A DNA stretch of 64,000 nt, taken from assembly GCA_017408885.1 (NCBI GenBank), contig JAFQTT010000001.1, forward strand, positions 62,001 through 126,000. The letters run 5' to 3'. The DNA comes from Methanocorpusculum sp. Lineage in GTDB: Archaea > Halobacteriota > Methanomicrobia > Methanomicrobiales > Methanocorpusculaceae. Within the stretch, counting starts at the first letter, position 1. The number at the start of each line of letters is the position of its first letter. The position numbers and the translations under genes were made by a program. The notes beneath the pieces were generated by a model that did no database searches, was not told where the DNA came from, and saw only the letters and a program-made list of their open reading frames with translations. Of the stretch, positions 1-64,000 are shown one piece after another.

Positions 1-1354
1 GCATAAGCTGGGACAGGTACCATGCGTTCAGACCTGCGTTGGAGTTACCGGTTGCGATAGAAGTGGTAGTACCACATGCTGCTGCAAGAACTGCTGCACG
101 CTGGGATCCACCGAAGTGGTCTTCCATCATGGTCGGGAACTGTTCGTACTGCTCCATACCGTAGAGGTTGACTTCAGTACCGATGTCGTTGACAACTTCC
201 TGGGTTGGCTTGACTTTGTCGTTCGGGTTCGGGTTGGTGACATCAACGTTGTACTTGTCGTGGATGTAGTCCATACCGTGGTAGACGAAGTCGTCGAGGA
301 TGTTATCAGTGTATGCTGCAGTTGCGTACTGAGTGAATCCGACACCACCAGACATGTAGGAACCGAGCCAGATCTGGTCAAAGAGGACTGCTCCTGCACC
401 GACAACTTCAAGGGTTGCCTTTGCCGGGTCGTACGGGTTGACACGGTCTGCCTGGATCATATCTGCGAAGTTACCGAAGAGAATTCCTCCTGGCTCGTTC
501 GGACCGCGTGCACGGCGGGCCGGCAGGGAGGATGCCATGTTGATGACACCAGCGTGCTTTGCTGCGAAGGAAAGGTCTGCGACTGCTGCTTCTCCTGCGC
601 ACATGCGGTATGCTGCAATGAAGGACATACCGATCTGCATTGCGGACCAGCGGGAGGTAGTTCCACCATCACAGGTTCTTCCGACGATGGTTGGCATGTG
701 AACACACTGCCAGAGGGACTTGCCGACTGCTGCCTGGAGTGCTTCTGCCTGCTTCTTCGGGAAGAGCTTCTCGATGTCGATGACGTACTGGGACTCGAGA
801 GAGTCTGCGAGTTCCTGGTCACCAGTGAAGACACGGACGTAACAGTCGTCGGTTAATGCCGGGTGGGTTTCGACCATGTGTTCCTGAACGACTGCTCCTC
901 CTGGCATTGCGTGGTTGACAACGTGGAGGTATTCGTTGATGGTTTCCGGAGTAACTTCCTTACCGAGACGCTTCTGGAGAGTCTGGTGTGCCATGTCCAT
1001 GGAAACGATTACAGTTCTGCGGATGTCGTCCCACATCTGCTGCATTGCTGCGTTGTTGACGAAGTGGAGATCATCACCCTCAACGAAGGTTCCGGTTCCG
1101 GAGACTTCGTAGGTCATGAGCTGACGCTGACCCATTGGGACACCTGCTAAGTGGCAGTGGTCCGGGTCGTACATGGAGATACCGCGCTTTGCAACGATTG
1201 CCTCGTTCTCCTTAAGGAACTCGGTCTTACGTGCAGACTGGTGGACACCGTTGAACTTGTAGAACTCGGTGGTGGTGGATGCAACATCCTGCTGTGGGAA
1301 CTTCTGCTTGAGTGCGTCAAGGAAAAGTTTCTGGGTCTTTTCTACTTTAGCCAT
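1..1354 (-). CDS. mcrA: Methyl-coenzyme M reductase alpha subunit (partial, 3' end outside window)
   Basis: Alpha subunit of the cytoplasmic (McrABG)2 enzyme that reduces methyl-CoM with CoB, releasing methane at nickel F430. The first 451 residues are present and the frame runs off the left edge without a stop. Visible landmarks, with M. marburgensis numbering in brackets: Gln157 in VVQEHM (axial F430 ligand Gln147), Lys266-His267 (Lys256/His257), Arg281 in PARRARG (methyl-Arg271), Tyr343 (Tyr333) and Gln418 in GGSQR (Gln400). The thioglycine motif GFFG(Y/F)D should lie about 12 residues past the edge. The start at 1354 has a good ribosome site (AGGAGG at about 1361-1368) lying inside the end of mcrG, 2 nt away, so the last two genes of mcrBDCGA are translationally close. 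Confidence 0.98.
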
Positions 1355-1356
1355 GT

Positions 1357-2121
1357 TTAGTCCTCCTTTGGCATGAATCCGTATTTGGTACGGAGTGCGT
1401 GGATGCGCTGGACGTATGCAACGTACTCTGCGTCATCACGGAGTGCAGTTCCAACAAGGGAGTGGAACATCGGGGTGTTCTCTTTGAGCCATGCTGCGTC
1501 CATCGGCTTGCCGACTGCGACCTTGCGGTCGAGCGGGTTTCCGACCTGGTCCTTGACGTACTTGACGATTCCGTCGTCGTCGAGGATACAGCGCTGTACT
1601 GCATCGAACATCATTCCGTTCTCTGCGAGACGGAGGGAGTGTCCGTGAACAGTTGCACCACGGATACCAACAGTTGCTGGGTCGAAGAGTTCGGACTCGA
1701 TGAGCTCGCGTGCGTACTGTTCAAGGTCACGCTCACGGCACTCGATAATCTGACGTCCAGAGAGTGTTCCCGGGTCGATACCGCGGTAGCGGTACATCTC
1801 GAGGTAGGATCTCTGGTATGGCTGACATGGTGCGTTCAGCATAGAGTCTGCGAACTGGATGTATCTGACACGGTCACCGGCTTTTGCTCCCTCGGTTGGT
1901 GCAACAAGCTTTCTGATCGGGCAGTCTGGTTCACCCTGCTCTGCGAGTGGCGGGTGTGCAGATCCGTATGCTGCTCCTGGTGCGTGGTGTCCCATAATGA
2001 GAACGAGGTCTTCATCGGTGACGCTGCGCATTTTCTGGAGCTTAACGTTTGGGTTCATCTGGTTGCGGCGAACTTCTGCAACGCGGGATGTTCCTGGTCC
2101 ATACTGTGGTGTGTATGCCAT
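1357..2121 (-). CDS. mcrG: Methyl-coenzyme M reductase gamma subunit
   Basis: Gamma subunit of methyl-CoM reductase, which with alpha and beta forms the two F430 pockets. The 254-residue length is normal. The N-terminus [20 protein letters not shown] and internal motifs [18 protein letters not shown] and [20 protein letters not shown] are typical of McrG. The start at 2121 is preceded by AGGTG at a normal distance. It lies between mcrC (22 nt gap) and mcrA (2 nt gap) in the operon. No anomaly is visible. Confidence 0.98.
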
Positions 2122-2143
2122 AGTTTTTTCACCTAATTTTTGG

Positions 2144-2761
2144 TTAAGTTTTCATTATTCGTAATACTTCATGAATGACATTCGACATTGATACACGGCT
2201 CGGAGTCTGTCCTCTGGTAATTCCTGTGACGATTCCTTTGACAATGCCTTTTGTTTTGACATCGCCGGGTTTCGGCATAACATATGCAGTCTTTACGCCC
2301 GCACGTGCAAAGTCCTCGTAGTCCGTCGGAGCCTGGCAGACAACAACAGCATCAACGCTGCACTGCTGCAGAATTTTACGGCACTTGTGAACTACGTGTG
2401 ATCGAATGTTTCCGTGGTGAAGAACAGCCACTTTGTGGCGTTCTATCTGCTCGATTTCGCGGTCGGTAATACCGAAGTTTGAGCCAAGTGCTACCCCTCC
2501 AATCTCTGCGTCTGGTGGAACTCCGCTGCCGGCGTTCAGCACCAGGGTACTTACGCTGTATTCAATCCCCTGCTGCCGCAGTGCTGACGTAATGTCGCAG
2601 ACGGGTTTTGTAATATGTCTCCGGCCGGGGGACATACCCACGATAATGACGTCAGGATTTTTGCATTCAGAGATGGTTCCCCTCTGGGCAAGGGAGCCCC
2701 CTTTACCCATTCCCATACTGTGTCTGCAGTCTACAAGTTGAGTAACACGTCCGAGAGGCAT
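2144..2761 (-). CDS. mcrC: Methyl-coenzyme M reductase operon protein C
   Basis: McrC is the 205-residue accessory protein of the mcr operon. In other methanogens it is found in the ATP-dependent complex that reductively activates Mcr (component A3a). Motifs seen include VDCRHSMGMGKGGSLAQRG near the N-terminus and the PDVIIVGMSPGRRHITKPVC segment. Its ATG shares one base with the stop codon of mcrD (TAATG at 2759-2763), indicating translational coupling. The gene order B-D-C-G-A is the common one in Methanomicrobiales. Confidence 0.96.
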   Translation of the reverse strand: MPLGRVTQLVDCRHSMGMGKGGSLAQRGTISECKNPDVIIVGMSPGRRHITKPVCDITSALRQQGIEYSVSTLVLNAGSGVPPDAEIGGVALGSNFGITDREIEQIERHKVAVLHHGNIRSHVVHKCRKILQQCSVDAVVVCQAPTDYEDFARAGVKTAYVMPKPGDVKTKGIVKGIVTGITRGQTPSRVSMSNVIHEVLRIMKT

Positions 2762-3234
2762 TATTTCGTACCCTGAACAATCATTGGTCGCTGTTTGCTT
2801 TTCGGATCGCTCATTCCAAGAATACGGTCATCCTCAACAACGCCATACTTGGCGTAGTCGGACAACGTAAAGTTGGACCGCATAAATCTGCCCTTACCGA
2901 ATCCATACGGGAACTTATCGGCGAAGACTGCATCGCATGCCTCCTTGACAGCCGGAATTACTGACTCGTCCTCAAGTTCAAGAAGGATGTCTCCGACATG
3001 AACGCGAAGTTCAAAGTCTTCTCCGCAAACCTTGATAGTACGTCTGTAAGAGTGCGGGTTCGGAGCTCCTCTGGCCGGACCATACGGTACCGTTGCCGGA
3101 AGATTCGGACCGTTTAACACCATACGGCGGATGCCGCCTACAGCGAAAATCTTGTCGAGTAAATCCTCGGTGGTTTCCGGATTCAGGAATCTGGTTGGAG
3201 TGATTCTTACCTGTGGATAATTTGCTTCTGTCAT
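2761..3234 (-). CDS. mcrD: Methyl-coenzyme M reductase operon protein D
   Basis: McrD, 157 residues, is a conserved non-subunit protein of the mcr operon, implicated in handling or assembling apo-Mcr; its exact role is unsettled. The sequence shows the family features: a VRITPTRFLNPETTEDLL start, GGIRRMVLNGPNLP, and a C-terminal GRFMRSNFTLSDYAKYG block. A strong AGGAG ribosome site precedes the start at 3234. There are 39 nt between mcrB and mcrD, and a one-base stop/start overlap with mcrC. Confidence 0.96.
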   Translation of the reverse strand: MTEANYPQVRITPTRFLNPETTEDLLDKIFAVGGIRRMVLNGPNLPATVPYGPARGAPNPHSYRRTIKVCGEDFELRVHVGDILLELEDESVIPAVKEACDAVFADKFPYGFGKGRFMRSNFTLSDYAKYGVVEDDRILGMSDPKSKQRPMIVQGTK

Positions 3235-3273
3235 TCAATCTCCTAATCTGCTTACGCAGAAATCTTAGCCGGC

Positions 3274-4587
3274 TTATACAGCCTTTGCAATTGCCTGAAG
3301 CGGGTTTGCGAACTCTTCGATGCTGCCGAAGGTCTCACCGTAAATCTTTGCGGTTCCTTCTGGGGAGAACATCTGGGTTCCTGCATCAAGTGCACATGCT
3401 GCAACGATACATGGGATACCGTTTCCTGCTGCGTGACGGGTAACGACGTGGTTTCCGTTGAAGATACCTGGTCCTCCTCCACCATAGATAGAGTGAGAGA
3501 AGAAGGAGAATCCGACTGCTGCACCCATGACACGACCGTAGTCTGCACCTGGGAGACCGGTTTCGTGCTCAAGAATGTCGTTGAAGTAAAGCAGAGTGGA
3601 GGAAACTGCCTGTGCGAAACGTCCTGCACCAGCGTTGACCATAGTTGCTGCAAGGGTACCTGCGGATGCGTATGCATTCCAGAGCATTGGGTCCTTGGTC
3701 TCGTATGGCTTGAAGTAGCCGCCTGCCTGGCCTGCGGTCTGGGTGATGACTTTGTCCTCAACTGCACGCTCGACAAGGGACTGCATGACAGTACCGACGG
3801 TACCGGTCTGGCCGTTCTCCTTAACGAGATCGTAGACGATGTTGTTTGCGTTAAGACCCTGGTATGCGTAGATTAAGAGCTGTGCACGCTCGAATGGACC
3901 AACTGCGTTTGCCATTTCGAACTGACCTGCCTGCTCGAAGGTTGCTGCGAGTGCTGCACCCTGCATTGCATTGCGGTGGGTCATCATAACGGTCTGGTTT
4001 GCCGGAATGTTACGGAGTGCGTAACCAAGGGACTCGTTGTTCTGCGGGATGGACATGATCATGGAACATGCTCCGCCGTCGAGTGCCTGGGAGACCGGGT
4101 AGGAACCAAAGACTGCTGCCTTGACGGTGTTTGCGTCGAACATGTCGACGTTGAACTCCTCGACAAGTGCGTAGGTGGTTGCTGCTGCAACAGAGAGAAG
4201 GGATGCATCGTAGGTTGCTGCTGCCTCGATACGTGCCTTCGGGACTTTGACTAAGAGAAGCTTACCATCGTTGAAGCGCTTGATCTCGGTGTCATCGCCT
4301 TCCTCAACGGAGACGTACTGCTTGATCTTTGCTTCGATTGCGTCGATGTTGCCTGCGATGTCAAGGTTAAGTTCACGGCCGAGGATCTGCTGGTGCTTTC
4401 CGATCTTACCGTTCTTTAATGCTGCCTCTACACCACCGAGATTGACTGCGACGGTTCTCTTTGCGTTGTCAACAAGGGACTTGATTGCCGGGTTGACGAG
4501 TGGGCTGATCTTTTCGAGTGCAACGTTGCTCTTTAAGAGCTTTCCGTTGTCGTCGTAAAGGTCAATTACATCTGCGTATTTTGCCAT
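3274..4587 (-). CDS. mcrB: Methyl-coenzyme M reductase beta subunit
   Basis: Beta subunit of methyl-CoM reductase and first gene of the mcr operon. It has 437 residues, close to the usual 430-445. The sequence begins MAKYADVIDLYDDNGKLL and carries the glycine-rich C-terminal stretch FFSHSIYGGGGPGIFNGNHV, which in the family lies at the coenzyme channel, followed by TRHAAGNGIPCI. The start at 4587 is preceded by GAGG. It lies downstream of a roughly 190-nt untranslated region that appears structured (see 4588-4780). Confidence 0.98.
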   Translation of the reverse strand: MAKYADVIDLYDDNGKLLKSNVALEKISPLVNPAIKSLVDNAKRTVAVNLGGVEAALKNGKIGKHQQILGRELNLDIAGNIDAIEAKIKQYVSVEEGDDTEIKRFNDGKLLLVKVPKARIEAAATYDASLLSVAAATTYALVEEFNVDMFDANTVKAAVFGSYPVSQALDGGACSMIMSIPQNNESLGYALRNIPANQTVMMTHRNAMQGAALAATFEQAGQFEMANAVGPFERAQLLIYAYQGLNANNIVYDLVKENGQTGTVGTVMQSLVERAVEDKVITQTAGQAGGYFKPYETKDPMLWNAYASAGTLAATMVNAGAGRFAQAVSSTLLYFNDILEHETGLPGADYGRVMGAAVGFSFFSHSIYGGGGPGIFNGNHVVTRHAAGNGIPCIVAACALDAGTQMFSPEGTAKIYGETFGSIEEFANPLQAIAKAV

Positions 4588-4780
4588 AATTTTGCCTCTT
4601 AATTAAGGTAATTTTTCTTTAGGCTGTTTTCCGTTACTTTCCCTGAAATTTGCTGTCGTTACTTTTAGTAATTACTGGCGGTCAGTGACGGGTTTCTCTA
4701 CACGTCCACGACCAGCCTTTTCAGGCGGGTCAGGCGAACCCATCCGGGGAGATAGAGTCCGCCCCCTCTCGGGACATTAA
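4588..4780 (-). promoter_or_regulatory. Long structured 5' leader of the mcr operon (candidate regulatory RNA)
   Basis: Between the likely promoter and mcrB lie about 190 nt with no reading frame of its own. Read on the minus strand it contains a CCC-GAGA-GGG hairpin (4764-4773), a GGGT...ACCC hairpin (4727-4741) and a GCCT-GAAA-AGGC hairpin (4715-4726). Two of the three have GNRA tetraloops. A CUCUA/UAGAG helix (4753-4757 with 4696-4700) would enclose the last two. The GC-rich part ends near 4680, and an A/U-rich stretch follows up to the ribosome site. Structure was found by eye; no folding energy was computed. Confidence 0.5.
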
Positions 4781-4797
4781 ATAGTATGAAATTGTGT

Positions 4798-4807
4798 CAA
4801 TATAAGG
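4798..4807 (-). promoter_or_regulatory. Probable TATA box of the mcr operon
   Basis: CCTTATATTG on the minus strand. Transcription would start about 25 nt downstream, near 4775-4780, just before the first hairpin of the leader. A second TATA-like stretch (CTATTTAAT, about 4776-4785) is possible but would cut into the structured part. Confidence 0.45.
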
Positions 4808-5000
4808 ATTCCCCTTTTAGGAGTTGAAGCAATATTTCACCTTCAAACGAAAAATGAGGCATTATATCGAAGAATATACAATACAAAACAATATTTTTCA
4901 AAATACAGAAAGACATAGTGCTACGAAACAAAAACACAGTGTTACAAATCCAGCCGGATTTCATGCGCTCAACACAATAAAGCGCAAGTACCCGAGGAAA

Positions 5001-5010
5001 CTTATATCAT
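5001..5010 (+). promoter_or_regulatory. TATA box of the RFAP synthase gene
   Basis: CTTATATCAT is centred about 42 nt before the ATG at 5047, predicting a short leader of around 15 nt. The stretch 4810-5000 between the two divergent promoters is AT-rich and shows no gene or clear repeat. Confidence 0.5.
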
Positions 5011-5046
5011 CTCAGCAGTAATATCTGAATACGGAAAACCGAGACC

Positions 5047-6030
5047 ATGCGTATTGACACACCATCTCGAATACACATCGCCTTAATCGACTTAAACGGA
5101 TCATACGGAAGAGTCGATGGGGGAATCGGCCTTACTATCGAAAAACCAGGATACTCAATGACCTTAGCTGAAAGCGACAGGAACAGCATTGAGTTTGCCG
5201 AAAAGAACCTGCCGCAGGCAGTAGTTGATGAATACACACTCAAGATTAACCGTGCCGCAGACCGCGTCAGGGCTGAGCTTGGAATTGAAGACCCGTTTGC
5301 ATTTACTGTAAACAAAACCTACCCATCCCACTCAGGCCTCGGCTCCGGCACACAGATTGCTCTGGCAACAGCAAAGCTCATGACAGAACACGCAGGAATC
5401 CACCTGCCAAGCGTTGATCTTGCAAAAATCGTCGGAAGAGCCGGAACATCCGGTATTGGAGCACACGGCTTCGACCTTGGAGGATTCATCGTAGACGGAG
5501 GACACAGCAAAAAACAGAAGAAAGACTTCATGCCGTCCTCCGCCTCTGAACCAATCCCGCCGGTCTTAATCGGCAGATACGACTTCCCTGAAGAATGGGG
5601 CATTGCTCTTGTCAGACCAAAAATCGGAACATACTTCTGCGGAAGAGAAGAGATTAACATCTTCCAGACCTGCTGTCCGCTTCCAAAAGACGAAGTCAAA
5701 CTCCTATCACACATCATCTTCATGAACCTCGTGCCGTTCTTAATCGAACACGACCTCGAAGGATTTTCCGCATGCATCAACCGCATTCAGGAAATTGCAT
5801 TTAACAAATGTGAGTTCCAGCTTCAGCCGCCTGAGGTTACACAGACCATGAACCTCATGAAGGAAGCAGGAATTCCGGGTGTTGGTTTAAGCTCTCTTGG
5901 ACCAACCCTCTTTGGAGTTTACGACGTACACGACACAACAGCAGTAAAAGAGATGCATGATATCCTTGGAGACTCAGCAGATATTCTCTTAACCAAAGGA
6001 CAGAACCACGGTGCTGTCCTCTACCCTTAA
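5047..6030 (+). CDS. Beta-ribofuranosylaminobenzene 5'-phosphate synthase (RFAP synthase)
   Basis: Catalyses the first committed step of methanopterin synthesis: condensation of 4-hydroxybenzoate or 4-aminobenzoate with PRPP. The 327-residue protein is of the GHMP-kinase superfamily type used by methanogens. The N-terminal RIHIALIDLNGSYGRVDGGIGL and the glycine-rich PSHSGLGSGT loop (residues 93-102) are characteristic, and GxGLSSLGPTLFG near the C-terminus is the third GHMP motif. The gene is divergent from the mcr operon, so a C1-carrier biosynthesis gene and the terminal methanogenesis enzyme share an intergenic region. The family is well known in archaea; the exact gene symbol varies. Confidence 0.9.
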   Translation: MRIDTPSRIHIALIDLNGSYGRVDGGIGLTIEKPGYSMTLAESDRNSIEFAEKNLPQAVVDEYTLKINRAADRVRAELGIEDPFAFTVNKTYPSHSGLGSGTQIALATAKLMTEHAGIHLPSVDLAKIVGRAGTSGIGAHGFDLGGFIVDGGHSKKQKKDFMPSSASEPIPPVLIGRYDFPEEWGIALVRPKIGTYFCGREEINIFQTCCPLPKDEVKLLSHIIFMNLVPFLIEHDLEGFSACINRIQEIAFNKCEFQLQPPEVTQTMNLMKEAGIPGVGLSSLGPTLFGVYDVHDTTAVKEMHDILGDSADILLTKGQNHGAVLYP

Positions 6031-6083
6031 CTCTTTTTTACCAATCCGCAATCATCTTTATCTCCCGCGTCCCATTTAGATAT

Positions 6084-6536
6084 ATGTTAGATGCAGGAAT
6101 GCCAGCCCCTGAGTTCTCACTTCCAGACAAAGATGGAAAAATCATATCCCTTTCAGACTTCAAAGGACAAAAAGTAGTACTCTACTTCTATCCAAGAGAC
6201 AACACTGCAGGATGTACAAGACAGGCCCTGGCTTTTGCAGCCCTAAACGATGAGTTCAAAAAGAAGAATGCAGTCGTAATCGGAATCAGCAAAGACAGTC
6301 AGGCATCACACCAGAAGTTTGCAGAAAAACACGGCCTGCCGTTTATCTTAATCTCTGACACTGAACTTGATGCCATCCAAAAATACGGTGTCTGGCAGGA
6401 GAAAAAGCTCTACGGAAAAGTAAGCATGGGCGTTGTCCGCTCTTCATTTGTAATTGATGAAGACGGCATCTTAGACGCTGTGCTGTACAAAGTAAAACCT
6501 GACACAAACGCTCAGGATATGTTAGAACTGTTGTAA
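6084..6536 (+). CDS. Peroxiredoxin of the Bcp/PrxQ type, 1-Cys form
   Basis: Thiol peroxidase that reduces hydrogen peroxide and organic peroxides in the cytoplasm. The 150-residue thioredoxin fold begins with the APEFSLPDKDGK motif. The peroxidatic Cys44 lies in YPRDNTAGCTRQA. Most PrxQ proteins have a resolving Cys five residues later; here that position is Leu49, and Cys44 is the only cysteine in the protein, so it should act as a 1-Cys enzyme needing an external thiol. Single gene with its own short promoter region. Confidence 0.9.
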   Translation: MLDAGMPAPEFSLPDKDGKIISLSDFKGQKVVLYFYPRDNTAGCTRQALAFAALNDEFKKKNAVVIGISKDSQASHQKFAEKHGLPFILISDTELDAIQKYGVWQEKKLYGKVSMGVVRSSFVIDEDGILDAVLYKVKPDTNAQDMLELL

Positions 6537-6712
6537 AACACCCGTATCAGACGCGACGGACGAGAGGCTCAATAGTTTTTAAAAAATAGAGGTTGTTGGA
6601 ATTTTAAAACAAGAATCTAAATGATATACGCACCAGTGAAGAGTGTGACACGCACTCTACATCCGCTCATAAATTGGTTCAAATCTCAAAAGAAGCTCAG
6701 AAAAAAGAAAAA

Positions 6713-8149
6713 TTAGAAGTGGCTGTCAGTATCTGCGTCTTCCTCATTTCTCTCGCGGATACGCCAGAGACTCTTCTCAGCCCACTGCTTAGGCATACCG
6801 TGTGCATCTCCCCACGCAGAAAGCTTTGCCTCCCACTCCTTCCACATCTCAGGATATCTTGCTTCGATATCCTTCATGCATGCCACATCAGACGACGGGC
6901 ACATGAAGCATCCTATTCTATCCAGACCTAACTCATAGAGCGGATTGTACGGAGCTTCCTCTCTGAAGAGATACAGCCATACATGCATCGCCGTCCAGTG
7001 CTGAATTGGAGCTGCCGAGAGCTGACAGAGCACATTCTTGTTCCGCCAGACACGCGGGCTTTGCATACGCTTTGCAGACTCAAACTTGCGCTGTCCAATA
7101 AAAGATACAGCCTCTCCCCAGTTCTTCTCGATAATCCGTCTGACAGGTGCTAACTTACATGATTTGCAGCACCATCTAAAGTCCACTGCAGGCGGGCCCT
7201 GAACCTCAAACTCCTTCCAGAACTCTTCACTTCCGCACTCAGAAATTACAGAAAGCCCGTACTTTTCCGCAACGTCTTTGACATTCTGAATTGTCTCTGG
7301 AAACTCAAGACCAGTGTCTGCGAAAATCATCGGCAGTTTTAATCCTGCTTTGAGAGTAATCAGAAGTGTTACCAGACTGTCTTTGCCGCCCGAGTATGAA
7401 ACAGTCGGCGTAAGATCAGGATTTTTCGAGATAACATCCTTTACGAACTCAACAGACTTGTTCTCGTAGATATCAAGGATGTTCTTGTTTGCCCTGATTG
7501 CATCGTCCCAGGTAGTCGGGTGGGTATCAACAACAGGCTTCTGGGTTCTGCGGGTTCTAACCAACTGACCGCGTGTTGCGCCGACGGTCTCCTCATAAGA
7601 CATCTTGGCACGGCCGACAGCCACACACTCTCCTGCCTCGCTCATAACAAAGACCGCATCACCCACTGCAATATCAGGAGATACAAAGGTCACACCTGGC
7701 ATAAGAACGCTGCTTCCGTCCTTAATATATCCTGCCGCCTCATCATTGACGCGGATAATACGCTTAGTTGGAGAAGCGAACTCTGCCGCAGCCTCACGGG
7801 GAAGAACCTCCCAGCGGTTCTCTGCCGGAAGGAAACGGATTGCACAGACAACAGCACCGCCTAAGATAATCTCCTCCATTCTGTCCTCATCAGGCACCTT
7901 GTTGAGAATTGCTATCTGATCATCCGGAATCAGCGGAACTCCGAACTGCTCCTCGAAGATGCGGTTTACAAGCGTTCTGTCACGTTCAAAAGCAGGGCGG
8001 ACATCACCCGGAGGTGTTACAGATACAGGGCGTGTCTTTGCTCCGCATGTGCAAATCCGGCCCATTACAGGCGCGTGGCAGACATCACACCAGTAGAACG
8101 GAACCGGTGCTAAGAACGGTGAATTTTTTGCAGGTCTTCTCTGAGCCAT
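6713..8149 (-). CDS. PAPS-reductase-family PP-loop protein with zinc ribbon and PUA domain
   Basis: A 478-residue multidomain protein. An N-terminal zinc ribbon (Cys21, Cys24, Cys33, Cys35) is followed by a PUA-like RNA-binding region (about 128-205). A PAPS-reductase/sulfotransferase PP-loop domain follows, with SYSGGKDSLV at 251-260. The C-terminal half carries Cys327, Cys328, Cys331, Cys414 and Cys417, a CC..C/C..C arrangement like the 4Fe-4S ligands of assimilatory APS reductases. PP-loop chemistry adenylates a substrate. The PUA domain suggests that the substrate is RNA, but this is inference. Last gene of a tight four-gene operon, 2 nt after the DUF2284 gene. It could be a sulfonucleotide reductase or an RNA thiolation enzyme. 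Confidence 0.82.
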   Translation of the reverse strand: MAQRRPAKNSPFLAPVPFYWCDVCHAPVMGRICTCGAKTRPVSVTPPGDVRPAFERDRTLVNRIFEEQFGVPLIPDDQIAILNKVPDEDRMEEIILGGAVVCAIRFLPAENRWEVLPREAAAEFASPTKRIIRVNDEAAGYIKDGSSVLMPGVTFVSPDIAVGDAVFVMSEAGECVAVGRAKMSYEETVGATRGQLVRTRRTQKPVVDTHPTTWDDAIRANKNILDIYENKSVEFVKDVISKNPDLTPTVSYSGGKDSLVTLLITLKAGLKLPMIFADTGLEFPETIQNVKDVAEKYGLSVISECGSEEFWKEFEVQGPPAVDFRWCCKSCKLAPVRRIIEKNWGEAVSFIGQRKFESAKRMQSPRVWRNKNVLCQLSAAPIQHWTAMHVWLYLFREEAPYNPLYELGLDRIGCFMCPSSDVACMKDIEARYPEMWKEWEAKLSAWGDAHGMPKQWAEKSLWRIRERNEEDADTDSHF

Positions 8150-8151
8150 AT

Positions 8152-8751
8152 TTACTCCAGTAAAAGCATCATAACAGTAGTCATAGGTGAATCGAGCTTC
8201 GAACCGCCCGGAACATCAGTGCAGGTAAGAATGCCGAGCTCCCAGCCGGCAGCCTTGACTGTTGCGTACACATCTATTCCGGCAGCCTCCATACTCGGGC
8301 GCATCTTTTTGCGAAGCCGGCAGTCCGAGGCTGTTGCCCCTTTTTCCTTTGCGGCACAGGATTTACACCATCCGCACTGGTGGCCTGTATAGCAGAGAAC
8401 CTTGTAGAATCCATCCTCGAAGGCCATCTTCTCCATATCATACATCATCTGCTGAACATATGATGTAAGTTCGCGGGTTACAAGACGCTCAGGCCCAGCT
8501 TCTGCAACATCTCCGTCGAAACGCACGAGAAGTGCTGTCTTGAACTCCTTCAACACCGCGGCAGTCTCTGATGGTGTAGGTGAGTATGGAGGACAACCAA
8601 ATCTGCGGCCAAAACCCTGACATCCGAAATAACACTTCATCCGAACCCACTCGGCTGTAACAACCGAAGACGCAGGAATTGCTGCGGCATCTGCTCCGCG
8701 CTTTCTGGCAAACGCGGTCAGCTTTTCGATTTCTTCCTCAATCGTGTTCAT
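8152..8751 (-). CDS. DUF2284 family metal-binding protein
   Basis: Predicted cytoplasmic metal- or Fe-S-binding protein of about 199 residues. I take the ATG at 8751 (MNTIEEEIEKL), which has a GGAGAGGA ribosome site 4 nt upstream; the longer frame up to 8826 would bury the end of ribL. Cysteine groups lie at KCYFGCQGFGRRFGCPP and CYTGHQCGWCKSC, both typical of DUF2284. The gene overlaps ribL by 14 nt and is followed after 2 nt by the PAPS-reductase-like gene, so these are surely co-transcribed. The function of the family is not established. Confidence 0.8.
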   Translation of the reverse strand: MNTIEEEIEKLTAFARKRGADAAAIPASSVVTAEWVRMKCYFGCQGFGRRFGCPPYSPTPSETAAVLKEFKTALLVRFDGDVAEAGPERLVTRELTSYVQQMMYDMEKMAFEDGFYKVLCYTGHQCGWCKSCAAKEKGATASDCRLRKKMRPSMEAAGIDVYATVKAAGWELGILTCTDVPGGSKLDSPMTTVMMLLLE

Positions 8752-9172
8752 TATTTCCTCTCCTGCGGATAGCCTCTTCGATAATCTGCGTAGATGAGGT
8801 GAACTGAGAGCCTGTGTATGCCCCAATTCTTACAACCTCTGCATTTATGCCGCGCTCTGCAAGCTGGCTGCGAAGCTTTTCATCATCGAAGTACTGGTTA
8901 AAGCCTAAAGTAATTACTGCCGGATCTATCTCGAGAATCGGGCGGAACATATCCTCTTTATCTCCTAAGATTGCGTGGTCAACACATTTGAGGCTCTTAA
9001 TCATCATAAGTCTCTGTTCCTCAGAGACGATAGGTGCCGGCTTGTGGCGTACGTTTCTTTTACGGGATACAATTACCCACAGCTCGTCGCCGAGCTTCTT
9101 TGATTCGGAGAGGAAGTGAACATGCCCCGGGTGGAGAATGTCAAAAGTACCTGTTGCAACAATTCTTTTCAT
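8738..9172 (-). CDS. ribL: Archaeal FAD synthase (FMN adenylyltransferase)
   Basis: Transfers AMP from ATP (CTP also serves in characterised homologues) to FMN, making FAD. It is a 144-residue nucleotidyltransferase of the cytidylyltransferase fold with GTFDILHPGHVHFL (HPGH at 14-17), SRKRNVRHKP and a C-terminal FTSSTQII motif corresponding to ISSTxI. The length matches the archaeal RibL type rather than bacterial RibF. The start at 9172 shares one base with the JAMM gene stop, and the 3' end overlaps the DUF2284 gene. It provides FAD for the flavoenzymes of the cell. Confidence 0.88.
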   Translation of the reverse strand: MKRIVATGTFDILHPGHVHFLSESKKLGDELWVIVSRKRNVRHKPAPIVSEEQRLMMIKSLKCVDHAILGDKEDMFRPILEIDPAVITLGFNQYFDDEKLRSQLAERGINAEVVRIGAYTGSQFTSSTQIIEEAIRRRGNNEHD

Positions 9173-9540
9173 TATAAGATATCCAGATGTTTTGGCTGTC
9201 CGTGTCTGTCGTATGCCTGCCAGGCTGTTTCATTAAAGGGCTGACCTGTTATGATATGAACCTGCCCTGTCTCAGCGAATGTCGAGAGATCAGCATCTGA
9301 TGGGATGGTTGGACCTTCCGGGTGGCTGTGGGCTGTTCCGACAAAACCCATTCCAAGCGGTATCATATCCATGAAAATGGATGCTGAGTCTTCACCTGTA
9401 ACAGTCCCGGCTATTGGGTAGACAATGTTGATGATACCCTCATCTGCCCCAAGCATTACCATGTATTCGTTCGTATACGAGGATTTTCCCATCTCCAGAA
9501 GGAGATGCAGGGTTTCTTTCTCTATCCCGCGGACAAACAT
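9172..9540 (-). CDS. JAMM/MPN zinc metalloprotease
   Basis: Predicted zinc isopeptidase of the JAB1/MPN family, 122 residues. The full JAMM signature is present: Glu25, then His71-x-His73-x7-Ser81-x2-Asp84 (HSHPEG...SDAD). In archaea such enzymes remove ubiquitin-like SAMP proteins or process sulfur-carrier proteins. First gene of the four-gene operon, with a TAATG stop/start overlap into ribL. No ubiquitin-like partner lies in the window, so the substrate is unknown. Confidence 0.85.
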   Translation of the reverse strand: MFVRGIEKETLHLLLEMGKSSYTNEYMVMLGADEGIINIVYPIAGTVTGEDSASIFMDMIPLGMGFVGTAHSHPEGPTIPSDADLSTFAETGQVHIITGQPFNETAWQAYDRHGQPKHLDIL

Positions 9541-9581
9541 GCAGTTAGATATATTGGCACGCAGATATGATAATCTAATCT

Positions 9582-10283
9582 ATGAGTTCGGTGGTGTTTG
9601 ACGGGGAGGAGATTCCATTAACAGTCATCCGGTCAGACAGGCGGCGTACGGTTGGGATTACCGTAAAGGAGAGCGGAGAGGTGATTCTAAGGATTCCGCC
9701 TCATATTTCGGAGGAGGAAGCAGTGTCTTTTGCCCAAAGCAAGGCAGAGTGGATTTTCCGTCATCGGACAAAGTTTGAGATGCGTGAGAGAGTTGAGAGA
9801 CACTACGCAGAAGGTGAGACGATTCCATTCTTCGGACGGGAGCTTAGCATTCGGCGTGTGGAGGGGGATAAGGTCAGGGCAGAAATTATTGGAGATGAGC
9901 TGAGGCTCACAGGGCCTTTGGGAACCGGGGCTGATGTGTTTTGCGAAGCTGTTGTTTTTCTTTACAGAAGAGAGGGGCTAAAGCTTCTTCGACCGATTGT
10001 ATCCGAGATTTCAAAAGCAGCAGGTGTTGAGCCTCCTGCGGTTCGAATCCGCAAGCAGCAGAGGAAGTGGGGGTGCTGTACTCCGAAGAATGGTATTATT
10101 TTGAATGTGCGCATTCTTCTGGCGCCTAAACTGGTTATCAGGTATTTAGTGGTGCATGAAATAGCCCACATTGAGCATCGGCACCATCAGGATAGTTTCT
10201 GGGCAGAGGTTGAGAGACTGATGCCTGAGTTCCGCGATGCGGAGCGGATGCTCAAAGAGAATGGCTGGATGTGGGTATTTTAA
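9582..10283 (+). CDS. YgjP-like (DUF45) zinc metallopeptidase
   Basis: Predicted soluble zinc peptidase of 233 residues of the YgjP/WLM/SprT-like group. The active-site motif is HEIAH at 192-196 with a following histidine (201-202) in HRHHQDSFW, and the upstream RKQQRKWGCCTPKNGIILN block is the family's second hallmark. Bacterial homologues are sometimes linked to DNA repair or restriction loci; nothing here supports a specific substrate. Divergent from the JAMM operon, sharing about 40 nt. Confidence 0.85.
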   Translation: MSSVVFDGEEIPLTVIRSDRRRTVGITVKESGEVILRIPPHISEEEAVSFAQSKAEWIFRHRTKFEMRERVERHYAEGETIPFFGRELSIRRVEGDKVRAEIIGDELRLTGPLGTGADVFCEAVVFLYRREGLKLLRPIVSEISKAAGVEPPAVRIRKQQRKWGCCTPKNGIILNVRILLAPKLVIRYLVVHEIAHIEHRHHQDSFWAEVERLMPEFRDAERMLKENGWMWVF

Positions 10284-10286
10284 CCC

Positions 10287-11498
10287 TTACAAAATAAGAT
10301 AGGCTACAGCCAGATACAGCAAAGCAGCCACGATACCCCCGGAAAGCGTTGCTAAAAGATTCGTTCCGGAATTTCCAAACAAGCCGCGGTTCTCCAAAAG
10401 AGCACCGTACAAACTGTCCAGATTAGTACCAACAACCCCTGCGGCTGCCGAAATCAGACATACATACCACGGAGCAACACCAAGCATGAAACCAAGCCCT
10501 GCGATAATCAAAGCCCCAAGAACACAGGCAGCTTCACCCACCAAAGTCACGCCGCCGTTTGTTCCGGGCGGACAGCGCTTTAATGTCGTAATCATAACAG
10601 GATTTCCGCCTGTAACCCCAATCTCGCTTGCAAGAGTATCAGCTGTTGCTGTCGAAACAGAACCAAGAAACACCGCTGCATAAACCATATCGCCTGTGAT
10701 TCCGAAAAGAATTGCCGCGGCAACACCAACGCCAACATTCGCAAACGCATTCTTATACCCTCTCTTGCCTCCCTTACCCTGCGCAACTCCTAAAAACTCC
10801 TTCTCCGAATACTTAAACTTCGTAAACGCCGAGCCTAAAATAAAGAACACCAGAATAATGAGGAACCACGCAACAGTATCCGTAAACGAAATAAGAATTA
10901 CTCCGAAAAGAACTGCAGAAAACACTCCTGTTAAATCAATAGTATTCGCACGGTATGCGAAATAGCCAAACGCAGCACAGAGAAGAATCGCAAAAGCAAG
11001 TGTTCTCAGGTCAACTAAAAACTCCAGATCCTCAAAGAGAACGATAGTCATGGAGACACCAATTAAACTAAGCATCGAACCATCCTCACGCTCACCCAAA
11101 ATACTTCGAAGCATAAGAAGCACAAGAATCGCAAGAGACCCAACAAGCGGCTCAAATTCATTCGTATAAAGCATCGCAAAAATAAGAGCAGCGGCAGAGC
11201 CGGCACCAAATACGGCAAGAGAATGACCAGTCTTTACCGACAAAGTCTTAAGAAGCTCTCCGAACAGAACCATAACAAGCGGGCCGAAGAATGCCGATGC
11301 CGGAATAATCCCAAGACCATAGAGAAGAGATAAAACCGCTGTTCCTATCGCAAAATAGCGTATGTTTCCGACAAAATACATCAGCGCCGAAAAAACAACA
11401 CCAATGAGCGCTAAAATACGATAGTCAGCAAAAGGGGATGCGATAAGCAAAGCTGTCGAGCATAAAAGCAGAACCAGCTGTTTTTTAATCACATCCAT
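10287..11498 (-). CDS. DUF92/TMEM19 family integral membrane protein
   Basis: Polytopic membrane protein of about 403 residues with roughly eleven hydrophobic segments. The C-terminal half matches DUF92, with STATADTLASEIG, the KRCPPGTNGGVTLVGE loop and the C-terminal AGVVGTNLDSLYGALLE block. Plant VTE6, a phytyl-phosphate kinase, belongs to this family, so a role with polyprenyl phosphates is possible but unproven. The N-terminal 200 residues are an extra set of membrane segments. I prefer the ATG at 11498; a TTG at 11528 would add ten residues. Confidence 0.8.
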   Translation of the reverse strand: MDVIKKQLVLLLCSTALLIASPFADYRILALIGVVFSALMYFVGNIRYFAIGTAVLSLLYGLGIIPASAFFGPLVMVLFGELLKTLSVKTGHSLAVFGAGSAAALIFAMLYTNEFEPLVGSLAILVLLMLRSILGEREDGSMLSLIGVSMTIVLFEDLEFLVDLRTLAFAILLCAAFGYFAYRANTIDLTGVFSAVLFGVILISFTDTVAWFLIILVFFILGSAFTKFKYSEKEFLGVAQGKGGKRGYKNAFANVGVGVAAAILFGITGDMVYAAVFLGSVSTATADTLASEIGVTGGNPVMITTLKRCPPGTNGGVTLVGEAACVLGALIIAGLGFMLGVAPWYVCLISAAAGVVGTNLDSLYGALLENRGLFGNSGTNLLATLSGGIVAALLYLAVAYLIL

Positions 11499-11545
11499 GA
11501 ATAGTATTAGTTTGTAAGTTTCAGACAATAAAGATAGCAGTCAAA

Positions 11546-12400
11546 TCAGACATTTGGACTGTCGATGTCAGCATAGTACGGCTTGATATCAAGGACAGGT
11601 GTTCCGTCAAGCATCTCAAGTCCTCTGACAGAAAGCCTGTTGCCGTCAATCTCTAAAAGTTTGACAAGCGTTAATGAGATTGGATTTGGACGAGCAGGGC
11701 TTCTGGTTGAAAAAACACCGCGGGCAGGTCCATTTGGATCTCTTCCTGATTTCGTCAGAAGAACAGTTCTGTCTGAACGGTCAAACCAGCAAAGCACAAA
11801 GATATCATCACCTGCAAAAAGCCCGTCAAGAGCGTCTTCGAACTCAGGATAAATCTCAATCTCACTTATGTCGTTTGTAATTCTGCCCTGTTTTGGCGCA
11901 GAACCCGCCTCTTTGTATGGAGAGTGTACGATTCCAACAGGCATGCACACAGGCTTTGGAACAGAGCGGCGCTCTTCCTCTCTTTTTTTGAGCATATCAA
12001 GCGCCTGATTGCACATCCAGTCACATGAACTGATATACGGATTCTCACGCGGGACATGTGTGTATGATACAGATGCATAGTCCTTTGAAAGCCTGACCGC
12101 CTCTGAAAATAGCGGCTTTAATGCAGGAGAACGCACAGCATACTGACCTCTAAGCTGCCGAATCATCAGCTCACTGTCAGAATAAACATCAAGCTCAGTT
12201 TCATTTGGAGTGCAGTACTTTTTAGCCGAGCGAAGAGCACTGATTAGAGCAGTGTATTCCGCGAAGTTATTTGTATTCTCGCCTGCTCCGGCAGATTCAG
12301 CCTCCAACACCTCTAATCCATCAAGTATAATCCATGCACAGGCAGCAAGTCCGGGATTTCCTCTGGATGCTCCGTCAGTATATATCGTCAGTTTCCTCAT
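11546..12400 (-). CDS. RNase HI-TrmO (TsaA) fusion protein
   Basis: A 284-residue protein with two recognisable domains. Residues 1 to about 140 are an RNase HI fold with TDGASRGNPG and all four acidic positions (Asp9, Glu48, Asp75, Asp127). Residues about 150-284 are a TrmO/TsaA beta-barrel, with PVGIVHSPYK, GVFSTRSPARPNPI and LEMLDGTPVLDIKPY; in bacteria TrmO N6-methylates t6A37 in tRNA. RNase HI cleaves the RNA strand of RNA-DNA hybrids. The reading frame is continuous across the junction. Either domain could work alone; the fused arrangement is unusual in my knowledge. Confidence 0.85.
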   Translation of the reverse strand: MRKLTIYTDGASRGNPGLAACAWIILDGLEVLEAESAGAGENTNNFAEYTALISALRSAKKYCTPNETELDVYSDSELMIRQLRGQYAVRSPALKPLFSEAVRLSKDYASVSYTHVPRENPYISSCDWMCNQALDMLKKREEERRSVPKPVCMPVGIVHSPYKEAGSAPKQGRITNDISEIEIYPEFEDALDGLFAGDDIFVLCWFDRSDRTVLLTKSGRDPNGPARGVFSTRSPARPNPISLTLVKLLEIDGNRLSVRGLEMLDGTPVLDIKPYYADIDSPNV

Positions 12401-12442
12401 TTTTGCCTCTATCCATAATCTATTAATCTTTCCTGCTGATGT

Positions 12443-12907
12443 ATGAGTATGGATTCAATCACTATTAATCTTGGCGTAAACGGCATCACACCATCAAGCA
12501 CCTTAAACGGAGGAAACATCTCACCGCGGATTCAGCTCGAAGGAGTTCCAAAAGACCTTCAGTACTTGGCAGTTATCGTTCAGAACAAGTCGGGAGACGA
12601 GAAGAACAAGTGCATCTGGGTAATCTGGAACATTCCGTCTGTGGGGCACGTACCGCCTGGGTATGAGGAAGGACCAGCTCCAAAGTTCCCGTTCCCGGCA
12701 GTGCAGGGGGTAAACGACTTTGGAGAACACATGTGGCATGGACCGTCCCCGGGACTTGGTGTTCGCGATAAGCTCTTATTCCAGGTCTTTGGAAGAAACG
12801 ACCGCCTCGTACTTTCTCCAGAATCTACCATGGACGATGTAATCAAAGCTCTTCGTGACGGAAACACCGTGGCATACGGAAGTGCAGAGTACTTCTACCA
12901 CGGATAA
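12443..12907 (+). CDS. YbhB/YbcL (PEBP) family protein
   Basis: Small cytoplasmic protein of 154 residues of the phosphatidylethanolamine-binding protein family (Raf kinase inhibitor-like type). Features include GGNISPRIQLEGVP, the CIWVIWNIPS strand with the ligand-site region, and GPSPGLGVRDKLLFQVFG. No enzymatic role is established for archaeal members. The ATG at 12443 and another two codons later are both possible. It ends at a T-tract shared with the convergent TBP gene. Confidence 0.88.
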   Translation: MSMDSITINLGVNGITPSSTLNGGNISPRIQLEGVPKDLQYLAVIVQNKSGDEKNKCIWVIWNIPSVGHVPPGYEEGPAPKFPFPAVQGVNDFGEHMWHGPSPGLGVRDKLLFQVFGRNDRLVLSPESTMDDVIKALRDGNTVAYGSAEYFYHG

Positions 12908-12925
12908 TTTTTTTTTTAAAAAAAA
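12908..12925. terminator. Bidirectional T/A-tract terminator between convergent genes
   Basis: A run of about ten T followed by eight A lies between the PEBP stop (12907) and the TBP stop (12929). It gives an oligo-U end to transcripts from both sides, which is enough for archaeal intrinsic termination. Confidence 0.6.
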
Positions 12926-12928
12926 GGT

Positions 12929-13489
12929 TTAGAGCATCTTAAGGCTCTGTAAATCCTGATAGATTTTATCAACTGCCCGCTGTGCGTCTTCTGCTACTTT
13001 TCCGCCGGTGATAATCAGTTTTCCGGAACCAAAGAGAAGAACAACCACCTTTGGATCATCTAAGCGGTACACAAGTCCCGGGAACTGTTCAGGCTCGTAC
13101 TCGATTTTATCAAGTGTCAGACTCATGGCGATTTTATTTAAGTTGATGCGGGAACCAAGGTCTGCTGATGTTACAATATTCTGGATACTGTAAGTCGGGT
13201 TATCATTAATCTCGATTTTCAAATCCTTCATCAGCTTGACAAGGGCTGCAAGACCGTCTGCAAGACTTGGAATACTTTTTGCACCGGTTAAAACAACTTT
13301 TCCGGAACCGAAAACCAATGCCGCAATTTTTGGCTCCTGCATACGAAGAACAACGCCCGGGAAACGTTTCTTATTATACTCCGCCCCAGGAATCAGGGAT
13401 GCGAGAGACACAAGGTCCAGCGAATCGCTGAGCTTTGTTGATGCAACGACATTCTCAATTTTCAATGACTCAGCAGGAAAAGTTGACAT
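12929..13489 (-). CDS. tbp: TATA-box-binding protein
   Basis: General transcription factor that binds the TATA box and recruits TFB and RNA polymerase. The 186-residue length and the two direct repeats are typical: KIENVVASTKL / PGVVLRMQEPKIAALVFGSGK in the first half, and IQNIVTSADL / PGLVYRLDDPKVVVLLFGSGK in the second. It lacks a long acidic tail. A strong TATA box lies about 26 nt upstream of the ATG, so its own mRNA is probably leaderless or nearly so. Confidence 0.97.
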   Translation of the reverse strand: MSTFPAESLKIENVVASTKLSDSLDLVSLASLIPGAEYNKKRFPGVVLRMQEPKIAALVFGSGKVVLTGAKSIPSLADGLAALVKLMKDLKIEINDNPTYSIQNIVTSADLGSRINLNKIAMSLTLDKIEYEPEQFPGLVYRLDDPKVVVLLFGSGKLIITGGKVAEDAQRAVDKIYQDLQSLKML

Positions 13490-13510
13490 ATGTTATAGTT
13501 CAACACACAT

Positions 13511-13520
13511 CTATATAAAT
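13511..13520 (-). promoter_or_regulatory. TATA box of the tbp gene
   Basis: ATTTATATAG on the minus strand, centred about 26 nt before the ATG at 13489. This spacing predicts initiation at or next to the start codon. Confidence 0.6.
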
Positions 13521-13585
13521 ACTCGGTTTGTTTGAGTTAAAAAAAGGATGGGTAAATGCCGCATCAGCATTCAGGTATGATGAAT

Positions 13586-13906
13586 TTAGTCGTACTCACG
13601 CCAGGTGTGACGGCACTTAGTACAGCGGAAGAATCTGACCTCAGATTCATCTGCGCTTCTAATCTGTCTAAGCCACCATTCTGCAAGGTCGTGACCGCAG
13701 TTTGGACAGGTGACAGCAAGAGTTGGTTTGGTTCCAAGGTTCTCGTCACCGTCAACAATTAAGATATCATTCTCCTGCATGTAGGCGACCTTTTTCATCT
13801 GCTCTTTTTCTTTTGCAGTGATTTCTTCTGCGTAGCCGCATTTAGAGCAGGTGAGCTTACCGTCCTTTGACTTCATGAGTTTCCCGCATTCTGGACAAAA
13901 CATCAT
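13586..13906 (-). CDS. tfs: Transcription factor S (TFIIS-like cleavage factor)
   Basis: Archaeal TFS stimulates the RNA cleavage activity of stalled RNA polymerase. The 106-residue protein has an N-terminal zinc ribbon (CPECGKLM...CSKCGY) and a C-terminal one (CPNCGHD...CTKCRHTW). The acidic DE tip is present within RSADESEVRFF, so it should be cleavage-active. A second ATG one codon in is also possible. It lies upstream of tbp on the same strand and divergent from the archaeosortase gene. Confidence 0.95.
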   Translation of the reverse strand: MMFCPECGKLMKSKDGKLTCSKCGYAEEITAKEKEQMKKVAYMQENDILIVDGDENLGTKPTLAVTCPNCGHDLAEWWLRQIRSADESEVRFFRCTKCRHTWREYD

Positions 13907-13964
13907 AGAATATAAAGTTGTACCTCGTGCTTAATAGCATTTACGGAGAAAGCTAAACATCCCA

Positions 13965-14858
13965 TTGAATAAAGACTATAATCCTACAGGGAAAAACAGT
14001 TATCTGATTATGCTAGATATCCTGAAAATCATCTGCTTCATGACTGCACTTATCTGCTTTGTGCTGTTCTATATCCCGGGCAAATATCAGAAATATCTTG
14101 GTATTGCTGCCTGGTCCGCGCTTATCGCAGGATTTGTGTGCATGCTTCCAGAGCTTATTTTCCATGAAGGAAATGTTTTCTATCCGGTTTTGATTGTTCT
14201 TTGTCTGCCGCTTCTCTATATCACAATCAAACGTCTCTTAGCAGATAATGAGCCGATTAAAAACTTCACCCGTGGAGCAGGTGTTGCCGCGATTATTTAT
14301 GCGCCGTTTGCTGTCTTCGAACCTCTTGGAAACTGGCTTATTGAGACAGTTGTTTACTTTGTTCAGCAGTTCTTCTATCTAATCGATTATCCGTTTAAGA
14401 TGTATGCCTGGAATATGTTTGAGTCAGTGTGGCTGATTCCGGGATATGCGCATGGATACCGTGACCAGATTGTTCTCGGATGTACCGGAATTACGGCGAT
14501 AGCCATTTTAATCGGGGTTGTTTTCCTGACTAAGACGTCTTTGGGTAAGAAGATTGCGTTGATTCTTCTGGTGAGTGTTCCAATCTATATTGTAAACATT
14601 TTCCGCAATGTGTTTGTGATTATGGCATACTTTGGTCAGTGGTTCCCCTGGTTTGAGGATGTTGTAACCCATGCAACAATCCCGGGCTTTGCAAGCTACT
14701 TCTGGTCACATAATGTGATATGCGAAGGCGGCGCGTTCCTGCTGATTATCATAATTGCTTTCCTTATGTTTAAGTTCTCGCCGGGCCTGCTTTCAAGTAT
14801 CCGCGATATTCTGGATGTCTATGTCACAGACCTTCGTGCTCTGGTGAGAAAGAGATGA
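13965..14858 (+). CDS. artA: Archaeosortase (ArtA-like)
   Basis: Integral membrane transpeptidase-like protein that removes C-terminal sorting tails (PGF-CTERM type) and links surface proteins to lipid. The protein has 297 residues with about eight membrane segments. The exosortase/archaeosortase motifs are visible: Cys173 in VLGCTGI and Arg214 in VNIFRNVF; His249 in YFWSHN is a candidate third active-site residue. Positions 173 and 214 coincide with catalytic residues reported for the haloarchaeal ArtA. Its end overlaps the next gene by four bases (ATGA). No target with a clear CTERM tail is in the window. Confidence 0.85.
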   Translation: MNKDYNPTGKNSYLIMLDILKIICFMTALICFVLFYIPGKYQKYLGIAAWSALIAGFVCMLPELIFHEGNVFYPVLIVLCLPLLYITIKRLLADNEPIKNFTRGAGVAAIIYAPFAVFEPLGNWLIETVVYFVQQFFYLIDYPFKMYAWNMFESVWLIPGYAHGYRDQIVLGCTGITAIAILIGVVFLTKTSLGKKIALILLVSVPIYIVNIFRNVFVIMAYFGQWFPWFEDVVTHATIPGFASYFWSHNVICEGGAFLLIIIIAFLMFKFSPGLLSSIRDILDVYVTDLRALVRKR

Positions 14859-15220
14859 GTTGTCCGTTCTGTGACACTGGATGCGAGGTACTTGGAAATG
14901 ATCTCGCATATGCAAGATATGATGCATATCCGGTGTCTAGAGGACACCTTCTAATTATTCCGCGAAGACATGCAGCGGACTGGTTTGATTTAACAGAAGA
15001 GGAGCAGAGATCTATTTTTTTGCTGATATCAGAGGCAAAGCAGATGCTCGATGAAAAGTTTTCACCTGACGGATACAATATAGGAATCAACTGCGGTGAG
15101 GCTGCCGGGCAGACAATATTTCATGTGCATGTGCATCTGATTCCAAGATACACAGGCGATGTGGAGAACCCGCGCGGAGGTGTCCGCGGGGTTATTCCTG
15201 AAAAAAGAAGCTATCCTTAA
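14855..15220 (+). CDS. HIT-family nucleotide hydrolase/transferase
   Basis: Histidine-triad protein of 121 residues that probably hydrolyses nucleoside phosphoramidates or dinucleotides. The catalytic triad HVHVHLIPR spans His90, His92 and His94. The N-terminal Cys3-x2-Cys6 may bind zinc. Translationally coupled to the archaeosortase gene by a four-base overlap. It ends 2 nt from the convergent mutL stop. Confidence 0.92.
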   Translation: MSCPFCDTGCEVLGNDLAYARYDAYPVSRGHLLIIPRRHAADWFDLTEEEQRSIFLLISEAKQMLDEKFSPDGYNIGINCGEAAGQTIFHVHVHLIPRYTGDVENPRGGVRGVIPEKRSYP

Positions 15221-15222
15221 AC

Positions 15223-17073
15223 TTACGTCCTAAGAAACATTGAGGCAAGTTTTTCCTTCGGGAAAACAAGTGCCGTCGGTCTTCCGTGAGGACATGTATA
15301 AGGAGAGTCGGTTTCCGAAAGCTGTTTTAGCAGGCGTTCCATCTGATTTTTGGTAAGAGGAGTGTTTCCTTTGACAACAGCGCGGCAGGCTACAGTTTTA
15401 ACAACCCTATCCAAAACACGTTCCGGATTCTTCTCGGTGATGCCTGCTGTCTCAGCGATGATTTCATGAATTACTTTAACATCCCCAAGGGTTGATGAGA
15501 TTACAGGAACTGAGCGAACTGCCCAGACATCCTGCCCGAATGGTTCGATAACATACCCTGCCTGAGAGAGGATTTCCGAAAGCTCAGGCATACGTGCAGA
15601 TTCTGCTCTCGACAGCGTAAGAGTTACAGGTGCTAAAAGCTCCTGCGATGCCTTCTTCTCTTCGACCTTTTTTAAGAGCTGATCATACATAACCCGCTCG
15701 TGTGCTGCGTGCTGATCTACGATTACAAGCTCACCTTTTGCGTTTCTGCATGCGATGTATGTCTCGCCAATCTGACCTAAAACCTCGGGTACTTCAACCA
15801 CTGTCTTCTCTTCAGTCACGGTCTCGGTACGTCTTAACTGAATATCAGTCTGGCGATGTGCAGAACGAACTGGTTCTGCGGGTGCTGATGGGGTGAGGTA
15901 TGACATCACTGCTTCATGCAGACTGCGTTTTGGAGACGGCACATGTTCAACAGCAGGCGCATATACCTTTTCTTCAGCACGCTTCTCTGCTATTTCCTCT
16001 TTCTTGTCCTCATCAAAGAGCTTCTGCTGTTTGGGTTCTGCCAAAACAGAAAGAGATGCACTAAAGATTTCGTCATCGTGAAGAGCAGTGTATACAGCAT
16101 CACGAACAACCGAGCCAACATCACGTTCCCTTGAGAGACGAACCTCACGCTTTGTCGGATGGACATTGACGTCCACTTCACGCGGGTCGAGTGTGATGTC
16201 CAGGAATGCAGCAGGGTACATTCCCTTTGGAAGAAGCGTGCCGTATCCTTCGCGGACAGCCCACTGGAGAGATTTGGATGTAATCTGACGTCCGTTAATC
16301 GTCAGATAGAATCGCGTCGGCGTTGGGCGCATGTTGCATCCGGGCTTGGAAACCCAGCCATGGACATTTGCGATACCGCCTGTTTTTTCAACCGGAAGAA
16401 GGTCACGGGCAAAGGTTGTGCCAAAGACTGCCGCAACAGCGTCAGGATATGAACCGGTGCCGTATGTTCTAAACCTCTCCTTTCCCTGATAGAGGAGAAC
16501 AAAAGCCACGTCACGGTGGGCGAGAGCGATGCGTTCTACCATATCATAGATGTGTGAGAGCTCAGTGGACACCGAGCGCTGGAATTTACGGCGTGCCGGA
16601 GTATTGTAGAACAAATCCTCTACGATAATGGTTGTTCCATCAGGAGCTCCGACAAAGGTCTGGCGAATGAGTTCCCCGCCATGGATTACTACCTGTACGG
16701 CTTCAGGTGCAGACGAGCCGCGCTCTTTAGAGGTGAATGTTACTTTAGAAACAGCGGCAATGCTTGCCAGAGCTTCACCTCTGAAACCGAGAGTTACAAT
16801 CTCTGCCAGATCATCAGGCTTTGAGATTTTGCTTGTCGCATGCTGACGAAACGCAAGGACAGCATCATCCGCACTAAGTCCAACGCCGTCATCAGTGATA
16901 GAGATGCGTTTCACTGCCGAGGTGTCTGCTGAAAGGTCGATTATAATCTTCTTTGCTTTCGCATCAACAGCGTTTTCGACAAGCTCTTTGACGACCGAAG
17001 CCGCACGTTCAACCACTTCACCCGCTGCGATGTGGTTGATGGTTTCTTCATCGAGAACGCGGATTTTTCCCAT
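15223..17073 (-). CDS. mutL: DNA mismatch repair protein MutL (endonuclease type)
   Basis: MutL homodimer links mismatch recognition to strand incision. The 616-residue protein has the GHKL ATPase domain with ELVENAVDA (30-38), DDGVG (61-65) and GFRGEALASI (96-105). After a charged linker (about 340-430) comes the C-terminal dimer domain. The metal-dependent nicking site is present: DQHAAHE at 453-459, ACRAV, CPHGRP at 594-599 and the terminal FLRT. This is as expected in an organism without MutH. One-base stop/start overlap with mutS. The gene is bacterial in type and rare among archaea. Confidence 0.97.
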   Translation of the reverse strand: MGKIRVLDEETINHIAAGEVVERAASVVKELVENAVDAKAKKIIIDLSADTSAVKRISITDDGVGLSADDAVLAFRQHATSKISKPDDLAEIVTLGFRGEALASIAAVSKVTFTSKERGSSAPEAVQVVIHGGELIRQTFVGAPDGTTIIVEDLFYNTPARRKFQRSVSTELSHIYDMVERIALAHRDVAFVLLYQGKERFRTYGTGSYPDAVAAVFGTTFARDLLPVEKTGGIANVHGWVSKPGCNMRPTPTRFYLTINGRQITSKSLQWAVREGYGTLLPKGMYPAAFLDITLDPREVDVNVHPTKREVRLSRERDVGSVVRDAVYTALHDDEIFSASLSVLAEPKQQKLFDEDKKEEIAEKRAEEKVYAPAVEHVPSPKRSLHEAVMSYLTPSAPAEPVRSAHRQTDIQLRRTETVTEEKTVVEVPEVLGQIGETYIACRNAKGELVIVDQHAAHERVMYDQLLKKVEEKKASQELLAPVTLTLSRAESARMPELSEILSQAGYVIEPFGQDVWAVRSVPVISSTLGDVKVIHEIIAETAGITEKNPERVLDRVVKTVACRAVVKGNTPLTKNQMERLLKQLSETDSPYTCPHGRPTALVFPKEKLASMFLRT

Positions 17074-19676
17074 TATTTCTTCTCCATTAAGGCTTTGAGT
17101 TCGTTGATGAGCATTAACGCCTGCATTGGTGTAATGTCATTTGGATTTACTTCACGCAGGCGTTCTTCAACTGCTGACGGCTCTGCTTTTTCCGGTGCTG
17201 AGTCGAAGAGAAGCATCTGCGTGTAGTACTTCTGTCCTCCTGATACGGCATCCTCACGGAGTGCAGACTTTAAGACCTCTTCAGCTCTTGTGAGCACTTT
17301 CTTCGGCACTCCGGCAATCTTTGCAACATGAATACCATAACTTCTGTCAGTTGCTCCCGGGATAAGTTTTCTAAGGAATGTGATGTCATGTGCATCCTCT
17401 TTTACAGCAAAGTGGTAGTTTTTGACGCGGCGAAGTTCGCTCTCGATGGATATAAGCTGGTGGAAGTGCGTTGCAAAAAGTGTCCTTGGACCTGCTGCTC
17501 CTTTTCCGTGCAGGTATTCGAGAACAGCACGGGCGATTGAGTATCCATCCACAGTACTTGTTCCGCGGCCGATTTCATCAAGCAGGATGAGACTTTTTTC
17601 CGTTGCGTTGTTTAAGATGTTTGCAAGTTCCAGCATCTCGACCATGAAGGTACTCTGACCTCCGGCCAGGTCATCAGATGCTCCAACCCTGGTAAATACG
17701 CGGTCAACAATTCCAACTCTTGCAAAGCGTGCCGGAACAAATGAGCCGGTCTGAGCCATAATTGCGAGGAGAGCAACACTTCGCATGTAGGTGGATTTAC
17801 CAGCCATGTTTGCTCCGGTCAGAATCAGAATCTGTTTTTCAACAGAACTCATCTCGGTATCGTTTGGAACATATCCTCCTGGAACTGCGTTTTCGACAAT
17901 CGGGTGGCGGCCGTCGCGGATTAAGAGCTCCGGACGCTCGACAAGTTCAGGACGTACGTAGTCATTGGTAAGAGCAAGGTCTGCAAATGAGGCGAGATTA
18001 TCAATAACACCAAGTGCACAGGCTGCTGCCTGAAGTTCACGGACGTGGCTGCGAAGGGTTTCGATAAGCTCTTCATAGAGCTGAATCTCTAAGGCGAGCA
18101 TTCTGTCGTCAGCCTGAGCCATCAAAGCTTCGCGCTCGCGAAGTGCCGGAATTGTGAAGCGTTCACCGTTTGCTGTGGTCTGTTTTCTCTCGTACTCAGG
18201 CGGCACTTTGTCTAAGTTTGCTTTCGTTACCTCGATGTAGTATCCAAAGACGTTGTTGTATGCAATCTTTAAGGATTTGATGCCGGTTCTTTCGCGCTCG
18301 GTGTTCTGGAGCTCGGCAATCCAGCTTCTGCCGTTTGCAACAACATCACGAAGGGCGTCTAAGTCTTTGCTGTATCCTGCGCGAATTACATTTCCATTTT
18401 TGTAAACTACGGGAGGTTCTTCTACGATTGCGGAGAGGATGAGATCAGAGATTCCGCCAAACTCAGGTATCTCTTGGAGTTTGTCGCGAAGAAGTCCTGC
18501 AGAAGACGCCAGCTCTTCTGAGAGAGCAGGAATTGCAGAGAGACTTGCAGACAAAGAGAGCAGGTCACGCGGCGATGCGTTGCCATACGATATGCGCCCT
18601 GCGATACGCTCAATATCAGATAGTCTTGCAAGCACACTGCGGACAGATGAGAGGAGCACCGGACGTTCCACAAAGTACTGAACTGCATCGAGGCGGTAGT
18701 TAATCTCTGATGTGGAGGTGGATGGTCTGGTTAAGACGCTTCGAAGTGTACGTGCGCCCATTGGTGTTTTGGTTCGGTTTAAGAAACCGAAGAGAGTTGT
18801 ATCGTTTCTGTCTCCCCTGAGCGGTGTTAGGATTTCCAGGTTTCGAAGCGATACCGCATCTAAAATCATTGCATCGGTGTCGTATTTTTTCGAGAAGCCC
18901 TGAATGTGTGAGAGGGATACCTTCTGTGTCTCTTTGGTGTAGCAGACAGCAGCGGCCGCGGCAGAGAGGCAGAGTTCTGAGCTTGTGTCAAAGCCGTCTA
19001 AGGATGCAACACCGAACTGTTCGCATAAGGTTTGTTCGGCGTTGTCGAAGAAGATGGAGCGGGCCGGGGTAAGTACTCTTCCTGTTGATGCAAGGAAGGG
19101 AATCAGGTCTCTTGGAGTGTCCTGCGGCACAAGGATTTCAAGCGGAGAATAGCGTTCGATTTCTGTTGCGAGTGTGGAGAAGTCTTCTGATGCCGGGATT
19201 TCTTTGATGAAGAACTCGCCTGTTGTGATATCGAGGAATGCAAGACCTATTATCTGTTTTTTGAGGTCTGGATTTGCCGCCATCAGGTAGCGTGCACCCT
19301 GTCCCGGGATAATGTCTGCATCTATAGCTGTGCCTGGCGTAACGACGCGGACAACATCACGTTTGACAACTCCTTTTGCCTGTTTTGGATCTTCTACCTG
19401 CTCGCAAATGGCAACCTTGTATCCTTTTCGAATCATGCGGGGGAGATATAAGTCTACGGCATGATAGGGGATTCCCGATAGGGGAATAGGGTTTCCTTCC
19501 GGATCTTTGGAGCGGGATGTAAGCACCAGGTCAAGCTCGCGTGAGCATATTTCGGCATCTTCAAAAAAGGTCTCATAGAAGTCCCCCATGCGCATGAACA
19601 GGATACAGTCAGGGTATTGTTCTTTGAACATTTTGACCTGCTGCATAGCAGGGGTGAGCTTTTTTTCAGGTGCCAT
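17073..19676 (-). CDS. mutS: DNA mismatch recognition protein MutS
   Basis: Binds base mismatches and small loops and recruits MutL. The protein has 867 residues. The N-terminal mismatch-wedge motif is GDFYETF (Phe33-x-Glu35). The C-terminal ABC ATPase has GANMAGKST (Walker A) and LLDEIGRGTSTVDG (Walker B/signature), followed by the ATHFHQL switch. MutS1 and MutL are absent from most archaea; in mesophilic methanogens and haloarchaea they are generally viewed as acquired from bacteria. Forms an operon with mutL. Confidence 0.97.
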   Translation of the reverse strand: MAPEKKLTPAMQQVKMFKEQYPDCILFMRMGDFYETFFEDAEICSRELDLVLTSRSKDPEGNPIPLSGIPYHAVDLYLPRMIRKGYKVAICEQVEDPKQAKGVVKRDVVRVVTPGTAIDADIIPGQGARYLMAANPDLKKQIIGLAFLDITTGEFFIKEIPASEDFSTLATEIERYSPLEILVPQDTPRDLIPFLASTGRVLTPARSIFFDNAEQTLCEQFGVASLDGFDTSSELCLSAAAAAVCYTKETQKVSLSHIQGFSKKYDTDAMILDAVSLRNLEILTPLRGDRNDTTLFGFLNRTKTPMGARTLRSVLTRPSTSTSEINYRLDAVQYFVERPVLLSSVRSVLARLSDIERIAGRISYGNASPRDLLSLSASLSAIPALSEELASSAGLLRDKLQEIPEFGGISDLILSAIVEEPPVVYKNGNVIRAGYSKDLDALRDVVANGRSWIAELQNTERERTGIKSLKIAYNNVFGYYIEVTKANLDKVPPEYERKQTTANGERFTIPALREREALMAQADDRMLALEIQLYEELIETLRSHVRELQAAACALGVIDNLASFADLALTNDYVRPELVERPELLIRDGRHPIVENAVPGGYVPNDTEMSSVEKQILILTGANMAGKSTYMRSVALLAIMAQTGSFVPARFARVGIVDRVFTRVGASDDLAGGQSTFMVEMLELANILNNATEKSLILLDEIGRGTSTVDGYSIARAVLEYLHGKGAAGPRTLFATHFHQLISIESELRRVKNYHFAVKEDAHDITFLRKLIPGATDRSYGIHVAKIAGVPKKVLTRAEEVLKSALREDAVSGGQKYYTQMLLFDSAPEKAEPSAVEERLREVNPNDITPMQALMLINELKALMEKK

Positions 19677-19839
19677 AGTGTTATAATATTGGCTTTTGGA
19701 AGGTAAGAGGGTTTTGAGCGGGGCGGTGTTGTACCCAAACCACGATTTATAATTGAATTAGTTGTAACGCCGAATTTCTCAACTACTTATTAAATTATCA
19801 CATCCAATACTTAAGGAGACCAAAGGACAGGACTGTATC

Positions 19840-20112
19840 ATGATAAAAACCGTCGAAATTCTCTTCTCCGGAAAAGTACAGAAAGTAGGCTTTCGCTCAT
19901 GCGTTAAACGGATTGCAGACAGTGCAGGGCTTACCGGGGAAGTTGAGAACCTTTCAGACGGCAGAGTTCGCGCTCTGGTAACAGGTGATGAGGCAATTAT
20001 TGAGAAGTTCCTCTCAATGACTTACTCCTGTCCGCGAGCGATTGTTAAAAATATCGAGGTCTCAGACTATGTTTTCACCGAGTTTGTGAACTTCGCGGTG
20101 AAGAGAGAATAA
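19840..20112 (+). CDS. acyP: Acylphosphatase
   Basis: Hydrolyses acyl phosphates such as carbamoyl or acetyl phosphate. The 90-residue protein has the family signature KVQKVGFRSCV with catalytic Arg19, and Asn37 in GEVENLSDGRV. Followed after 2 nt by the pyruvate-kinase-C-like gene, so probably co-transcribed with it. Confidence 0.92.
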   Translation: MIKTVEILFSGKVQKVGFRSCVKRIADSAGLTGEVENLSDGRVRALVTGDEAIIEKFLSMTYSCPRAIVKNIEVSDYVFTEFVNFAVKRE

Positions 20113-20114
20113 GC

Positions 20115-20696
20115 ATGAAAACAGAAAAATCAATTACATATTTTTCAGCTCAGGGAAAGGAGAATACAAAAGACTGCGCAGAGCTTGCGGTGTCCCGTGC
20201 AAAGGAGCTGGGACTTACCTCTGTTGTTATCGCATCATGCAGCGGGTACACTGCCCGCATCTTTTGGGAAGAGTGCAAAAAAGCAGGCCTGCACTTAGTT
20301 GTTGTAACTCATGCAGTGGGCTTCGAGGGTCCTGGAATCTGGGAGTTTGACTGCGAACTTGCAGAAGAACTGACAAAGGAAGGTGTCAGCATCGTTACTG
20401 GAACACATGCTTTATCCGGCATGGAGCGTGCAATTTCGCGCAGGCTTGGGGGCGCATCCAGAACTGAAGCCATCGCTGAAGCATTCCGACGCACAGTAGG
20501 CATTGGTATGAAGGTGGCTGTTGAATGTGTATTAATCGCAGCAGACCAGGGTGCGATTCCTGTTGACCGTGAGGTAATCGCTGTAGGCGGTACTGCTGAA
20601 GGAGCAGACACGGTCCTTGTTATCCTTCCGTCGCATACAGCGACCTTCTTTGACCTTCAGGTAAGAGAGTTTGTGGCCATGCCGAGGAACCGGTGA
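20115..20696 (+). CDS. Stand-alone pyruvate kinase C-terminal-like protein
   Basis: A 193-residue soluble protein resembling only the C-terminal (alpha/beta, allosteric) domain of pyruvate kinase, a family seen across methanogens. Features are the start ITYFSAQGKENT, VVIASCSGYTARIFWE and VAVGGTAEGADTVLVI. No catalytic TIM barrel is present, so it is not a pyruvate kinase; its biochemical role is unknown. It sits between acyP and a membrane protein gene on the same strand with gaps of only a few bases. Confidence 0.8.
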   Translation: MKTEKSITYFSAQGKENTKDCAELAVSRAKELGLTSVVIASCSGYTARIFWEECKKAGLHLVVVTHAVGFEGPGIWEFDCELAEELTKEGVSIVTGTHALSGMERAISRRLGGASRTEAIAEAFRRTVGIGMKVAVECVLIAADQGAIPVDREVIAVGGTAEGADTVLVILPSHTATFFDLQVREFVAMPRNR

Positions 20697-20700
20697 GTAA

Positions 20701-21555
20701 ATGGTCTTTGCATCCTTAACTCAGGCCGTAAAAGCTTACGGTAAGATGCCGCATGTCTGGATTTCAGGCATATTCGCAGCCCTTGCAATTCTTCTGACCT
20801 ACTATCTGGCATTTACGGTAAACGAAGTGGCAGGACTTGCAGTGATGGTTATTTTCTTCTTTGCTTTCCCGTATGTTTTAGCCGGAACCTATGGCGTTCT
20901 GATTGATAATAACAAAAAGAAGGGAGCATTTAAGATATATGCCAGATACGGTTTCCGCCGCTGTCTTTTCCCGAATATTCTTCTTGTTCTTCTGACATGG
21001 TTCTTAATGAATCTGGCAACAACGCTTCTCCTGCTTTTCGGAGTTCCTGCTGAGATGTCGTTATACATCAGCTTCTTTGTGGTTATCCCGCTGGTATTCT
21101 TCTGTTACTTCGCAGACATCACAGCAATCCGTCACAACTTAACGATGGGGCAGGCAGTAAGAGACAGTGCAAAGCGTGTATCTCTTGGTTCTTTCTCGAT
21201 TACTGCATTCTATCTGATGAACATCGCAGTGCTCTTCTTCGCATCATTCTTCATGTCGTTTGTAATGAGCTTTGTAGGCTTTGAAGCACTTCTGCCGCTT
21301 ACTGAAATCAGCGAAGAGGTTCTTCTCTCAATGCCGGTTGAAGAGCTCACTGCTCTTGTTTTGACACCTGAAATTATCTTTGCATCTGTTGTCTCTCTCG
21401 CAGTAACCGCATTTGTCTTTGTGCCGTTCTTTGTCTCCTTTAAGACCTACTTCTTTAAGCGGATGCTGACTGTATACAATGGTCAGGCATATCACAGACC
21501 GGAAGAAGAGGACGGCGAGTACGATGAAAAGGGACGCTGGTTCAAATACAAATAA
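20701..21555 (+). CDS. Uncharacterised multi-pass membrane protein
   Basis: A 284-residue protein with six or seven hydrophobic segments and a charged C-terminal tail (RPEEEDGEYDEKGRW). The middle has RHNLTMGQAVRDSAKRVSLG, resembling the DUF4013-like group of archaeal membrane proteins, but I cannot assign a family firmly. Four bases separate it from the upstream gene, suggesting an operon with acyP. Its 3' end faces the MscS genes. Confidence 0.65.
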   Translation: MVFASLTQAVKAYGKMPHVWISGIFAALAILLTYYLAFTVNEVAGLAVMVIFFFAFPYVLAGTYGVLIDNNKKKGAFKIYARYGFRRCLFPNILLVLLTWFLMNLATTLLLLFGVPAEMSLYISFFVVIPLVFFCYFADITAIRHNLTMGQAVRDSAKRVSLGSFSITAFYLMNIAVLFFASFFMSFVMSFVGFEALLPLTEISEEVLLSMPVEELTALVLTPEIIFASVVSLAVTAFVFVPFFVSFKTYFFKRMLTVYNGQAYHRPEEEDGEYDEKGRWFKYK

Positions 21556-21574
21556 AAAAGAAGGGGAAATCCCT

Positions 21575-22582
21575 TTACTCTTTTACGATTGTTACAACTC
21601 TCTGCGGGAACGGGATGTCGATGTTTCTCTCGCGGAAGATTCTGTCTACTTCGCAGTTGACTGCGTTGATGGCTCCCTTCTTAACCGATGGGGATGCTGC
21701 GCAGAAGGTAATCTCGAAGTTTAATGAAGAATCTGCAAACTCCATAAAGAAGACATTCGGTGCGACTTCGTTTGAGAAAAGGGTTGTATCCTTCATTGCA
21801 GAACGCATTGCCTCGAAGAGACTCTCTCTGACAAGTGCAAGATCCGAGCCGTATGCAACACCGATGGTCTCGTGGACAACCATGTACTCAGTCGGCTTTG
21901 AGTAGTTGATGATAATGTCTGCAGAAACACTGGAGTTTGGAATGGTCATGAGCTGGTTGTCTGCGGTCATGATGCGGGTGCTTCTGATTCCAACGTGTAC
22001 TACCTGACCATAGTTTCCGCTGATAGATACCCAGTCGCCTTCGTTAAACGGCATGTCTGCATTAAGCATGAATCCGCTGAAGATGTTTCCAATGATGTCC
22101 TGAGCTGCTAATGCAACGGCGATTCCGGCAACGCCCGCGCCTGCGAGAAGCGGGGTGATATCAATCGCAAGGGCCCCTAAAATCATGAAGAGACCAATCA
22201 TCCAGATGAGAATCTTTGCGATGAACAGGACCAGAGGGCAGAATTTCTTCATGTTCTCATTTGCGGAGCACATGACTACATTGACCAGTCTTGTTGCCAG
22301 ACGGTGTGCGGCCCAGGTTCCGATGAGAATACAGATGGCTGCAAAGTACATTGCCTCAAACGGAATCAGTTCAAAGAAGTGGCCGGAGATGGTGATGTAG
22401 ACTGTTGCGACAAGAACATAGAGTACTGCCGGCAGTCCAAGCGCGGTAATTACTGCCTGGAAAATTCCGGGTTTTGTTTTGGCAATCATAAGGCGCGTTA
22501 CCAGAAATACCAGTAAAGCAACGGCAAATCCGATTACCAGATCGATACATCCAACAAAAATATCGTTTGCCTCAATCATCAT
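21575..22582 (-). CDS. MscS-family mechanosensitive channel (downstream copy)
   Basis: Small-conductance mechanosensitive channel, about 335 residues. Several N-terminal membrane helices are followed by the pore helix ITPLLAGAGVAGIAVALAAQDIIGNIFSG and the beta domain with EGDWVSISGNYGQVVHVGIRSTRI. It acts in osmotic-downshock release. The ATG at 22582 has AAGG upstream; a GTG at 22603 would extend it. It follows a paralogue directly on the same strand, 36 nt apart with this start. Confidence 0.9.
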   Translation of the reverse strand: MMIEANDIFVGCIDLVIGFAVALLVFLVTRLMIAKTKPGIFQAVITALGLPAVLYVLVATVYITISGHFFELIPFEAMYFAAICILIGTWAAHRLATRLVNVVMCSANENMKKFCPLVLFIAKILIWMIGLFMILGALAIDITPLLAGAGVAGIAVALAAQDIIGNIFSGFMLNADMPFNEGDWVSISGNYGQVVHVGIRSTRIMTADNQLMTIPNSSVSADIIINYSKPTEYMVVHETIGVAYGSDLALVRESLFEAMRSAMKDTTLFSNEVAPNVFFMEFADSSLNFEITFCAASPSVKKGAINAVNCEVDRIFRERNIDIPFPQRVVTIVKE

Positions 22583-22618
22583 CCTTATATTTGACTGAGG
22601 CACTTTATCTTTTTCTGA

Positions 22619-23626
22619 TTATTCTGTATCTTTATTTATAGTTATCACACGCTGCGGGAATGGAATCTCAATTCCGCGCTCACGGAAAATCCTGATGACC
22701 TCAGTATTCACCGCGTCTGCTGCGTCACGTCTGACGTGGGTTGATGCAGCACCGAATGTCAGTTCAAATATCAGCGCAGAGTCACCAAACTCCATGAAGT
22801 CAACCTCGGTCTCGATTTCCGCAGAAAGGGCGGATGACTTCTCTGCTGCGGATGCCACAGCGTCATGCAGGCTCTGTTTTACAAGCATAACATCCGAATC
22901 ATAGGCAACCCCGACATTCTCGCGGATTAAGAGAGCTTCGGCAGGCTTTGAGTAGTTCATGATGATGTTGTTTGAAATCATAGAGTTTGGAATAATCATC
23001 ATCTGGCTGTCTTCAGTCATGATGCGGGTGCTTCGAAGACCTACGTGGAGAACGCGCCCATAGGTATTGCTCAGATACACCCAGTCTCCCTCTGTAAACG
23101 GACCGTCTGTATAGAGCACTATCCCGCCGAAGATGTTTCCGAGAAAATCCTGTGCAGCTAATGCTGCTGCGATTCCAACAACTCCGGCACTTGCAAGAAG
23201 CGGAGTGATATCAATCTTAAGCGTTGCAAGAATCATAAAGATTCCTGTTGCCAGGATAAGAATCTCTGCGGCAAACTTTGCAACAGGAACTGCTCTGCGA
23301 TTTTTATCTTTCCTGCTTGAAAATGCATGTTCAATTAGATAGAGCACTGTTCGATACACAGCCCAAGTGCCTAGAAGAATTCCAATTGCTGAAAAATATC
23401 TGTCTTCCAGAGATATGTACTCGGGAAATGCAGTTGAGATAACTGCATATGCGGTAAGCAGACCTACGCAGACCATAATCGGTGCATACAATGCTTTGAC
23501 TACTGCTTTTGCATTCCCTTTTGTCCTTTGAATTAGAATTCGTTTTGCGGCATAAGCGGCACAAATCACAGTAAATCCGATGAGGAAAATAATAATACTC
23601 TGAATGGCTGTATCAGACGTTAGCAT
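22619..23626 (-). CDS. MscS-family mechanosensitive channel (upstream copy)
   Basis: Paralogue of the following gene, 335 residues, with the same layout: membrane helices, pore helix LLASAGVVGIAAALAAQDFLGNIFGG, then EGDWVYLSNTYGRVLHVGLRSTRI. The shared C-terminal motif (V/I)NCEVDRIFRERNIDIPFPQR versus NTEVIRIFRERGIEIPFPQR shows tandem duplication. The N-terminal halves have diverged more, which could give different tension thresholds. The two genes are probably one transcript. Confidence 0.9.
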   Translation of the reverse strand: MLTSDTAIQSIIIFLIGFTVICAAYAAKRILIQRTKGNAKAVVKALYAPIMVCVGLLTAYAVISTAFPEYISLEDRYFSAIGILLGTWAVYRTVLYLIEHAFSSRKDKNRRAVPVAKFAAEILILATGIFMILATLKIDITPLLASAGVVGIAAALAAQDFLGNIFGGIVLYTDGPFTEGDWVYLSNTYGRVLHVGLRSTRIMTEDSQMMIIPNSMISNNIIMNYSKPAEALLIRENVGVAYDSDVMLVKQSLHDAVASAAEKSSALSAEIETEVDFMEFGDSALIFELTFGAASTHVRRDAADAVNTEVIRIFRERGIEIPFPQRVITINKDTE

Positions 23627-23715
23627 ATCTGACTGTTTGTCAGAGAATACAAAAGCACTTTAGAAAGCGGCAGAGAAAATAGCTGGAAAATATTGTGTAA
23701 ATGGGTTTCCCCAAT

Positions 23716-24699
23716 TTACATAATCTTTCCGAGCAGGCGGATAGAGTTGGTCATGTCCGGTCCAAGCGGGGAACCGAAGATGATCTGGGTAACGCCGGCT
23801 GCGGTTAAGTCTTCACACTTCTGGCGGATGTCGTCTGGGGTACCGCAGATGGTGAATGCGTTGAGTTCTGCGTCAGTGACGAGCTCGTTGACAGACTTGA
23901 AGTCGAAGCGTGCGAGTGCGTCCTTGATCTTTGCAACGTTGTTGAGGTCGAGGCCGTGGCGCTGGAGAAGTGCTTCCGGAGATCCTGCTGCAATGAATGC
24001 AGAGACAATCTTTGCTGCCTTCTTTGCCTTCTTCTCGTCCTTGTCGATGGAGAGTGCAGTGTATGCACCAACGTCGAATCCCTTCTTGCCGACAGATTCA
24101 CATGCTGCCTTGATGATTGGGATTGCAACTTCGAAGTCCTTCGGGTTGGATGCATTGATGAGTGCTCCGTCTCCCTTAAGACCTGCGAGCTCGAGTACTT
24201 TCGGACCCTGTGCACCGACGTAGATTGGGATGCCCTTCTTTCCTGGGAGGGTAACACCGGTCAGCTTTGCACCGTCGTAGTCGAAGAATGCCTTGCCGGA
24301 CTTCTTGAGTTCTGCACCAGAGGTGAGTTCGCGGATGGTGTCGATTGCGTCACCGAGTCTTCCGACTGGCTTCTCTGGGTTGATGCAGAGCTTTGGAAGA
24401 GTGGAGAGGTCACCTGGGCCGATACCGAGGGTTGCACGGCCGTCGGAGATCTCATTGAGGGTGCAGGCGAAGGATGCCATTGCTGCCGGGGTGTCGGTGA
24501 ATGCGTTCATGATTCCCGGACCCATCTTCATGGTGGTGGTTGCCTGTGCGACTGCGGTTAAGACTGCGTAGCAGTGTCTGTTGTTGTAGTGGTTGGTGAT
24601 CCAGGCGTAGTCGATGTCTTTGCTCTCTGCGAGTTTACAGTAGTCAACGACTTTCTTAACATTAATGTTTCCTGGAACAAATTCAATTCCGTAAGTCAT
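23716..24699 (-). CDS. mer: F420-dependent methylene-H4MPT reductase
   Basis: Reduces 5,10-methylene-tetrahydromethanopterin (or sarcinapterin) to the methyl form with F420H2, a core step of CO2 methanogenesis. It is a 327-residue luciferase-like TIM barrel with the start YGIEFVPGNI, the WITNHYNNRHCYAVL block and ATLGIGPGDLSTLPKL, all diagnostic of Mer. GAGGTG lies 9 nt before the ATG. Monocistronic, with a clear TATA box upstream. Confidence 0.97.
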   Translation of the reverse strand: MTYGIEFVPGNINVKKVVDYCKLAESKDIDYAWITNHYNNRHCYAVLTAVAQATTTMKMGPGIMNAFTDTPAAMASFACTLNEISDGRATLGIGPGDLSTLPKLCINPEKPVGRLGDAIDTIRELTSGAELKKSGKAFFDYDGAKLTGVTLPGKKGIPIYVGAQGPKVLELAGLKGDGALINASNPKDFEVAIPIIKAACESVGKKGFDVGAYTALSIDKDEKKAKKAAKIVSAFIAAGSPEALLQRHGLDLNNVAKIKDALARFDFKSVNELVTDAELNAFTICGTPDDIRQKCEDLTAAGVTQIIFGSPLGPDMTNSIRLLGKIM

Positions 24700-24737
24700 A
24701 GTTCTTTACACCTCATTCTAAAAGTTTCATTCCTCAA

Positions 24738-24750
24738 CATAAATATATTC
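24738..24750 (-). promoter_or_regulatory. TATA box of mer
   Basis: GAATATATTTATG on the minus strand, about 45 nt before the ATG at 24699. It predicts a short leader of roughly 20 nt that contains the GAGGTG ribosome site (24709-24714). Confidence 0.55.
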
Positions 24751-24842
24751 TGATTTATCAGAGCAAACGCCGCCAGAATATCAGCCGGATTTTCTCTCGC
24801 GAAAAAAAGTTCAAAAACAGGCGTATTTGTATGCGCTTTGAG

Positions 24843-24914
24843 TGGACCTGCCGGGGATCGAACCCGGTTCTTCGGGTTCGAAGCCCGAAAGGATATCCAC
24901 TACCCCACAAGTCC
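24843..24914 (-). tRNA. tRNA-Arg (anticodon TCG)
   Basis: Folds as a complete cloverleaf. Acceptor GGACTTG pairs with CAGGTCC, the anticodon stem is TCGGG/CCCGA with loop CTTCGAA (anticodon TCG), and the T arm is CCGGG-TTCGATC-CCCGG. Discriminator base A. CCA is not encoded and there is no intron. It reads CGA and, by wobble, other CGN arginine codons. Confidence 0.95.
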
Positions 24915-24986
24915 TTGACAGTACATGTATGTGCTTCTTCCTTTTACCCCTGTTGATTTAATACTGAGATACGCCAAATGTAATGT

Positions 24987-25418
24987 ATGGTTTTATCTTC
25001 ATCTCTAATCCGCGCCAGGCTTGAGAATGGAACCCTTGGAATCGAGCCGTTTGCAGAAGAATCTCTTCAGCCCTCCTCATATGACCTCAGAAGTGCAGAA
25101 GATATTGTCATTAAAAAAGGAGAATTAACCCTTGTCCCGACATTAGAGTTCGTATCTCTCCCTGATGATCTCTGCGCAATGCTTTGGGGGCGTTCGTCAT
25201 TTGGCAGAAAAGGCATTACTTTGGGCGCAGGCTACATCGATCCAGGATTTCGGGGAAACTTAACCCTCTGCATGGTAAACAACGGCACAGAGGATATCGA
25301 AGTTACCAAAGGCATGCGGGTTGTACAGATGCTGATTCATACTGTTGAAGGCAAAGTCGAGTCTGCATACAACGGTCAGTATCAGGACAGCCATGGAGTT
25401 GTTGAATCAAAACTGTAA
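24987..25418 (+). CDS. dUTPase/dCTP deaminase family protein, probably dUTPase
   Basis: Trimeric nucleotide hydrolase of the Dcd/Dut family, 143 residues, removing dUTP or producing its precursor. Motifs: QPSSYDLR, the WGRSSFGRKG phosphate loop, and YIDPGFRGNLTLCM. In dCTP deaminases the catalytic glutamate sits in the strand after the IDxGxxG motif (ITLEL). Here the corresponding residue is Cys (LTLCM), while the dUTPase aspartate is kept. I therefore favour dUTPase activity, although annotation as dcd is likely in databases. The 3' end overlaps the convergent permease gene by 12 nt. Confidence 0.75.
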   Translation: MVLSSSLIRARLENGTLGIEPFAEESLQPSSYDLRSAEDIVIKKGELTLVPTLEFVSLPDDLCAMLWGRSSFGRKGITLGAGYIDPGFRGNLTLCMVNNGTEDIEVTKGMRVVQMLIHTVEGKVESAYNGQYQDSHGVVESKL

Positions 25419-26639
25419 AAGCCCAAGCGAAAACAGCATTACAGGAATCATAATCGCACCCATACAGTAAAGCCTTGGGATTCCAAGTTTTGCCGGAATT
25501 ATACCTACGGCTGATGCAAGGACAAGAAGCATCAGCCCGAAAGGTCCGGAAAACACCGCTGTTAGAATTATCAGAAATCCCAGAACATATGCCGAAAGCA
25601 TCCTCTGATTAACTTTTGCCATGTATTTTCCAGTCTTTGAAAAAAGGACTGTCAGTATGTATGCAAAAACGGCAGCGATTCCTGCTGCTGCCAGCAGCAT
25701 GAATATGTTTGGAAGCGGAAACTCTGCTGCCGCCGCAAGAGCACCAGAGCGCATACGCCCGACGGCGTACAGCGCAGCTATTCCTAATACCGCATTTGCA
25801 GTATTTGCGGCAGACGTTGCAAGCAGATATCCGCGCGGATTTTTCGACTCATAATCTCCGCTTTTATGAAACGCCAGAAGCGCATTCGCTGTCCCGCTCG
25901 AAAATCCGGGAAGCCATCCAACTACAGCTCCGGCAGCAGTGCCCTTAATTGTATTTGTCACAGTTTCAATTTTTGATACAAAAAGCCCTGAAAATTTCTG
26001 CTCAACGGTTTGCGGGGCAGCATTTAGAGCATGCAGAAGGACTGGTATTCCAAATAGCCCTGTTAAGAGCGGAAGCAGAACCTCGCCTGCCCCAAACACT
26101 CCAAACGAAAAGTAGGAAAACCTCATCGAAAAGACTCCGAGGATGCCTGATACCAGAAAGAGCATAAATGCCCAGGCAGGTGTCTTTGAATATACAATCA
26201 AAAGACCTGCTGCTGTTAGAATCACAAGACCTATCGCCCAGTCAATCTCTGTCTGGAACAGAGGCAGAATAAAATAAAACGCTGCAAATATTGGAAGTGC
26301 ATAAACAAATCCGAACAGACTTCCAAGCGCTGAAAGTCTTACTGCTTCTTCTCCGTTTCCGCTCAAATACAGCTGATGTGCCGGAAGGACTGACAAAACA
26401 GTGTCTGCATCAGGTACGCCGATGAATGTTGACGGTACTGCATCCAGAAAAGTATGCACAACCATGCATGAGATAAGAAGACAGCAGATTCCTTCTGCTC
26501 CAAACACCAAAGAAAGCGGGACTGCTGCAGCAGATATCACTCCGGCAAACGTATTTGTGTGAAGTCCGGGCACAAGTCCTGATAGAGTGCCGAGAATAAC
26601 ACCTGCGAGTGTTCCAAGCAGAAGAGACAGCATATACAT
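25407..26639 (-). CDS. TctA-like (DUF112) archaeal membrane permease
   Basis: A 410-residue polytopic membrane protein of the tripartite-tricarboxylate-transporter TctA type, the archaeal DUF112 branch. Diagnostic pieces: GTLSGLVPGLHTNTFAG near the N-terminus and its internal echo AGAVVGWLPGFSSGTANALLA, both PG-loop motifs. About ten to twelve membrane segments. No TctB or TctC partner is adjacent, as is usual for archaeal members, whose substrate is unknown. Confidence 0.82.
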   Translation of the reverse strand: MYMLSLLLGTLAGVILGTLSGLVPGLHTNTFAGVISAAAVPLSLVFGAEGICCLLISCMVVHTFLDAVPSTFIGVPDADTVLSVLPAHQLYLSGNGEEAVRLSALGSLFGFVYALPIFAAFYFILPLFQTEIDWAIGLVILTAAGLLIVYSKTPAWAFMLFLVSGILGVFSMRFSYFSFGVFGAGEVLLPLLTGLFGIPVLLHALNAAPQTVEQKFSGLFVSKIETVTNTIKGTAAGAVVGWLPGFSSGTANALLAFHKSGDYESKNPRGYLLATSAANTANAVLGIAALYAVGRMRSGALAAAAEFPLPNIFMLLAAAGIAAVFAYILTVLFSKTGKYMAKVNQRMLSAYVLGFLIILTAVFSGPFGLMLLVLASAVGIIPAKLGIPRLYCMGAIMIPVMLFSLGLLQF

Positions 26640-26687
26640 TCATACGCATGCGTCGGTTATTTAATTTGGCACGTCAATACTTCTCTT

Positions 26688-27383
26688 ATGATTATCGCCA
26701 TCACCCAGCATGCCGGAGCTGTGGAAGACGAGGCAATTTGCGAGAAGTACGCTCACAAAGCAAAGTTCGTTTCTCCTGCCAGGTATCAGGAAAATGCTGA
26801 AGAGATTGGAAAGTTCGTCACAGCTGCAAACAACCGCGAGTTTGACGCTATCTTCTTCCCAAGCGCACTTGCCGCAGAAAAGCTCGGAGCTTTAATCGAT
26901 CCGCGTCTTGCAACCAAAGTCCGTATGATTGCAAACGGCCCGCAGACTGCAAAGGACCTCCACAACGTAGGTCTTGCCGCTGAGATGCTTCCGTTCTACT
27001 ACTCTCGTGATTTGGTCCCGTATCTTGGAAAATGGATTCGCGGCAAAAAAATCGCAATCCCAAGAGCAGACTACACATATCCTAAACTTGCCGAAGACAT
27101 CGAGCGCGCAGGCGGAATCCCGTTCGAGTTCCACTGTTTCGAACTTGCTCCAACCAACGAACCGCTCGATCTTGACGGATGCGGCGCTGTCCTTTTCACA
27201 AGCCCTGAGGTGTTTGAGATGTCCAGACTTCCGAAGGTAAAAGACATGATAATGATAGCTATCGGAGACGTAACAGCGAGTGCAATGATGTATGGAGGAT
27301 GCCCTCCGTCTGTTGTGGGCGACGGATCTGTTGAAGGGTCTCTTATCGCATTAAACTCTTATCTCTGGACGGAGCGTTTCTAA
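26688..27383 (+). CDS. hemD: Uroporphyrinogen-III synthase
   Basis: Cyclises hydroxymethylbilane to uroporphyrinogen III, precursor of F430, cobamides and siroheme. The family is poorly conserved. The 231-residue length, the two alternating alpha/beta lobes, GKKIAIPRADYTYPKLAEDIERAGG and the C-terminal AVLFTSPEVFEMSRLP...IAIGDVTASAM support the call. It is followed after one base by the pseudouridine synthase gene; this linkage may be only a shared transcript. Confidence 0.85.
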   Translation: MIIAITQHAGAVEDEAICEKYAHKAKFVSPARYQENAEEIGKFVTAANNREFDAIFFPSALAAEKLGALIDPRLATKVRMIANGPQTAKDLHNVGLAAEMLPFYYSRDLVPYLGKWIRGKKIAIPRADYTYPKLAEDIERAGGIPFEFHCFELAPTNEPLDLDGCGAVLFTSPEVFEMSRLPKVKDMIMIAIGDVTASAMMYGGCPPSVVGDGSVEGSLIALNSYLWTERF

Positions 27384-27384
27384 G

Positions 27385-28227
27385 ATGGGATACACGGGGA
27401 TTCTCCTCGTTGACAAACCGCGCGGCCCGTCAAGTCATCAGGTGGCCGCATGGGTGGGCGACATGCTTGGATGCAGTGTCGGCCACTCAGGAACACTTGA
27501 TCCTATGGTTTCCGGCGTCCTTGTGGTCATGCTTGGAAAAGCTGTAAAACTGGCGCCCCTTCTTCTGCAGCACGAAAAGGAGTATATTGCCTGTATGCGG
27601 CTTCATGCAGATGTTGACCGCGAGACTGTCGAGCGCGTGGTAAAAGGATTTACAGGCCGCGTATATCAGAGACCTCCGCGTCGTTCTGCTGTTAAGCGTG
27701 CGCTTCGAATCCGCGTCATATACCGCATCGAGGTTCTCGACATGCAGGGACGTTTAGTTTTGCTTCGTATCCGCTGCGAGGCAGGAACGTATATCAGAAG
27801 CGTGTGTGTGCACATTGGAAACGTTCTCGGGTGCGGAGGTCAGATGATTGAACTGCGCCGTACAATGTCTGGCGGGTTTACAGCTGACGAATCCTATACT
27901 CTGCATGAAATCCGTGATGCGGTTGAATCCGGCAATACTGCTCTTTTGGAACAGATGATTCTGCCTCCTGAAAAAGCCATCTCCGATATTCCGAAAATCG
28001 TAATACGTGATCGTGCAGCCGATGCGGTTGCACACGGCGCATCTCTTGCATCACCCGGTGTTTTATCTGTTGAAAAGTTCAAGGCAAACCAGAGTGTTGT
28101 TCTGGTAACAGAGGGCGGAAAACTCGTTGCTCTTTCAAAGGCGCTGTTTGACTCGGATAAAATGCCTGTTGGACAGCATGGAATTGTTGCTGTTCCAACG
28201 CGTGTTTTTGCAGAGCCAATGCGCTAA
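27385..28227 (+). CDS. Cbf5/TruB tRNA and rRNA pseudouridine synthase
   Basis: Pseudouridine synthase of the TruB family, archaeal Cbf5 type, which modifies tRNA U55 and, as the catalytic part of H/ACA RNPs, rRNA. The 280-residue protein has LLVDKPRGPSSHQV, the catalytic GHSGTLDPMVSGVL (Asp39), RIRCEAGTYIRSVCVHIG, and a C-terminal PUA domain (from about 205). The start lies one base after hemD. Confidence 0.93.
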   Translation: MGYTGILLVDKPRGPSSHQVAAWVGDMLGCSVGHSGTLDPMVSGVLVVMLGKAVKLAPLLLQHEKEYIACMRLHADVDRETVERVVKGFTGRVYQRPPRRSAVKRALRIRVIYRIEVLDMQGRLVLLRIRCEAGTYIRSVCVHIGNVLGCGGQMIELRRTMSGGFTADESYTLHEIRDAVESGNTALLEQMILPPEKAISDIPKIVIRDRAADAVAHGASLASPGVLSVEKFKANQSVVLVTEGGKLVALSKALFDSDKMPVGQHGIVAVPTRVFAEPMR

Positions 28228-28267
28228 GTTAATATGTCGGCACATCCAATATGATATGCCGATTTAG

Positions 28268-28351
28268 GCTGAGGTAGTCTAGTGGTAGGGCGCGGGCCTG
28301 GAAAGCCCGTGAGGCGAAAGTCTCTCGTGAGTTCAAGTCTCACCCTCAGCG
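28268..28351 (+). tRNA. tRNA-Ser (anticodon GGA)
   Basis: Acceptor GCTGAGG pairs with CCTCAGC. The anticodon stem is CGGGC/GCCCG with loop CTGGAAA (anticodon GGA). A long variable arm (GAGGCGAAAGTCTC) marks a class II serine tRNA, and the T arm is GTGAG-TTCAAGT-CTCAC. Discriminator base G; CCA not encoded. Confidence 0.95.
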
Positions 28352-28352
28352 C

Positions 28353-29252
28353 TCACTTTTTCTGAATTTGTTTTGTTTCCTGATTGTCGCGGTAACTGAG
28401 ATACTGCATGAATTTCTTCACCGCAGGGGACATATTTTCTCTGTCTCGAAGAGCTACCCCAATCAGCCGTGATGCAGGCACATCCAGCTCCTTTGCAACA
28501 ACTCTATACGGGGTTCTTTTAAGAATCAGCCTTGGCAAAATTCCAATCCCCATACCGCTTTCGACCATTGACATGACAGCATAATCATCCCATGTCGTAA
28601 AATGTATTCTTGGAGATAACTTATGCAGGCTTAGCAGTTCGGATATCTCTGCACACTTTTCGCGTTCCAGAAGGATGAACGGCTCGTCACAGAGATTGGC
28701 AATTGGAAACTTTTCTGCTGATGCAAGCGGGTGATTTTCCGGCAGAATTACCATCAGCGGGTCCTGTTCCAGAGATATGGTGTCCAGCCCTTCTGCTGCC
28801 GGAATGCGCAGGAATCCCAAATCCACTCTTCCTTCCAGAACCCAGCGTTCAATCTCCTGATAATCTCCAAGAAGAAATTCGTAATCAATGTGCGGATAGT
28901 CCTGCTGAAATTTCCGGATTATATTTGGAAGCCAATGGGTTGCCACGCTTGAAAACGTGCCGATACGAATCATCCCCGATTCAATTCCCCGAATCTCTTC
29001 TGCATGGTTTTGGATATCTTCAAAAGCCAGACACAGTTCTCTAATCTTAGGCAGTATTTTCTCTCCTTCTGCGGTCAGCCGCACTCCGCTGCTGTTTCTG
29101 CTAAGAAGGGAAAATCCAAGTTCCTCTTCTACGTCATGAATCATACGGCTGATTCCAGACTGCGAACATGAAAGTGCTTCTGCCGCGCGGGTGAAGCTTT
29201 TGTGTTCTGCAGTTTTGAGAAATGCAAGATACTTGCGGACACTGTATTCCAT
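28353..29252 (-). CDS. LysR-family transcriptional regulator
   Basis: About 299 residues: an N-terminal winged helix (FTRAAEALSCSQSGISRMIHDVEEELGFSLLSR) followed by the two-lobe effector-binding domain (from about 90). Probably controls itself and the divergent EamA exporter. I choose the ATG at 29252 (MEYSVRKYLAFLK) rather than 29270. The only good TATA box (29275-29284) lies about 27 nt upstream of 29252, giving a leaderless mRNA. LysR regulators are bacterial in origin but well established in methanogens. Confidence 0.88.
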   Translation of the reverse strand: MEYSVRKYLAFLKTAEHKSFTRAAEALSCSQSGISRMIHDVEEELGFSLLSRNSSGVRLTAEGEKILPKIRELCLAFEDIQNHAEEIRGIESGMIRIGTFSSVATHWLPNIIRKFQQDYPHIDYEFLLGDYQEIERWVLEGRVDLGFLRIPAAEGLDTISLEQDPLMVILPENHPLASAEKFPIANLCDEPFILLEREKCAEISELLSLHKLSPRIHFTTWDDYAVMSMVESGMGIGILPRLILKRTPYRVVAKELDVPASRLIGVALRDRENMSPAVKKFMQYLSYRDNQETKQIQKK

Positions 29253-29273
29253 TGTATCTGTATTTGTCATTTG

Positions 29274-29301
29274 ATTTATATAAATGATGCATAATTTGCA
29301 T
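29274..29301. promoter_or_regulatory. Shared promoter/operator between lysR and eamA genes
   Basis: A self-complementary TTTATATAAA (29275-29284) can serve as TATA box for the lysR gene and possibly both directions. Next to it is a perfect inverted repeat ATGCA-TAATT-TGCAT (29287-29301), a plausible LysR binding site, which lies over the start-proximal region of the EamA promoter. A second TATA-like ATAATATTCAT follows. Confidence 0.5.
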
Positions 29302-29335
29302 AATATTCATATTGCTCGATGAAAAATCAGATAGC

Positions 29336-30217
29336 ATGAATTGGGCATTTGGAAAATATGTGTCATCTCTTCTACTCTTCGGCTCAAACGGCATTGTTGC
29401 TTCAATGATTCTGCTGTCGAGCTATGACATTGTTTTTCTAAGAACACTTATCGGCAGTCTTTTTCTGCTTGCGGTATTTCTGATCAGCAGGCATCGTTTC
29501 TCATTTTTCAGAAACAAAAAATCTGCCATCTTCCTTGCCGCATCCGGTGCAGCCATGGGTGCCTCGTGGATGTTTCTGTTCGAAGCCTACGCACAGATTG
29601 GTGTTGGAATCTCCTCCCTTCTCTACTACTGCGGTCCGGTTCTGGTGATGATTCTATCTCCGCTTCTCTTCAAAGAACAGCTCACCGGACGAAAAGTTCT
29701 CGGGTTTGCCATAGTATTGGCCGGTCTGCTTCTGTTAAACGGAATTGCACTTCTTTCAGGAAACCTTCCATTTGGTCTGTTCTGCGGTGCAATGTCTGCG
29801 GTTCTCTATGCCTGTATGGTTATCTTAAACAAAAAGGCATCTGATATCTCTGGTCTGGAAAATCCGATGATGCAGCTCTTCTTCGGATTTTTGACGGTTG
29901 CTGTGATCGTCGGCATCACACATGGTTTTGGATTTTATCCTTCTCCTTCCGACTGGTTCTGGATTCTGATTTTAGGCGCGGTAAATACTGGTGTCGGCTG
30001 TTACCTCTATTTCACCTCGATCGGAAAGCTCCCTGTTCAGACCATCTCCATCTTCGGTTATCTGGAACCTCTTGCAGCAGTCATATTCTCGGTTCTCATT
30101 CTCTCGGAAGTACTGACCTTCTGGCAGGTTATCGGCACATGCTGCATCATCGGCGGCGCTGTCTATGGCGGAACAACGCTTTCTCTTCGCAGGAGAAAAG
30201 TCCTCGAAGGTGAATAA
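29336..30217 (+). CDS. EamA/DMT-family permease
   Basis: Drug/metabolite-type exporter of about 293 residues with ten predicted membrane segments in two EamA repeats (AYAQIGVGISSLLYYCGPVLVMILSP in the first; FTSIGKLPVQTISIFGYLEPLAAVIFS in the second). Likely exports an amino acid or related metabolite. I choose the ATG at 29336; a TTG at 29312 would add eight residues. Divergent pairing with a LysR regulator strongly suggests ligand-controlled expression. Confidence 0.85.
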   Translation: MNWAFGKYVSSLLLFGSNGIVASMILLSSYDIVFLRTLIGSLFLLAVFLISRHRFSFFRNKKSAIFLAASGAAMGASWMFLFEAYAQIGVGISSLLYYCGPVLVMILSPLLFKEQLTGRKVLGFAIVLAGLLLLNGIALLSGNLPFGLFCGAMSAVLYACMVILNKKASDISGLENPMMQLFFGFLTVAVIVGITHGFGFYPSPSDWFWILILGAVNTGVGCYLYFTSIGKLPVQTISIFGYLEPLAAVIFSVLILSEVLTFWQVIGTCCIIGGAVYGGTTLSLRRRKVLEGE

Positions 30218-30270
30218 TAACTTCACATTTCCACATCTTAATTATCCTTCCCGCCTAATAGTAAGACATT

Positions 30271-30768
30271 ATGGTAGAGCTTACGATTAAAAAGCGCCAT
30301 GCAATAAAAAAGGGCCAGCTCAACTCCTTAATGCAGAAGCTTTCAGAAAGCATCGGAGAAGACGCAAAACTCTACACCGCGCCTATGATTGAAATCGCAG
30401 AGACTGCTGCGAAGTTCAACATCTATATCATCGACAAAAAGCCGCTTTTAATGGAAAAGGATGACTGGGCATTCCCGACTCTTCGCGGGGCTGTCATGAG
30501 ACCATTTTCAGGGCGCAGAATTGTCGTTGACATGGGAGCTGTTCCATACATGGTAAACGGTGCAGACATCATGAGGCCTGGAATTGTTGATGTCACAGAA
30601 GACGTCAAAGCAGGACTTCCTGCATTAGCCGTAGATGAAAGCCACGGAAAGCCATTGGCGGTTGTTATTCCAATGTATGATGCAGAAGGCATCCTCGCGC
30701 TTGAGAAAGGAAAGGCAGCCAAAAACATTCACTACATAGGTGACGAGCTCTGGAACCTTGAGCTCTAA
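30271..30768 (+). CDS. PUA-domain RNA-binding protein (MCT-1/Tma20-like)
   Basis: A 165-residue archaeal protein with a small N-terminal domain and a C-terminal PUA domain (about 80-155; VVDMGAVPYMVNGADIMRPGI is the PUA core). It resembles eukaryotic MCT-1/Tma20 translation-related factors, with which the archaeal family is grouped. Probable role in RNA or ribosome binding; no direct function known. Located just upstream of sepF. Confidence 0.8.
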   Translation: MVELTIKKRHAIKKGQLNSLMQKLSESIGEDAKLYTAPMIEIAETAAKFNIYIIDKKPLLMEKDDWAFPTLRGAVMRPFSGRRIVVDMGAVPYMVNGADIMRPGIVDVTEDVKAGLPALAVDESHGKPLAVVIPMYDAEGILALEKGKAAKNIHYIGDELWNLEL

Positions 30769-30786
30769 GTGACCTCAGACAGATAA

Positions 30787-30796
30787 ACATATAAAT
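30787..30796 (+). promoter_or_regulatory. TATA box of sepF
   Basis: ACATATAAAT centred about 28 nt before the ATG at 30820. The spacing predicts a leaderless or near-leaderless sepF mRNA. Confidence 0.55.
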
Positions 30797-30819
30797 TCTC
30801 TCACTAAACTATCTATCAT

Positions 30820-31197
30820 ATGGGATTTCTCGACGGAGTATTCGGTTCGAAGGACAAAAAACAGTCCGACGAAGAATCATACATGAAACTTGACCTTCAG
30901 GCATTCGAAGGCGCAGCAGGCGAGCAGGCACCGGCAACCATGTATGTCAAGGTTGCATCGGTCACCGACATCAAAGACTGTCCGGCAATCAAGGACGAAA
31001 TCTACAACGGAAACATCGTAATCGTTGACATCACCAAACTCAAGCTCGACAAAATCATGTTCGACAGAGTAATGGGTGACTTACGCGCTGTATCCCGCGA
31101 CGTAAACGGCGACATCATCGGTCTTGGAGACCAGAGATACGTTATTGTTGTCCCGACTGGTGTTCGTATCTCCCGTGAAAAGATTGGCGGATACTAA
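30820..31197 (+). CDS. sepF: Cell division protein SepF
   Basis: Membrane anchor of the FtsZ ring in archaea that lack FtsA. It is a 125-residue protein with the N-terminal amphipathic helix MGFLDGVFG (membrane-targeting sequence), a short charged linker and the SepF core (MYVKVASVTDI to the end, IVVPTGVRISREKIGGY). It lacks the glycine-rich polymerising extension of bacterial SepF, as is normal in archaea. No ftsZ is in the window. Confidence 0.93.
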   Translation: MGFLDGVFGSKDKKQSDEESYMKLDLQAFEGAAGEQAPATMYVKVASVTDIKDCPAIKDEIYNGNIVIVDITKLKLDKIMFDRVMGDLRAVSRDVNGDIIGLGDQRYVIVVPTGVRISREKIGGY

Positions 31198-31202
31198 AAT
31201 CA

Positions 31203-31751
31203 ATGCGGCAGATTGTAACAGCCCCGTGTCCTGACTGCGGAAAGGAGATAAAGTTCATCTATGACACGGAAAATATCCCCTATTTTTCCGACATCCTCCT
31301 AATCAGCGGCGTATGCGACTGCGGATTCCGCATCGTGGACACGATGATTTTAAACGAGCGTGAGCCATGCATCTGGGAGATGGAAATCACAGAGGTTGAG
31401 GACTTAAATGCACGCGTTGTAAGAAGCACTGCCGGCGAAATCGACATTGAGGAGCTCGGCTTAAATGTCAAGCCCGGACCTGCATGCAGCGGCTTTGTCT
31501 CAAACGTGGAAGGAGTCTTAACCCGTGCCGAGAGTGCAGTAAAAAGTGCACTTCTCTCAGCAGAAGGGGATGAAATCCGCTGTGCCATGGAGGTTTTGGA
31601 AAATATCAATAAGGCGCGTAATGGAGAATTTCCATTTACGCTCAAAATCACAGATCCTTCCGGCAACTCCGGCATTGTATCTCCGAAAGCAAAACGGACA
31701 AAACTCGATGTCGAAAGAGAAGACGGCATGAGTTTCGTCCCATACAACTGA
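31203..31751 (+). CDS. ZPR1 zinc-finger domain protein
   Basis: Archaeal ZPR1-domain protein, 182 residues. The N-terminal zinc finger has CPDCG and a paired CDCG about 25 residues later, and the beta-rich core includes VVRSTAGEIDIEELGLNVKPG and GVLTRAESAV. Eukaryotic ZPR1 acts as a chaperone of elongation factor 1A; whether the archaeal protein does so is not known. Begins 5 nt after sepF and ends 6 nt before the Rsm22-like gene, so the three are likely one unit. Confidence 0.88.
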   Translation: MRQIVTAPCPDCGKEIKFIYDTENIPYFSDILLISGVCDCGFRIVDTMILNEREPCIWEMEITEVEDLNARVVRSTAGEIDIEELGLNVKPGPACSGFVSNVEGVLTRAESAVKSALLSAEGDEIRCAMEVLENINKARNGEFPFTLKITDPSGNSGIVSPKAKRTKLDVEREDGMSFVPYN

Positions 31752-31757
31752 TTTTTT

Positions 31758-33179
31758 ATGGATAATCCGCGCTACACTCCAACAGATGAAGAGATGAAAT
31801 CTCTCTCATCTCTTATTTCGGAACGCAGCATCCCAAAATTAAACCAGGTAACTATATCATATATCGAAAAGGTTACTGACAAGAAATGGAATGATGAATC
31901 CGTTCTCGAAAAGATTCGCGCAGGAATTACAGGGCAGAAGGATTCTTACTGGAAAGAAGGCGACAAAAAGTCTGTTGCCTACCGCGGTGCCTACAGCGTT
32001 CTCTCCTATATGGCATACCAGATGCCCGGATACGTGCATGAGGTATCCGAGTTCTTTGCAGGTCTTCTGACTTCAGGTCTTATCAGAAAACACATCCGTG
32101 TACTTGACGTAGGGGCAGGGCCCGGTACTGCAACGCTTGGTATCGCCCGCGTTTTGTCTGCAGTTCCATCTATGACTGCTGAGATAACGGCCGTTGAACG
32201 CGCAGAAACTCACCGTGAGGCATACTCGTTTGTTGTTCCGCGCATGCTTCAGTCCTTTGGCGGAAACACGAAAGCAAATAAACCGCTGTCTCTCGATATC
32301 ACAAAGGAACTGCCTGAAGGCGAGTTTGACTTAATCATCTGTGCAAACATCATCAACGAACTGACCTCTCTCGACCGCGAAGGAAAAGCAAACCTGCTTG
32401 TTGAGCTTTCAAAGCACTTATCCCGTGACGGAAATCTGGTTGTGCTCGAACCGGCCGATCTTGAAAACTCAACAGCTCTTCGTGACGTATCACGTCTTGC
32501 AAAAGAAAAAGGCCTTACAATCTATGCTCCGTGCAATGACATAAGAGGTGTTCCCTGCAAAGTCTCTCCTTGCTGGACGTTTAAGTCCTATGCAGACATC
32601 AAGCCAACCCGGCTTATGTACGCATTAGGCGGAGAAAAGGAAAAGTACCGGTTTGTAAACACGGATGTGAAGTTCTCATACGCAGTTTTCAGAACAGACG
32701 GTCACCGAAAATGCGGATACCGCATTCCGGCAGATGCAAAGCGGGCACGTCTTTCGCAGATTAAACGTCACGAAGGAAAACGCATCCACGTAACCGTGTC
32801 TGTGATGTCGAATGATATAGGGGACATGAAGAATTACCTCTTCCTTGCCTGCGACGGTTCTGGAACAGTCCCGTGTTATCTGGCTCTTCCTGCATTCCAC
32901 AGAACACCTGAGCATGAGGCTCTGCTTACTGCATCCTATGGCTCGGTTGTCGCGGTCGATTCTGTTCTTGTCCGCTACAATCAGAAACAGAAGGCATACA
33001 ATCTTTTGATGGGGCAGGAAAGTTTCTGCCGCATGATTGCCGGAACTTCCACCGGTGTGCCGGCTCCTGACAAAGCAAAGGCCTTAAAGGAAAAGTATGG
33101 AACCGGCAGAAGAGGTGTTCACTATGCCGGCGAGAGAAAGAAAGGCGAAACCTCTTCGAAGAAGAAGGTAAGAAAGTAG
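31758..33179 (+). CDS. Rsm22/METTL17-type small-subunit methyltransferase-like protein
   Basis: A 473-residue protein with a class I SAM-binding fold (VLDVGAGPGTATL at 115-127) and a C-terminal OB-like region. It resembles mitochondrial Rsm22/METTL17, which is needed for small-subunit assembly. Cysteines at 259, 267, 272 and 319 match the four-cysteine pattern reported to bind a 4Fe-4S cluster in METTL17. The C-terminus is lysine-rich. Immediately downstream of the ZPR1 gene. Catalytic activity of the family is uncertain. Confidence 0.8.
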   Translation: MDNPRYTPTDEEMKSLSSLISERSIPKLNQVTISYIEKVTDKKWNDESVLEKIRAGITGQKDSYWKEGDKKSVAYRGAYSVLSYMAYQMPGYVHEVSEFFAGLLTSGLIRKHIRVLDVGAGPGTATLGIARVLSAVPSMTAEITAVERAETHREAYSFVVPRMLQSFGGNTKANKPLSLDITKELPEGEFDLIICANIINELTSLDREGKANLLVELSKHLSRDGNLVVLEPADLENSTALRDVSRLAKEKGLTIYAPCNDIRGVPCKVSPCWTFKSYADIKPTRLMYALGGEKEKYRFVNTDVKFSYAVFRTDGHRKCGYRIPADAKRARLSQIKRHEGKRIHVTVSVMSNDIGDMKNYLFLACDGSGTVPCYLALPAFHRTPEHEALLTASYGSVVAVDSVLVRYNQKQKAYNLLMGQESFCRMIAGTSTGVPAPDKAKALKEKYGTGRRGVHYAGERKKGETSSKKKVRK

Positions 33180-33242
33180 GCGCACTTTCTTACTCTCTCC
33201 AACAGAAAACCCTTTTTTTGTTGCGGAACAAATAGATACACT

Positions 33243-33746
33243 ATGTTACCCCGCAACGATTATAACTCCCAGATGGAGTATCTCTATCATAAATCCCTCA
33301 TCTTAGAGTCTCCGTCCCAGATGGATCCTGTACTTTACTTCTACTGGATGGATGCTGTAGCTCACCTCGACTACACCTTAGCAGCTCTCGCACACAGCGT
33401 TGACTCAATCAAATGCGCAATGACCGGAGAATACCTCAGATACCGCGTCAACACCGCAAAAACCGGTGACTATGCACTCTTCCCGCAGTTCATGATCTGG
33501 CTTCGCGACAACCACCAGGAAGACTTCGAGAACACACCGATTCTCTGGCAGCTTGAGTATGACCCGGATGAGGATGCAGGATATGTTGGATTCCGTGTTG
33601 TTCTCGACCGTTCATCTAAACTGCCGCTTCCGCCGCAGTTCTTCCAGGACATGACTGATGACTTGTTTGCACAAAACCTCCTCCGCAGTCTCTATCCGGA
33701 AGGAAAGCTTGGCAAACTGTTTGCAGAATTCAAAAAAGGGCTCTAA
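33243..33746 (+). CDS. Hypothetical protein (unrecognised)
   Basis: A 167-residue soluble protein that I do not recognise. It is acidic and aromatic-rich (YFYWMDAVAHLDYTLAALAHSVD), with LEYDPDEDAGYVGFRVVLDR in the C-terminal half. No signal peptide, membrane segment or metal motif. Ends 3 nt before the M20 peptidase gene, so it is probably co-expressed with it. The frame has ordinary codon use for this genome and is very likely real. Confidence 0.7.
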   Translation: MLPRNDYNSQMEYLYHKSLILESPSQMDPVLYFYWMDAVAHLDYTLAALAHSVDSIKCAMTGEYLRYRVNTAKTGDYALFPQFMIWLRDNHQEDFENTPILWQLEYDPDEDAGYVGFRVVLDRSSKLPLPPQFFQDMTDDLFAQNLLRSLYPEGKLGKLFAEFKKGL

Positions 33747-33749
33747 AGA

Positions 33750-34925
33750 ATGGATGTTGTAAAGCTCTGCTCGGAAATGGTGAAAATAAAAACGGAGAAT
33801 CCTCCAGGAGACACCCGTGAATGTGCAGAGTTTGCCGGAGACTATCTGGAAAGCATCGGAATTCCAGTCTCATATACCTATGGCCCGGACGGCAGAACAA
33901 ATGTCTACTCGCGTGACCAGACAGGAGACCTTCTTCTCCTTGGTCACATGGATGTTGTGCCGGCATTAGCGGATGGGTGGGACCACCCGCCGTACTCGGG
34001 TTTTATTGACGAGACATATGTTCACGGCCGCGGTTCTGCTGATATGAAAGGCGGGTGTGCTGCACTTTTATCTGCACTTTCTGCTGTTTGCGACAAAGGG
34101 CTTGATGTTCCGGTATCTGTTGCTCTCGTGTGCGACGAGGAAGGCGGCGGAAGATATGGAACCCGTCAGCTTTTGGCTGAAAAGATAATCAAACCATGTG
34201 ACTGCTTAATCGCTGAGCCAACACCTGCTCACGCTCCATGCATTGGACAAAAAGGGGTTTTCCGATTTACTGTAAACTTTACAGGAGATCCGGGACACTC
34301 CTCACTTTATCCGCAGTTTGGAACGAGCGCCATTATGCAGGCGGCAGATTTTCTTCACTGGATATCTACGCTTCATGAGCGAGAATATCCTCTTTCGGAG
34401 CAGATGGAAGAAGTCATTGCACACTCCTGCGCGGTGGCACAGGAGATTTACGGCGGTGACTTTTCGTCAGTTTTCCGCAGAATTGCCTACAACCCGGGAA
34501 TTATTGAAGGCGGTGAGCGCGAGAATATCGTAGCACAGCGGTGCAGTCTTGTAATGGATATGCGTCTTCCGTGGGGTGCTTCCCGTTCAGAGATTGAAAA
34601 GGATATCTCAGCACATCTTCCAAAGAGTGCGGCATTCAGAATCAAAACAGCGGCTGATGCTTCAATGACCGAGCCTGATTTATTCCTTGTCAAGACAGTC
34701 TGCTCCTGTATCGGTGATGCCTATGGAATTTCATGCCGTCCGATGGCTCAGTGGGCTGCATCTGATGCACGTGCACTTCGATTAGCAGGTTTTCGTGCTG
34801 TTGAGTATGGGCCTGGCGAATTAAAGACCATGCATGCTGTAAATGAGCGTGTGAGAATTGATCAGCTGAATACAGCAGCAGAGATTTACGCTGCCGTTAT
34901 GGAGAAATACGGAGAGAGAAAATGA
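33750..34925 (+). CDS. M20-family metallopeptidase (ArgE/DapE-like)
   Basis: Zinc-dependent amidohydrolase of 391 residues related to acetylornithine deacetylase and succinyl-diaminopimelate desuccinylase. Metal-site motifs: LLLGHMDVVPA (His/Asp), GRGSADMKGGCAA (bridging Asp) and LVCDEEGGGRYGT (catalytic Glu-Glu). Substrate cannot be told from sequence; lysine or arginine synthesis would fit. Overlaps the RaSEA gene by four bases (ATGA). Confidence 0.88.
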   Translation: MDVVKLCSEMVKIKTENPPGDTRECAEFAGDYLESIGIPVSYTYGPDGRTNVYSRDQTGDLLLLGHMDVVPALADGWDHPPYSGFIDETYVHGRGSADMKGGCAALLSALSAVCDKGLDVPVSVALVCDEEGGGRYGTRQLLAEKIIKPCDCLIAEPTPAHAPCIGQKGVFRFTVNFTGDPGHSSLYPQFGTSAIMQAADFLHWISTLHEREYPLSEQMEEVIAHSCAVAQEIYGGDFSSVFRRIAYNPGIIEGGERENIVAQRCSLVMDMRLPWGASRSEIEKDISAHLPKSAAFRIKTAADASMTEPDLFLVKTVCSCIGDAYGISCRPMAQWAASDARALRLAGFRAVEYGPGELKTMHAVNERVRIDQLNTAAEIYAAVMEKYGERK

Positions 34926-35911
34926 ATAGACCAATTAAGCCGCTTGCTTCCTGGAAAGGTCAGGACAGGTTCTTTGGCGAGGTTAAATCGACTTTAACTG
35001 CGATTTTCTTATCTGGCGGATGTTCATGGAACAGATGCCGTATGTGCGGATACAAAAACGATCGTGACTGCAGTGAGAAGCCTGAACTTATTGATCACAT
35101 GAAGGCTCAGGTCTCGTGGCTTGGTGAGAATTTTAAGCCCGAAGAGTATGAGTTGGGCAAAATTTTCACATCCGGCAGTGTGTTTGATCCAAACGAAGTG
35201 CCTCTTGAGGTGCTTGATACATTTGGTTCTTTCTTTGCTGGAAAGCCTCTTGTTGCAGAGTCACGCTGCGAGTATGTAACTGAAGATGCCATCGAGCGCC
35301 TTCTTTCAACACTTGATACGGGACAAAAGCATCCGCTGACTGTGGCTATCGGTCTCGAGACTACAAATGATGCTATCCGGGAAAAGTCGATTGATAAGGG
35401 TAATACATTCGAGGACTTTAAGCGTGCGGCAGATATCGCGCACAAGGCAGGGGTATCAATTAAGGCATATCTGATGATGAAGCCTCTTTTCTTAACCGAA
35501 CGCGAGGCAATGGAGGATATGCAGAAGTCGATTGCAGAGGTTACACCTTATGCTGATATGATTTCGATGAATCTTTGTACGGTGCAGGGTAAAACTGAGC
35601 TTGAGCAGTATTGGCAGCGCGGTTCGTTTAGACCTCCGTATCTTTGGTCTGCTGTGAAGGTTCTCCTGGATGCTGATGTGTTTGTGTCATGCGATCCGGT
35701 TGGCGGAGGGTTTAAGCGCGGTCCGCACAATGGGGATAAGCAGGTGGAAGGATGTTTGGATAAGGAGATTGTATCTGCGATTAATGAGTATTCTCTGTCG
35801 GGAGATAAGTCGGTTCTTCTGGCTGTATGGGATGCAGGTGAGAACTGCCGCGAGGAGTGGGAGTTCGTTTTGGAGAACGAAACTTCCTGGAATATGCCGC
35901 TGACGCGGTAA
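34922..35911 (+). CDS. Archaeosine synthase radical SAM subunit (RaSEA)
   Basis: Radical SAM enzyme that, with ArcS, converts a lysine-modified preQ0 at tRNA position 15 to archaeosine. The 329-residue protein carries the cluster motif GGCSWNRCRMCGY with Cys34, Cys39 and Cys42 (a four-residue first spacing, as in this family). GLETTNDAIREKSIDKGN is also characteristic. ArcS is not in the window. Its 3' end lies just before the inverted-repeat element at 35933. Confidence 0.85.
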   Translation: MNRPIKPLASWKGQDRFFGEVKSTLTAIFLSGGCSWNRCRMCGYKNDRDCSEKPELIDHMKAQVSWLGENFKPEEYELGKIFTSGSVFDPNEVPLEVLDTFGSFFAGKPLVAESRCEYVTEDAIERLLSTLDTGQKHPLTVAIGLETTNDAIREKSIDKGNTFEDFKRAADIAHKAGVSIKAYLMMKPLFLTEREAMEDMQKSIAEVTPYADMISMNLCTVQGKTELEQYWQRGSFRPPYLWSAVKVLLDADVFVSCDPVGGGFKRGPHNGDKQVEGCLDKEIVSAINEYSLSGDKSVLLAVWDAGENCREEWEFVLENETSWNMPLTR

Positions 35912-35932
35912 TGGTTTCTTCTTTTTTTTAAA

Positions 35933-36173
35933 GTACGTATGTACACGAAAAAAGGATATGGGGGATGGGTGTGCGCATATGCGCATGTACGCATATGCGT
36001 ACAATAATATTTATATTATTAATTATATATAATACAACAATATATTTTGAGAAAAATTTTATTCGGGAGAAAATGATTTTTTGAGAAAAATTATTTTCGG
36101 AAAAAACATCTATGCGCATATGCGCATATGCGCACACCCATCCCCCATATCCTTTTTTCATGTACATACGTAC
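35933..36173. repeat. Large inverted repeat with AT-rich, palindrome-filled centre
   Basis: Arms at 35933-35986 and 36120-36173 are inverted copies 54 bp long with one mismatch. The 133-bp centre holds three further perfect palindromes in a row: GTACGCATATGCGTAC (35987-36002), AATAATAT-TT-ATATTATT (36003-36020) and ATTATATATAAT (36022-36033). Two 20-bp direct repeats (36047-36066, 36081-36100; 18 of 20 identical) follow. No gene lies inside. It could form a long hairpin or cruciform, or be a miniature mobile element. Confidence 0.9.
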
Positions 36174-36202
36174 AATTTCACGATAGAAATTGTCTTCAGC
36201 TT

Positions 36203-36380
36203 GCCGTTTACTGCAATACTGTCTCCAAGTTTCATGTTGGGGAAGATTTTCTTTCCCTGAATTTTGAGGGTTGCAGAGCGTAAACCGCGGCGAATGGAAA
36301 CGATGTTTCTGACTTCTTCTACGATGCCGGAAAACATGTTACTCACCATCAATCAGTTTTGTCCTAATTACTTATTCGTG
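36203..36380 (-). pseudogene. Truncated, promoterless duplicate of riboflavin synthase ribE
   Basis: Codons 1-45 of riboflavin synthase (from the ATG at 36337) plus 43 nt of its leader match the intact ribE at 59986-60163. Of the 45 residues 37 are identical, and 41 of 46 bases match across the leader and start codon. After residue Gly45 the homology stops and the frame runs on into the inverted repeat, ending at 36158. The TATA box and palindrome of the true ribE promoter were not copied. Direct repeats GTACGTAT at 35933-35940 and 36383-36390 bracket the inverted repeat plus this fragment. Confidence 0.88.
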
Positions 36381-36432
36381 ACGTACGTATTGGCGGGTTC
36401 TTGTTTGAGTCTGTACTAAGAAGTGGATTGAA

Positions 36433-36825
36433 TTATTTTATCCGGCAGAAGTACGGACCAAGCCCGCATTCTTCTTCATGGGTTTTGACATACGTCCAGC
36501 CCTGTTCAAAGCAGGTGATGTAGATGTCCCACCCCTCATGCCGTGACAGCTCAGCAGAGGATACTTTTCCGGTTGATTTGACCATTTGCATCTCAAGTCC
36601 GTTTTTGGAATAATATCCGTCGGTGAAATAGAGGGCATTTTCATACTGAAGTGCGTCAAATGCTTTGCGGGCTTCGTCTTTTTCCAGACATTCGACCATC
36701 TCATACGAGAAGATGTGCCAGAGAAGATTCCCAGGTTTTCTGACATGTGCATTCAGCAGCTCTTCAGAGACATTTCCTGCAAATACAGATAGCCACTTTT
36801 CCGCGATTTCTTCCGGCGACTGCAT
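36433..36825 (-). CDS. Small protein, possibly DUF4275 family
   Basis: A 130-residue soluble protein with a C-terminal EECGLGPYFCRIK and a central LWHIFSYEMVECLEKDEARKAF segment. It resembles DUF4275, a family I know mainly from Firmicutes; the match is from memory and tentative. It stands alone beside the ribE fragment and inverted repeat, which suggests an acquired gene in an accessory patch. Function unknown. Confidence 0.55.
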   Translation of the reverse strand: MQSPEEIAEKWLSVFAGNVSEELLNAHVRKPGNLLWHIFSYEMVECLEKDEARKAFDALQYENALYFTDGYYSKNGLEMQMVKSTGKVSSAELSRHEGWDIYITCFEQGWTYVKTHEEECGLGPYFCRIK

Positions 36826-36873
36826 AAAGAAATATTATAGAGAATGGGCAAAATGGCTTGTGGTAAAAAAGGA

Positions 36874-38157
36874 TTAAAACAGCCCGGTAAACGGACTGAT
36901 AATAAAGTGCCAGAGATTCGTAAATCCTGTGACCAGAATATTTGTCATCATCTCAAGGTCAACGCCCAAGACAGGTCCTAAGAGCAGGAAGAAGCCAAAT
37001 GTTGCCGCCATCGAACCCAAATTTGCCGCAGCTGCGACCAGAAGGATTCTGAAAAGCGGAACCGAGAACATCTCGGAAACCGTCTCTGCGTTGCCGATTG
37101 CCTTGAAATCCTTGGCGGTCGGAGGGCGCATCTTTGCCTCCACAATTGCTGCAAACCATCCGCAGGCAAGGAACGGATTGAGAGACGTCATCCACGCAAG
37201 AGCGGCCGCGACCGCTGCTGACAGCGGATGACCGCGGGCGAGAAGGGTTGCAAGACCTGCACAGACTCCATTTAAAACAACCCAGAACAGGATTGCCCAG
37301 ATAAGAAGGTCTGTTGCACCTGAAAATCCAATCGCCAGAATCAGCACCGCAAACGCTGCGATAAAAATCCCGCTGATAATTTTTCCCCAAGGGTACTTTT
37401 TTGGAAGAGCAGTGAGCTCCTTCATCGGAGGAAGAGTTTCCGGATGCTCGCGGTAGCGCATAATTCCCGGAACATGTCCTGCACCGCAGACAACGACAGC
37501 CCGCTCAAATGAACTGCGCTCAAGAGACACAACTCCATGTGCCAGATATGCATCACGCTCATCAATTAAAGCATGTGCTCCGGACGGAGAAAACTCATGG
37601 AACTCCTCCAATGCTGCATCAATCATATTCTGATTGGTTAGTGAATCGACCGTTACTGCATCAAGCTCATCAGTCTCATCATCCTTTCCGGAAACCGAGC
37701 GAAGAAGAACCCAGATGAGTTTTATCTTCTCGAAAAATTTCATCCCGCCCCAGAAGCGTGCAAGAGTAATATTGATGTCGCGGTCGATGAGCATCAGGCG
37801 GATTCCGCGCTCTTCAGCGAGACGAATCGCCTCCTTCATATCAGCACCCGGCTCAACACCTACATTTAGTCCTATCTTTCTCTGGACGTAAGAGAGAAGC
37901 CACTGGACAATCATGACCATGAAGTTGCCGGATAAAATACTCTTGACCTCGGGAGCTTTTGTCTCCTCCTCCTCTTCGCGGACAATGCCTGCTTTGGCAT
38001 CCTCCTCCTCCTTCATCTGTTTTTTGAGTGTGGCAAACCTGCCCTGATCGAGCTCAATCGCGATAACATCCGGGTTTACTAAATCAATAGTTTCCCGAAC
38101 CTCATTTACGCTTTTCTGAGATACGTGGGCAGTGCCGACTATGTGTATTTCTGCCAT
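36874..38157 (-). CDS. TraB/PrgY family membrane protein
   Basis: A 427-residue protein with an N-terminal TraB domain (GTAHVSQKSVNEVRETI, DVIAIELDQGRF, LMLIDRDINITLARF) and a C-terminal domain of five or six membrane segments (from about 270). In enterococci, TraB/PrgY limits pheromone activity, and the fold is related to peptidases. The role in archaea is unknown. Last gene of a three-gene minus operon after the CobT-like and YkgJ genes, 3 nt from the latter. Confidence 0.88.
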   Translation of the reverse strand: MAEIHIVGTAHVSQKSVNEVRETIDLVNPDVIAIELDQGRFATLKKQMKEEEDAKAGIVREEEEETKAPEVKSILSGNFMVMIVQWLLSYVQRKIGLNVGVEPGADMKEAIRLAEERGIRLMLIDRDINITLARFWGGMKFFEKIKLIWVLLRSVSGKDDETDELDAVTVDSLTNQNMIDAALEEFHEFSPSGAHALIDERDAYLAHGVVSLERSSFERAVVVCGAGHVPGIMRYREHPETLPPMKELTALPKKYPWGKIISGIFIAAFAVLILAIGFSGATDLLIWAILFWVVLNGVCAGLATLLARGHPLSAAVAAALAWMTSLNPFLACGWFAAIVEAKMRPPTAKDFKAIGNAETVSEMFSVPLFRILLVAAAANLGSMAATFGFFLLLGPVLGVDLEMMTNILVTGFTNLWHFIISPFTGLF

Positions 38158-38160
38158 ATT

Positions 38161-38691
38161 TTATTTCCAGAGATGTACGCCTCTGCTGTCGATAATTACT
38201 GTTGAACCTGAAGCAATACTATGTTTTTGATACTGTTTCCCGCTCTCTGCAAACTCCGCATCCTCAGCATCACGTCTGCAGAGAAGAGCATATGCTGTCT
38301 CTTCCGCATCCAAACATTCACTGCATCCAACTGCTGGACACTCGGAAATGATAAGCTCTTCTCCGTCGAGCATAAATGGATACGTCCTGCATATATGCGG
38401 ACGCGAGGCATAGACAGTACAGCGGTTTTCCTTTAGAAACATGCAGTTTCCGTCCATCCCGCGGCGAAGTACCCATCCGAATGTGATTTTTGTACCGTCC
38501 GGGTACTCCATCCACTCAGGATATGGTTCTGCAATCTCAGAAAAAGAAAGCCCGGATGCTTTGCAAAGCACATCCACCTCGTCTGGTGTCACCATCACCT
38601 CATTGTCCGCACCCGAACAGCACGCGCCGCAGAGCCTGCATGAAAACTTTGCTGCACGGATTTTTTCAGTTAGAACCTCCTTCTCATTCAT
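38161..38691 (-). CDS. YkgJ-family cysteine cluster protein
   Basis: A 176-residue protein with an eight-or-more-cysteine cluster: FSCRLCGACC near the N-terminus, CMFLKENRCTVY and RPHICRTYPF in the middle, then ECPAVGCSEC. The family is predicted to bind zinc or an Fe-S cluster and may be a chelator or redox protein. The start overlaps the stop of the CobT-like gene by four bases. Confidence 0.85.
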   Translation of the reverse strand: MNEKEVLTEKIRAAKFSCRLCGACCSGADNEVMVTPDEVDVLCKASGLSFSEIAEPYPEWMEYPDGTKITFGWVLRRGMDGNCMFLKENRCTVYASRPHICRTYPFMLDGEELIISECPAVGCSECLDAEETAYALLCRRDAEDAEFAESGKQYQKHSIASGSTVIIDSRGVHLWK

Positions 38692-39695
38692 TGATAACGG
38701 TTTGCATGTTCGCGAATCGATGTGCGAATCTCTTCCGGCGTGAAACCTAAAACACCGGCTAAAAACATCGCGCCACCGGCCCCTGTTCCTTCCTTGAGTT
38801 CTCCTTCTGCATAGCGTGCAAAACCGGCGTGTCCGATTGTTTCAAACTCAGGATCTACATAATACACATCTGCACCAATCGCTGCGGCTGTCTCTTTGAA
38901 TGATGCAGTAGTGTCATGATAGACATAAGTAGTTGTCACCACATCAGGCACAACATTTCCAAGAGCCTGAATTAAAGCAGCAGCAGCCAGCATCTGAGTG
39001 CCGCCTGCAAGGAACAGTTTCCCACGGAAACCTTCTGCAATTCCGGCGGCCACCGGAATCATTGGGTCGCCCACTTTTGATACAATCTCTAACGGATCGG
39101 TGATTCCTTCCTCTCTGATTTTTGCAACAGCAGCCTCAGCAAAAGTCTCCTTAAGAGACACCGGATTTTCCTTTAAGCAGCTGCTTACCATCGCGCGGTA
39201 TCCAAGAGCGCGGAGAACACAAAGCGCAGTTGTTGTCCCTCCCGGAAGACATTCTCCTAAGACAAGCATGTCGTGAGACTGAGATAAAAATTCTCCAATC
39301 CATCTTCCCTTCTCGAATAAATCCCATGCATCAGGCACAGCATTTCCATCCCGCGGGTCTCCTCCAATCCTGCCTCCAAGCGAAATATGCGGCACTTCCG
39401 GCTGATGCTTCAGTCCGGCAGAGATTAAAAGCGGCTTCATTCCGATTAAATCCATCATTGAAAGCGTCAGAAGAGCAGGTGTCGGGCATCCGGTTGGAGT
39501 ATTTGGAGTCATGTCGCCTGCAAGCTCACCGTTGATGATTAACTCTGCATCAAGAGGCGGAACAAAGAGACTGCTCTCCGGATTCTCACCTGCGCCGGAA
39601 ACACCCGGAATCGTAGATACCACGGAGTTTGCAAGGATAACCGCAAAAAGCGGAGACTCTGCTTCAAAGTTGACGCGTTCAGATAGGAAGGACAT
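38688..39695 (-). CDS. Archaeal nicotinate-nucleotide:benzimidazole phosphoribosyltransferase-like protein (CobT-like)
   Basis: A 335-residue protein of the archaeal family (TIGR00303-like) related to CobT, which makes the alpha-ribazole phosphate part of cobamides. Motifs: AELIINGELAGDMTPNTPTGCPTP, LGECLPGGTTTALCVLRALGY and EGTGAGGAMFLAGVLG. I choose the ATG at 39695 (MSFLSERVNF); the longer frame to 39773 runs towards the divergent cobS promoter and has an unlikely N-terminus. The context with cobS supports a cobamide role. Confidence 0.85.
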   Translation of the reverse strand: MSFLSERVNFEAESPLFAVILANSVVSTIPGVSGAGENPESSLFVPPLDAELIINGELAGDMTPNTPTGCPTPALLTLSMMDLIGMKPLLISAGLKHQPEVPHISLGGRIGGDPRDGNAVPDAWDLFEKGRWIGEFLSQSHDMLVLGECLPGGTTTALCVLRALGYRAMVSSCLKENPVSLKETFAEAAVAKIREEGITDPLEIVSKVGDPMIPVAAGIAEGFRGKLFLAGGTQMLAAAALIQALGNVVPDVVTTTYVYHDTTASFKETAAAIGADVYYVDPEFETIGHAGFARYAEGELKEGTGAGGAMFLAGVLGFTPEEIRTSIREHANRYQ

Positions 39696-39830
39696 GTGTG
39701 AATTATATTTGTGATAAGGAAATATGAATTGTGCGAAGCGAAGCCGTGAAAGCAAACAAAATGGACAAATCATAAAGCCGGATTGCCGAGCAATCCATTT
39801 TATGAGAGAGAAAAACCAACACTAATCCGC

Positions 39831-40568
39831 ATGAAATCCGTCCTCGCCCTTCTTCAGTTCACAACAATTCTCCCGCTTGGAAAACCAGCTGACTTTGATG
39901 CGTTTGCAAAGCACAGCTGGATTTACCCTCTTGCCGGATATGTTACCGGATTCATCTCGGCAATACCTGCAATACTTGCGGCTCTTCTTGGTTTTGACAA
40001 CTCACTTGTAATTGCTGCATTGACAATCGCTGTGTCAATCTTCATCTCAGGGGGAAACCATTTCGACGGACTTCTCGACTTCGGCGACGGATTAATGGCT
40101 CACGGAAGCAGCGAAAAACGCATTCGGGCAATGACGGATAGGACAACAGGCGCAGGCGCTCTTGCTCTTGGAATGACAACACTCCTTATTACATTTGCTG
40201 CACTTGCATCACTTCCGGTTGAATTAATCGCCGCAGCCGTCATTACTGCTGAAGTCTGCGGAAAAATGATTATGGGGCTCTTTTCCGCTCTTGGAAAACC
40301 ATTCCATGAAGGAATCCAGAGCTACATCTACGGGCTTTCGAAGAGAAGATTTGCAGTCTACACTATTATTCTCGCACTGCCTCTTCTGCTCTTCATACCA
40401 GTTAGAAGTGCGGCGGCTTCAATCCTTTTTGGAATAATCACATTTGCAGGGCTCTGTCTGCTTGCAAAAAAGCTGTTTGGCGGAGTAAACGGGGATGTAA
40501 CCGGTGCCGGAAACGAACTTGGAAAAATGATTGTGTGTCTCGTCTTCGCAGTCTTAGCGTCTGCGTGA
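39831..40568 (+). CDS. cobS: Adenosylcobinamide-GDP ribazoletransferase (cobalamin-5'-phosphate synthase)
   Basis: Membrane enzyme that joins adenosylcobinamide-GDP and alpha-ribazole in the last steps of cobamide synthesis. The 245-residue protein has six or so membrane segments, the GGNHFDGLLDFGDGLMAHGS metal/phosphate motif and the downstream DRTTGAGALALG. The ATG at 39831 is preferred; a TTG at 39783 would add 16 residues. Divergent from the CobT-like gene. The cobamide produced serves methyltransferases such as Mtr. Confidence 0.9.
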   Translation: MKSVLALLQFTTILPLGKPADFDAFAKHSWIYPLAGYVTGFISAIPAILAALLGFDNSLVIAALTIAVSIFISGGNHFDGLLDFGDGLMAHGSSEKRIRAMTDRTTGAGALALGMTTLLITFAALASLPVELIAAAVITAEVCGKMIMGLFSALGKPFHEGIQSYIYGLSKRRFAVYTIILALPLLLFIPVRSAAASILFGIITFAGLCLLAKKLFGGVNGDVTGAGNELGKMIVCLVFAVLASA

Positions 40569-40862
40569 GAGCGGGACATAACCCTGATTGTTGTCATCAC
40601 TGCACTCGATATCTGTAGAGGTCGGGTCTTCAACAGCGATGTTGAACATAACCATGCCCTCCATTAACTGCTGATCAAGAGAGTATCCGCCTTTGGAGTT
40701 TCTAAGTGCCTGTGCATACGGGTTTGGAGTAACTCTGCGGTTTACACGGATTCCGGCACAGTGCGTGCAGAATACACAGGTGCTGTGAACCGAGACCTCT
40801 TTTCCCTGACACATGACGGTAACCTTTCCGCTCGGTTTTCTATCGAAGGGTAATGATTTCAT
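40554..40862 (-). CDS. Hypothetical cysteine-containing protein (unrecognised)
   Basis: A 102-residue protein that I do not recognise. It has a STCVFCTHCAG motif (three cysteines with spacing 2 and 2) in its first half and is otherwise polar. The C-terminal codons overlap the convergent cobS end by 15 nt. It lies 18 nt downstream of the PAS regulator gene on the same strand and may be co-transcribed. The metal-site motif suggests a small zinc or Fe-S protein. Confidence 0.6.
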   Translation of the reverse strand: MKSLPFDRKPSGKVTVMCQGKEVSVHSTCVFCTHCAGIRVNRRVTPNPYAQALRNSKGGYSLDQQLMEGMVMFNIAVEDPTSTDIECSDDNNQGYVPLSRRR

Positions 40863-40880
40863 GTATTTTATGTTGTAAGT

Positions 40881-43052
40881 CTAAGATATAGATGGTTTCT
40901 GTTGGATAAGCTCGCCTGATGTGACAATGCCGGACACTGCTCCGCACTCTTCGCGGAGAATCGAGCTTTTCCATAAGATTTCCTTTTCAGTTCCATCCGC
41001 ACAGAGTACAGCTCCTTTGTACTGCGCAAAATCTTCTGTTGTAACTGACGACACCATCTGCTGGAATGCTAAAAGACGTGATTCGCGTACAGATTCCGGC
41101 ACAACGGTCTCGAACCAGTTTTTGCCGATTAAATCCTCTTCGCAGTAGCCAAGAATTTCTGCACCATGGTGGTTTATCATCTCGATAGTTCCGTCACGCG
41201 ATACTGCGGCAAGGAAAACACCGGCTAACTCGATGTATTTTCTGGTTCTGTCACGTTCTCTCATGAGTTCATCCTGAACGAAACAGCGGGATGCGGTTGT
41301 ACTTATCTGGAATGCGGAAGCCTCCAGGATTGACTGAAGGGAAGCATCAGGGCACTGCGGGGATGATGAACCAAGAACCACACATGCAACGGTCCGTCCC
41401 CTGAAAACCACAGGCATCAGAACAAGAGCACGTGCATCGCTCATGAGGGGGATTGTGCCTTCAGGGAACAGATCCATTCTATGTTTGTCAAAGACGGCAG
41501 GCTCGCCTTTTCTGATGATTCTGTCTGCAATGGAATCCGGTTCAACTGACGGGACAAAACGTCCTCCTTCCTGTCTGAAGAGAAGATAATCATCAAAGAT
41601 ACTTCTCTGATAAACTGCAGCTGCCTCGAATCCTGATATTTTTGGAAGAAGATTAAGGACTGGCTCCCATATGTCGGAAACTGCTGTGATTCCATCAAGA
41701 GTTGAAAGGAACTCTCTAAGATACTCCTGACGTGTTCTGTCGTGAACCTCTTCTGTAATATCTTCTGCAATGAGAATCAGATACTCGCGGTCAACAGACA
41801 AGGTCATTGGAATCATCTGCATTGAGAGATGTTTCTGTTCTCCGCCCACTGTAATTACAGTCTCTTTTACATTTACCGTCTGTTTGAAAGAGACGGCGGT
41901 CTCAAGAGTGTCAAGAAGTTCGTCTGCTCCGCATTCTACAAGAAGCTCAGGCAGTTTTATCTGCATGAACTCTTGTTTTCCTCTCCTAAGGAAGGCTGCA
42001 GCAGCATGATTTACGTAGTAGAATTGGTGAGTATTCAAATCGCTTACAGTAATCAATCCCGGGATGTTATCGATGACGGCATCAAGGAAAGACTTCCAGC
42101 GTTTGGCGCTTTGTTCTGCCTGGCGCTGGTCGGAGACATCGCGAAGCGCTCCGTTGTATCCAAGAAAGATTTCTATATCTTCTTCCAGAACAATAGGAGT
42201 TCCTGTAAAGTCACAGTATATTTTGTGTCCGTCTTTTGTGAGGAGCGGGAACTGGATAAGTGTGAATCCGTTTTCTTTTGAGATTTCAGAGAGTACGCCC
42301 CATGCAAATCTGCATCCGGCACCCTCCGGCATGAAATCAGAGAAAAGTTTTCCAGTCATCTCGTCTGGATGATAACCAAGTAATGCTTCAATCTGCGGAC
42401 TGATGTACTGAATTCTCGAGTTTTCATCAACAGACCATATAACATCAGACACGGTTTCGACAAGGCGGCGAAACATTGATTCGCTCTGTTCAAGGGCAGT
42501 TTCTGTTTTTACGCGCTCTGTGATGTCGTCCAATATGATTGTTACGCCTGGTTTTCCGTCGGGAAGGACAAGAGGGTAAAGTCTTTGATCAAGAGTTTTT
42601 TCTTCACCATCTTTGAAGAGGCGAAGTTCGCCTCGCACTGTTTCACCCTGGAGAGCAGTTCTTATCTGTTCGGTTAGGATTTCACCGCAGAGGGTGCATC
42701 CCCGCCCTTCGTAGATGGGATGTCCGACAAGTTCATCTTCAGAACATGAAAGAAATGAGAAAACAGCCTCATTTGCCTGAATCACATTTAAATCGGAGTC
42801 AGTTAGCAGAACCATCTCTGAAGACAGGTTGAGCATGGCTGAAACCGGGACACGTTTGGATAGGAAAAAGACTTTTGCCTTTCCAAACATCCTCATCTCA
42901 ACTCTGCCTGCCATTAGGAGATTGTCCATGTAGCGTGCGATGGTATTTCGGTTGATGTGCGCTGCATCAGCAATTTCGGTGACGGACATTCCGCGCGGAT
43001 TGTCTTTCAAAAGTGTAAGTATATCAGAAAAATCGCCTGTCAGCTCAACCAT
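40881..43052 (-). CDS. HTH-PAS-GAF sensor regulator
   Basis: A 723-residue one-component regulator. Residues 1-70 form a winged helix (SVTEIADAAHINRNTIARYMDNLL). Then follow PAS domains at about 75-185 (with a CTLCGEI motif), 190-315 and 320-445, a GAF-like domain (about 455-600) and a final PAS domain (about 610-720). There is no HisKA or ATPase domain and no membrane segment. It should therefore sense a cytoplasmic signal and act directly on DNA. This layout recurs in Methanomicrobiales. Targets are unknown. Confidence 0.85.
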   Translation of the reverse strand: MVELTGDFSDILTLLKDNPRGMSVTEIADAAHINRNTIARYMDNLLMAGRVEMRMFGKAKVFFLSKRVPVSAMLNLSSEMVLLTDSDLNVIQANEAVFSFLSCSEDELVGHPIYEGRGCTLCGEILTEQIRTALQGETVRGELRLFKDGEEKTLDQRLYPLVLPDGKPGVTIILDDITERVKTETALEQSESMFRRLVETVSDVIWSVDENSRIQYISPQIEALLGYHPDEMTGKLFSDFMPEGAGCRFAWGVLSEISKENGFTLIQFPLLTKDGHKIYCDFTGTPIVLEEDIEIFLGYNGALRDVSDQRQAEQSAKRWKSFLDAVIDNIPGLITVSDLNTHQFYYVNHAAAAFLRRGKQEFMQIKLPELLVECGADELLDTLETAVSFKQTVNVKETVITVGGEQKHLSMQMIPMTLSVDREYLILIAEDITEEVHDRTRQEYLREFLSTLDGITAVSDIWEPVLNLLPKISGFEAAAVYQRSIFDDYLLFRQEGGRFVPSVEPDSIADRIIRKGEPAVFDKHRMDLFPEGTIPLMSDARALVLMPVVFRGRTVACVVLGSSSPQCPDASLQSILEASAFQISTTASRCFVQDELMRERDRTRKYIELAGVFLAAVSRDGTIEMINHHGAEILGYCEEDLIGKNWFETVVPESVRESRLLAFQQMVSSVTTEDFAQYKGAVLCADGTEKEILWKSSILREECGAVSGIVTSGELIQQKPSIS

Positions 43053-43142
43053 TTAGTATTATTACGTTGTTTGCAGGGATAATGCTTTGCCTGTATGCAA
43101 CGCACTATTGCCGAACATCAATGCCATGCAATGTGGCAAACA

Positions 43143-43344
43143 TTTAAATACAAATATCTCAAATATATGTATAGCAGCCTGCGAGAAGAGCGCAGGCGGC
43201 AGCATAGTGCTGGTGAAAACCGTAATTCAATAAAAATACACCCCAAAGAAATCGGACACTCTACACCTCACACCAGAATCACCAGCACAATGCCTATAAA
43301 ATAATTAATGACACGTACTAAAAACCTCCTTTTCCGTTTTTTTT
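43143..43344 (+). ncRNA. Candidate structured RNA between the PAS regulator and HAD genes
   Basis: The 335-nt gap 43053-43387 has no convincing gene. It does contain a TATA-like TTTAAATA (43143-43150), then a 7-bp hairpin GCCTGCG/CGCAGGC (43177-43183 with 43191-43197). A 10-bp long-range helix GTGCTGGTGA/TCACCAGCAC follows (43207-43216 with 43279-43288, extended by GCA/TGC), and eight T at 43337-43344 could end the transcript. Predicted start near 43170. Seen by eye only; no known RNA family recognised. Confidence 0.4.
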
Positions 43345-43387
43345 CTAAAGACAAGAAAGAAATACTATTCATGCCAAAATCAGGATA

Positions 43388-44032
43388 ATGAAATCATTTG
43401 CATGCAGATATGATGCTGTCCTATTTGACATGGACAATACGCTTCACAATCTCTATGCCGCAAGATTTGCTGCGGCAGAAGCCATCTGCGCCTGCAAAGG
43501 AGTGTTTGGCGATCTGTTGTTTTCGCTTCTAAATCCGGACACACCGACAAGAATACCTGATTCCTTAACTGAATTCTTCACAGAAAACAATCTGGAAGGA
43601 TATGATGAGATGCTTCATCTCTATGAAGTGCTTGAAAAATTCTGCATGCGGCCGTATCAGATACTTTGTGAACTGCCTCGGGTGCTGAAAGAGAGCGGAG
43701 TTTTTGTAGGGCTGATATCCAATGCAGATGCAGAGTCGACAAAAATCCGCATGCACGAACTTGGACTCGAAGGAGTTTTTGATGTAGTCGTAAATCCGGA
43801 AACATTCGGCGTGAAAAAACCAAACCCGCTTGTATTCCAAAAGACACTCGAAGCTCTCGGTACAACGGCAGATAAGGCAGTAATGATTGGTGATCGGCAT
43901 GACCGCGATGTACAGCCTGCCAGAGATGCAGGACTTTCAGCGATTCATATCTGGTTCGGGTCAGTCGACAAAAAAGACGACATTCTGTGTGCAGAAACGC
44001 AAGAGGACGTTCTGCGATTTTTAGAATTATAA
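43388..44032 (+). CDS. HAD-superfamily hydrolase
   Basis: Phosphatase-like protein of 214 residues. HAD motif I is DAVLFDMDNTLHN, motif II GLISNADAEST, motif III lysine in GVKKPNPLVF, and motif IV MIGDRHDRDV. The helical cap lies between about 25 and 95. Substrate not predictable; phosphoglycolate phosphatase-like annotation is likely. Possibly preceded by the candidate RNA described upstream. Confidence 0.9.
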   Translation: MKSFACRYDAVLFDMDNTLHNLYAARFAAAEAICACKGVFGDLLFSLLNPDTPTRIPDSLTEFFTENNLEGYDEMLHLYEVLEKFCMRPYQILCELPRVLKESGVFVGLISNADAESTKIRMHELGLEGVFDVVVNPETFGVKKPNPLVFQKTLEALGTTADKAVMIGDRHDRDVQPARDAGLSAIHIWFGSVDKKDDILCAETQEDVLRFLEL

Positions 44033-44087
44033 AAAAAAATCCTGGATTCCGCACACCTGTGAGGTGTTGCGGAGATGTGGGGAATGA

Positions 44088-44672
44088 TTAAGCAATCTTT
44101 GAAAGTTCGCCGGTCTCTAAGTTGTAAAAGAGTCCGTGGATCTGAATCTTTCCTTCCTTTTCTGCATTGGAGACAAGAGGATAGAGACGTAAGTGCTCAA
44201 GCTGGAGACGAATGTTCTCATACTCAATCTCGCGTTTTCTGGCTGCCTTCTCTTCCGGCGTCTTTGCTTCGCCTAAGCGCTCGTCAACACGAACCTGTGC
44301 TTCACGTGCGTGGTTAATCCAGAGCGGGATGTATGAATCCTTGCTCATATCAACATCTAGAGCATTCAGTGCACCGCAGTCAGAGTGACCGCATACAACA
44401 ATATCCTGGACTTTTAAGTGACTGACTGCATACTCCAAAACAGTTGCAAAGTTCCAGTCATGAGTTGGAACAATATTGCCGATGTTTCTGTGAGTGAACA
44501 GCTCTCCTGCACGACAGTGAGTAATGCGTTCCGGATTCACACGGGAATCAGAACAGCCGATCCAGAGGACAGTCGGGTGCTGAGAAGTCGTTAACTGCAT
44601 GTAGCGTTCTTTTTTGCGCTCGAAATCTTTCTCCAGAAAGATCTTGTTGCCTTCAAGGAAACTGTCAATCAT
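44088..44672 (-). CDS. Beta-class carbonic anhydrase
   Basis: Interconverts CO2 and bicarbonate, useful to a CO2-reducing methanogen. The 194-residue protein has zinc ligands Cys40, His96 and Cys99 with the Asp42-Arg44 dyad (WIGCSDSR; VVCGHSDCGAL). Length and motifs place it with the cytoplasmic bacterial-type (plant-like) beta enzymes. No SulP transporter is adjacent. Single gene. Confidence 0.95.
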   Translation of the reverse strand: MIDSFLEGNKIFLEKDFERKKERYMQLTTSQHPTVLWIGCSDSRVNPERITHCRAGELFTHRNIGNIVPTHDWNFATVLEYAVSHLKVQDIVVCGHSDCGALNALDVDMSKDSYIPLWINHAREAQVRVDERLGEAKTPEEKAARKREIEYENIRLQLEHLRLYPLVSNAEKEGKIQIHGLFYNLETGELSKIA

Positions 44673-44751
44673 GAAACTTACCTCGTAATCTGAATATATC
44701 GCTGTGAAGGTATATCAGGTTTTTGACTTGAAGGTAAAATAAAAAAGAGGA

Positions 44752-45078
44752 TTATTCTTTACAGGACAGAGAACATCCTGCTTCACCGCGAAGAATTCCG
44801 CAGAGTTCACAGAACTTCTTTTCCAAATCATTTTCGTCGAGCTTGCCTGACTGAATCTCTTTTGCAAGGTCTTTGATAATTTCATTAATCTCGTCATTAA
44901 ATACAATTCTGTAGCCGCGTTTTCCAGACAGGTACTGTGATACAGCAGACGGCGCAACAGAAAGAGCACGAGCGGCTTGAACCTGGCTGATTCCAAGGTT
45001 GACAAGTTCAGCTGCAAGAGAGGCCTGGATTGCAGGAATTATGTTCATCACAATATCCTGACATGGGACTTTTACCAT
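44752..45078 (-). CDS. HTH transcriptional regulator with cysteine-rich tail
   Basis: A 108-residue archaeal regulator. The N-terminal helix-turn-helix is SQVQAARALSVAPSAVSQYLSGKRG (31-55). The C-terminus carries Cys90-x2-Cys93-x8-Cys102-x3-Cys106, plus Cys6, which could bind an Fe-S cluster or zinc and so sense redox or metal. The neighbour upstream on the same strand is rubredoxin. Target genes are unknown. Confidence 0.8.
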   Translation of the reverse strand: MVKVPCQDIVMNIIPAIQASLAAELVNLGISQVQAARALSVAPSAVSQYLSGKRGYRIVFNDEINEIIKDLAKEIQSGKLDENDLEKKFCELCGILRGEAGCSLSCKE

Positions 45079-45142
45079 AGTTAATAGATAACGCCGTTTA
45101 TATAAATAATTATTCCTTTTGAATACCTAAAAAAAAGAATGT

Positions 45143-45349
45143 TTAGAGGGAGAACTCTTCAGTCTCGTCGCGTCTGTCGCCTTCAAGCTTCTTGAAAAGT
45201 CCTGGTTTACTCTTTGGAATTAAACAAAGCGGACACTTCCACTGATCCGGGATATCCTCGTATTTTGTTCCCGGTTCAATTCCGTGTTTCGGATCTCCGG
45301 TTTCTTCGTCATATACCCATCCACAATAAATACAATACCATTTTGCCAT
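45143..45349 (-). CDS. Rubredoxin
   Basis: Small electron carrier of 68 residues with one iron bound by Cys6, Cys9, Cys39 and Cys42 ([15 protein letters not shown] and WKCPLC). The second knuckle is followed by LIPK instead of the usual GxxK. A C-terminal extension of about 20 charged residues ([14 protein letters not shown]) is longer than in minimal rubredoxins. In anaerobes it feeds oxidative-stress reductases. It lies just upstream of a Cys-tailed regulator. Confidence 0.95.
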
Positions 45350-45463
45350 GTATAGTAATTACTCTGTGAAGTATTTGAATGTACCTTTTGGAACACTACC
45401 GAATACCTCTTATACTTTTGAGAACGAATAATTTGTTAACGAAATTTTCGGTTGAGAAAATCA

Positions 45464-46420
45464 ATGACTGTCACACTCACCCCAGAAGAAGTTAAAGCCA
45501 GATTCGGCCCGATGTTCTGCCGCCGTCTATTAGTAATGACAGATGAGAAAAACGGTATTGCAGAGATTCACGAAGAATGTCACGCAAGAGGGCCTGTGGA
45601 ATGGGATTACATGAACCGCAGAAGAGCCTGCGGTGCACTTATCTCAGCAAAAACCGAAGGGTGTAAGATGACAATGACAGCCCGTCTTGGATGTTATCCA
45701 ATTAAATTCGGCGCAGCAGCAACAGAACTTGGCGGTCAGGCACTTGAAGCAGTCACAGTCAAAGGAAACGAAGTCCACACATCCTGGGCAGGGGCAGCTG
45801 GCGCAGGAGTTGGAATTGCAGCATGTCTTTCCCAGGCACCAGGAGTTATCAGAACCGAGTACAAATCCGAGGATGACTTAAATGTCGGCGGGGCACGCAT
45901 TTGCCGAAGCACTGTTATCCTTCCAAAATATGAAAAAATCACATTCGGAATTGACGATACCGACACAAAAGAAAAGGGAGCAACCTGGGTTCTTGCAATG
46001 AAATGCGGCGAGGCATGCAATGTTGACGGAGCCATATTCCTTGGAATGCGTCTAATCCAGCTCAACCCGAAAGCACCGAATAAAACAACGAACTGTACCG
46101 GATCTGTTCTAAGCTTTGCAGTTCTTCCAGAGAAGAAGGATGAACTGATTTCATTTGTGAAAGAGTACATCGAGAAAAACACCGACAGCCCTGAGACTGG
46201 AATCTGTTACGCAGAAGGTCTGATTCTTCCTGAATCTCCATACAAAAATCAGATTAAAACCGAGCTTCTGACAGCAGAGTATGCAAATGAAGAAGCAAAA
46301 CGTATTGGTGTGACATTTATCGACTCAGCAAACGACAAAGGAAGAATCGGTGCGCTTGGAGCTCTTCTCTGGGCAAATGACGGTGTAGAAGCCGCAGGTC
46401 TCTTGGGTGAGAGACCATAA
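45464..46420 (+). CDS. Methanogenesis marker protein 11
   Basis: Conserved protein found essentially only in methanogens and their relatives, of about 318 residues. Recognised by GAAGAGVGIAACLSQAPGVIRTEY, ITFGIDDTDTKEKGATW (a DDTD motif shared with TiaS-like tRNA enzymes) and the C-terminal NDKGRIGALGALLWANDGVEAAGLLGERP. The DDTD domain suggests nucleotide binding. The ATG at 45464 is chosen over a TTG at 45452. Heads a run of methanogen-specific genes. The role is unknown. Confidence 0.88.
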   Translation: MTVTLTPEEVKARFGPMFCRRLLVMTDEKNGIAEIHEECHARGPVEWDYMNRRRACGALISAKTEGCKMTMTARLGCYPIKFGAAATELGGQALEAVTVKGNEVHTSWAGAAGAGVGIAACLSQAPGVIRTEYKSEDDLNVGGARICRSTVILPKYEKITFGIDDTDTKEKGATWVLAMKCGEACNVDGAIFLGMRLIQLNPKAPNKTTNCTGSVLSFAVLPEKKDELISFVKEYIEKNTDSPETGICYAEGLILPESPYKNQIKTELLTAEYANEEAKRIGVTFIDSANDKGRIGALGALLWANDGVEAAGLLGERP

Positions 46421-46475
46421 TATCTCTTTTTCTGAACCGTCAGACCTATACTATTACAAATCAAACAAATATCAC

Positions 46476-46709
46476 ATGTGGGAATCCTTAAAGGAACAAA
46501 TCACTGATGTCGGTTCTGCCATGCTCACTGGAGCTGACGCATCTGCATATGTAAAAGACAACGCTGTAGTCTTCGTCTACGAAGGAAACAAACTTCAGAT
46601 TCCAGTTGCCGAAACATCAGACATCACCCTTCGCCACATCGGCGGGGGCACTGTAATGCTCAAATACAAATTTATCGAAGTCTTAGGCAAGATTGAGATT
46701 CCTGAATGA
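46476..46709 (+). CDS. Small conserved hypothetical protein in marker-11 cluster
   Basis: A 77-residue protein starting MWESLKEQITDVG at 46476; a longer frame from 46407 would overlap the marker-11 gene and is less likely. It has a compact beta-rich sequence (NAVVFVYEGNKLQIPVAETSDITLRHIGGGTVMLKYKF) with no metal motif or membrane segment. The stop overlaps the next start by four bases (ATGA). I do not recognise the family. Confidence 0.65.
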   Translation: MWESLKEQITDVGSAMLTGADASAYVKDNAVVFVYEGNKLQIPVAETSDITLRHIGGGTVMLKYKFIEVLGKIEIPE

Positions 46710-47509
46710 TATTTCCTGTAAGCTGTAAGTTCGTCGGCAATGCATCATCCATGCCGCATGGGGAAAAAGTCTACTTTTTATCCCAGTACCTTCTGCGAAA
46801 AACAGCAAACGGCATAGAAATCCTAGCTGTTGAACCGGCAGACGGAGACGGACTTATCCGTGAGATAAAATCCCAAACTCTTCTGGCAAGAGCAGATGAG
46901 GTTCATATATGGGAAGGAGCAGTCAATCCGCACAACCGTGCAGACCTTATCCGAAAAGCCCTGTCAACCGGAAAGCGTGCAACGGTCTTTGGAAATGCTG
47001 CAGACCACATGACATTTGTTCTCGACCCTTCGCTTGATGAGTTCGAGACAGTTCATGTGTTCGACAACACACCTCCTAAAGCATCATTATCAGAAACTCT
47101 GAAAGCTCTGGAGTCAATCGGCTACTTTGAACCGGACAATATCATCTTTGAACACCACATAGAAGATATTTCAGAGTACGGGGCAGATGTGTATCCATGC
47201 AAAGCAAGCGGATACGCACGAACTCTTGACAGGGCGAATGTCAAAGAAGGCGACACAGTTGCCTGCTGTAAAACAGGAAGACAGATTTGCGAAGAAACAT
47301 CCGATGCGAAACTCATCTTCCGCGAGACATGTCCAGTCACCCGCATCGATAAAGAGCCGTTTATTGCAAGATGCTGTCGTATGGATGAGGCAGGCATTCA
47401 GGTTCGAAACGGATGTTTCGGAGTTGTTGTACACTGGGCAGCTCCGCCTAGAGAAATTGCCGAAGCACTTGATGCCATGCTTTCAGAGTGGCGTCTTATG
47501 AGGAAGTAA
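46706..47509 (+). CDS. Conserved hypothetical cysteine-containing methanogen protein
   Basis: A 267-residue soluble protein, not confidently assigned. The first half is alpha/beta (AVNPHNRADLIRKALSTGKRATVFG). The second half has cysteines in DVYPCKASGYARTLDRANVKEGDTV, ACCKTGRQIC, FRETCPV, IARCCRMDE and VRNGCFG, enough for one or more metal clusters. It is coupled by overlap to the small gene upstream and by a 2-nt gap to endonuclease IV downstream. Its place beside marker 11 hints at a cofactor or methanogenesis role. Confidence 0.65.
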   Translation: MIFPVSCKFVGNASSMPHGEKVYFLSQYLLRKTANGIEILAVEPADGDGLIREIKSQTLLARADEVHIWEGAVNPHNRADLIRKALSTGKRATVFGNAADHMTFVLDPSLDEFETVHVFDNTPPKASLSETLKALESIGYFEPDNIIFEHHIEDISEYGADVYPCKASGYARTLDRANVKEGDTVACCKTGRQICEETSDAKLIFRETCPVTRIDKEPFIARCCRMDEAGIQVRNGCFGVVVHWAAPPREIAEALDAMLSEWRLMRK

Positions 47510-47511
47510 TC

Positions 47512-48357
47512 ATGGTAAAGTTAGGATTTCATGTATCTATCGCAGGTTCTTTTGATCTTGCAGTTGAAAGAGCGAAGGCTCTGTCCTGCGACACATTCCA
47601 GATGTTTACAAGAAGCCCGCGTGTATGGGCTGCAAAACCAATATCAGACGGAGCGGCCATTTCATTTAAGAGAACGCTTGAGGCATCAGGCATAGGGCCT
47701 GTTGTAGACCACATGCCTTATCTCCCAAATCCGGCAGCAGAAAAACCTGACATCTATGAGAAGTCAGTCGCAACCCTGACCGAGGAGCTGAACCGATGCC
47801 ATCAGCTTGGTATTCCATATCTTGTAACTCACTTAGGCCATCACGGAAAGGAAGATGGTCACAAAAAAGGACAGGAGAAGGTCGTCGCGGCCATTGGAAA
47901 AGCTCTGGATGATTCCGAAGGAGATACTATGATTCTTCTGGAAAACACCGCAAACGAGAAGAACACGGTGGGCGGCACATTTGCCGATGTTGGAGTAATC
48001 GCTGACGGCTTATCCCGTGAAGCCCGCGTAGGCTTCTGCTTTGATACATGCCATGCAGCAGCAGCCGGATATGATCTCCCTGGTTTTGGGGCAGAAACTG
48101 TCTTTGGATGGTTTGCTGATGAAGCCGGAAGCCTTGACCGCCTCAAAGTAATCCATCTAAACGATATGAAAGGCGGCGTCGGTTCTCACCTCGACCGCCA
48201 CGAACATTTAGGTCTTGGAACGCTTGGCGAGAGTACCATCCGCGATATATTAACGCTTCCGGCGCTGTCCCACTGTGCGTTTATCATGGAAACGCCGGTG
48301 AATGAGGTCAGAAGCGACAAAGAAAATATGGAAGTCGCAAGAAGACTTTCCAAATAA
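47512..48357 (+). CDS. nfo: Endonuclease IV (AP endonuclease)
   Basis: Cleaves DNA 5' to abasic sites in base-excision repair using three zinc ions. It is a 281-residue TIM barrel with GFHVSIAGSFDLAVERA, TFQMFTRSPRVW, LVTHLGHHG, GFCFDTCHAAAAGYD, VIHLNDMKGGVGSHLDRHEHLGLG and IMETPV. The ATG at 47512 is chosen because the preceding gene stops at 47509; the in-frame ATG at 47488 lies inside that gene. Confidence 0.95.
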   Translation: MVKLGFHVSIAGSFDLAVERAKALSCDTFQMFTRSPRVWAAKPISDGAAISFKRTLEASGIGPVVDHMPYLPNPAAEKPDIYEKSVATLTEELNRCHQLGIPYLVTHLGHHGKEDGHKKGQEKVVAAIGKALDDSEGDTMILLENTANEKNTVGGTFADVGVIADGLSREARVGFCFDTCHAAAAGYDLPGFGAETVFGWFADEAGSLDRLKVIHLNDMKGGVGSHLDRHEHLGLGTLGESTIRDILTLPALSHCAFIMETPVNEVRSDKENMEVARRLSK

Positions 48358-48431
48358 TCTTTTTTCCACAGTCTCAGCACAACTTCTATTTGTACATACG
48401 AGAAATTATTATACACAACTGGAGATTTCGT

Positions 48432-50096
48432 ATGGTTTACCGGGATGACTCTATCACTAAATTCGAATACTCAGAAGAAACCCTTCGCTCACTTTACAGC
48501 ATGTTCTGCTACGGATATAATCACGGCACACCGCAGGCAGAAGCACTCTGGTATTTTGACACCAGAATCTCCTATCAGGAACTGATGGACTCAATCCACG
48601 CATTTGCCGCAGGACTTGCAAAAGAAGGCGTAAAGAAGGGGGACTATGTTACAATCTTTCTACCAAACATCCCGCAGTGTGTAATTTCCGTATACGCAAT
48701 CAACCGCCTCGGCGCAGTCTGCAACTTAGTCCACCCATTATCAACACGTCAGGAGCTTGAGTACTGTGTAAAGCTCACAAACAGCAGTTTCATTCTTGCA
48801 TTCGACCAGAACGAAAAACTCTGCGAAGGTCTTGGTGCGAAGATTATCTGCTGCGACACAACAACCTACTTCCCGAAATCTCCAAAAGGATTTGTGCTCC
48901 GTTATGGTTACAAGTTCTTAAACCGCAAAATCGAGAAGTCCAAAGAATCTCTGCGCTGGACTGACATCTTCAATGCCGGAAAGGCATTCTTAAAAGAAGG
49001 TGGAAAGCTTCCAAAAGACACTATGAAGGCAGAAGATCCGGCTGCTGTCATGTATACCGGAGGAACAACCGGCGATCCAAAAGGTGTTGTCCTCTCAAAT
49101 GCAGCAGTCAACGCTTCAACCTCAGAGATGATTTTAGAAAAGCTCGACAATGCCCCGCACATTGGAATTGCGTTCCTCTCGGTACTTCCTGTCTTCCATG
49201 CATTCGGTCTCTCGATTGTTATCCATGCCCCGCTTTCAGGCGGTATGCGTGCTGTTCTGATGCCGAACTTTGACACCAAGAAGTGCGCCAATACAATCCT
49301 CAAAGAGAAAATCGAGATTATCGCCGGTGTTCCGGCGATGTTCGAGCGTATGTACCCGCTCTTAAAAGACCATGACCTCTCATTTATCAAGCACATGGTT
49401 TCCGGCGGAGACAAGGTGTCTCCGGAACTTGTTGCAAGATATAATGCGATTATGAACACGCAGTTCCTCCCGGGATACGGTTTAACCGAAGCATGTGGTG
49501 CATGTCTTTTGACAAAACTCGGATACAAGGAGTTCCCGGAAGGATGCGTTGGAAAACCGCTTAGAAAGAACACAATCTGTTTGGTTGAGCCCGGAACAAC
49601 TACTCTCACCGAAAACGAGGGGGAGCTTTGTATCAGAGGCCCTATGCTTATGGATGGATACTACAACAACCCTGAAGCTACGGCTGATGTTATGCGTCTT
49701 CATGACGACGGGCTTGTCTGGCTGCACACAGGAGATGTTGTAACTCTCGATGAAGAGCAGAATGTAATCTTCAAGTCCAGATACAAGAGAATGCTGAAAG
49801 TGAACGGATACAATGTTTATCCGACAATTATCGAGAACACAATGGAGAAGTGTCCGGTAATCGCTGAGGTATGTGCAGTCGGCATGCCCTGGAAGAACGG
49901 AGACACACGTGTTAAGCTCTATGTCACGTTAAAGGACAAGAATGCAGACGAAGAGGCAGCAGTCGCAGAGATTAAGGCATATGCAATGGAGCAGATGAAC
50001 CGCTGGCATCAGCCAAAGGAAGTCCGCATCATAGAGAAGCTTCCTATGACGAAGATGAACAAAGTTGACTATAAGGTTCTTGAAAAGGGACTTTAA
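48432..50096 (+). CDS. AMP-forming acyl-CoA synthetase
   Basis: Activates a carboxylic acid (probably medium- or long-chain fatty acid) to its CoA thioester via an acyl-adenylate. The protein has about 554 residues. Motifs: MYTGGTTGDPKGVVLS (phosphate loop), PGYGLTEACG, WLHTGDVV (ATP-binding Asp) and the hinge RMLKVNGYNVYP, with the catalytic C-terminal Lys in PMTKMNKVDYK. The start at 48432 has GGAG eight bases upstream; the frame from 48390 is unlikely. Substrate is not predictable; scavenging of branched or fatty acids is possible. Confidence 0.9.
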   Translation: MVYRDDSITKFEYSEETLRSLYSMFCYGYNHGTPQAEALWYFDTRISYQELMDSIHAFAAGLAKEGVKKGDYVTIFLPNIPQCVISVYAINRLGAVCNLVHPLSTRQELEYCVKLTNSSFILAFDQNEKLCEGLGAKIICCDTTTYFPKSPKGFVLRYGYKFLNRKIEKSKESLRWTDIFNAGKAFLKEGGKLPKDTMKAEDPAAVMYTGGTTGDPKGVVLSNAAVNASTSEMILEKLDNAPHIGIAFLSVLPVFHAFGLSIVIHAPLSGGMRAVLMPNFDTKKCANTILKEKIEIIAGVPAMFERMYPLLKDHDLSFIKHMVSGGDKVSPELVARYNAIMNTQFLPGYGLTEACGACLLTKLGYKEFPEGCVGKPLRKNTICLVEPGTTTLTENEGELCIRGPMLMDGYYNNPEATADVMRLHDDGLVWLHTGDVVTLDEEQNVIFKSRYKRMLKVNGYNVYPTIIENTMEKCPVIAEVCAVGMPWKNGDTRVKLYVTLKDKNADEEAAVAEIKAYAMEQMNRWHQPKEVRIIEKLPMTKMNKVDYKVLEKGL

Positions 50097-50205
50097 TCTA
50101 TCTTTTATTTTTTGATTACAGTTTTTTCTCTTGGCTTTAGATATCTCTGGGGAAGAAACACATCTGTCAGAATCCAAAAAAAAGTAAGAGGTTTTATCAG
50201 TTTGG

Positions 50206-50493
50206 TTATTCCAAATCCTGAATCTGCATTTTTTCTATCTGGTTCTTCTTTTTGTACTGCTGACGGCAGACAAAATATACCAGAAGCAGGATGATTGTCG
50301 GGATGTTTACGATAAGCCATGCATAGATTATCACGGCATTTGCAACAATCGCGTTGAGCGGGACAATCAGGCTGCACACAAAGCACAGTACCGGAAGAAC
50401 CAGCCCCGGCCATTTGCTCTCGGTTCTCGACAGAAAAATCTGCAAAAGAACCACACAGACCAGAACAAGCAGTAAGATAAGCAGATTAATCAT
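50206..50493 (-). CDS. Small membrane protein, paralogue B of a tandem pair
   Basis: A 95-residue protein with three hydrophobic segments and a basic tail (YFVCRQQYKKKNQIEKMQIQDLE). It aligns along its length with the next gene upstream (both begin MI.LLILL.....LLQI.LSRT.SK.PGL.LP). Probably the last gene of an operon led by the DUF2089 regulator. Function unknown; regulator/membrane-protein pairs of this kind are common in Firmicutes. Confidence 0.75.
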   Translation of the reverse strand: MINLLILLLVLVCVVLLQIFLSRTESKWPGLVLPVLCFVCSLIVPLNAIVANAVIIYAWLIVNIPTIILLLVYFVCRQQYKKKNQIEKMQIQDLE

Positions 50494-50776
50494 TCAGCAC
50501 CTCACTCCAAATCCTGAATCTGCATTTTTCCATCTGGTCATTTCTGTACTTTCTGCGGCAGATGAAATAGATTACAAGCAGAACGATAATTGGGATTGTT
50601 GCAATGAGCCAGAGAATGTTTGGTCCGCCTGTAATCGCATACATGAACGGCACGTAACAGATAACCATTACCGCAGGCAGGATAAGTCCCGGGATTTTGC
50701 TTTTGGTTCTTGACAGTATAATCTGCAGAAGGAGAACGCAGATAATCAGTATGAGAAGTATCAGTACACGAATCAT
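50486..50776 (-). CDS. Small membrane protein, paralogue A of a tandem pair
   Basis: A 96-residue paralogue of the downstream gene with the same three hydrophobic segments. A 24-bp stretch near the end of each gene is identical (50210-50233 and 50506-50529). A homopolymer is one base shorter here, so the C-terminus is read in another frame (EKCRFRIWSEVLND instead of EKMQIQDLE) and the gene now overlaps the start of its neighbour by 8 nt. The start overlaps the DUF2089 stop by four bases. Confidence 0.75.
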   Translation of the reverse strand: MIRVLILLILIICVLLLQIILSRTKSKIPGLILPAVMVICYVPFMYAITGGPNILWLIATIPIIVLLVIYFICRRKYRNDQMEKCRFRIWSEVLND

Positions 50777-51075
50777 TTCTTTACCTCTTTTGTTTTCTTA
50801 TACTCGCCAATCAGAATCTTGGCTGTCTCAAAGTCCAGCTTATCCTGAACTGCCAACCGCTTCACCAGCGCGATATGCGGGTCGTTTCCCGTACTCTCGC
50901 CAATCTGGATTTTCTGAATCAGCCGGTCAAGCCTAAGGCGGACTGTTGGATACGTCACCTTATACTGGGATGCCATCTCTTTCAAGGATCCGGATGCTAA
51001 AAGAAATCTTTTGATGAATGACACATCCTCATCCTCCAGATTCGCCATCCACTCAGGAACAACCTCTATCGGCAT
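50773..51075 (-). CDS. DUF2089-type HTH regulator
   Basis: A 100-residue protein resembling the DNA-binding part of DUF2089 proteins: the FIKRFLLASGSLKEMASQYKVTYPTVRLRLDRLI helix-turn-helix is characteristic. The N-terminal zinc ribbon of longer DUF2089 proteins is missing. It heads a three-gene operon with two small membrane proteins, overlapping the first by four bases. It probably regulates that operon in response to a signal sensed by the membrane proteins; this is inference. Confidence 0.8.
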   Translation of the reverse strand: MPIEVVPEWMANLEDEDVSFIKRFLLASGSLKEMASQYKVTYPTVRLRLDRLIQKIQIGESTGNDPHIALVKRLAVQDKLDFETAKILIGEYKKTKEVKK

Positions 51076-51142
51076 TCTTTAACAAAATTAAATATGTGCT
51101 TTAATATTGTTAAAGCTGTTGGTGAATTTTGAGTAAAAAAGT

Positions 51143-52069
51143 TCAGGCATCCAGAAGAGTTCTGGATACAATATATTCTCCGTGCGCCTCCCGGGTAGTT
51201 CCGACAATCAGCCACTTCTGATCTCCATGCTCTTCCACAACTCCTTTTGCCTCTAAGGTCTCGCCGGTGAAACACTGTCCGCAGTAAGTGTGGGTAAACG
51301 AGAGAACCATATCGATTTCCTCATGGTCAACCTTGTAGATTCCAGGAGAATCGAATGCAAGCGAGGCATCAGTTACTTTCGCCTCAATAGTCATCTTTCC
51401 GGTCTTTTCGCCTAACGTGATTGGTGGCACTGAATGGAGATTATCATAGCCTCTCGAGTAGAGCAGGTCAAAGTATGTTCCCTCAAACTCACCGCGGTTG
51501 AATTTTCGGGATTCGTGGAGCACAAAATCATCAAAGCTGATATCCGGCTGGCGCTTCTTATACACCTTCTGCCACATCTCCTCGCTCATGGATGGGATTT
51601 TTCCATCAGCTACTGCCTTCATCAGCTGCTCGCGTGCTTTAAACCAGGCAGAACCGTAGACCACCATATCGATATCAGACGTTCCGCATTCAAGACCTGC
51701 CATCAGAGAGCCTGTACAGCCGTATGTGCCTGCCGGAAGGTCGAAGTGAGAGAATAGCCGTGCAACACGCGGATCGCGTTCTGCGATAAACGGCGCCTGC
51801 TCTTCAGGCTTTAACACCTTCACAATATCTGAAAGCGGCACGCGGTGGACAAGGTCAAGGTACTCCGGCTTATGCTCTTTTACCCAGGCGAATGCATCTG
51901 CGAAATCATACTTCTTATAGCGCACCCCCCACGGAGACATGCGCTCCCCATCATCAGTTGGAACATAACGCAGAACACACTCTGCACGTTCTTCATTCTC
52001 ATATCCCGAGACCGCATACAGACAGCCGTCTTCGGTCATCACAAAATCCCGCAGGCGAATCGGTTTCAT
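51143..52069 (-). CDS. Predicted nucleotidyltransferase
   Basis: A 308-residue archaeal protein with a Pol-beta-like nucleotidyltransferase core: GCTGSLMAGLECGTSDIDMVVYGS holds the GS and DxD signature. The N-terminal region (RLRDFVMTEDGCLYAVSGYENEERAECVLRYVP) and the C-terminal beta domain (HTYCGQCFTGETLEAKG) are family features. Substrate unknown; the group is widespread in Euryarchaeota. Confidence 0.8.
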   Translation of the reverse strand: MKPIRLRDFVMTEDGCLYAVSGYENEERAECVLRYVPTDDGERMSPWGVRYKKYDFADAFAWVKEHKPEYLDLVHRVPLSDIVKVLKPEEQAPFIAERDPRVARLFSHFDLPAGTYGCTGSLMAGLECGTSDIDMVVYGSAWFKAREQLMKAVADGKIPSMSEEMWQKVYKKRQPDISFDDFVLHESRKFNRGEFEGTYFDLLYSRGYDNLHSVPPITLGEKTGKMTIEAKVTDASLAFDSPGIYKVDHEEIDMVLSFTHTYCGQCFTGETLEAKGVVEEHGDQKWLIVGTTREAHGEYIVSRTLLDA

Positions 52070-52142
52070 TAAAAATAGATGGGTTTGGAAACCCTATTAA
52101 ATCATTGATAGATTCTCTATCAGACAGGAGAATTGAAAAGGA

Positions 52143-52766
52143 TTACTCCTTCTCTTTTTTCAGCGGAATTCTGTCGTCGCGCGCATCTCCGATGAAATTC
52201 TTCGCAACAATATAACACTCTGTACTGCCGCGGCGGGTAGCCTTAGAGCGGATAACGCGGACTGAGTAGAAGCGCTCCTTTACGAGTTCCAGCAGATCAT
52301 TGAAATCCTCTCCCTGGAACGACTTCATAACGAGATTTCCTCCCTGTTTGAGAAGTGTTGCGGCAAACATTAAGGCATCCTCATTCAGCGCCATGATACG
52401 TGCCTGGTCATAGGACTTGGCTCCTGATAAGTGCGGGGCTGCATCACAGACCACGACGTTTACTACAGGCATTGCCGCGCGCACTTTCTCCTGTATTTCC
52501 GTGGTGGTAAAGTCGCCGATAAATGAGATTACCCCCTCAAGCGGGGCAATCGGATTTAAGTCTACGCCGCAGAGCTGACCTTCGGTTAAGGTCTTTAACA
52601 CCTGAAGCCAGCTGCCCGGTGCGCAGCCTAAATCGACGACATTGTCCGTTTTTCTGATGACATTGAACCGGTCGTTAATATCGATTAACTTGTATGCAGA
52701 CCGTGCTCTGAATCCTTCTTTTAAGGATTTTCTGTATGTTGCGTCTCTTGTCCAAAGTGACCCCAT
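52143..52766 (-). CDS. rlmE: 23S rRNA (uridine-2'-O-) methyltransferase RlmE
   Basis: FtsJ/RrmJ-type enzyme that 2'-O-methylates the ribosomal A-loop uridine. The 207-residue protein has YRKSLKEGFRARSAYKL, the SAM loop VDLGCAPGSW, the catalytic Asp in VVCDAAPHLSG, Lys in NLVMKSFQGED and Glu in STECYIVAKNF, giving the K-D-K-E tetrad. The C-terminus has a charged tail. Divergent from pcn. Confidence 0.95.
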   Translation of the reverse strand: MGSLWTRDATYRKSLKEGFRARSAYKLIDINDRFNVIRKTDNVVDLGCAPGSWLQVLKTLTEGQLCGVDLNPIAPLEGVISFIGDFTTTEIQEKVRAAMPVVNVVVCDAAPHLSGAKSYDQARIMALNEDALMFAATLLKQGGNLVMKSFQGEDFNDLLELVKERFYSVRVIRSKATRRGSTECYIVAKNFIGDARDDRIPLKKEKE

Positions 52767-52821
52767 GAATCTCCCTCCGAAATAGTAGTAATTATCTATG
52801 ATTAAAGAACATATAATTATA

Positions 52822-52831
52822 GTTATAAAAT
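52822..52831 (+). promoter_or_regulatory. TATA box of the pcn-priL operon
   Basis: GTTATAAAAT about 50 nt before the PCNA start, predicting a leader of about 25 nt that contains an AGGGG ribosome site. A second AT-rich element ACATATAATTA (52809-52819) may serve as an upstream alternative. Confidence 0.45.
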
Positions 52832-52877
52832 CTCACTCTAACCAATTGGAGAGAGTACTAATCAAGGGGATTCAGAT

Positions 52878-53627
52878 ATGTTACAGGCAACAATTCAGGC
52901 AGATATTTTCCGCGAGACTATCGATGCGATTTCAGCACTCGTAAACGAATGCCGTCTCCACCTCACAGCTGACGGAATCAGAACCATCACCGTTGATACC
53001 TCCAACGTTGCAATGGTCTCTTTGGAGCTTGCAGCATCCGCATTCGAGAACTACTCTTTAACTGTTGAGTCCGCAGAAATCGGTCTCGACATCGAAAAAA
53101 TCCGTTCCATGATGGGCATGATTGGAAAAGCCGATGTCATCTCTCTTGACCTTGACGACACCGGAAAGAAGCTGAAGCTTTCCTTTGGCGGATACGAATA
53201 CTCCATCACCCTTCTTGATACCAAGACTATCAGAAAGGATCCAAACGCACCAAACTTAAACCTCCCTGCAACTTTCGAAATCGCAGGCGCAATGTTCAAC
53301 GATGCAATCAAGGCATCCGGAATGGTCTCCGATAAGATTTCCTTATCTGTATTTGGTGAAACCCGCATCTTTACCATGAACGCAGAGGGCGACTCTGACA
53401 GAATCAAGCGCGAACTTGCAGGAGATGATGTCCACTACATCACCTGTGCAGACGCCCGCTCTCTCTTCTCCCTTGACTACTTAAAGGACATGGGCAAATC
53501 CATCTCCCGCGCAGAGAAGGTTCAGATTCGCCTTGGAAATGACCACCCGGTTCAGTTCTCCTTTGAGTATGCAGAAGGCAAAGGAAAGATCGGCTACCTC
53601 TTAGCTCCGAGAATCGAGGCAGACTAA
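52878..53627 (+). CDS. pcn: DNA polymerase sliding clamp (PCNA)
   Basis: Homotrimeric ring that tethers polymerases and ligase to DNA. It is 249 residues, the usual length, with two clamp domains. Seen: FRETIDAISALVNECRLHLTADGIRTITVDTSNVAMVSLEL, LDIEKIRSMMG, the interdomain connector and the C-terminal KIGYLLAPRIEAD. First gene of a two-gene replication operon; 7 nt before priL. Confidence 0.96.
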   Translation: MLQATIQADIFRETIDAISALVNECRLHLTADGIRTITVDTSNVAMVSLELAASAFENYSLTVESAEIGLDIEKIRSMMGMIGKADVISLDLDDTGKKLKLSFGGYEYSITLLDTKTIRKDPNAPNLNLPATFEIAGAMFNDAIKASGMVSDKISLSVFGETRIFTMNAEGDSDRIKRELAGDDVHYITCADARSLFSLDYLKDMGKSISRAEKVQIRLGNDHPVQFSFEYAEGKGKIGYLLAPRIEAD

Positions 53628-53634
53628 ATAGAAT

Positions 53635-54690
53635 ATGGCGGCTGTTGAGCTCGCTGATCTGCTTCATTACCCTTTTTTACCTGAAGCCCAGAAGATTTTA
53701 GCGTCCCGCGGGATTTCTGTAGCCGGCCTGTCAAAAACAGGTTCGGGTAAGAATTATTTAGACAAAGCAGCCGAACGTGTAGTTTTCGCAATCGACGGTA
53801 AGGAGACATATCCGTCTGATATTTCCGGAGACAATATTTCAGATATTGTAACCTATGTTTTAGCCCGTGTTCTTGTTTCCTGTACTAAGGACAGAAGAAC
53901 CGTTGAGCGCTTTGTAAGGGCCGAGGCAAAACGTGTTTTTTCATATCTTAAGCAGGAACAGAACCAGACGATTAAGTCTCGTGTGTGTTCTGAGTTTGGA
54001 ATCTCACTTGATGCTGAGCGTCTTAGTGTTCTTCAGTATGTTGAGATGGCGGCAAACATTCGCGAGGAAAAATGGAGGCTTATTAACCGCGAGGTGTCTG
54101 CCGGGCAGGTGTCAATCTCCGCAGATGAGTTGGAGATTCTTTTAAGCGAGAAGATTAGAGTTTACCTGGGTTCATCTCTTCCAATGAATGTCCCGGGAGC
54201 TATCGAGCGCGAGTTTGCTCCGTGGACTGAGAAGCTTCTCATAAAAACACAGGAGAGAACGCTTGCGGAGTTCGGCGCGATTGATGAGTCGGCATACCCT
54301 CCGTGCATTCAGGCGCTTATTCAGGGGGCGGCCGCGGGTGTTAATCTGACACACTCAGGACGCTTTGCGCTTGTGTCGTTCCTGCACTTAATCGGAATGG
54401 ATGCTTCGCAGATTGAAGGAATTTTTGCAAGAAGCCCTGATTATAATCCTGATATGACTATGTATCAGGTGGATCATATCTTAACGAATGAGTACACGCC
54501 GCCTTCTTGTGCTACGATGCTGACGCACGGAATCTGTGTGTCGAAGGATTCAACCTGCGAGAAGGTTTCGCATCCGCTGAATTACTACCGCGAGAGGAAG
54601 CGGTATCTGGAACGCAAGCGGAGATTAGAGGAAGCCAAGGCGAAGAAGGCGGAAGAGGGTGCTGTTTCTGAGACGAAGAACGAAGGTTAA
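53635..54690 (+). CDS. priL: DNA primase large subunit
   Basis: Fe-S regulatory subunit of the archaeal/eukaryotic-type primase, which helps the small subunit start RNA primers. The 351-residue protein has a helical N-terminal domain and a C-terminal domain with the conserved cysteines (YPPCIQALI, SCATMLTHGIC, DSTCEKVSHPLNYY) and the HSGRFALVSFL motif. The tail is rich in Lys and Glu. Linked to pcn, as often in Methanomicrobiales. Confidence 0.93.
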   Translation: MAAVELADLLHYPFLPEAQKILASRGISVAGLSKTGSGKNYLDKAAERVVFAIDGKETYPSDISGDNISDIVTYVLARVLVSCTKDRRTVERFVRAEAKRVFSYLKQEQNQTIKSRVCSEFGISLDAERLSVLQYVEMAANIREEKWRLINREVSAGQVSISADELEILLSEKIRVYLGSSLPMNVPGAIEREFAPWTEKLLIKTQERTLAEFGAIDESAYPPCIQALIQGAAAGVNLTHSGRFALVSFLHLIGMDASQIEGIFARSPDYNPDMTMYQVDHILTNEYTPPSCATMLTHGICVSKDSTCEKVSHPLNYYRERKRYLERKRRLEEAKAKKAEEGAVSETKNEG

Positions 54691-54715
54691 ATAATCTTTT
54701 TTTCCCTCATCCGAG

Positions 54716-54739
54716 AGATGGATATTCTTACAAACCAAA
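54716..54739 (+). repeat. Promoter-region repeat, copy 1 (before iron-sulfur flavoprotein)
   Basis: A 24-bp block matching 55451-55474 at 22 of 24 bases, preceded in both places by a similar TTTTCCC(C)TCATCC stretch. Both copies lie just upstream of a start codon (54763 and 55488), so they may be duplicated promoter or leader DNA. Confidence 0.7.
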
Positions 54740-54762
54740 CGACATACACAGGCTGTATTACC

Positions 54763-55407
54763 ATGAAAAAAATTGTCGCAATCAATGCAAGTCCACGCAC
54801 CACCTGGAACACCGCAACCTTAGTCCGCGAGGCGGCAAAGGGTGCTGAATCGAAAGGTGCGGAAGCAGTAACTTTTGACCTCTACAAATTAGAAAAATAC
54901 ACCGGCTGTATATCATGCTTCGGCTGTAAACTGCCGGAGCACAAAGGAGTTTGTGTCTGCAAAGACGGTCTTTCCCCGGTGCTTGAAGAAATCCGCAGTG
55001 CCGACGGGTTAATCCTTGGAACGCCAAACTATCTCGGCGATGTATCTGCAGGGTTTCGGGCACTCTATGAGCGGTTAATTTTCCAGTCTCTTACCTATCA
55101 GGCCGAGCAGATGTGCTGTAATGAGCACAAGATTCCTGTGCTGATGATTATGACCAGCAACGCCGCAGAGGAGTTCTACCCGCAGATTGGCTACGACAAG
55201 ATGCTTGCAAACTACCAGCAGATGTTAAGCAATATGGTAGGACCAACAAAAATCCTCATCTCCGGAGATACTCTGCAGGTCAAAAACTACGACAAATACC
55301 AGTGGACCATGTTCGATCCAAAGGCAAAGCAGGAGCGCCATGATACTGTCTTCCCGCAGGAGATGCAGAAGGCGTTTACCCTGGGCGCAGAGCTTCTTGG
55401 AGAATAA
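54763..55407 (+). CDS. Iron-sulfur flavoprotein (flavodoxin-fold NAD(P)H/FMN reductase family)
   Basis: A 214-residue flavodoxin-like protein. The FMN phosphate loop is NASPRTTWNTATLV, and the cysteine motif is YTGCISCFGCKLPEHKGVC, the compact spacing typical of Isf, which binds a 4Fe-4S cluster. Isf from methanogens takes electrons from ferredoxin and is linked to detoxification of oxygen species. The ATG at 54763 (MKKIVAINASPR) is chosen over 54718. Upstream DNA repeats that before pyrD. Confidence 0.87.
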   Translation: MKKIVAINASPRTTWNTATLVREAAKGAESKGAEAVTFDLYKLEKYTGCISCFGCKLPEHKGVCVCKDGLSPVLEEIRSADGLILGTPNYLGDVSAGFRALYERLIFQSLTYQAEQMCCNEHKIPVLMIMTSNAAEEFYPQIGYDKMLANYQQMLSNMVGPTKILISGDTLQVKNYDKYQWTMFDPKAKQERHDTVFPQEMQKAFTLGAELLGE

Positions 55408-55450
55408 TTCATTTCTTTTTTTCTTTCCGTTTTCCCCTCATCCAACAGTG

Positions 55451-55474
55451 AGATAGATATTCTCACAAACCAAA
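55451..55474 (+). repeat. Promoter-region repeat, copy 2 (before pyrD)
   Basis: Partner of 54716-54739 (22 of 24 bases identical), ending 13 nt before the pyrD ATG. With its flank, the shared stretch is around 45 bp. Confidence 0.7.
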
Positions 55475-55487
55475 TAATTACCCATCA

Positions 55488-56372
55488 ATGATTAAGCTGC
55501 AGCTTCCACAAAAAGAAATTGCGGGTGTCTCCTTAAACAACCACATGCTCTTAGCAGCAGGTGTTCTTGGAACCACCGCATCATCCTTAAACCGGATGCT
55601 TGAAAACGGTGCGGGAGGGGTTGTCACCAAATCCATTGGTCCGGTCCCAATCCCGGGACACCATGGTCCGGCTCTCCTTCCGGTCGACGGCGGACTCATG
55701 AATGCTATGGGACTCCCAAACCCGTCTGAGAAGTTCCCGGAAGAAATCGCACCGCTTGCCGGAAAGCCGGTCGTTGTAAGCATATTCGGCGGAACCCCGG
55801 AAGAGTTCGGCAAAGTTGCCTCCTGGTTCCCGGATGCAGAAGCATTCGAACTCAACCTCTCCTGCCCTCACGCAGAAGGATACGGGGCATCTATTGGTGT
55901 AAACCCGAGAGTTGTTCAGGAATGTACTGAGATTGTCAAAGCATACGGAAAACCTGTATGGGTAAAACTCACCCCGAATGTCACAGACATCAAAGTAATC
56001 GGCCGCGCCGCAGAAGAAGGAGGCGCCGATGCAATTGTTGCCATCAATACCGTAAAAGCCATGAGAATCTCAACCGAACTGCGCCGCCCGATTCTTGGAA
56101 ACAAATTCGGCGGACTTTCCGGCAAGGCCGTTTTCCCCATCGCTGTGCGGACGGTTTACGACCTCTATGAGGCAGTTGACATCCCAATCATTGGATGCGG
56201 CGGAATCGACTGCGCAGACAACGTCCTTGAAATGATGATGGCAGGGGCCTCTGCTGTAGAAATCGGCAGCGCCGTATATGACAACTTCAACGTCTTCTCG
56301 GACATCGAAGCAGAACTCTATGCCGAAGACGGAATACCGGCAGAGGAAATCGTGGGGTGCGCACATGACTGA
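55488..56372 (+). CDS. pyrD: Dihydroorotate dehydrogenase, catalytic subunit (class 1B)
   Basis: Oxidises dihydroorotate to orotate in pyrimidine synthesis, using FMN and passing electrons to PyrK. It is a 294-residue TIM barrel with NHMLLAAGVLG, the GAGGVVTKSIGPVP loop, the catalytic Cys126 in ELNLSCPHAEGYG (Cys is the class 1B base) and IPIIGCGGIDCADNVLEMMMAGASAVEIGSA as the phosphate site. Overlaps pyrK by 8 nt. Confidence 0.95.
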   Translation: MIKLQLPQKEIAGVSLNNHMLLAAGVLGTTASSLNRMLENGAGGVVTKSIGPVPIPGHHGPALLPVDGGLMNAMGLPNPSEKFPEEIAPLAGKPVVVSIFGGTPEEFGKVASWFPDAEAFELNLSCPHAEGYGASIGVNPRVVQECTEIVKAYGKPVWVKLTPNVTDIKVIGRAAEEGGADAIVAINTVKAMRISTELRRPILGNKFGGLSGKAVFPIAVRTVYDLYEAVDIPIIGCGGIDCADNVLEMMMAGASAVEIGSAVYDNFNVFSDIEAELYAEDGIPAEEIVGCAHD

Positions 56373-57126
56373 GTCAGCATTACCGGAAATCGTCACCCTG
56401 ACCAAAGTCATTGACGAATCCCCGTCCATCAAGACCTTCGTCTTCGACAAAGCATTCGACATCAGACCGGGACAGTTCTGCATGGTCTGGATTCCGGGCG
56501 TTGACGAAATCCCGATGGCGTTCTCTGCAGCGAACTCCATCACTGTTATGAAGGTTGGAGATGCAACCGCGTCTCTTTTCGAATTAAAAGAGGGGGACAA
56601 GATTGGAATCCGCGGACCGTTCGGCAACGGCTTCCATCCAGAAGGAAAGACCTTAGCTATCGCCGGCGGAATCGGTGTTACCCCGCTCTTTACACTTGCC
56701 GCAACAGGCGAGGTTGACACCTTCATCCTTGGTGCCCGAACCAAAACCGAACTCATCTTCACCGAAGAGTTAGAGAAGGTCACCGACCTTAAAATCGCAA
56801 CCGACGACGGCACCTTCGGATACCATGGATTTGTAACCGGCATCATGGACGAACTCGACATCAGCGAGTACGACTCAATCTGTGTCTGCGGACCGGAAAT
56901 GATGATGAAGGGTATCCTTGACCGCTTAGCGGCAAAGGGCCTTGCAGGACGCGGACAGTTCTCCATGCACAGATATATGAAATGCGCAATCGGCGTCTGC
57001 GGCTCATGCTGTATGGACCCGAACGGATACCGCGTCTGCAAAGACGGCCCGGTATTCTCCGGCGAGATTCTCTTAACCGGAGAACTCGGACAGCACCACA
57101 GAGGACCAAGCGGAAGAAGAGAGTAA
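56365..57126 (+). CDS. pyrK: Dihydroorotate dehydrogenase electron-transfer subunit
   Basis: FAD and 2Fe-2S subunit that carries electrons from PyrD to NAD. About 253 residues: FAD-binding barrel (residues 1-100), NAD-binding lobe (KTLAIAGGIGVTPLF) and the C-terminal 2Fe-2S motif CAIGVCGSCCMDPNGYRVC. The ATG at 56365, overlapping the pyrD stop, is chosen because the longer frame from 56278 lies within pyrD. Followed after 2 nt by the first CpXC gene. Confidence 0.94.
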   Translation: MTESALPEIVTLTKVIDESPSIKTFVFDKAFDIRPGQFCMVWIPGVDEIPMAFSAANSITVMKVGDATASLFELKEGDKIGIRGPFGNGFHPEGKTLAIAGGIGVTPLFTLAATGEVDTFILGARTKTELIFTEELEKVTDLKIATDDGTFGYHGFVTGIMDELDISEYDSICVCGPEMMMKGILDRLAAKGLAGRGQFSMHRYMKCAIGVCGSCCMDPNGYRVCKDGPVFSGEILLTGELGQHHRGPSGRRE

Positions 57127-57128
57127 TT

Positions 57129-57758
57129 ATGAAACCAGAAGTAAAAATCATCACCTGCCCAAAATGCGGCTCCAAACAGCAGTTTACCATGTTTCCAAGC
57201 ATTAATGCCGGAAACCACGAACTGCGCGAAAAATTCCTTGACGGACAGCTCACAACCTTAGTCTGCGAAGAGTGCGGATTCTCCGGCGTTGTCGAGTATC
57301 CGATGCTCTACCATGACTTAGAAGAAAAGTTCTCTCTTTTCTTCAAACCGGACTCAGATGAGCGCGAGGCAAAACTGCCGAACGTGCTTCCGGCACATTT
57401 AGTCAAAGACATCAGAATGCGCCTTGTCCACACGCAGGATGACCTTCGCGAGAAGATTTTCATCTTCCGCGACAAACTCGACGACCGCTTAATCGAAGTT
57501 GTAAAAGATTCAATCCTTCGCGAAATGGAAGCAAAGAAAGAAAAGATTTTACCGGATGCACTTTACTATGCAGAGGACCGCTTTGCATGTGAGGGAAGAA
57601 GCTTAATCTTTGTTCCAAGAAAGGGTGAGGAGTACCTTGACCCGATTAAGATTCCGTTCACCACCTACGAAAACATCGGTAAGATGATGTCTGGAATCTG
57701 GGAGCGCGAAGTGGAAGGATACGCAGTCGTTGATAACGAGTGGGTAAAAACTGTATGA
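57129..57758 (+). CDS. CpXC-domain zinc-ribbon protein, copy 1
   Basis: A 209-residue soluble protein with an N-terminal zinc ribbon of CpXC type: CPKCGSKQQF and CEECGFSG about 40 residues apart. This is followed by an alpha/beta region with KDIRMRLVHTQDDLREKIFIFRDKLDDRLIEVVKD. The family has no known function. The start at 57129 lies 2 nt after pyrK. The stop overlaps the start of a paralogue by four bases. Tight linkage to pyrDK is the main clue to a role. Confidence 0.8.
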   Translation: MKPEVKIITCPKCGSKQQFTMFPSINAGNHELREKFLDGQLTTLVCEECGFSGVVEYPMLYHDLEEKFSLFFKPDSDEREAKLPNVLPAHLVKDIRMRLVHTQDDLREKIFIFRDKLDDRLIEVVKDSILREMEAKKEKILPDALYYAEDRFACEGRSLIFVPRKGEEYLDPIKIPFTTYENIGKMMSGIWEREVEGYAVVDNEWVKTV

Positions 57759-58483
57759 ACTTCGAAGACGAGATTGAAGACGCAATTATCTGCCCAAATT
57801 GTAACCACGAGCAGGAACTCCACGTAACGCCGACGGTAAACGTCACTCTTGACCCGGAGATGAAGGAAAAAGTTCTCTCTGGAGAAATCTTCCTCTTCAC
57901 CTGTGAGAACTGCGGATTCTCAGGATTTGCCGGATTCCCGTTCATCTATGAAGATAAGGAAACCTATGGCGGATTCCTGATTTACATGGAGCCTGGATGT
58001 GAAGACCGTGAGGTTGGAGTTGACGGAGATATTGCAGATCAGGTTCTTCTCCAGAACATGACTATGCGCCTTGTCACAACCATCAATGAGCTTAAAGAGA
58101 AGATTTTCATCTTCGATGCAGGCTTAGACGACCGCGTTGTTGAGCTCTTTAAGATGCTTGCTCTTTCAAAGATGAAGGCAGATGATGCATCACAGATTCC
58201 AGATGAGCTTCGGTTCAGTAAGATGGAAACAGTAGACGGCGAAGAGATGATTTTCTTTGCGGCATTCTCCAATGAGCAGTACTTAGGTGTTCTTGAGCTT
58301 CCGTATGCTCTCTACCAGTCCTGTCTGATTACCGGAGAACCTATCTGGGATTCTCCGATTCATGAGTGCGGCATGGTCGACCAGAAGTGGATTCTTGACA
58401 GACTTCAGTCCGGTGTCACCGAAAACGCAGATCCGGAGTGCGACTTGGACTGCAGCGGGGACTGCGACTGCTGCGGAAAGTAA
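57755..58483 (+). CDS. CpXC-domain zinc-ribbon protein, copy 2
   Basis: A 242-residue paralogue of the preceding gene: CPNCNHEQEL and CENCGFSGFAG zinc ribbon, then MTMRLVTTINELKEKIFIFDAGLDDRVVELFK matching the same region in copy 1. It differs by a cysteine/aspartate-rich tail (DPECDLDCSGDCDCCGK) that may bind a metal. Overlaps copy 1 by four bases and ends 1 nt before the Nnr gene. Function unknown. Confidence 0.8.
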   Translation: MNFEDEIEDAIICPNCNHEQELHVTPTVNVTLDPEMKEKVLSGEIFLFTCENCGFSGFAGFPFIYEDKETYGGFLIYMEPGCEDREVGVDGDIADQVLLQNMTMRLVTTINELKEKIFIFDAGLDDRVVELFKMLALSKMKADDASQIPDELRFSKMETVDGEEMIFFAAFSNEQYLGVLELPYALYQSCLITGEPIWDSPIHECGMVDQKWILDRLQSGVTENADPECDLDCSGDCDCCGK

Positions 58484-58484
58484 G

Positions 58485-59855
58485 ATGAAGAGTTTAGCAG
58501 AGTTTGGGCTGTCCGGCGTTGTTTCCAATGAGACTATGCGGACAGTGGATAAGAATGCGGATGTGTGGATTACTCCGCGCGAGAGAATGGAGGCAGCAGG
58601 TACTCAGCTTGCAAATGCAGTCCGCTTCGAAAATCCTAACTCTGTTCTTTTTTTATGCGGTTCTGGAAACAACGGAGGTGACGGATATGTCGCTGCCCGA
58701 CATTTGGCAGAGGAGATGTCTGTTACGGTTGTGTCTTTCGGTGCAAAGACGCCTGAGGCCGCATCCGCATTCGATGCCCTAAAGGCGTCTCCTGTATTTG
58801 TTTTCGAGGTCAAAACGGCTGATGATTTCCCGCTGTTTGAGGCTGATGTTATCGTGGACTGTCTCCTTGGAACCGGAGCAAAGCCGCCTCTTAGGCCGCT
58901 TTACGCAGAAGCGGTTTCCCGAATGAATGCCGCATCGGCAAAAGTTATCGCCTGCGATGTGCCGACACCGGAGGCGCGGGCGGACCGCGTCTGTGCATTC
59001 CATTTGGCAAAGACGAATGGTGCTGAGGTTTACCGTATCGGCATTCCGCTCGCTGCTGAAATCTTTTGCGGCGAGGGGGATTTGCTGTCTGTTCTGGCTA
59101 AGAACTCTGCGTCCCATAAGGGTGCTGGCGGCACTGTTCTTGTGATTGGCGGAGGGCCTTATCAGGGTGCACCTTTTTTAGCTGCAGAAGCCGCGTTTAG
59201 AGCCGGTGCTGATATTGTGCGGGCGGCAAGCCCTGTTGACGGGTTTATGCCTGATGTGATTTTGGAGCGGCTTTCGGGCGATAAAATCACAGAGGAGCAC
59301 AAGGCCCGCTTAATTGAGCTTGCAGTGGCGGCGGACGTTGTTGTCGCAGGTCCTGGTTTGGGAACGGATGCAGATTCTCTGGATTCGGTCCGGGAGGTTG
59401 TATCGTATGCAAATCGTGCGGTGGTTGATGCGGATCTTCTGCGTCTGCCGCTTCCAAGAGCACGCGAGGAGACGATTTATACTCCGCATGCGGGCGAGTT
59501 TGCCCGTCTGTTTGGTTCTGTGCCAAAGGATTTGGCAGAGCGCGGCAGAGCTGTTTGTAAGGCGGCAGGGGATATTGGCGGGGTTATTGTTCTGAAAGGT
59601 GAGACTGATGTTATCTCTGACGGAGTCCGTGTGCGGTTTAACAGAAGCGGATGCGAGGCTATGACGGTCGGCGGGACAGGCGATGTGCTTTCCGGCATCT
59701 GCGGCGGGCTTTTGTGCAGGATGCCGTCGTTTGAGGCTGCATGTGCGGCTGTGTATGCAGAGGGCCTGGCAGGGGAAAAGGCGGCATCTGTTGTGGGTGA
59801 CGGTATGATGCCGTCTGATTTACTGAAAGAGATTGCAAAGGTTCTCTGGAAGTAA
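58485..59855 (+). CDS. nnr: Bifunctional NAD(P)HX repair enzyme (epimerase and dehydratase)
   Basis: Repairs hydrated NADH and NADPH. The 456-residue protein has the YjeF N-terminal epimerase domain (1 to about 200; LFLCGSGNNGGDGYVAARHL, DVIVDCLLGTGAKPPLR) fused to the ribokinase-like, ADP- or ATP-dependent dehydratase (about 210-456; GGTVLVIGGGPYQGAP, YTPHAGEFARLFG, MTVGGTGDVLSGICGGLL). Last gene of the run from pyrD, an arrangement that joins NAD-linked pyrimidine oxidation to NADHX repair. Confidence 0.93.
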   Translation: MKSLAEFGLSGVVSNETMRTVDKNADVWITPRERMEAAGTQLANAVRFENPNSVLFLCGSGNNGGDGYVAARHLAEEMSVTVVSFGAKTPEAASAFDALKASPVFVFEVKTADDFPLFEADVIVDCLLGTGAKPPLRPLYAEAVSRMNAASAKVIACDVPTPEARADRVCAFHLAKTNGAEVYRIGIPLAAEIFCGEGDLLSVLAKNSASHKGAGGTVLVIGGGPYQGAPFLAAEAAFRAGADIVRAASPVDGFMPDVILERLSGDKITEEHKARLIELAVAADVVVAGPGLGTDADSLDSVREVVSYANRAVVDADLLRLPLPRAREETIYTPHAGEFARLFGSVPKDLAERGRAVCKAAGDIGGVIVLKGETDVISDGVRVRFNRSGCEAMTVGGTGDVLSGICGGLLCRMPSFEAACAAVYAEGLAGEKAASVVGDGMMPSDLLKEIAKVLWK

Positions 59856-59953
59856 TTTATTTTTGTGCGGCCATATGTCAAAACCCATGAAGTGGAATGT
59901 GGCTTTGGTTCGTACTTCTGCTGTATAAGGATGTCCAATCCACTTTTTTGTAA

Positions 59954-59969
59954 ATACTCAAATGAGTAT
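59954..59969. promoter_or_regulatory. Palindromic operator candidate upstream of ribE
   Basis: A perfect palindrome ATACTCA-AA-TGAGTAT lies immediately before the ribE TATA box, a usual place for an archaeal repressor or activator site. It was not included in the ribE duplication at 36203-36380. A riboflavin regulator such as RbkR is a possible binder, but this is speculation. Confidence 0.45.
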
Positions 59970-59970
59970 C

Positions 59971-59980
59971 TATTAATATA
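59971..59980 (+). promoter_or_regulatory. TATA box of the ribE-ribB-ribH operon
   Basis: TATTAATATA about 53 nt before the ribE ATG, predicting a leader of about 28 nt beginning near 60001. Confidence 0.5.
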
Positions 59981-60028
59981 CAGACCACGAATAAGTAACT
60001 ATGACAAAACTGAGTGGTGATGAGTAAC

Positions 60029-60679
60029 ATGTTTACCGGCATCGTAGAAGAAGTCGGGGAAATCGTTTCCATTCGCCGCGGATCTCGTTCTGCAACTCTC
60101 AAAATCAAAGGGAAGGAAATCTTCTCCGACATGAAACTTGGAGACAGCATTGCAGTAAACGGAATTTGTCTGACGGTCACTGAGTTTAGCGGAAATGTCT
60201 TTTCCACTGACGCAACACCGGAGACAATCGACCGCACGTCACTCAGTCTCCTGTCAACAGGATCTCATGTAAACCTTGAAAGAGCAATGTCAGCCTCCGG
60301 AAGATTTGGAGGGCACATTGTAACAGGTCACATTGACGGTACTGCCACGGTTTCGGACATCAGAAAGGATGACAATGCAGTTATTATCCGATTCTCCTGT
60401 ACCAAAGAACAGATGGAAGGAATCATCGAAAAAGGCTCCGTCGCAATTGACGGAATCAGCTTAACTGTCGTGTCTGTTGACAAAGACAGCTTTACCGTAT
60501 CTGTTATCCCGCATACAGGAAAAGAGACAATCCTGCTTACCAGAAAAAGAGGGGACATAGTCAATCTCGAAACTGATGTCATCGGCAAGTATGTTGCAAA
60601 ATTCATATCAAGAACCGAGACCAAAACTCCGGCAGTCAGCAAAATAACTGAGGAATACTTACGAGAGAGAGGATTTTAG
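60029..60679 (+). CDS. ribE: Riboflavin synthase, bacterial-type alpha chain
   Basis: Dismutates two lumazines to riboflavin. The 216-residue protein has the two lumazine-binding barrel repeats: MFTGIVEE...NGICLTV in the first and GGHIVTGHIDG...IDGISLTV in the second. The ATG at 60029 is chosen because family members begin MFTGIVE; the frame opens earlier at GTG 60014. Many methanogens instead use the unrelated archaeal pentameric synthase, so this is probably an acquired bacterial gene. A truncated copy exists at 36203-36380. Confidence 0.93.
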   Translation: MFTGIVEEVGEIVSIRRGSRSATLKIKGKEIFSDMKLGDSIAVNGICLTVTEFSGNVFSTDATPETIDRTSLSLLSTGSHVNLERAMSASGRFGGHIVTGHIDGTATVSDIRKDDNAVIIRFSCTKEQMEGIIEKGSVAIDGISLTVVSVDKDSFTVSVIPHTGKETILLTRKRGDIVNLETDVIGKYVAKFISRTETKTPAVSKITEEYLRERGF

Positions 60680-61291
60680 ATGTTTCAATTCAACACTGTA
60701 GAAGAGGCCGCAGCAGCACTTCGCCGCGGAGAGCTCATTATCGTAACCGATGACGAGTCACGCGAAAACGAAGGAGACTTCATCTGTGCGGCAGAATTCG
60801 CAACAACTGAGAATGTCAACATCATGGCAAGCATTGGAAAAGGCTTAATCTGCATGCCAATGGCCGCAGAAATCGCAGACCGTCTGGACTTGCCCCCCAT
60901 GGTTGCCAAAAACACCGACAATCATGAGACTGCATTCACTGTCTCCATCGATCACAAAGATACCAGAACAGGAATCTCTGCAATTGAGCGCGGAATCACT
61001 GCTAGGGCTGTCGTATCAGAAACATCCGTCCCCGAAGACTTCAGACGCCCGGGACACATGTTCCCGCTTCGCGCTAAAGCAGGAGGTGTTCTCGAGCGTG
61101 ACGGACACACCGAGGCAACCGTTGACCTGCTCAAAATTGCCGGCTTAAAGCCGGCAGGGCTCTGCTGTGAAATCATGGCAGACAGCGGAGATATGATGAG
61201 AACTCCGGAACTCATCGAGCTTGCTAAAAAGATGGGCTTAGTCTTTACTACTATTGAAGCAATCCAGGAATACAGAAGAACACACGCATAA
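60680..61291 (+). CDS. ribB: 3,4-Dihydroxy-2-butanone 4-phosphate synthase
   Basis: Makes the four-carbon precursor of riboflavin from ribulose 5-phosphate. The 203-residue protein is of RibB type without a GTP cyclohydrolase II domain. Motifs: [20 protein letters not shown] (metal site), GLICMPM, and [25 protein letters not shown]. Starts directly after the ribE stop and is followed after 13 nt by ribH. Confidence 0.95.
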
Positions 61292-61304
61292 AGGAGGAAA
61301 CAAA

Positions 61305-61772
61305 ATGAACATTTACGAAGGAAAATTAGTACCGGAAGATATTAAGATTGGAATCGTTGCAAGCCGCTTTAACGAATTTATAGTGTCCAAACTCATCTGC
61401 GGAGCAGACGATGCATTAAGACGCCATAATGTAAAAGATGAAAACGTTGACCTCGCATGGGTTCCGGGTGCATTCGAAATTCCGCTCATGGCATCCAAGA
61501 TGGCACAGTCTGGAAAGTATGATGCGGTAATCTGCTTAGGTGCAGTTATCCGCGGCTCTACCGACCACTATGAGTATGTGGCAAACGAAGTAACCAAAGG
61601 AATCGCAGCAGTTTCTTTAAAGACCGGCGTTCCTGTGATGTTTGGCGTTCTTACCTGCGACAACTTAGAGCAGGCCATCGAACGCGCGGGATCAAAAGTA
61701 GGAAACAAAGGATTCGAAGCCGCAGTCAGCGCTATTGAGACAATAAACGTCATCAAAGCACTGGGACTTTAA
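61305..61772 (+). CDS. ribH: 6,7-Dimethyl-8-ribityllumazine synthase
   Basis: Condenses the RibB product with 5-amino-6-ribitylaminouracil to form lumazine. The 155-residue protein forms capsids or pentamers in relatives. Motifs: [47 protein letters not shown] (catalytic His) and [15 protein letters not shown]. The ATG at 61305 with AAGGAGG six bases upstream is chosen. Last gene of the rib operon. Confidence 0.95.
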
Positions 61773-61830
61773 AGAAAAGTCCTGCCTCTCTCTTTTTTCT
61801 TTTCCAAGTATCAGTCTGAACCTGAGATAC

Positions 61831-61840
61831 CTTTATATCA
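61831..61840 (+). promoter_or_regulatory. TATA box of the aEF1A gene
   Basis: CTTTATATCA, predicting initiation near 61862 and an untranslated leader of about 70 nt. The leader contains nested inverted repeats TTGAAG/CTTCAA (61869-61874 with 61901-61906) and CGGA/TCCG (61884-61887 with 61892-61895), a possible stem-loop. Confidence 0.5.
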
Positions 61841-61931
61841 TCTTACATCTAACTAATAGACACTCGTGTTGAAGCTGGCAATGCGGAAGTATCCGTACCC
61901 CTTCAATGAGTCAAAGTGGAGAAACATTACT

Positions 61932-63209
61932 ATGGCAGCAGACAAGCCACACATGAACCTTGCCGTTATCGGTCACATTGACCACGGTAAGTCCACGACT
62001 GTCGGTCGTATCCTTTTCGAGACCGGTGTCGTTGCACAGCACGTTCTTGATTCCTACAAGAAAGAAGCAGAATCCAAGGGTAAGGGCTCTTTTGAGTTTG
62101 CATGGGTAATGGACTCCCTCAAGGAGGAACGTGAGCGCGGTATCACTATCGATATTGCACACAAGAAGTTCGAAACTCCGAAGTACAATTTTACCGTCGT
62201 AGACTGTCCAGGTCACCGTGACTTCGTTAAGAACATGATCACTGGTGCATCCCAGGCTGATGCAGCAATCATCGTCGTTTCCGGAACTGAAGGCCCGATG
62301 GAGCAGACCAAAGAGCACGTCTTCCTTTCCAAGACTCTCGGTATCAACCAGATCATCGTTGCAATCAACAAGATGGATGCAGTTAACTACTCCGAGGAGA
62401 AGTTCAACGAAGCAAAGGACAAGATGTCCAAGCTCATCATGTCCGTTGGTTTCAAGCCATCCGAGACTCCATTCATCCCAATCTCCGCATTCGTCGGTGA
62501 CAACATCAAGGAAGCATCCGCAAACACCCCATGGTACAAGGGAACCACTCTCCTTGCAGCACTCGACAACTTCAAGCAGCCGGACATGCCGACTGACAAG
62601 TCCCTCAGACTTCCGATTCAGGACGTTTACACCATCTCTGGTGTTGGAACTGTCCCAGTAGGACGTGTCGAGACTGGTATCCTCAAGAAGGGTCAGAAGG
62701 TCTCCTTCATGCCAGCAAACGTTACCGGTGAAGTTAAGTCCATCGAAATGCACCACGAAGAATTCCCAGAGGCAATTCCGGGAGACAACGTTGGTTTCAA
62801 CGTCCGTGGTATCGCAAAGAACGACGTCCGCCGCGGAGATGTCTGTGGTCCGGTCGAGCACCCGCCAACAGTTGCAGAGGAATTCACCGCACAGGTCGTT
62901 GTCCTTCAGCACCCGTCCGTCCTTTCCGTCGGATACACTCCGGTCTTCCACTGCCACACTTCCCAGACCGCATGTATGTTCACTGAGCTCAACAAGAAGC
63001 TCGACCCACGCTCTGGACAGGTCAAGGAAGAGAACCCGGCATTCCTTAAGGCTGGCGATGCAGCAATCTGTACCATCACTCCGACCCGCCCGCTCGTTAT
63101 CGAGACTGCAAAGGAATTCCCACAGCTCGGAAGATTCGCAGTCCGTGATATGGGTATGACTGTCGCAGCAGGTCTTGTTCTCGCAATCAAGGCAAAGCAG
63201 ATGAGATAA
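61932..63209 (+). CDS. tuf: Translation elongation factor 1-alpha
   Basis: GTPase that delivers aminoacyl-tRNA to the ribosome. It has 425 residues, normal for aEF1A. Motifs: [14 protein letters not shown] (G1), [15 protein letters not shown] (G3), AINKMDAV (G4) and the C-terminal barrels with [15 protein letters not shown]. The ATG at 61932 ([10 protein letters not shown]) is chosen; a TTG at 61866 gives an unlikely N-terminus. Followed by the uS10 gene, as usual in Euryarchaeota. Codon use is strongly biased, as for mcr. Confidence 0.97.
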
Positions 63210-63246
63210 TCTCATCAACACACGAATTTTTTTGGGTGAATATATA

Positions 63247-63555
63247 ATGCAGAAAGCCAGAATACGCCTTACGGGAACAGATTATGAGAAAGTGGAGACG
63301 GTTTGCAGCCGTATCCGTGAGATTGCAGAGCGTACCGGTGTAAATATGGCTGGACCTATCCCGCTGCCGACCAAGAGACTCGTTGTCCCAATCAGAAAAT
63401 CTCCGGATGGAGAAGGTACGGCAACCTGGGACCGCTGGCAGATGAGAGTACACAAGAGACTCATCGACCTTGACGCAGATGAGCGTGCACTCCGTCAGCT
63501 TATGCGCATTCAGGTTCCAAAAGATATCAGCATCGAGATTGTTCTCGAGAACTAA
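63247..63555 (+). CDS. rpsJ: Small ribosomal subunit protein uS10
   Basis: Component of the 30S head, 102 residues. Motifs: [63 protein letters not shown]. The ATG at 63247 is chosen; it fits the family's short N-terminus. Co-transcribed with aEF1A (37 nt gap) and followed by a hairpin terminator. Confidence 0.96.
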
Positions 63556-63568
63556 AATTGAAATTGCG

Positions 63569-63592
63569 GCGGGATTTCCCGCACTATTTCTT
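63569..63592 (+). terminator. Hairpin plus T-rich terminator after rpsJ
   Basis: GCGGG-ATTT-CCCGC (63569-63582) followed by ACTATTTCTTTT. The rest of the 146-bp gap to 63703 shows no further feature. Confidence 0.5.
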
Positions 63593-63702
63593 TTACGCTC
63601 TTTCGCCTGTATGCCCGCAATGTCTGCGAGGCATGCGGCGGTTACACTGCCTTAGCCTAGGTGTTTTAGTTTTTATACATTGTTACTTCTAATTTTCAAA
63701 AC

Positions 63703-64000
63703 TTAATTATTCTTTAATCCTTCATACAGGATTACTTCATTTCCAAGCGATGTTCTTCCAACAATAGTAATATCTGATACTTTGTATGTTCCAAGATAGA
63801 GTGCATCTCCTGTCTGCCAAATATCCCATGATTTTTTGTCAATAGTTGTTTTGTCGGTGATGTCAGAACTTTTTGCATAGATTCTAATCTCATCTTTTAG
63901 AAGCGAATCTCCTCCTGCATGATATAGATAATCCTCTGATACTGATTCCTGAAACATAACATAAGGCATCGACTCTGCTTTATTGGTAATATCTCCTGCG
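63703..64000 (-). CDS. C-terminal part of an uncharacterised protein, possibly archaeal pilin-like (partial)
   Basis: The frame is open to the right window edge, so only the last 98 or so residues are seen; the ATG at 63969 is probably internal. The visible part (DEIRIYAKSSDITDK, TIDKKSWDIWQTGDALYLG, VSDITIVGRTSLGNEVILYEG) resembles the C-terminal region of archaeal type IV pilin-like (DUF1628) proteins, which end in similar short strands. The family call is tentative because the diagnostic N-terminal helix is outside the window. Confidence 0.5.
   Translation of the reverse strand, partial: AGDITNKAESMPYVMFQESVSEDYLYHAGGDSLLKDEIRIYAKSSDITDKTTIDKKSWDIWQTGDALYLGTYKVSDITIVGRTSLGNEVILYEGLKNN

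Follow-up and report, generated by a model that had tools for sequence, protein, structure and literature searches.

The four minus-strand genes analyzed here, which lie in a 64,000-nt stretch of a Methanocorpusculum sp. contig (the window), are best read as two independent modules that were concatenated once. The second module would be a PP-loop enzyme that thiolates RNA by the mechanism proposed below. We give this reading a probability of roughly 0.55.

Locus layout and gene calls

The cluster is real and occupies positions 6713–9540, as the earlier note had placed it. The genes are as follows.

9172..9540, minus strand: JAMM/MPN+ metalloprotease gene, 122 aa, AfJAMM-type (Pfam Prok-JAB, 40.6 bits)
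8738..9172, minus strand: RibL-type FAD synthase (FADS), a nucleotidyltransferase, 144 aa (Pfam CTP_transf_like, 77.9 bits; GTFDxxHxGH motif)
8152..8751, minus strand: DUF2284 cysteine-rich protein, 199 aa (Pfam DUF2284, 142.7 bits)
6713..8149, minus strand: Zn-ribbon, pre-PUA/PUA, and PAPS-reductase-like PP-loop protein, 478 aa, designated type A (Pfam PUA and PAPS_reduct)

The tight arrangement that had been described was confirmed. The JAMM stop and FAD synthase start overlap by 1 nt (TAATG junction), the FAD synthase and DUF2284 genes overlap by 14 nt, and a gap of 2 nt separates DUF2284 from the PUA-PP-loop gene. For DUF2284, the ATG at 8751 was taken as the start rather than that of a longer TTG ORF. 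The Pfam scores of all four proteins were well over the curated cut-offs. Relatives keep all four ORFs at about 60–95% identity; therefore, none of them is a chance ORF.

Gene neighborhoods and the joining of two units

The PUA-PP-loop gene was limited to nine methanogen families, and almost all genomes of the order carried it. hisH adjoins the type A gene in families f1, f2, f4, f5, f6, f14, and f24 (labels of this study), and also in the Methanocorpusculum genomes that have the unjoined arrangement. Across the other Methanomicrobiales families and the other Methanocorpusculum, the gene was unlinked to JAMM-RibL-DUF2284 and mostly located with hisH. hisH is the ancestral neighbor of the PUA-PP-loop gene. 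As a functional partner it was rejected; the association is old, yet it looks like housekeeping co-location and no mechanism was found. Members of Methanocorpusculum are methane-producing archaea of the gut.

Linkage of all four genes was restricted to one clade inside Methanocorpusculum. The joined state formed a single derived clade (support 88/99), and 86% of bootstrap trees required one change. The two units were probably joined once and recently, within Methanocorpusculum, and their joining probably does not reflect a pathway. Since the whole clade keeps the joined operon, co-expression may have some use.

The earlier note had proposed one Methanocorpusculum pathway for sulfur transfer or RNA thiolation, in which the JAMM protease processes a ubiquitin-like (Ubl) sulfur carrier and a flavin step takes part. 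The tight overlapping gene order, preserved throughout the joined clade, is consistent with this. A Ubl sulfur carrier is possible as well, because one ThiS-family protein and two clear ThiF/E1-like proteins are encoded in the genome. However, linkage confined to one clade of one genus argues against a shared pathway, and many archaea carry JAMM and RibL without any PUA-PP-loop gene. The PUA-PP-loop gene is mostly found beside hisH rather than Ubl or JAMM genes, and its paralog has a fused cysteine desulfurase instead of a Ubl carrier. In the neighborhood comparison, the PUA-PP-loop gene was apart from the other three in the other Methanomicrobiales families and the other Methanocorpusculum, the kind of outcome that the earlier note itself had named as counting against its pathway. 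A single four-gene pathway was rejected on these linkage data, and we consider it very unlikely. The sulfur and RNA half of the idea is supported by the motifs, the BrxP match, and the paralog fusion described below, whereas its JAMM and flavin link did not survive. Genes that form a tight operon in one genus do not necessarily share a pathway.

JAMM protease

The window JAMM carries the full motif E25...HSH(x7)SxxD and belongs to the JAMM/MPN+ metalloproteases.

9289..9330, minus strand: JAMM zinc motif HSHPEGPTIPSDAD (H71, H73, S81, D84; E25 upstream)

E25, H71, S72, H73, S81, and D84 were invariant in 22 aligned JAMMs, and HxH(x7)SxxD was present in 30/32 FADS-linked JAMMs. A profile search gave one strong JAMM match per genome in 69/69 archaeal genomes, whereas Jab was described as missing from many methanogens (PMC2948915).

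The best solved relative of the window JAMM was AfJAMM/AF2198 (E 1e-30). Its score against the HvJAMM1 desampylase model NF041370 was 23.7 bits, below the cut-off of 130, and the haloarchaeal-type FADS-linked JAMM had no match to this model. AfJAMM has been placed with HvJAMM2, apart from the proven desampylase HvJAMM1; their group was inactive alone in vitro, and JAMM2 is needed for TBP2 turnover yet inactive alone (PMC4895103). Through this likeness to AfJAMM, the Methanocorpusculum protein is probably an HvJAMM2/AfJAMM-type isopeptidase that needs a partner. The earlier note had archaeal JAMM enzymes process ubiquitin-like sulfur carriers, which the AfJAMM/HvJAMM2 group is not known to do (PMC4895103).

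RibL, the JAMM-RibL pair, and DUF2284

A FAD synthase homologue was found in 147/147 genomes of the phylum, nearly always in single copy. The nearest solved structure to the window protein was 3glv (E 3e-36). Its motif and near-universal gene place it among the RibL FAD synthases, with the activity predicted.

JAMM and FADS were adjacent in 51/67 archaeal genus representatives and 23/25 families, and the stop and start of the pair often overlap. The JAMM-RibL pair is ancient. Its adjacency was already published in 2010, when Makarova and Koonin reported a gene pair of Jab (arCOG01139) and cytidylyltransferase (arCOG01222) (PMC2948915), and its presentation as a new discovery was dropped. The published pair consists of the same two families in the same adjacency, but lacks the DUF2284 and PUA-PP-loop genes of the window. 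DUF2284 is joined to JAMM-RibL in several Methanomicrobiales families.

According to an idea put forward in 2010 (PMC2948915), JAMM-RibL would itself be a device for ubiquitin-like conjugation/deconjugation or one linked to the proteasome; the JAMM, otherwise inactive, would have the nucleotidyltransferase as its partner or activator. The frequent adjacency, the near universality of each gene, and the requirement for JAMM2 in TBP2 turnover (PMC4895103) are in line with it. However, FAD synthetase activity has been demonstrated for M. jannaschii RibL (MJ1179), as PMC8305020 recounts with reference to Mashhadi 2010, and Haloferax ribL (HVO_1015) is 50% identical to MJ1179 (PMC8305020). This activity is enough to explain the universality of RibL. 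In addition, f8 and most f9 genera lost the adjacency and retained both genes. We regard such a device as doubtful.

The DUF2284 protein has about eight conserved cysteines. The sequence search gave no solved relative. Its structure model (pLDDT 73) had matches, weak but consistent (best E 0.009), in the nitroreductase/QueG/CblC fold, and we therefore claim no function for it.

Domains and motifs of the PUA-PP-loop protein

The features of the type A protein were as follows, with motif counts from 39 type A and B sequences.

8045..8089, minus strand: N-terminal zinc-ribbon cysteines C21, C24, C33, and C35, invariant in 39/39
7547..7756, minus strand: PUA domain, residues 132–201 (Pfam PF01472, 59.6 bits)
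6893..7408, minus strand: PP-loop/PAPS-reductase-like domain, residues 248–419 (Pfam PF01507, PAPS_reduct, 158.7 bits)
7376..7393, minus strand: PP-loop motif SGGKDS, residues 253–258, intact in 39/39
7166..7171, minus strand: putative Fe-S cysteine pair C327-C328, invariant in 39/39, matching the CC pair of APS reductases (2goy, 7lhr) in the alignment
6899..6910, minus strand: putative Fe-S motif CxxC (C414, C417), invariant in 39/39, aligned with GCxxC of APS reductases

The PUA domain and possible Fe-S cysteines noticed earlier were both borne out by these data. PUA structural matches included PH0734.1, APE0525, and Ta1423. The AlphaFold2 model of the type A protein (pLDDT 85) matched PAPS/APS reductases, the FAD synthase PAPS domain, and TtuA in Foldseek, and the match to the tRNA thiolase TtuA had an E of 4e-7. 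PAPS reductases ranked first in both Foldseek and Pfam. Full-length relatives were found among the PRK13795-type archaeal hypothetical proteins (NF010366–NF010369; up to 533.5 bits). The window protein is under the curated cut-offs of these models, and their C-terminal ferredoxin region is lost from type A of Methanomicrobiales. Text searches on the names of the family turned up almost nothing.

The window genome also contains a PUA-PP-loop paralog (type B) whose chain includes a SufS-like cysteine desulfurase as a fused domain (Aminotran_5 404 bits, SufS 421 bits). In most other Methanomicrobiales searched, the desulfurase domain lies within the same long frame. The neighbors of type B vary between lineages, with no consistent partner.

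Comparison with sulfonucleotide reductases and BrxP

The PAPS_reduct domain, the APS-type CC...CxxC [4Fe-4S] motif, and the ferredoxin domains of orthologs would suit a sulfonucleotide (APS/PAPS) reductase with its ferredoxin donor in cis or separate. Weak APS reductase activity was also reported for MJ0973, which has been called a homologue of Apr in archaea (PMC3448663). The window family shares the fold and Fe-S motif with the CysH reductases but differs in three respects. The catalytic cysteine motif ECGxH was found in 0/39 sequences. The SGGKDS loop is intact, whereas the aligned reductases have a degenerate SGAED or SSFGIQ at this position. ATP sulfurylase (PF01747) was found in 0/20 genomes, and in the window's own genome only the two PUA-PP-loop proteins matched the CysH/CysD family; thus, no route to APS/PAPS is visible. 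The RNA-binding-type PUA domain, the Zn ribbon, and the desulfurase fusion of the paralog also argue against a reductase. This function was set aside on the motifs and missing ATP sulfurylase, and we judge it quite unlikely.

The best-scoring model tested for the PP-loop domain was PADLOC BrxP, covering window residues 213–451 and profile positions 98–347 of 779. The scores of type A were 147.5 bits (BrxP), 79.5 bits (PRK02090/CysH), and about 43 bits (DndC), from libraries whose bit scores are only roughly comparable. Orthologs reached up to 200 bits and retain a BrxP-like C-terminal ferredoxin; the following domain and ferredoxin-like cysteines are common to them and to BrxP of BREX type 4 (PMC12839542). 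Together with a match of the paralog's desulfurase part to SspA/DndA, this could place the family as a BrxP/DndC relative in DNA phosphorothioation or phage defense. However, true BrxP carries a fused DUF4007, acts within DNA phosphorothioation loci, and scores 537 bits, far above the window protein. The latter has a Zn ribbon, PUA instead of DUF4007, and no C-terminal ferredoxin. The match spans only part of the BrxP profile, the neighbors seen were housekeeping genes rather than a BREX locus, and no BREX, Dnd, or Ssp genes were noticed beside the PUA-PP-loop gene. Unlike a patchy defense gene, it is near-universal in the order, with housekeeping neighbors such as hisH. A role in DNA phosphorothioation or defense is highly improbable.

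Proposed thiolation mechanism

The best reading of type A is a predicted Zn-ribbon/PUA/[4Fe-4S] enzyme that uses ATP to insert sulfur into RNA. The sulfur or adenylate chemistry proposed earlier for the last gene gained strength from the intact loop, the lack of the reductase nucleophile, the BrxP match, and the desulfurase-fused paralog. Thiolation by ATP and a [4Fe-4S] cluster is established for NcsA/TtuA/TtcA (PMC10067955). The window protein has in common with them an SGGxDS-type ATP pyrophosphatase loop, putative Fe-S cysteines, and a predicted RNA substrate. The PUA domain suggests RNA binding without proving it. The known thiolases hold their cluster on three cysteines (PMC10067955), whereas the window protein has CC and CxxC, with four invariant cysteines (C327, C328, C414, C417), and they belong to another subfamily with another RNA-binding domain. 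By analogy with APS reductase, the four cysteines may fully ligate the cluster, leaving no free iron for sulfur, unlike in NcsA/TtuA.

The domains, motifs, desulfurase fusion, and gene history were established by sequence comparison, and the following scheme is proposed from them. Module 1 would comprise the JAMM-RibL pair, extended by DUF2284, with RibL making FAD. Module 2 would be the housekeeping Zn-ribbon/PUA/PP-loop enzyme that had hisH as its ancestral neighbor. Its Zn-ribbon and PUA domains would hold the RNA substrate, and the SGGKDS loop would use ATP to adenylate the target oxygen, releasing pyrophosphate. A [4Fe-4S] cluster on the four cysteines would present sulfur supplied by a cysteine desulfurase, or by sulfide in methanogens of sulfidic habitats. 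This sulfur would displace AMP to give thiolated RNA, at a base or a backbone atom, the latter as in BrxP/Dnd enzymes.

More tentatively, types A and B may be relatives of the DNA-phosphorothioation enzyme BrxP that act on RNA. They would belong to the vertically inherited core of methanogen enzymes and would write a tRNA or rRNA sulfur mark not yet assigned to any enzyme, as base thiolation or even a backbone phosphorothioate; type B has a cysteine desulfurase of its own in the chain. We consider this possible rather than probable. If true, it would link housekeeping RNA thiolation with phage-defense DNA phosphorothioation.

The sulfur enzyme and its desulfurase-fused paralog in the same genome are the part worth testing. 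As a conserved pair with one fused sulfur donor, they offer a direct gene-to-modification test, and the RNA sulfur chemistry of methanogens may still have unassigned enzymes.

Gene layout in the window

The window belongs to a gut-type Methanocorpusculum, and those of its near relatives that carry names are Methanocorpusculum spp. The four genes are arranged as the earlier note described, with overlaps of 1 nt and 14 nt and a gap of 2 nt, and the domain identities of all four proteins were secure from profile matches. These and other genes of the window are as follows.

9172-9540 (-), JAMM metalloprotease
8738-9172 (-), FAD synthase (FADS)
8152-8751 (-), DUF2284 protein
6713-8149 (-), PUA-PP-loop protein of 478 aa (type A, with its orthologs)
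3274-4587, presumably mcrB, recognised by reading the translation
5047-6030, beta-RFAP synthase of the methanopterin pathway (382.9 bits; model cut-off 328)
11546-12400 (-), RNase H and TrmO (t6A37 N6-methyltransferase) domains in one ORF

The position of the beta-RFAP synthase gene near mcrB is ordinary in a methanogen. The RNase H-TrmO pairing is unusual, and the fusion also occurs at another sampled locus (L034, 90% identical).

The JAMM-FADS pair and DUF2284

Among 31 relatives surveyed, the JAMM and FADS genes adjoin in 29/29 genomes having both, often followed by DUF2284. Across a broader set of genomes from the phylum, FADS was present in 147/147, and the JAMM profile gave one strong match per genome (69/69). 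Of 67 genus representatives, 51 had the two genes side by side on the same strand, and so did 23 of 25 families, in a count that lists no FADS position for the two genomes of family f15. Their stop and start codons frequently overlap. This pair (Jab/arCOG01139 and cytidylyltransferase/arCOG01222) was already reported in 2010, with the proposal that it forms a tandem for ubiquitin-like conjugation (PMC2948915). The window nucleotidyltransferase is assigned as a predicted member of the RibL family (HVO_1015/MJ1179; PMC8305020) on the basis of its motif, its universality and its gene context.

The best solved relative matched by the window JAMM was AfJAMM. HvJAMM2 is probably HVO_1016, adjoining ribL. 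AfJAMM has been grouped with HvJAMM2, neither being active alone in vitro, and TBP2 turnover in Haloferax needs HvJAMM2 (PMC4895103).

The DUF2284 protein carries about eight conserved cysteines. No solved relative was found by sequence search, and the fold search gave weak top matches (best E 0.009; model pLDDT 73), mostly of the nitroreductase/QueG/iodotyrosine deiodinase/CblC fold class. If this is right, a fold of flavin or cobalamin type would suit the RibL neighbour, but it is only a lead.

History of the cluster

Among the 31 relatives, the PUA-PP-loop gene was joined to JAMM-FADS-DUF2284 only in part of Methanocorpusculum. In the tree of its protein, all joined copies formed one clade (support 88/99), and the joined state fitted one change in 86% of bootstraps, with 0/500 shuffles as low. 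Its ancestral neighbour is hisH, identified from its sequence, in families f1, f2, f4, f5, f6, f14 and f24, and also in Methanocorpusculum genomes without the JAMM-RibL join. hisH lies directly 3' of the type A gene at loci L036, L041, L142, L149 and others, across seven families. Part of the joined clade has the order JAMM-FADS-DUF2284-PUA-PP-loop-hisH; hisH was no longer found beside the PUA-PP-loop gene in the window or in its nearest relatives. Therefore, the cluster is two old units brought together, and the operon is no evidence for a four-gene pathway. The single JAMM, flavin and sulfur pathway proposed in the earlier note is not supported.

Domains and motifs of the PUA-PP-loop proteins

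Type A starts with a zinc ribbon at the N-terminus and also has a pre-PUA/PUA module and a PP-loop domain. Of the 25 families sampled, only f1-f6, f8, f14 and f24 yielded full-length relatives. The SGGKDS loop was invariant in the 28 type A and 11 type B (paralog) sequences compared, as were all four cysteines of the zinc ribbon and residues C327, C328, C414 and C417; ECGxH was absent from all. Sulfonucleotide reductases have SGAED or SSFGIQ at the aligned loop position. ATP sulfurylase was found in 0/20 genomes by a search positive in 5/14 control genomes. Within the genome of the window, matches to the PAPS_reduct model were limited to the type A protein and one paralog. The type B copy of this genome is a fusion.

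L033:3556-6306 (-), type B paralog of 916 aa, PUA-like/PP-loop fused to a SufS-like cysteine desulfurase

Its desulfurase part matched Aminotran_5 at 404 bits and SufS at 421 bits, under the model cut-off of 475, and has both the SGHK lysine and the RSGMHC cysteine. Fused-length frames (867-1082 aa) were present in about 26 of the 31 relatives; genomes G019, G021 and G026 had unfused type B only. Wherever both searches overlapped (Methanomicrobiales), the desulfurase domain was in the same frame as type B. A ferredoxin-type C-terminus occurred instead on type A of f8, f14 and f24 and on type B of f8 and f14.

Comparison with known PP-loop enzymes and the proposed function

Among the tested models, the PP-loop domain scored highest against BrxP, the PP-loop enzyme of BREX type 4 (DNA phosphorothioation), at 147.5 bits, compared to 79.5 bits for the CysH-type and about 43 bits for the DndC-type model. 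An ortholog that has a C-terminus reached 200.6 bits against BrxP over profile positions 100-500 of 779. This agrees with the published description of BrxP, which combines a PP-loop with a small alpha+beta domain and ferredoxin-like cysteines (PMC12839542). Since a genuine BrxP-like protein of a family f10 archaeon (L090:136-1428, -) scored 537 bits, the window protein is a BrxP relative and not BrxP. The L090 gene possibly lies within a BREX type 4 locus. The type A fold search also returned PAPS/APS reductases, PAPS domains of eukaryotic FAD synthases, and TtuA.

Established [4Fe-4S] PP-loop thiolases use ATP to adenylate RNA and transfer cluster-held sulfur (PMC10067955), and DndC links an ATP pyrophosphatase to an Fe-S cluster and a cysteine desulfurase (PMC10853773). 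The same parts occur here, together with an accessory domain that is RNA-type, not DNA-type, and with housekeeping inheritance. Together, these features suggest that the PUA-PP-loop enzyme may insert sulfur into RNA, and this proposal is the best-supported explanation of this gene.
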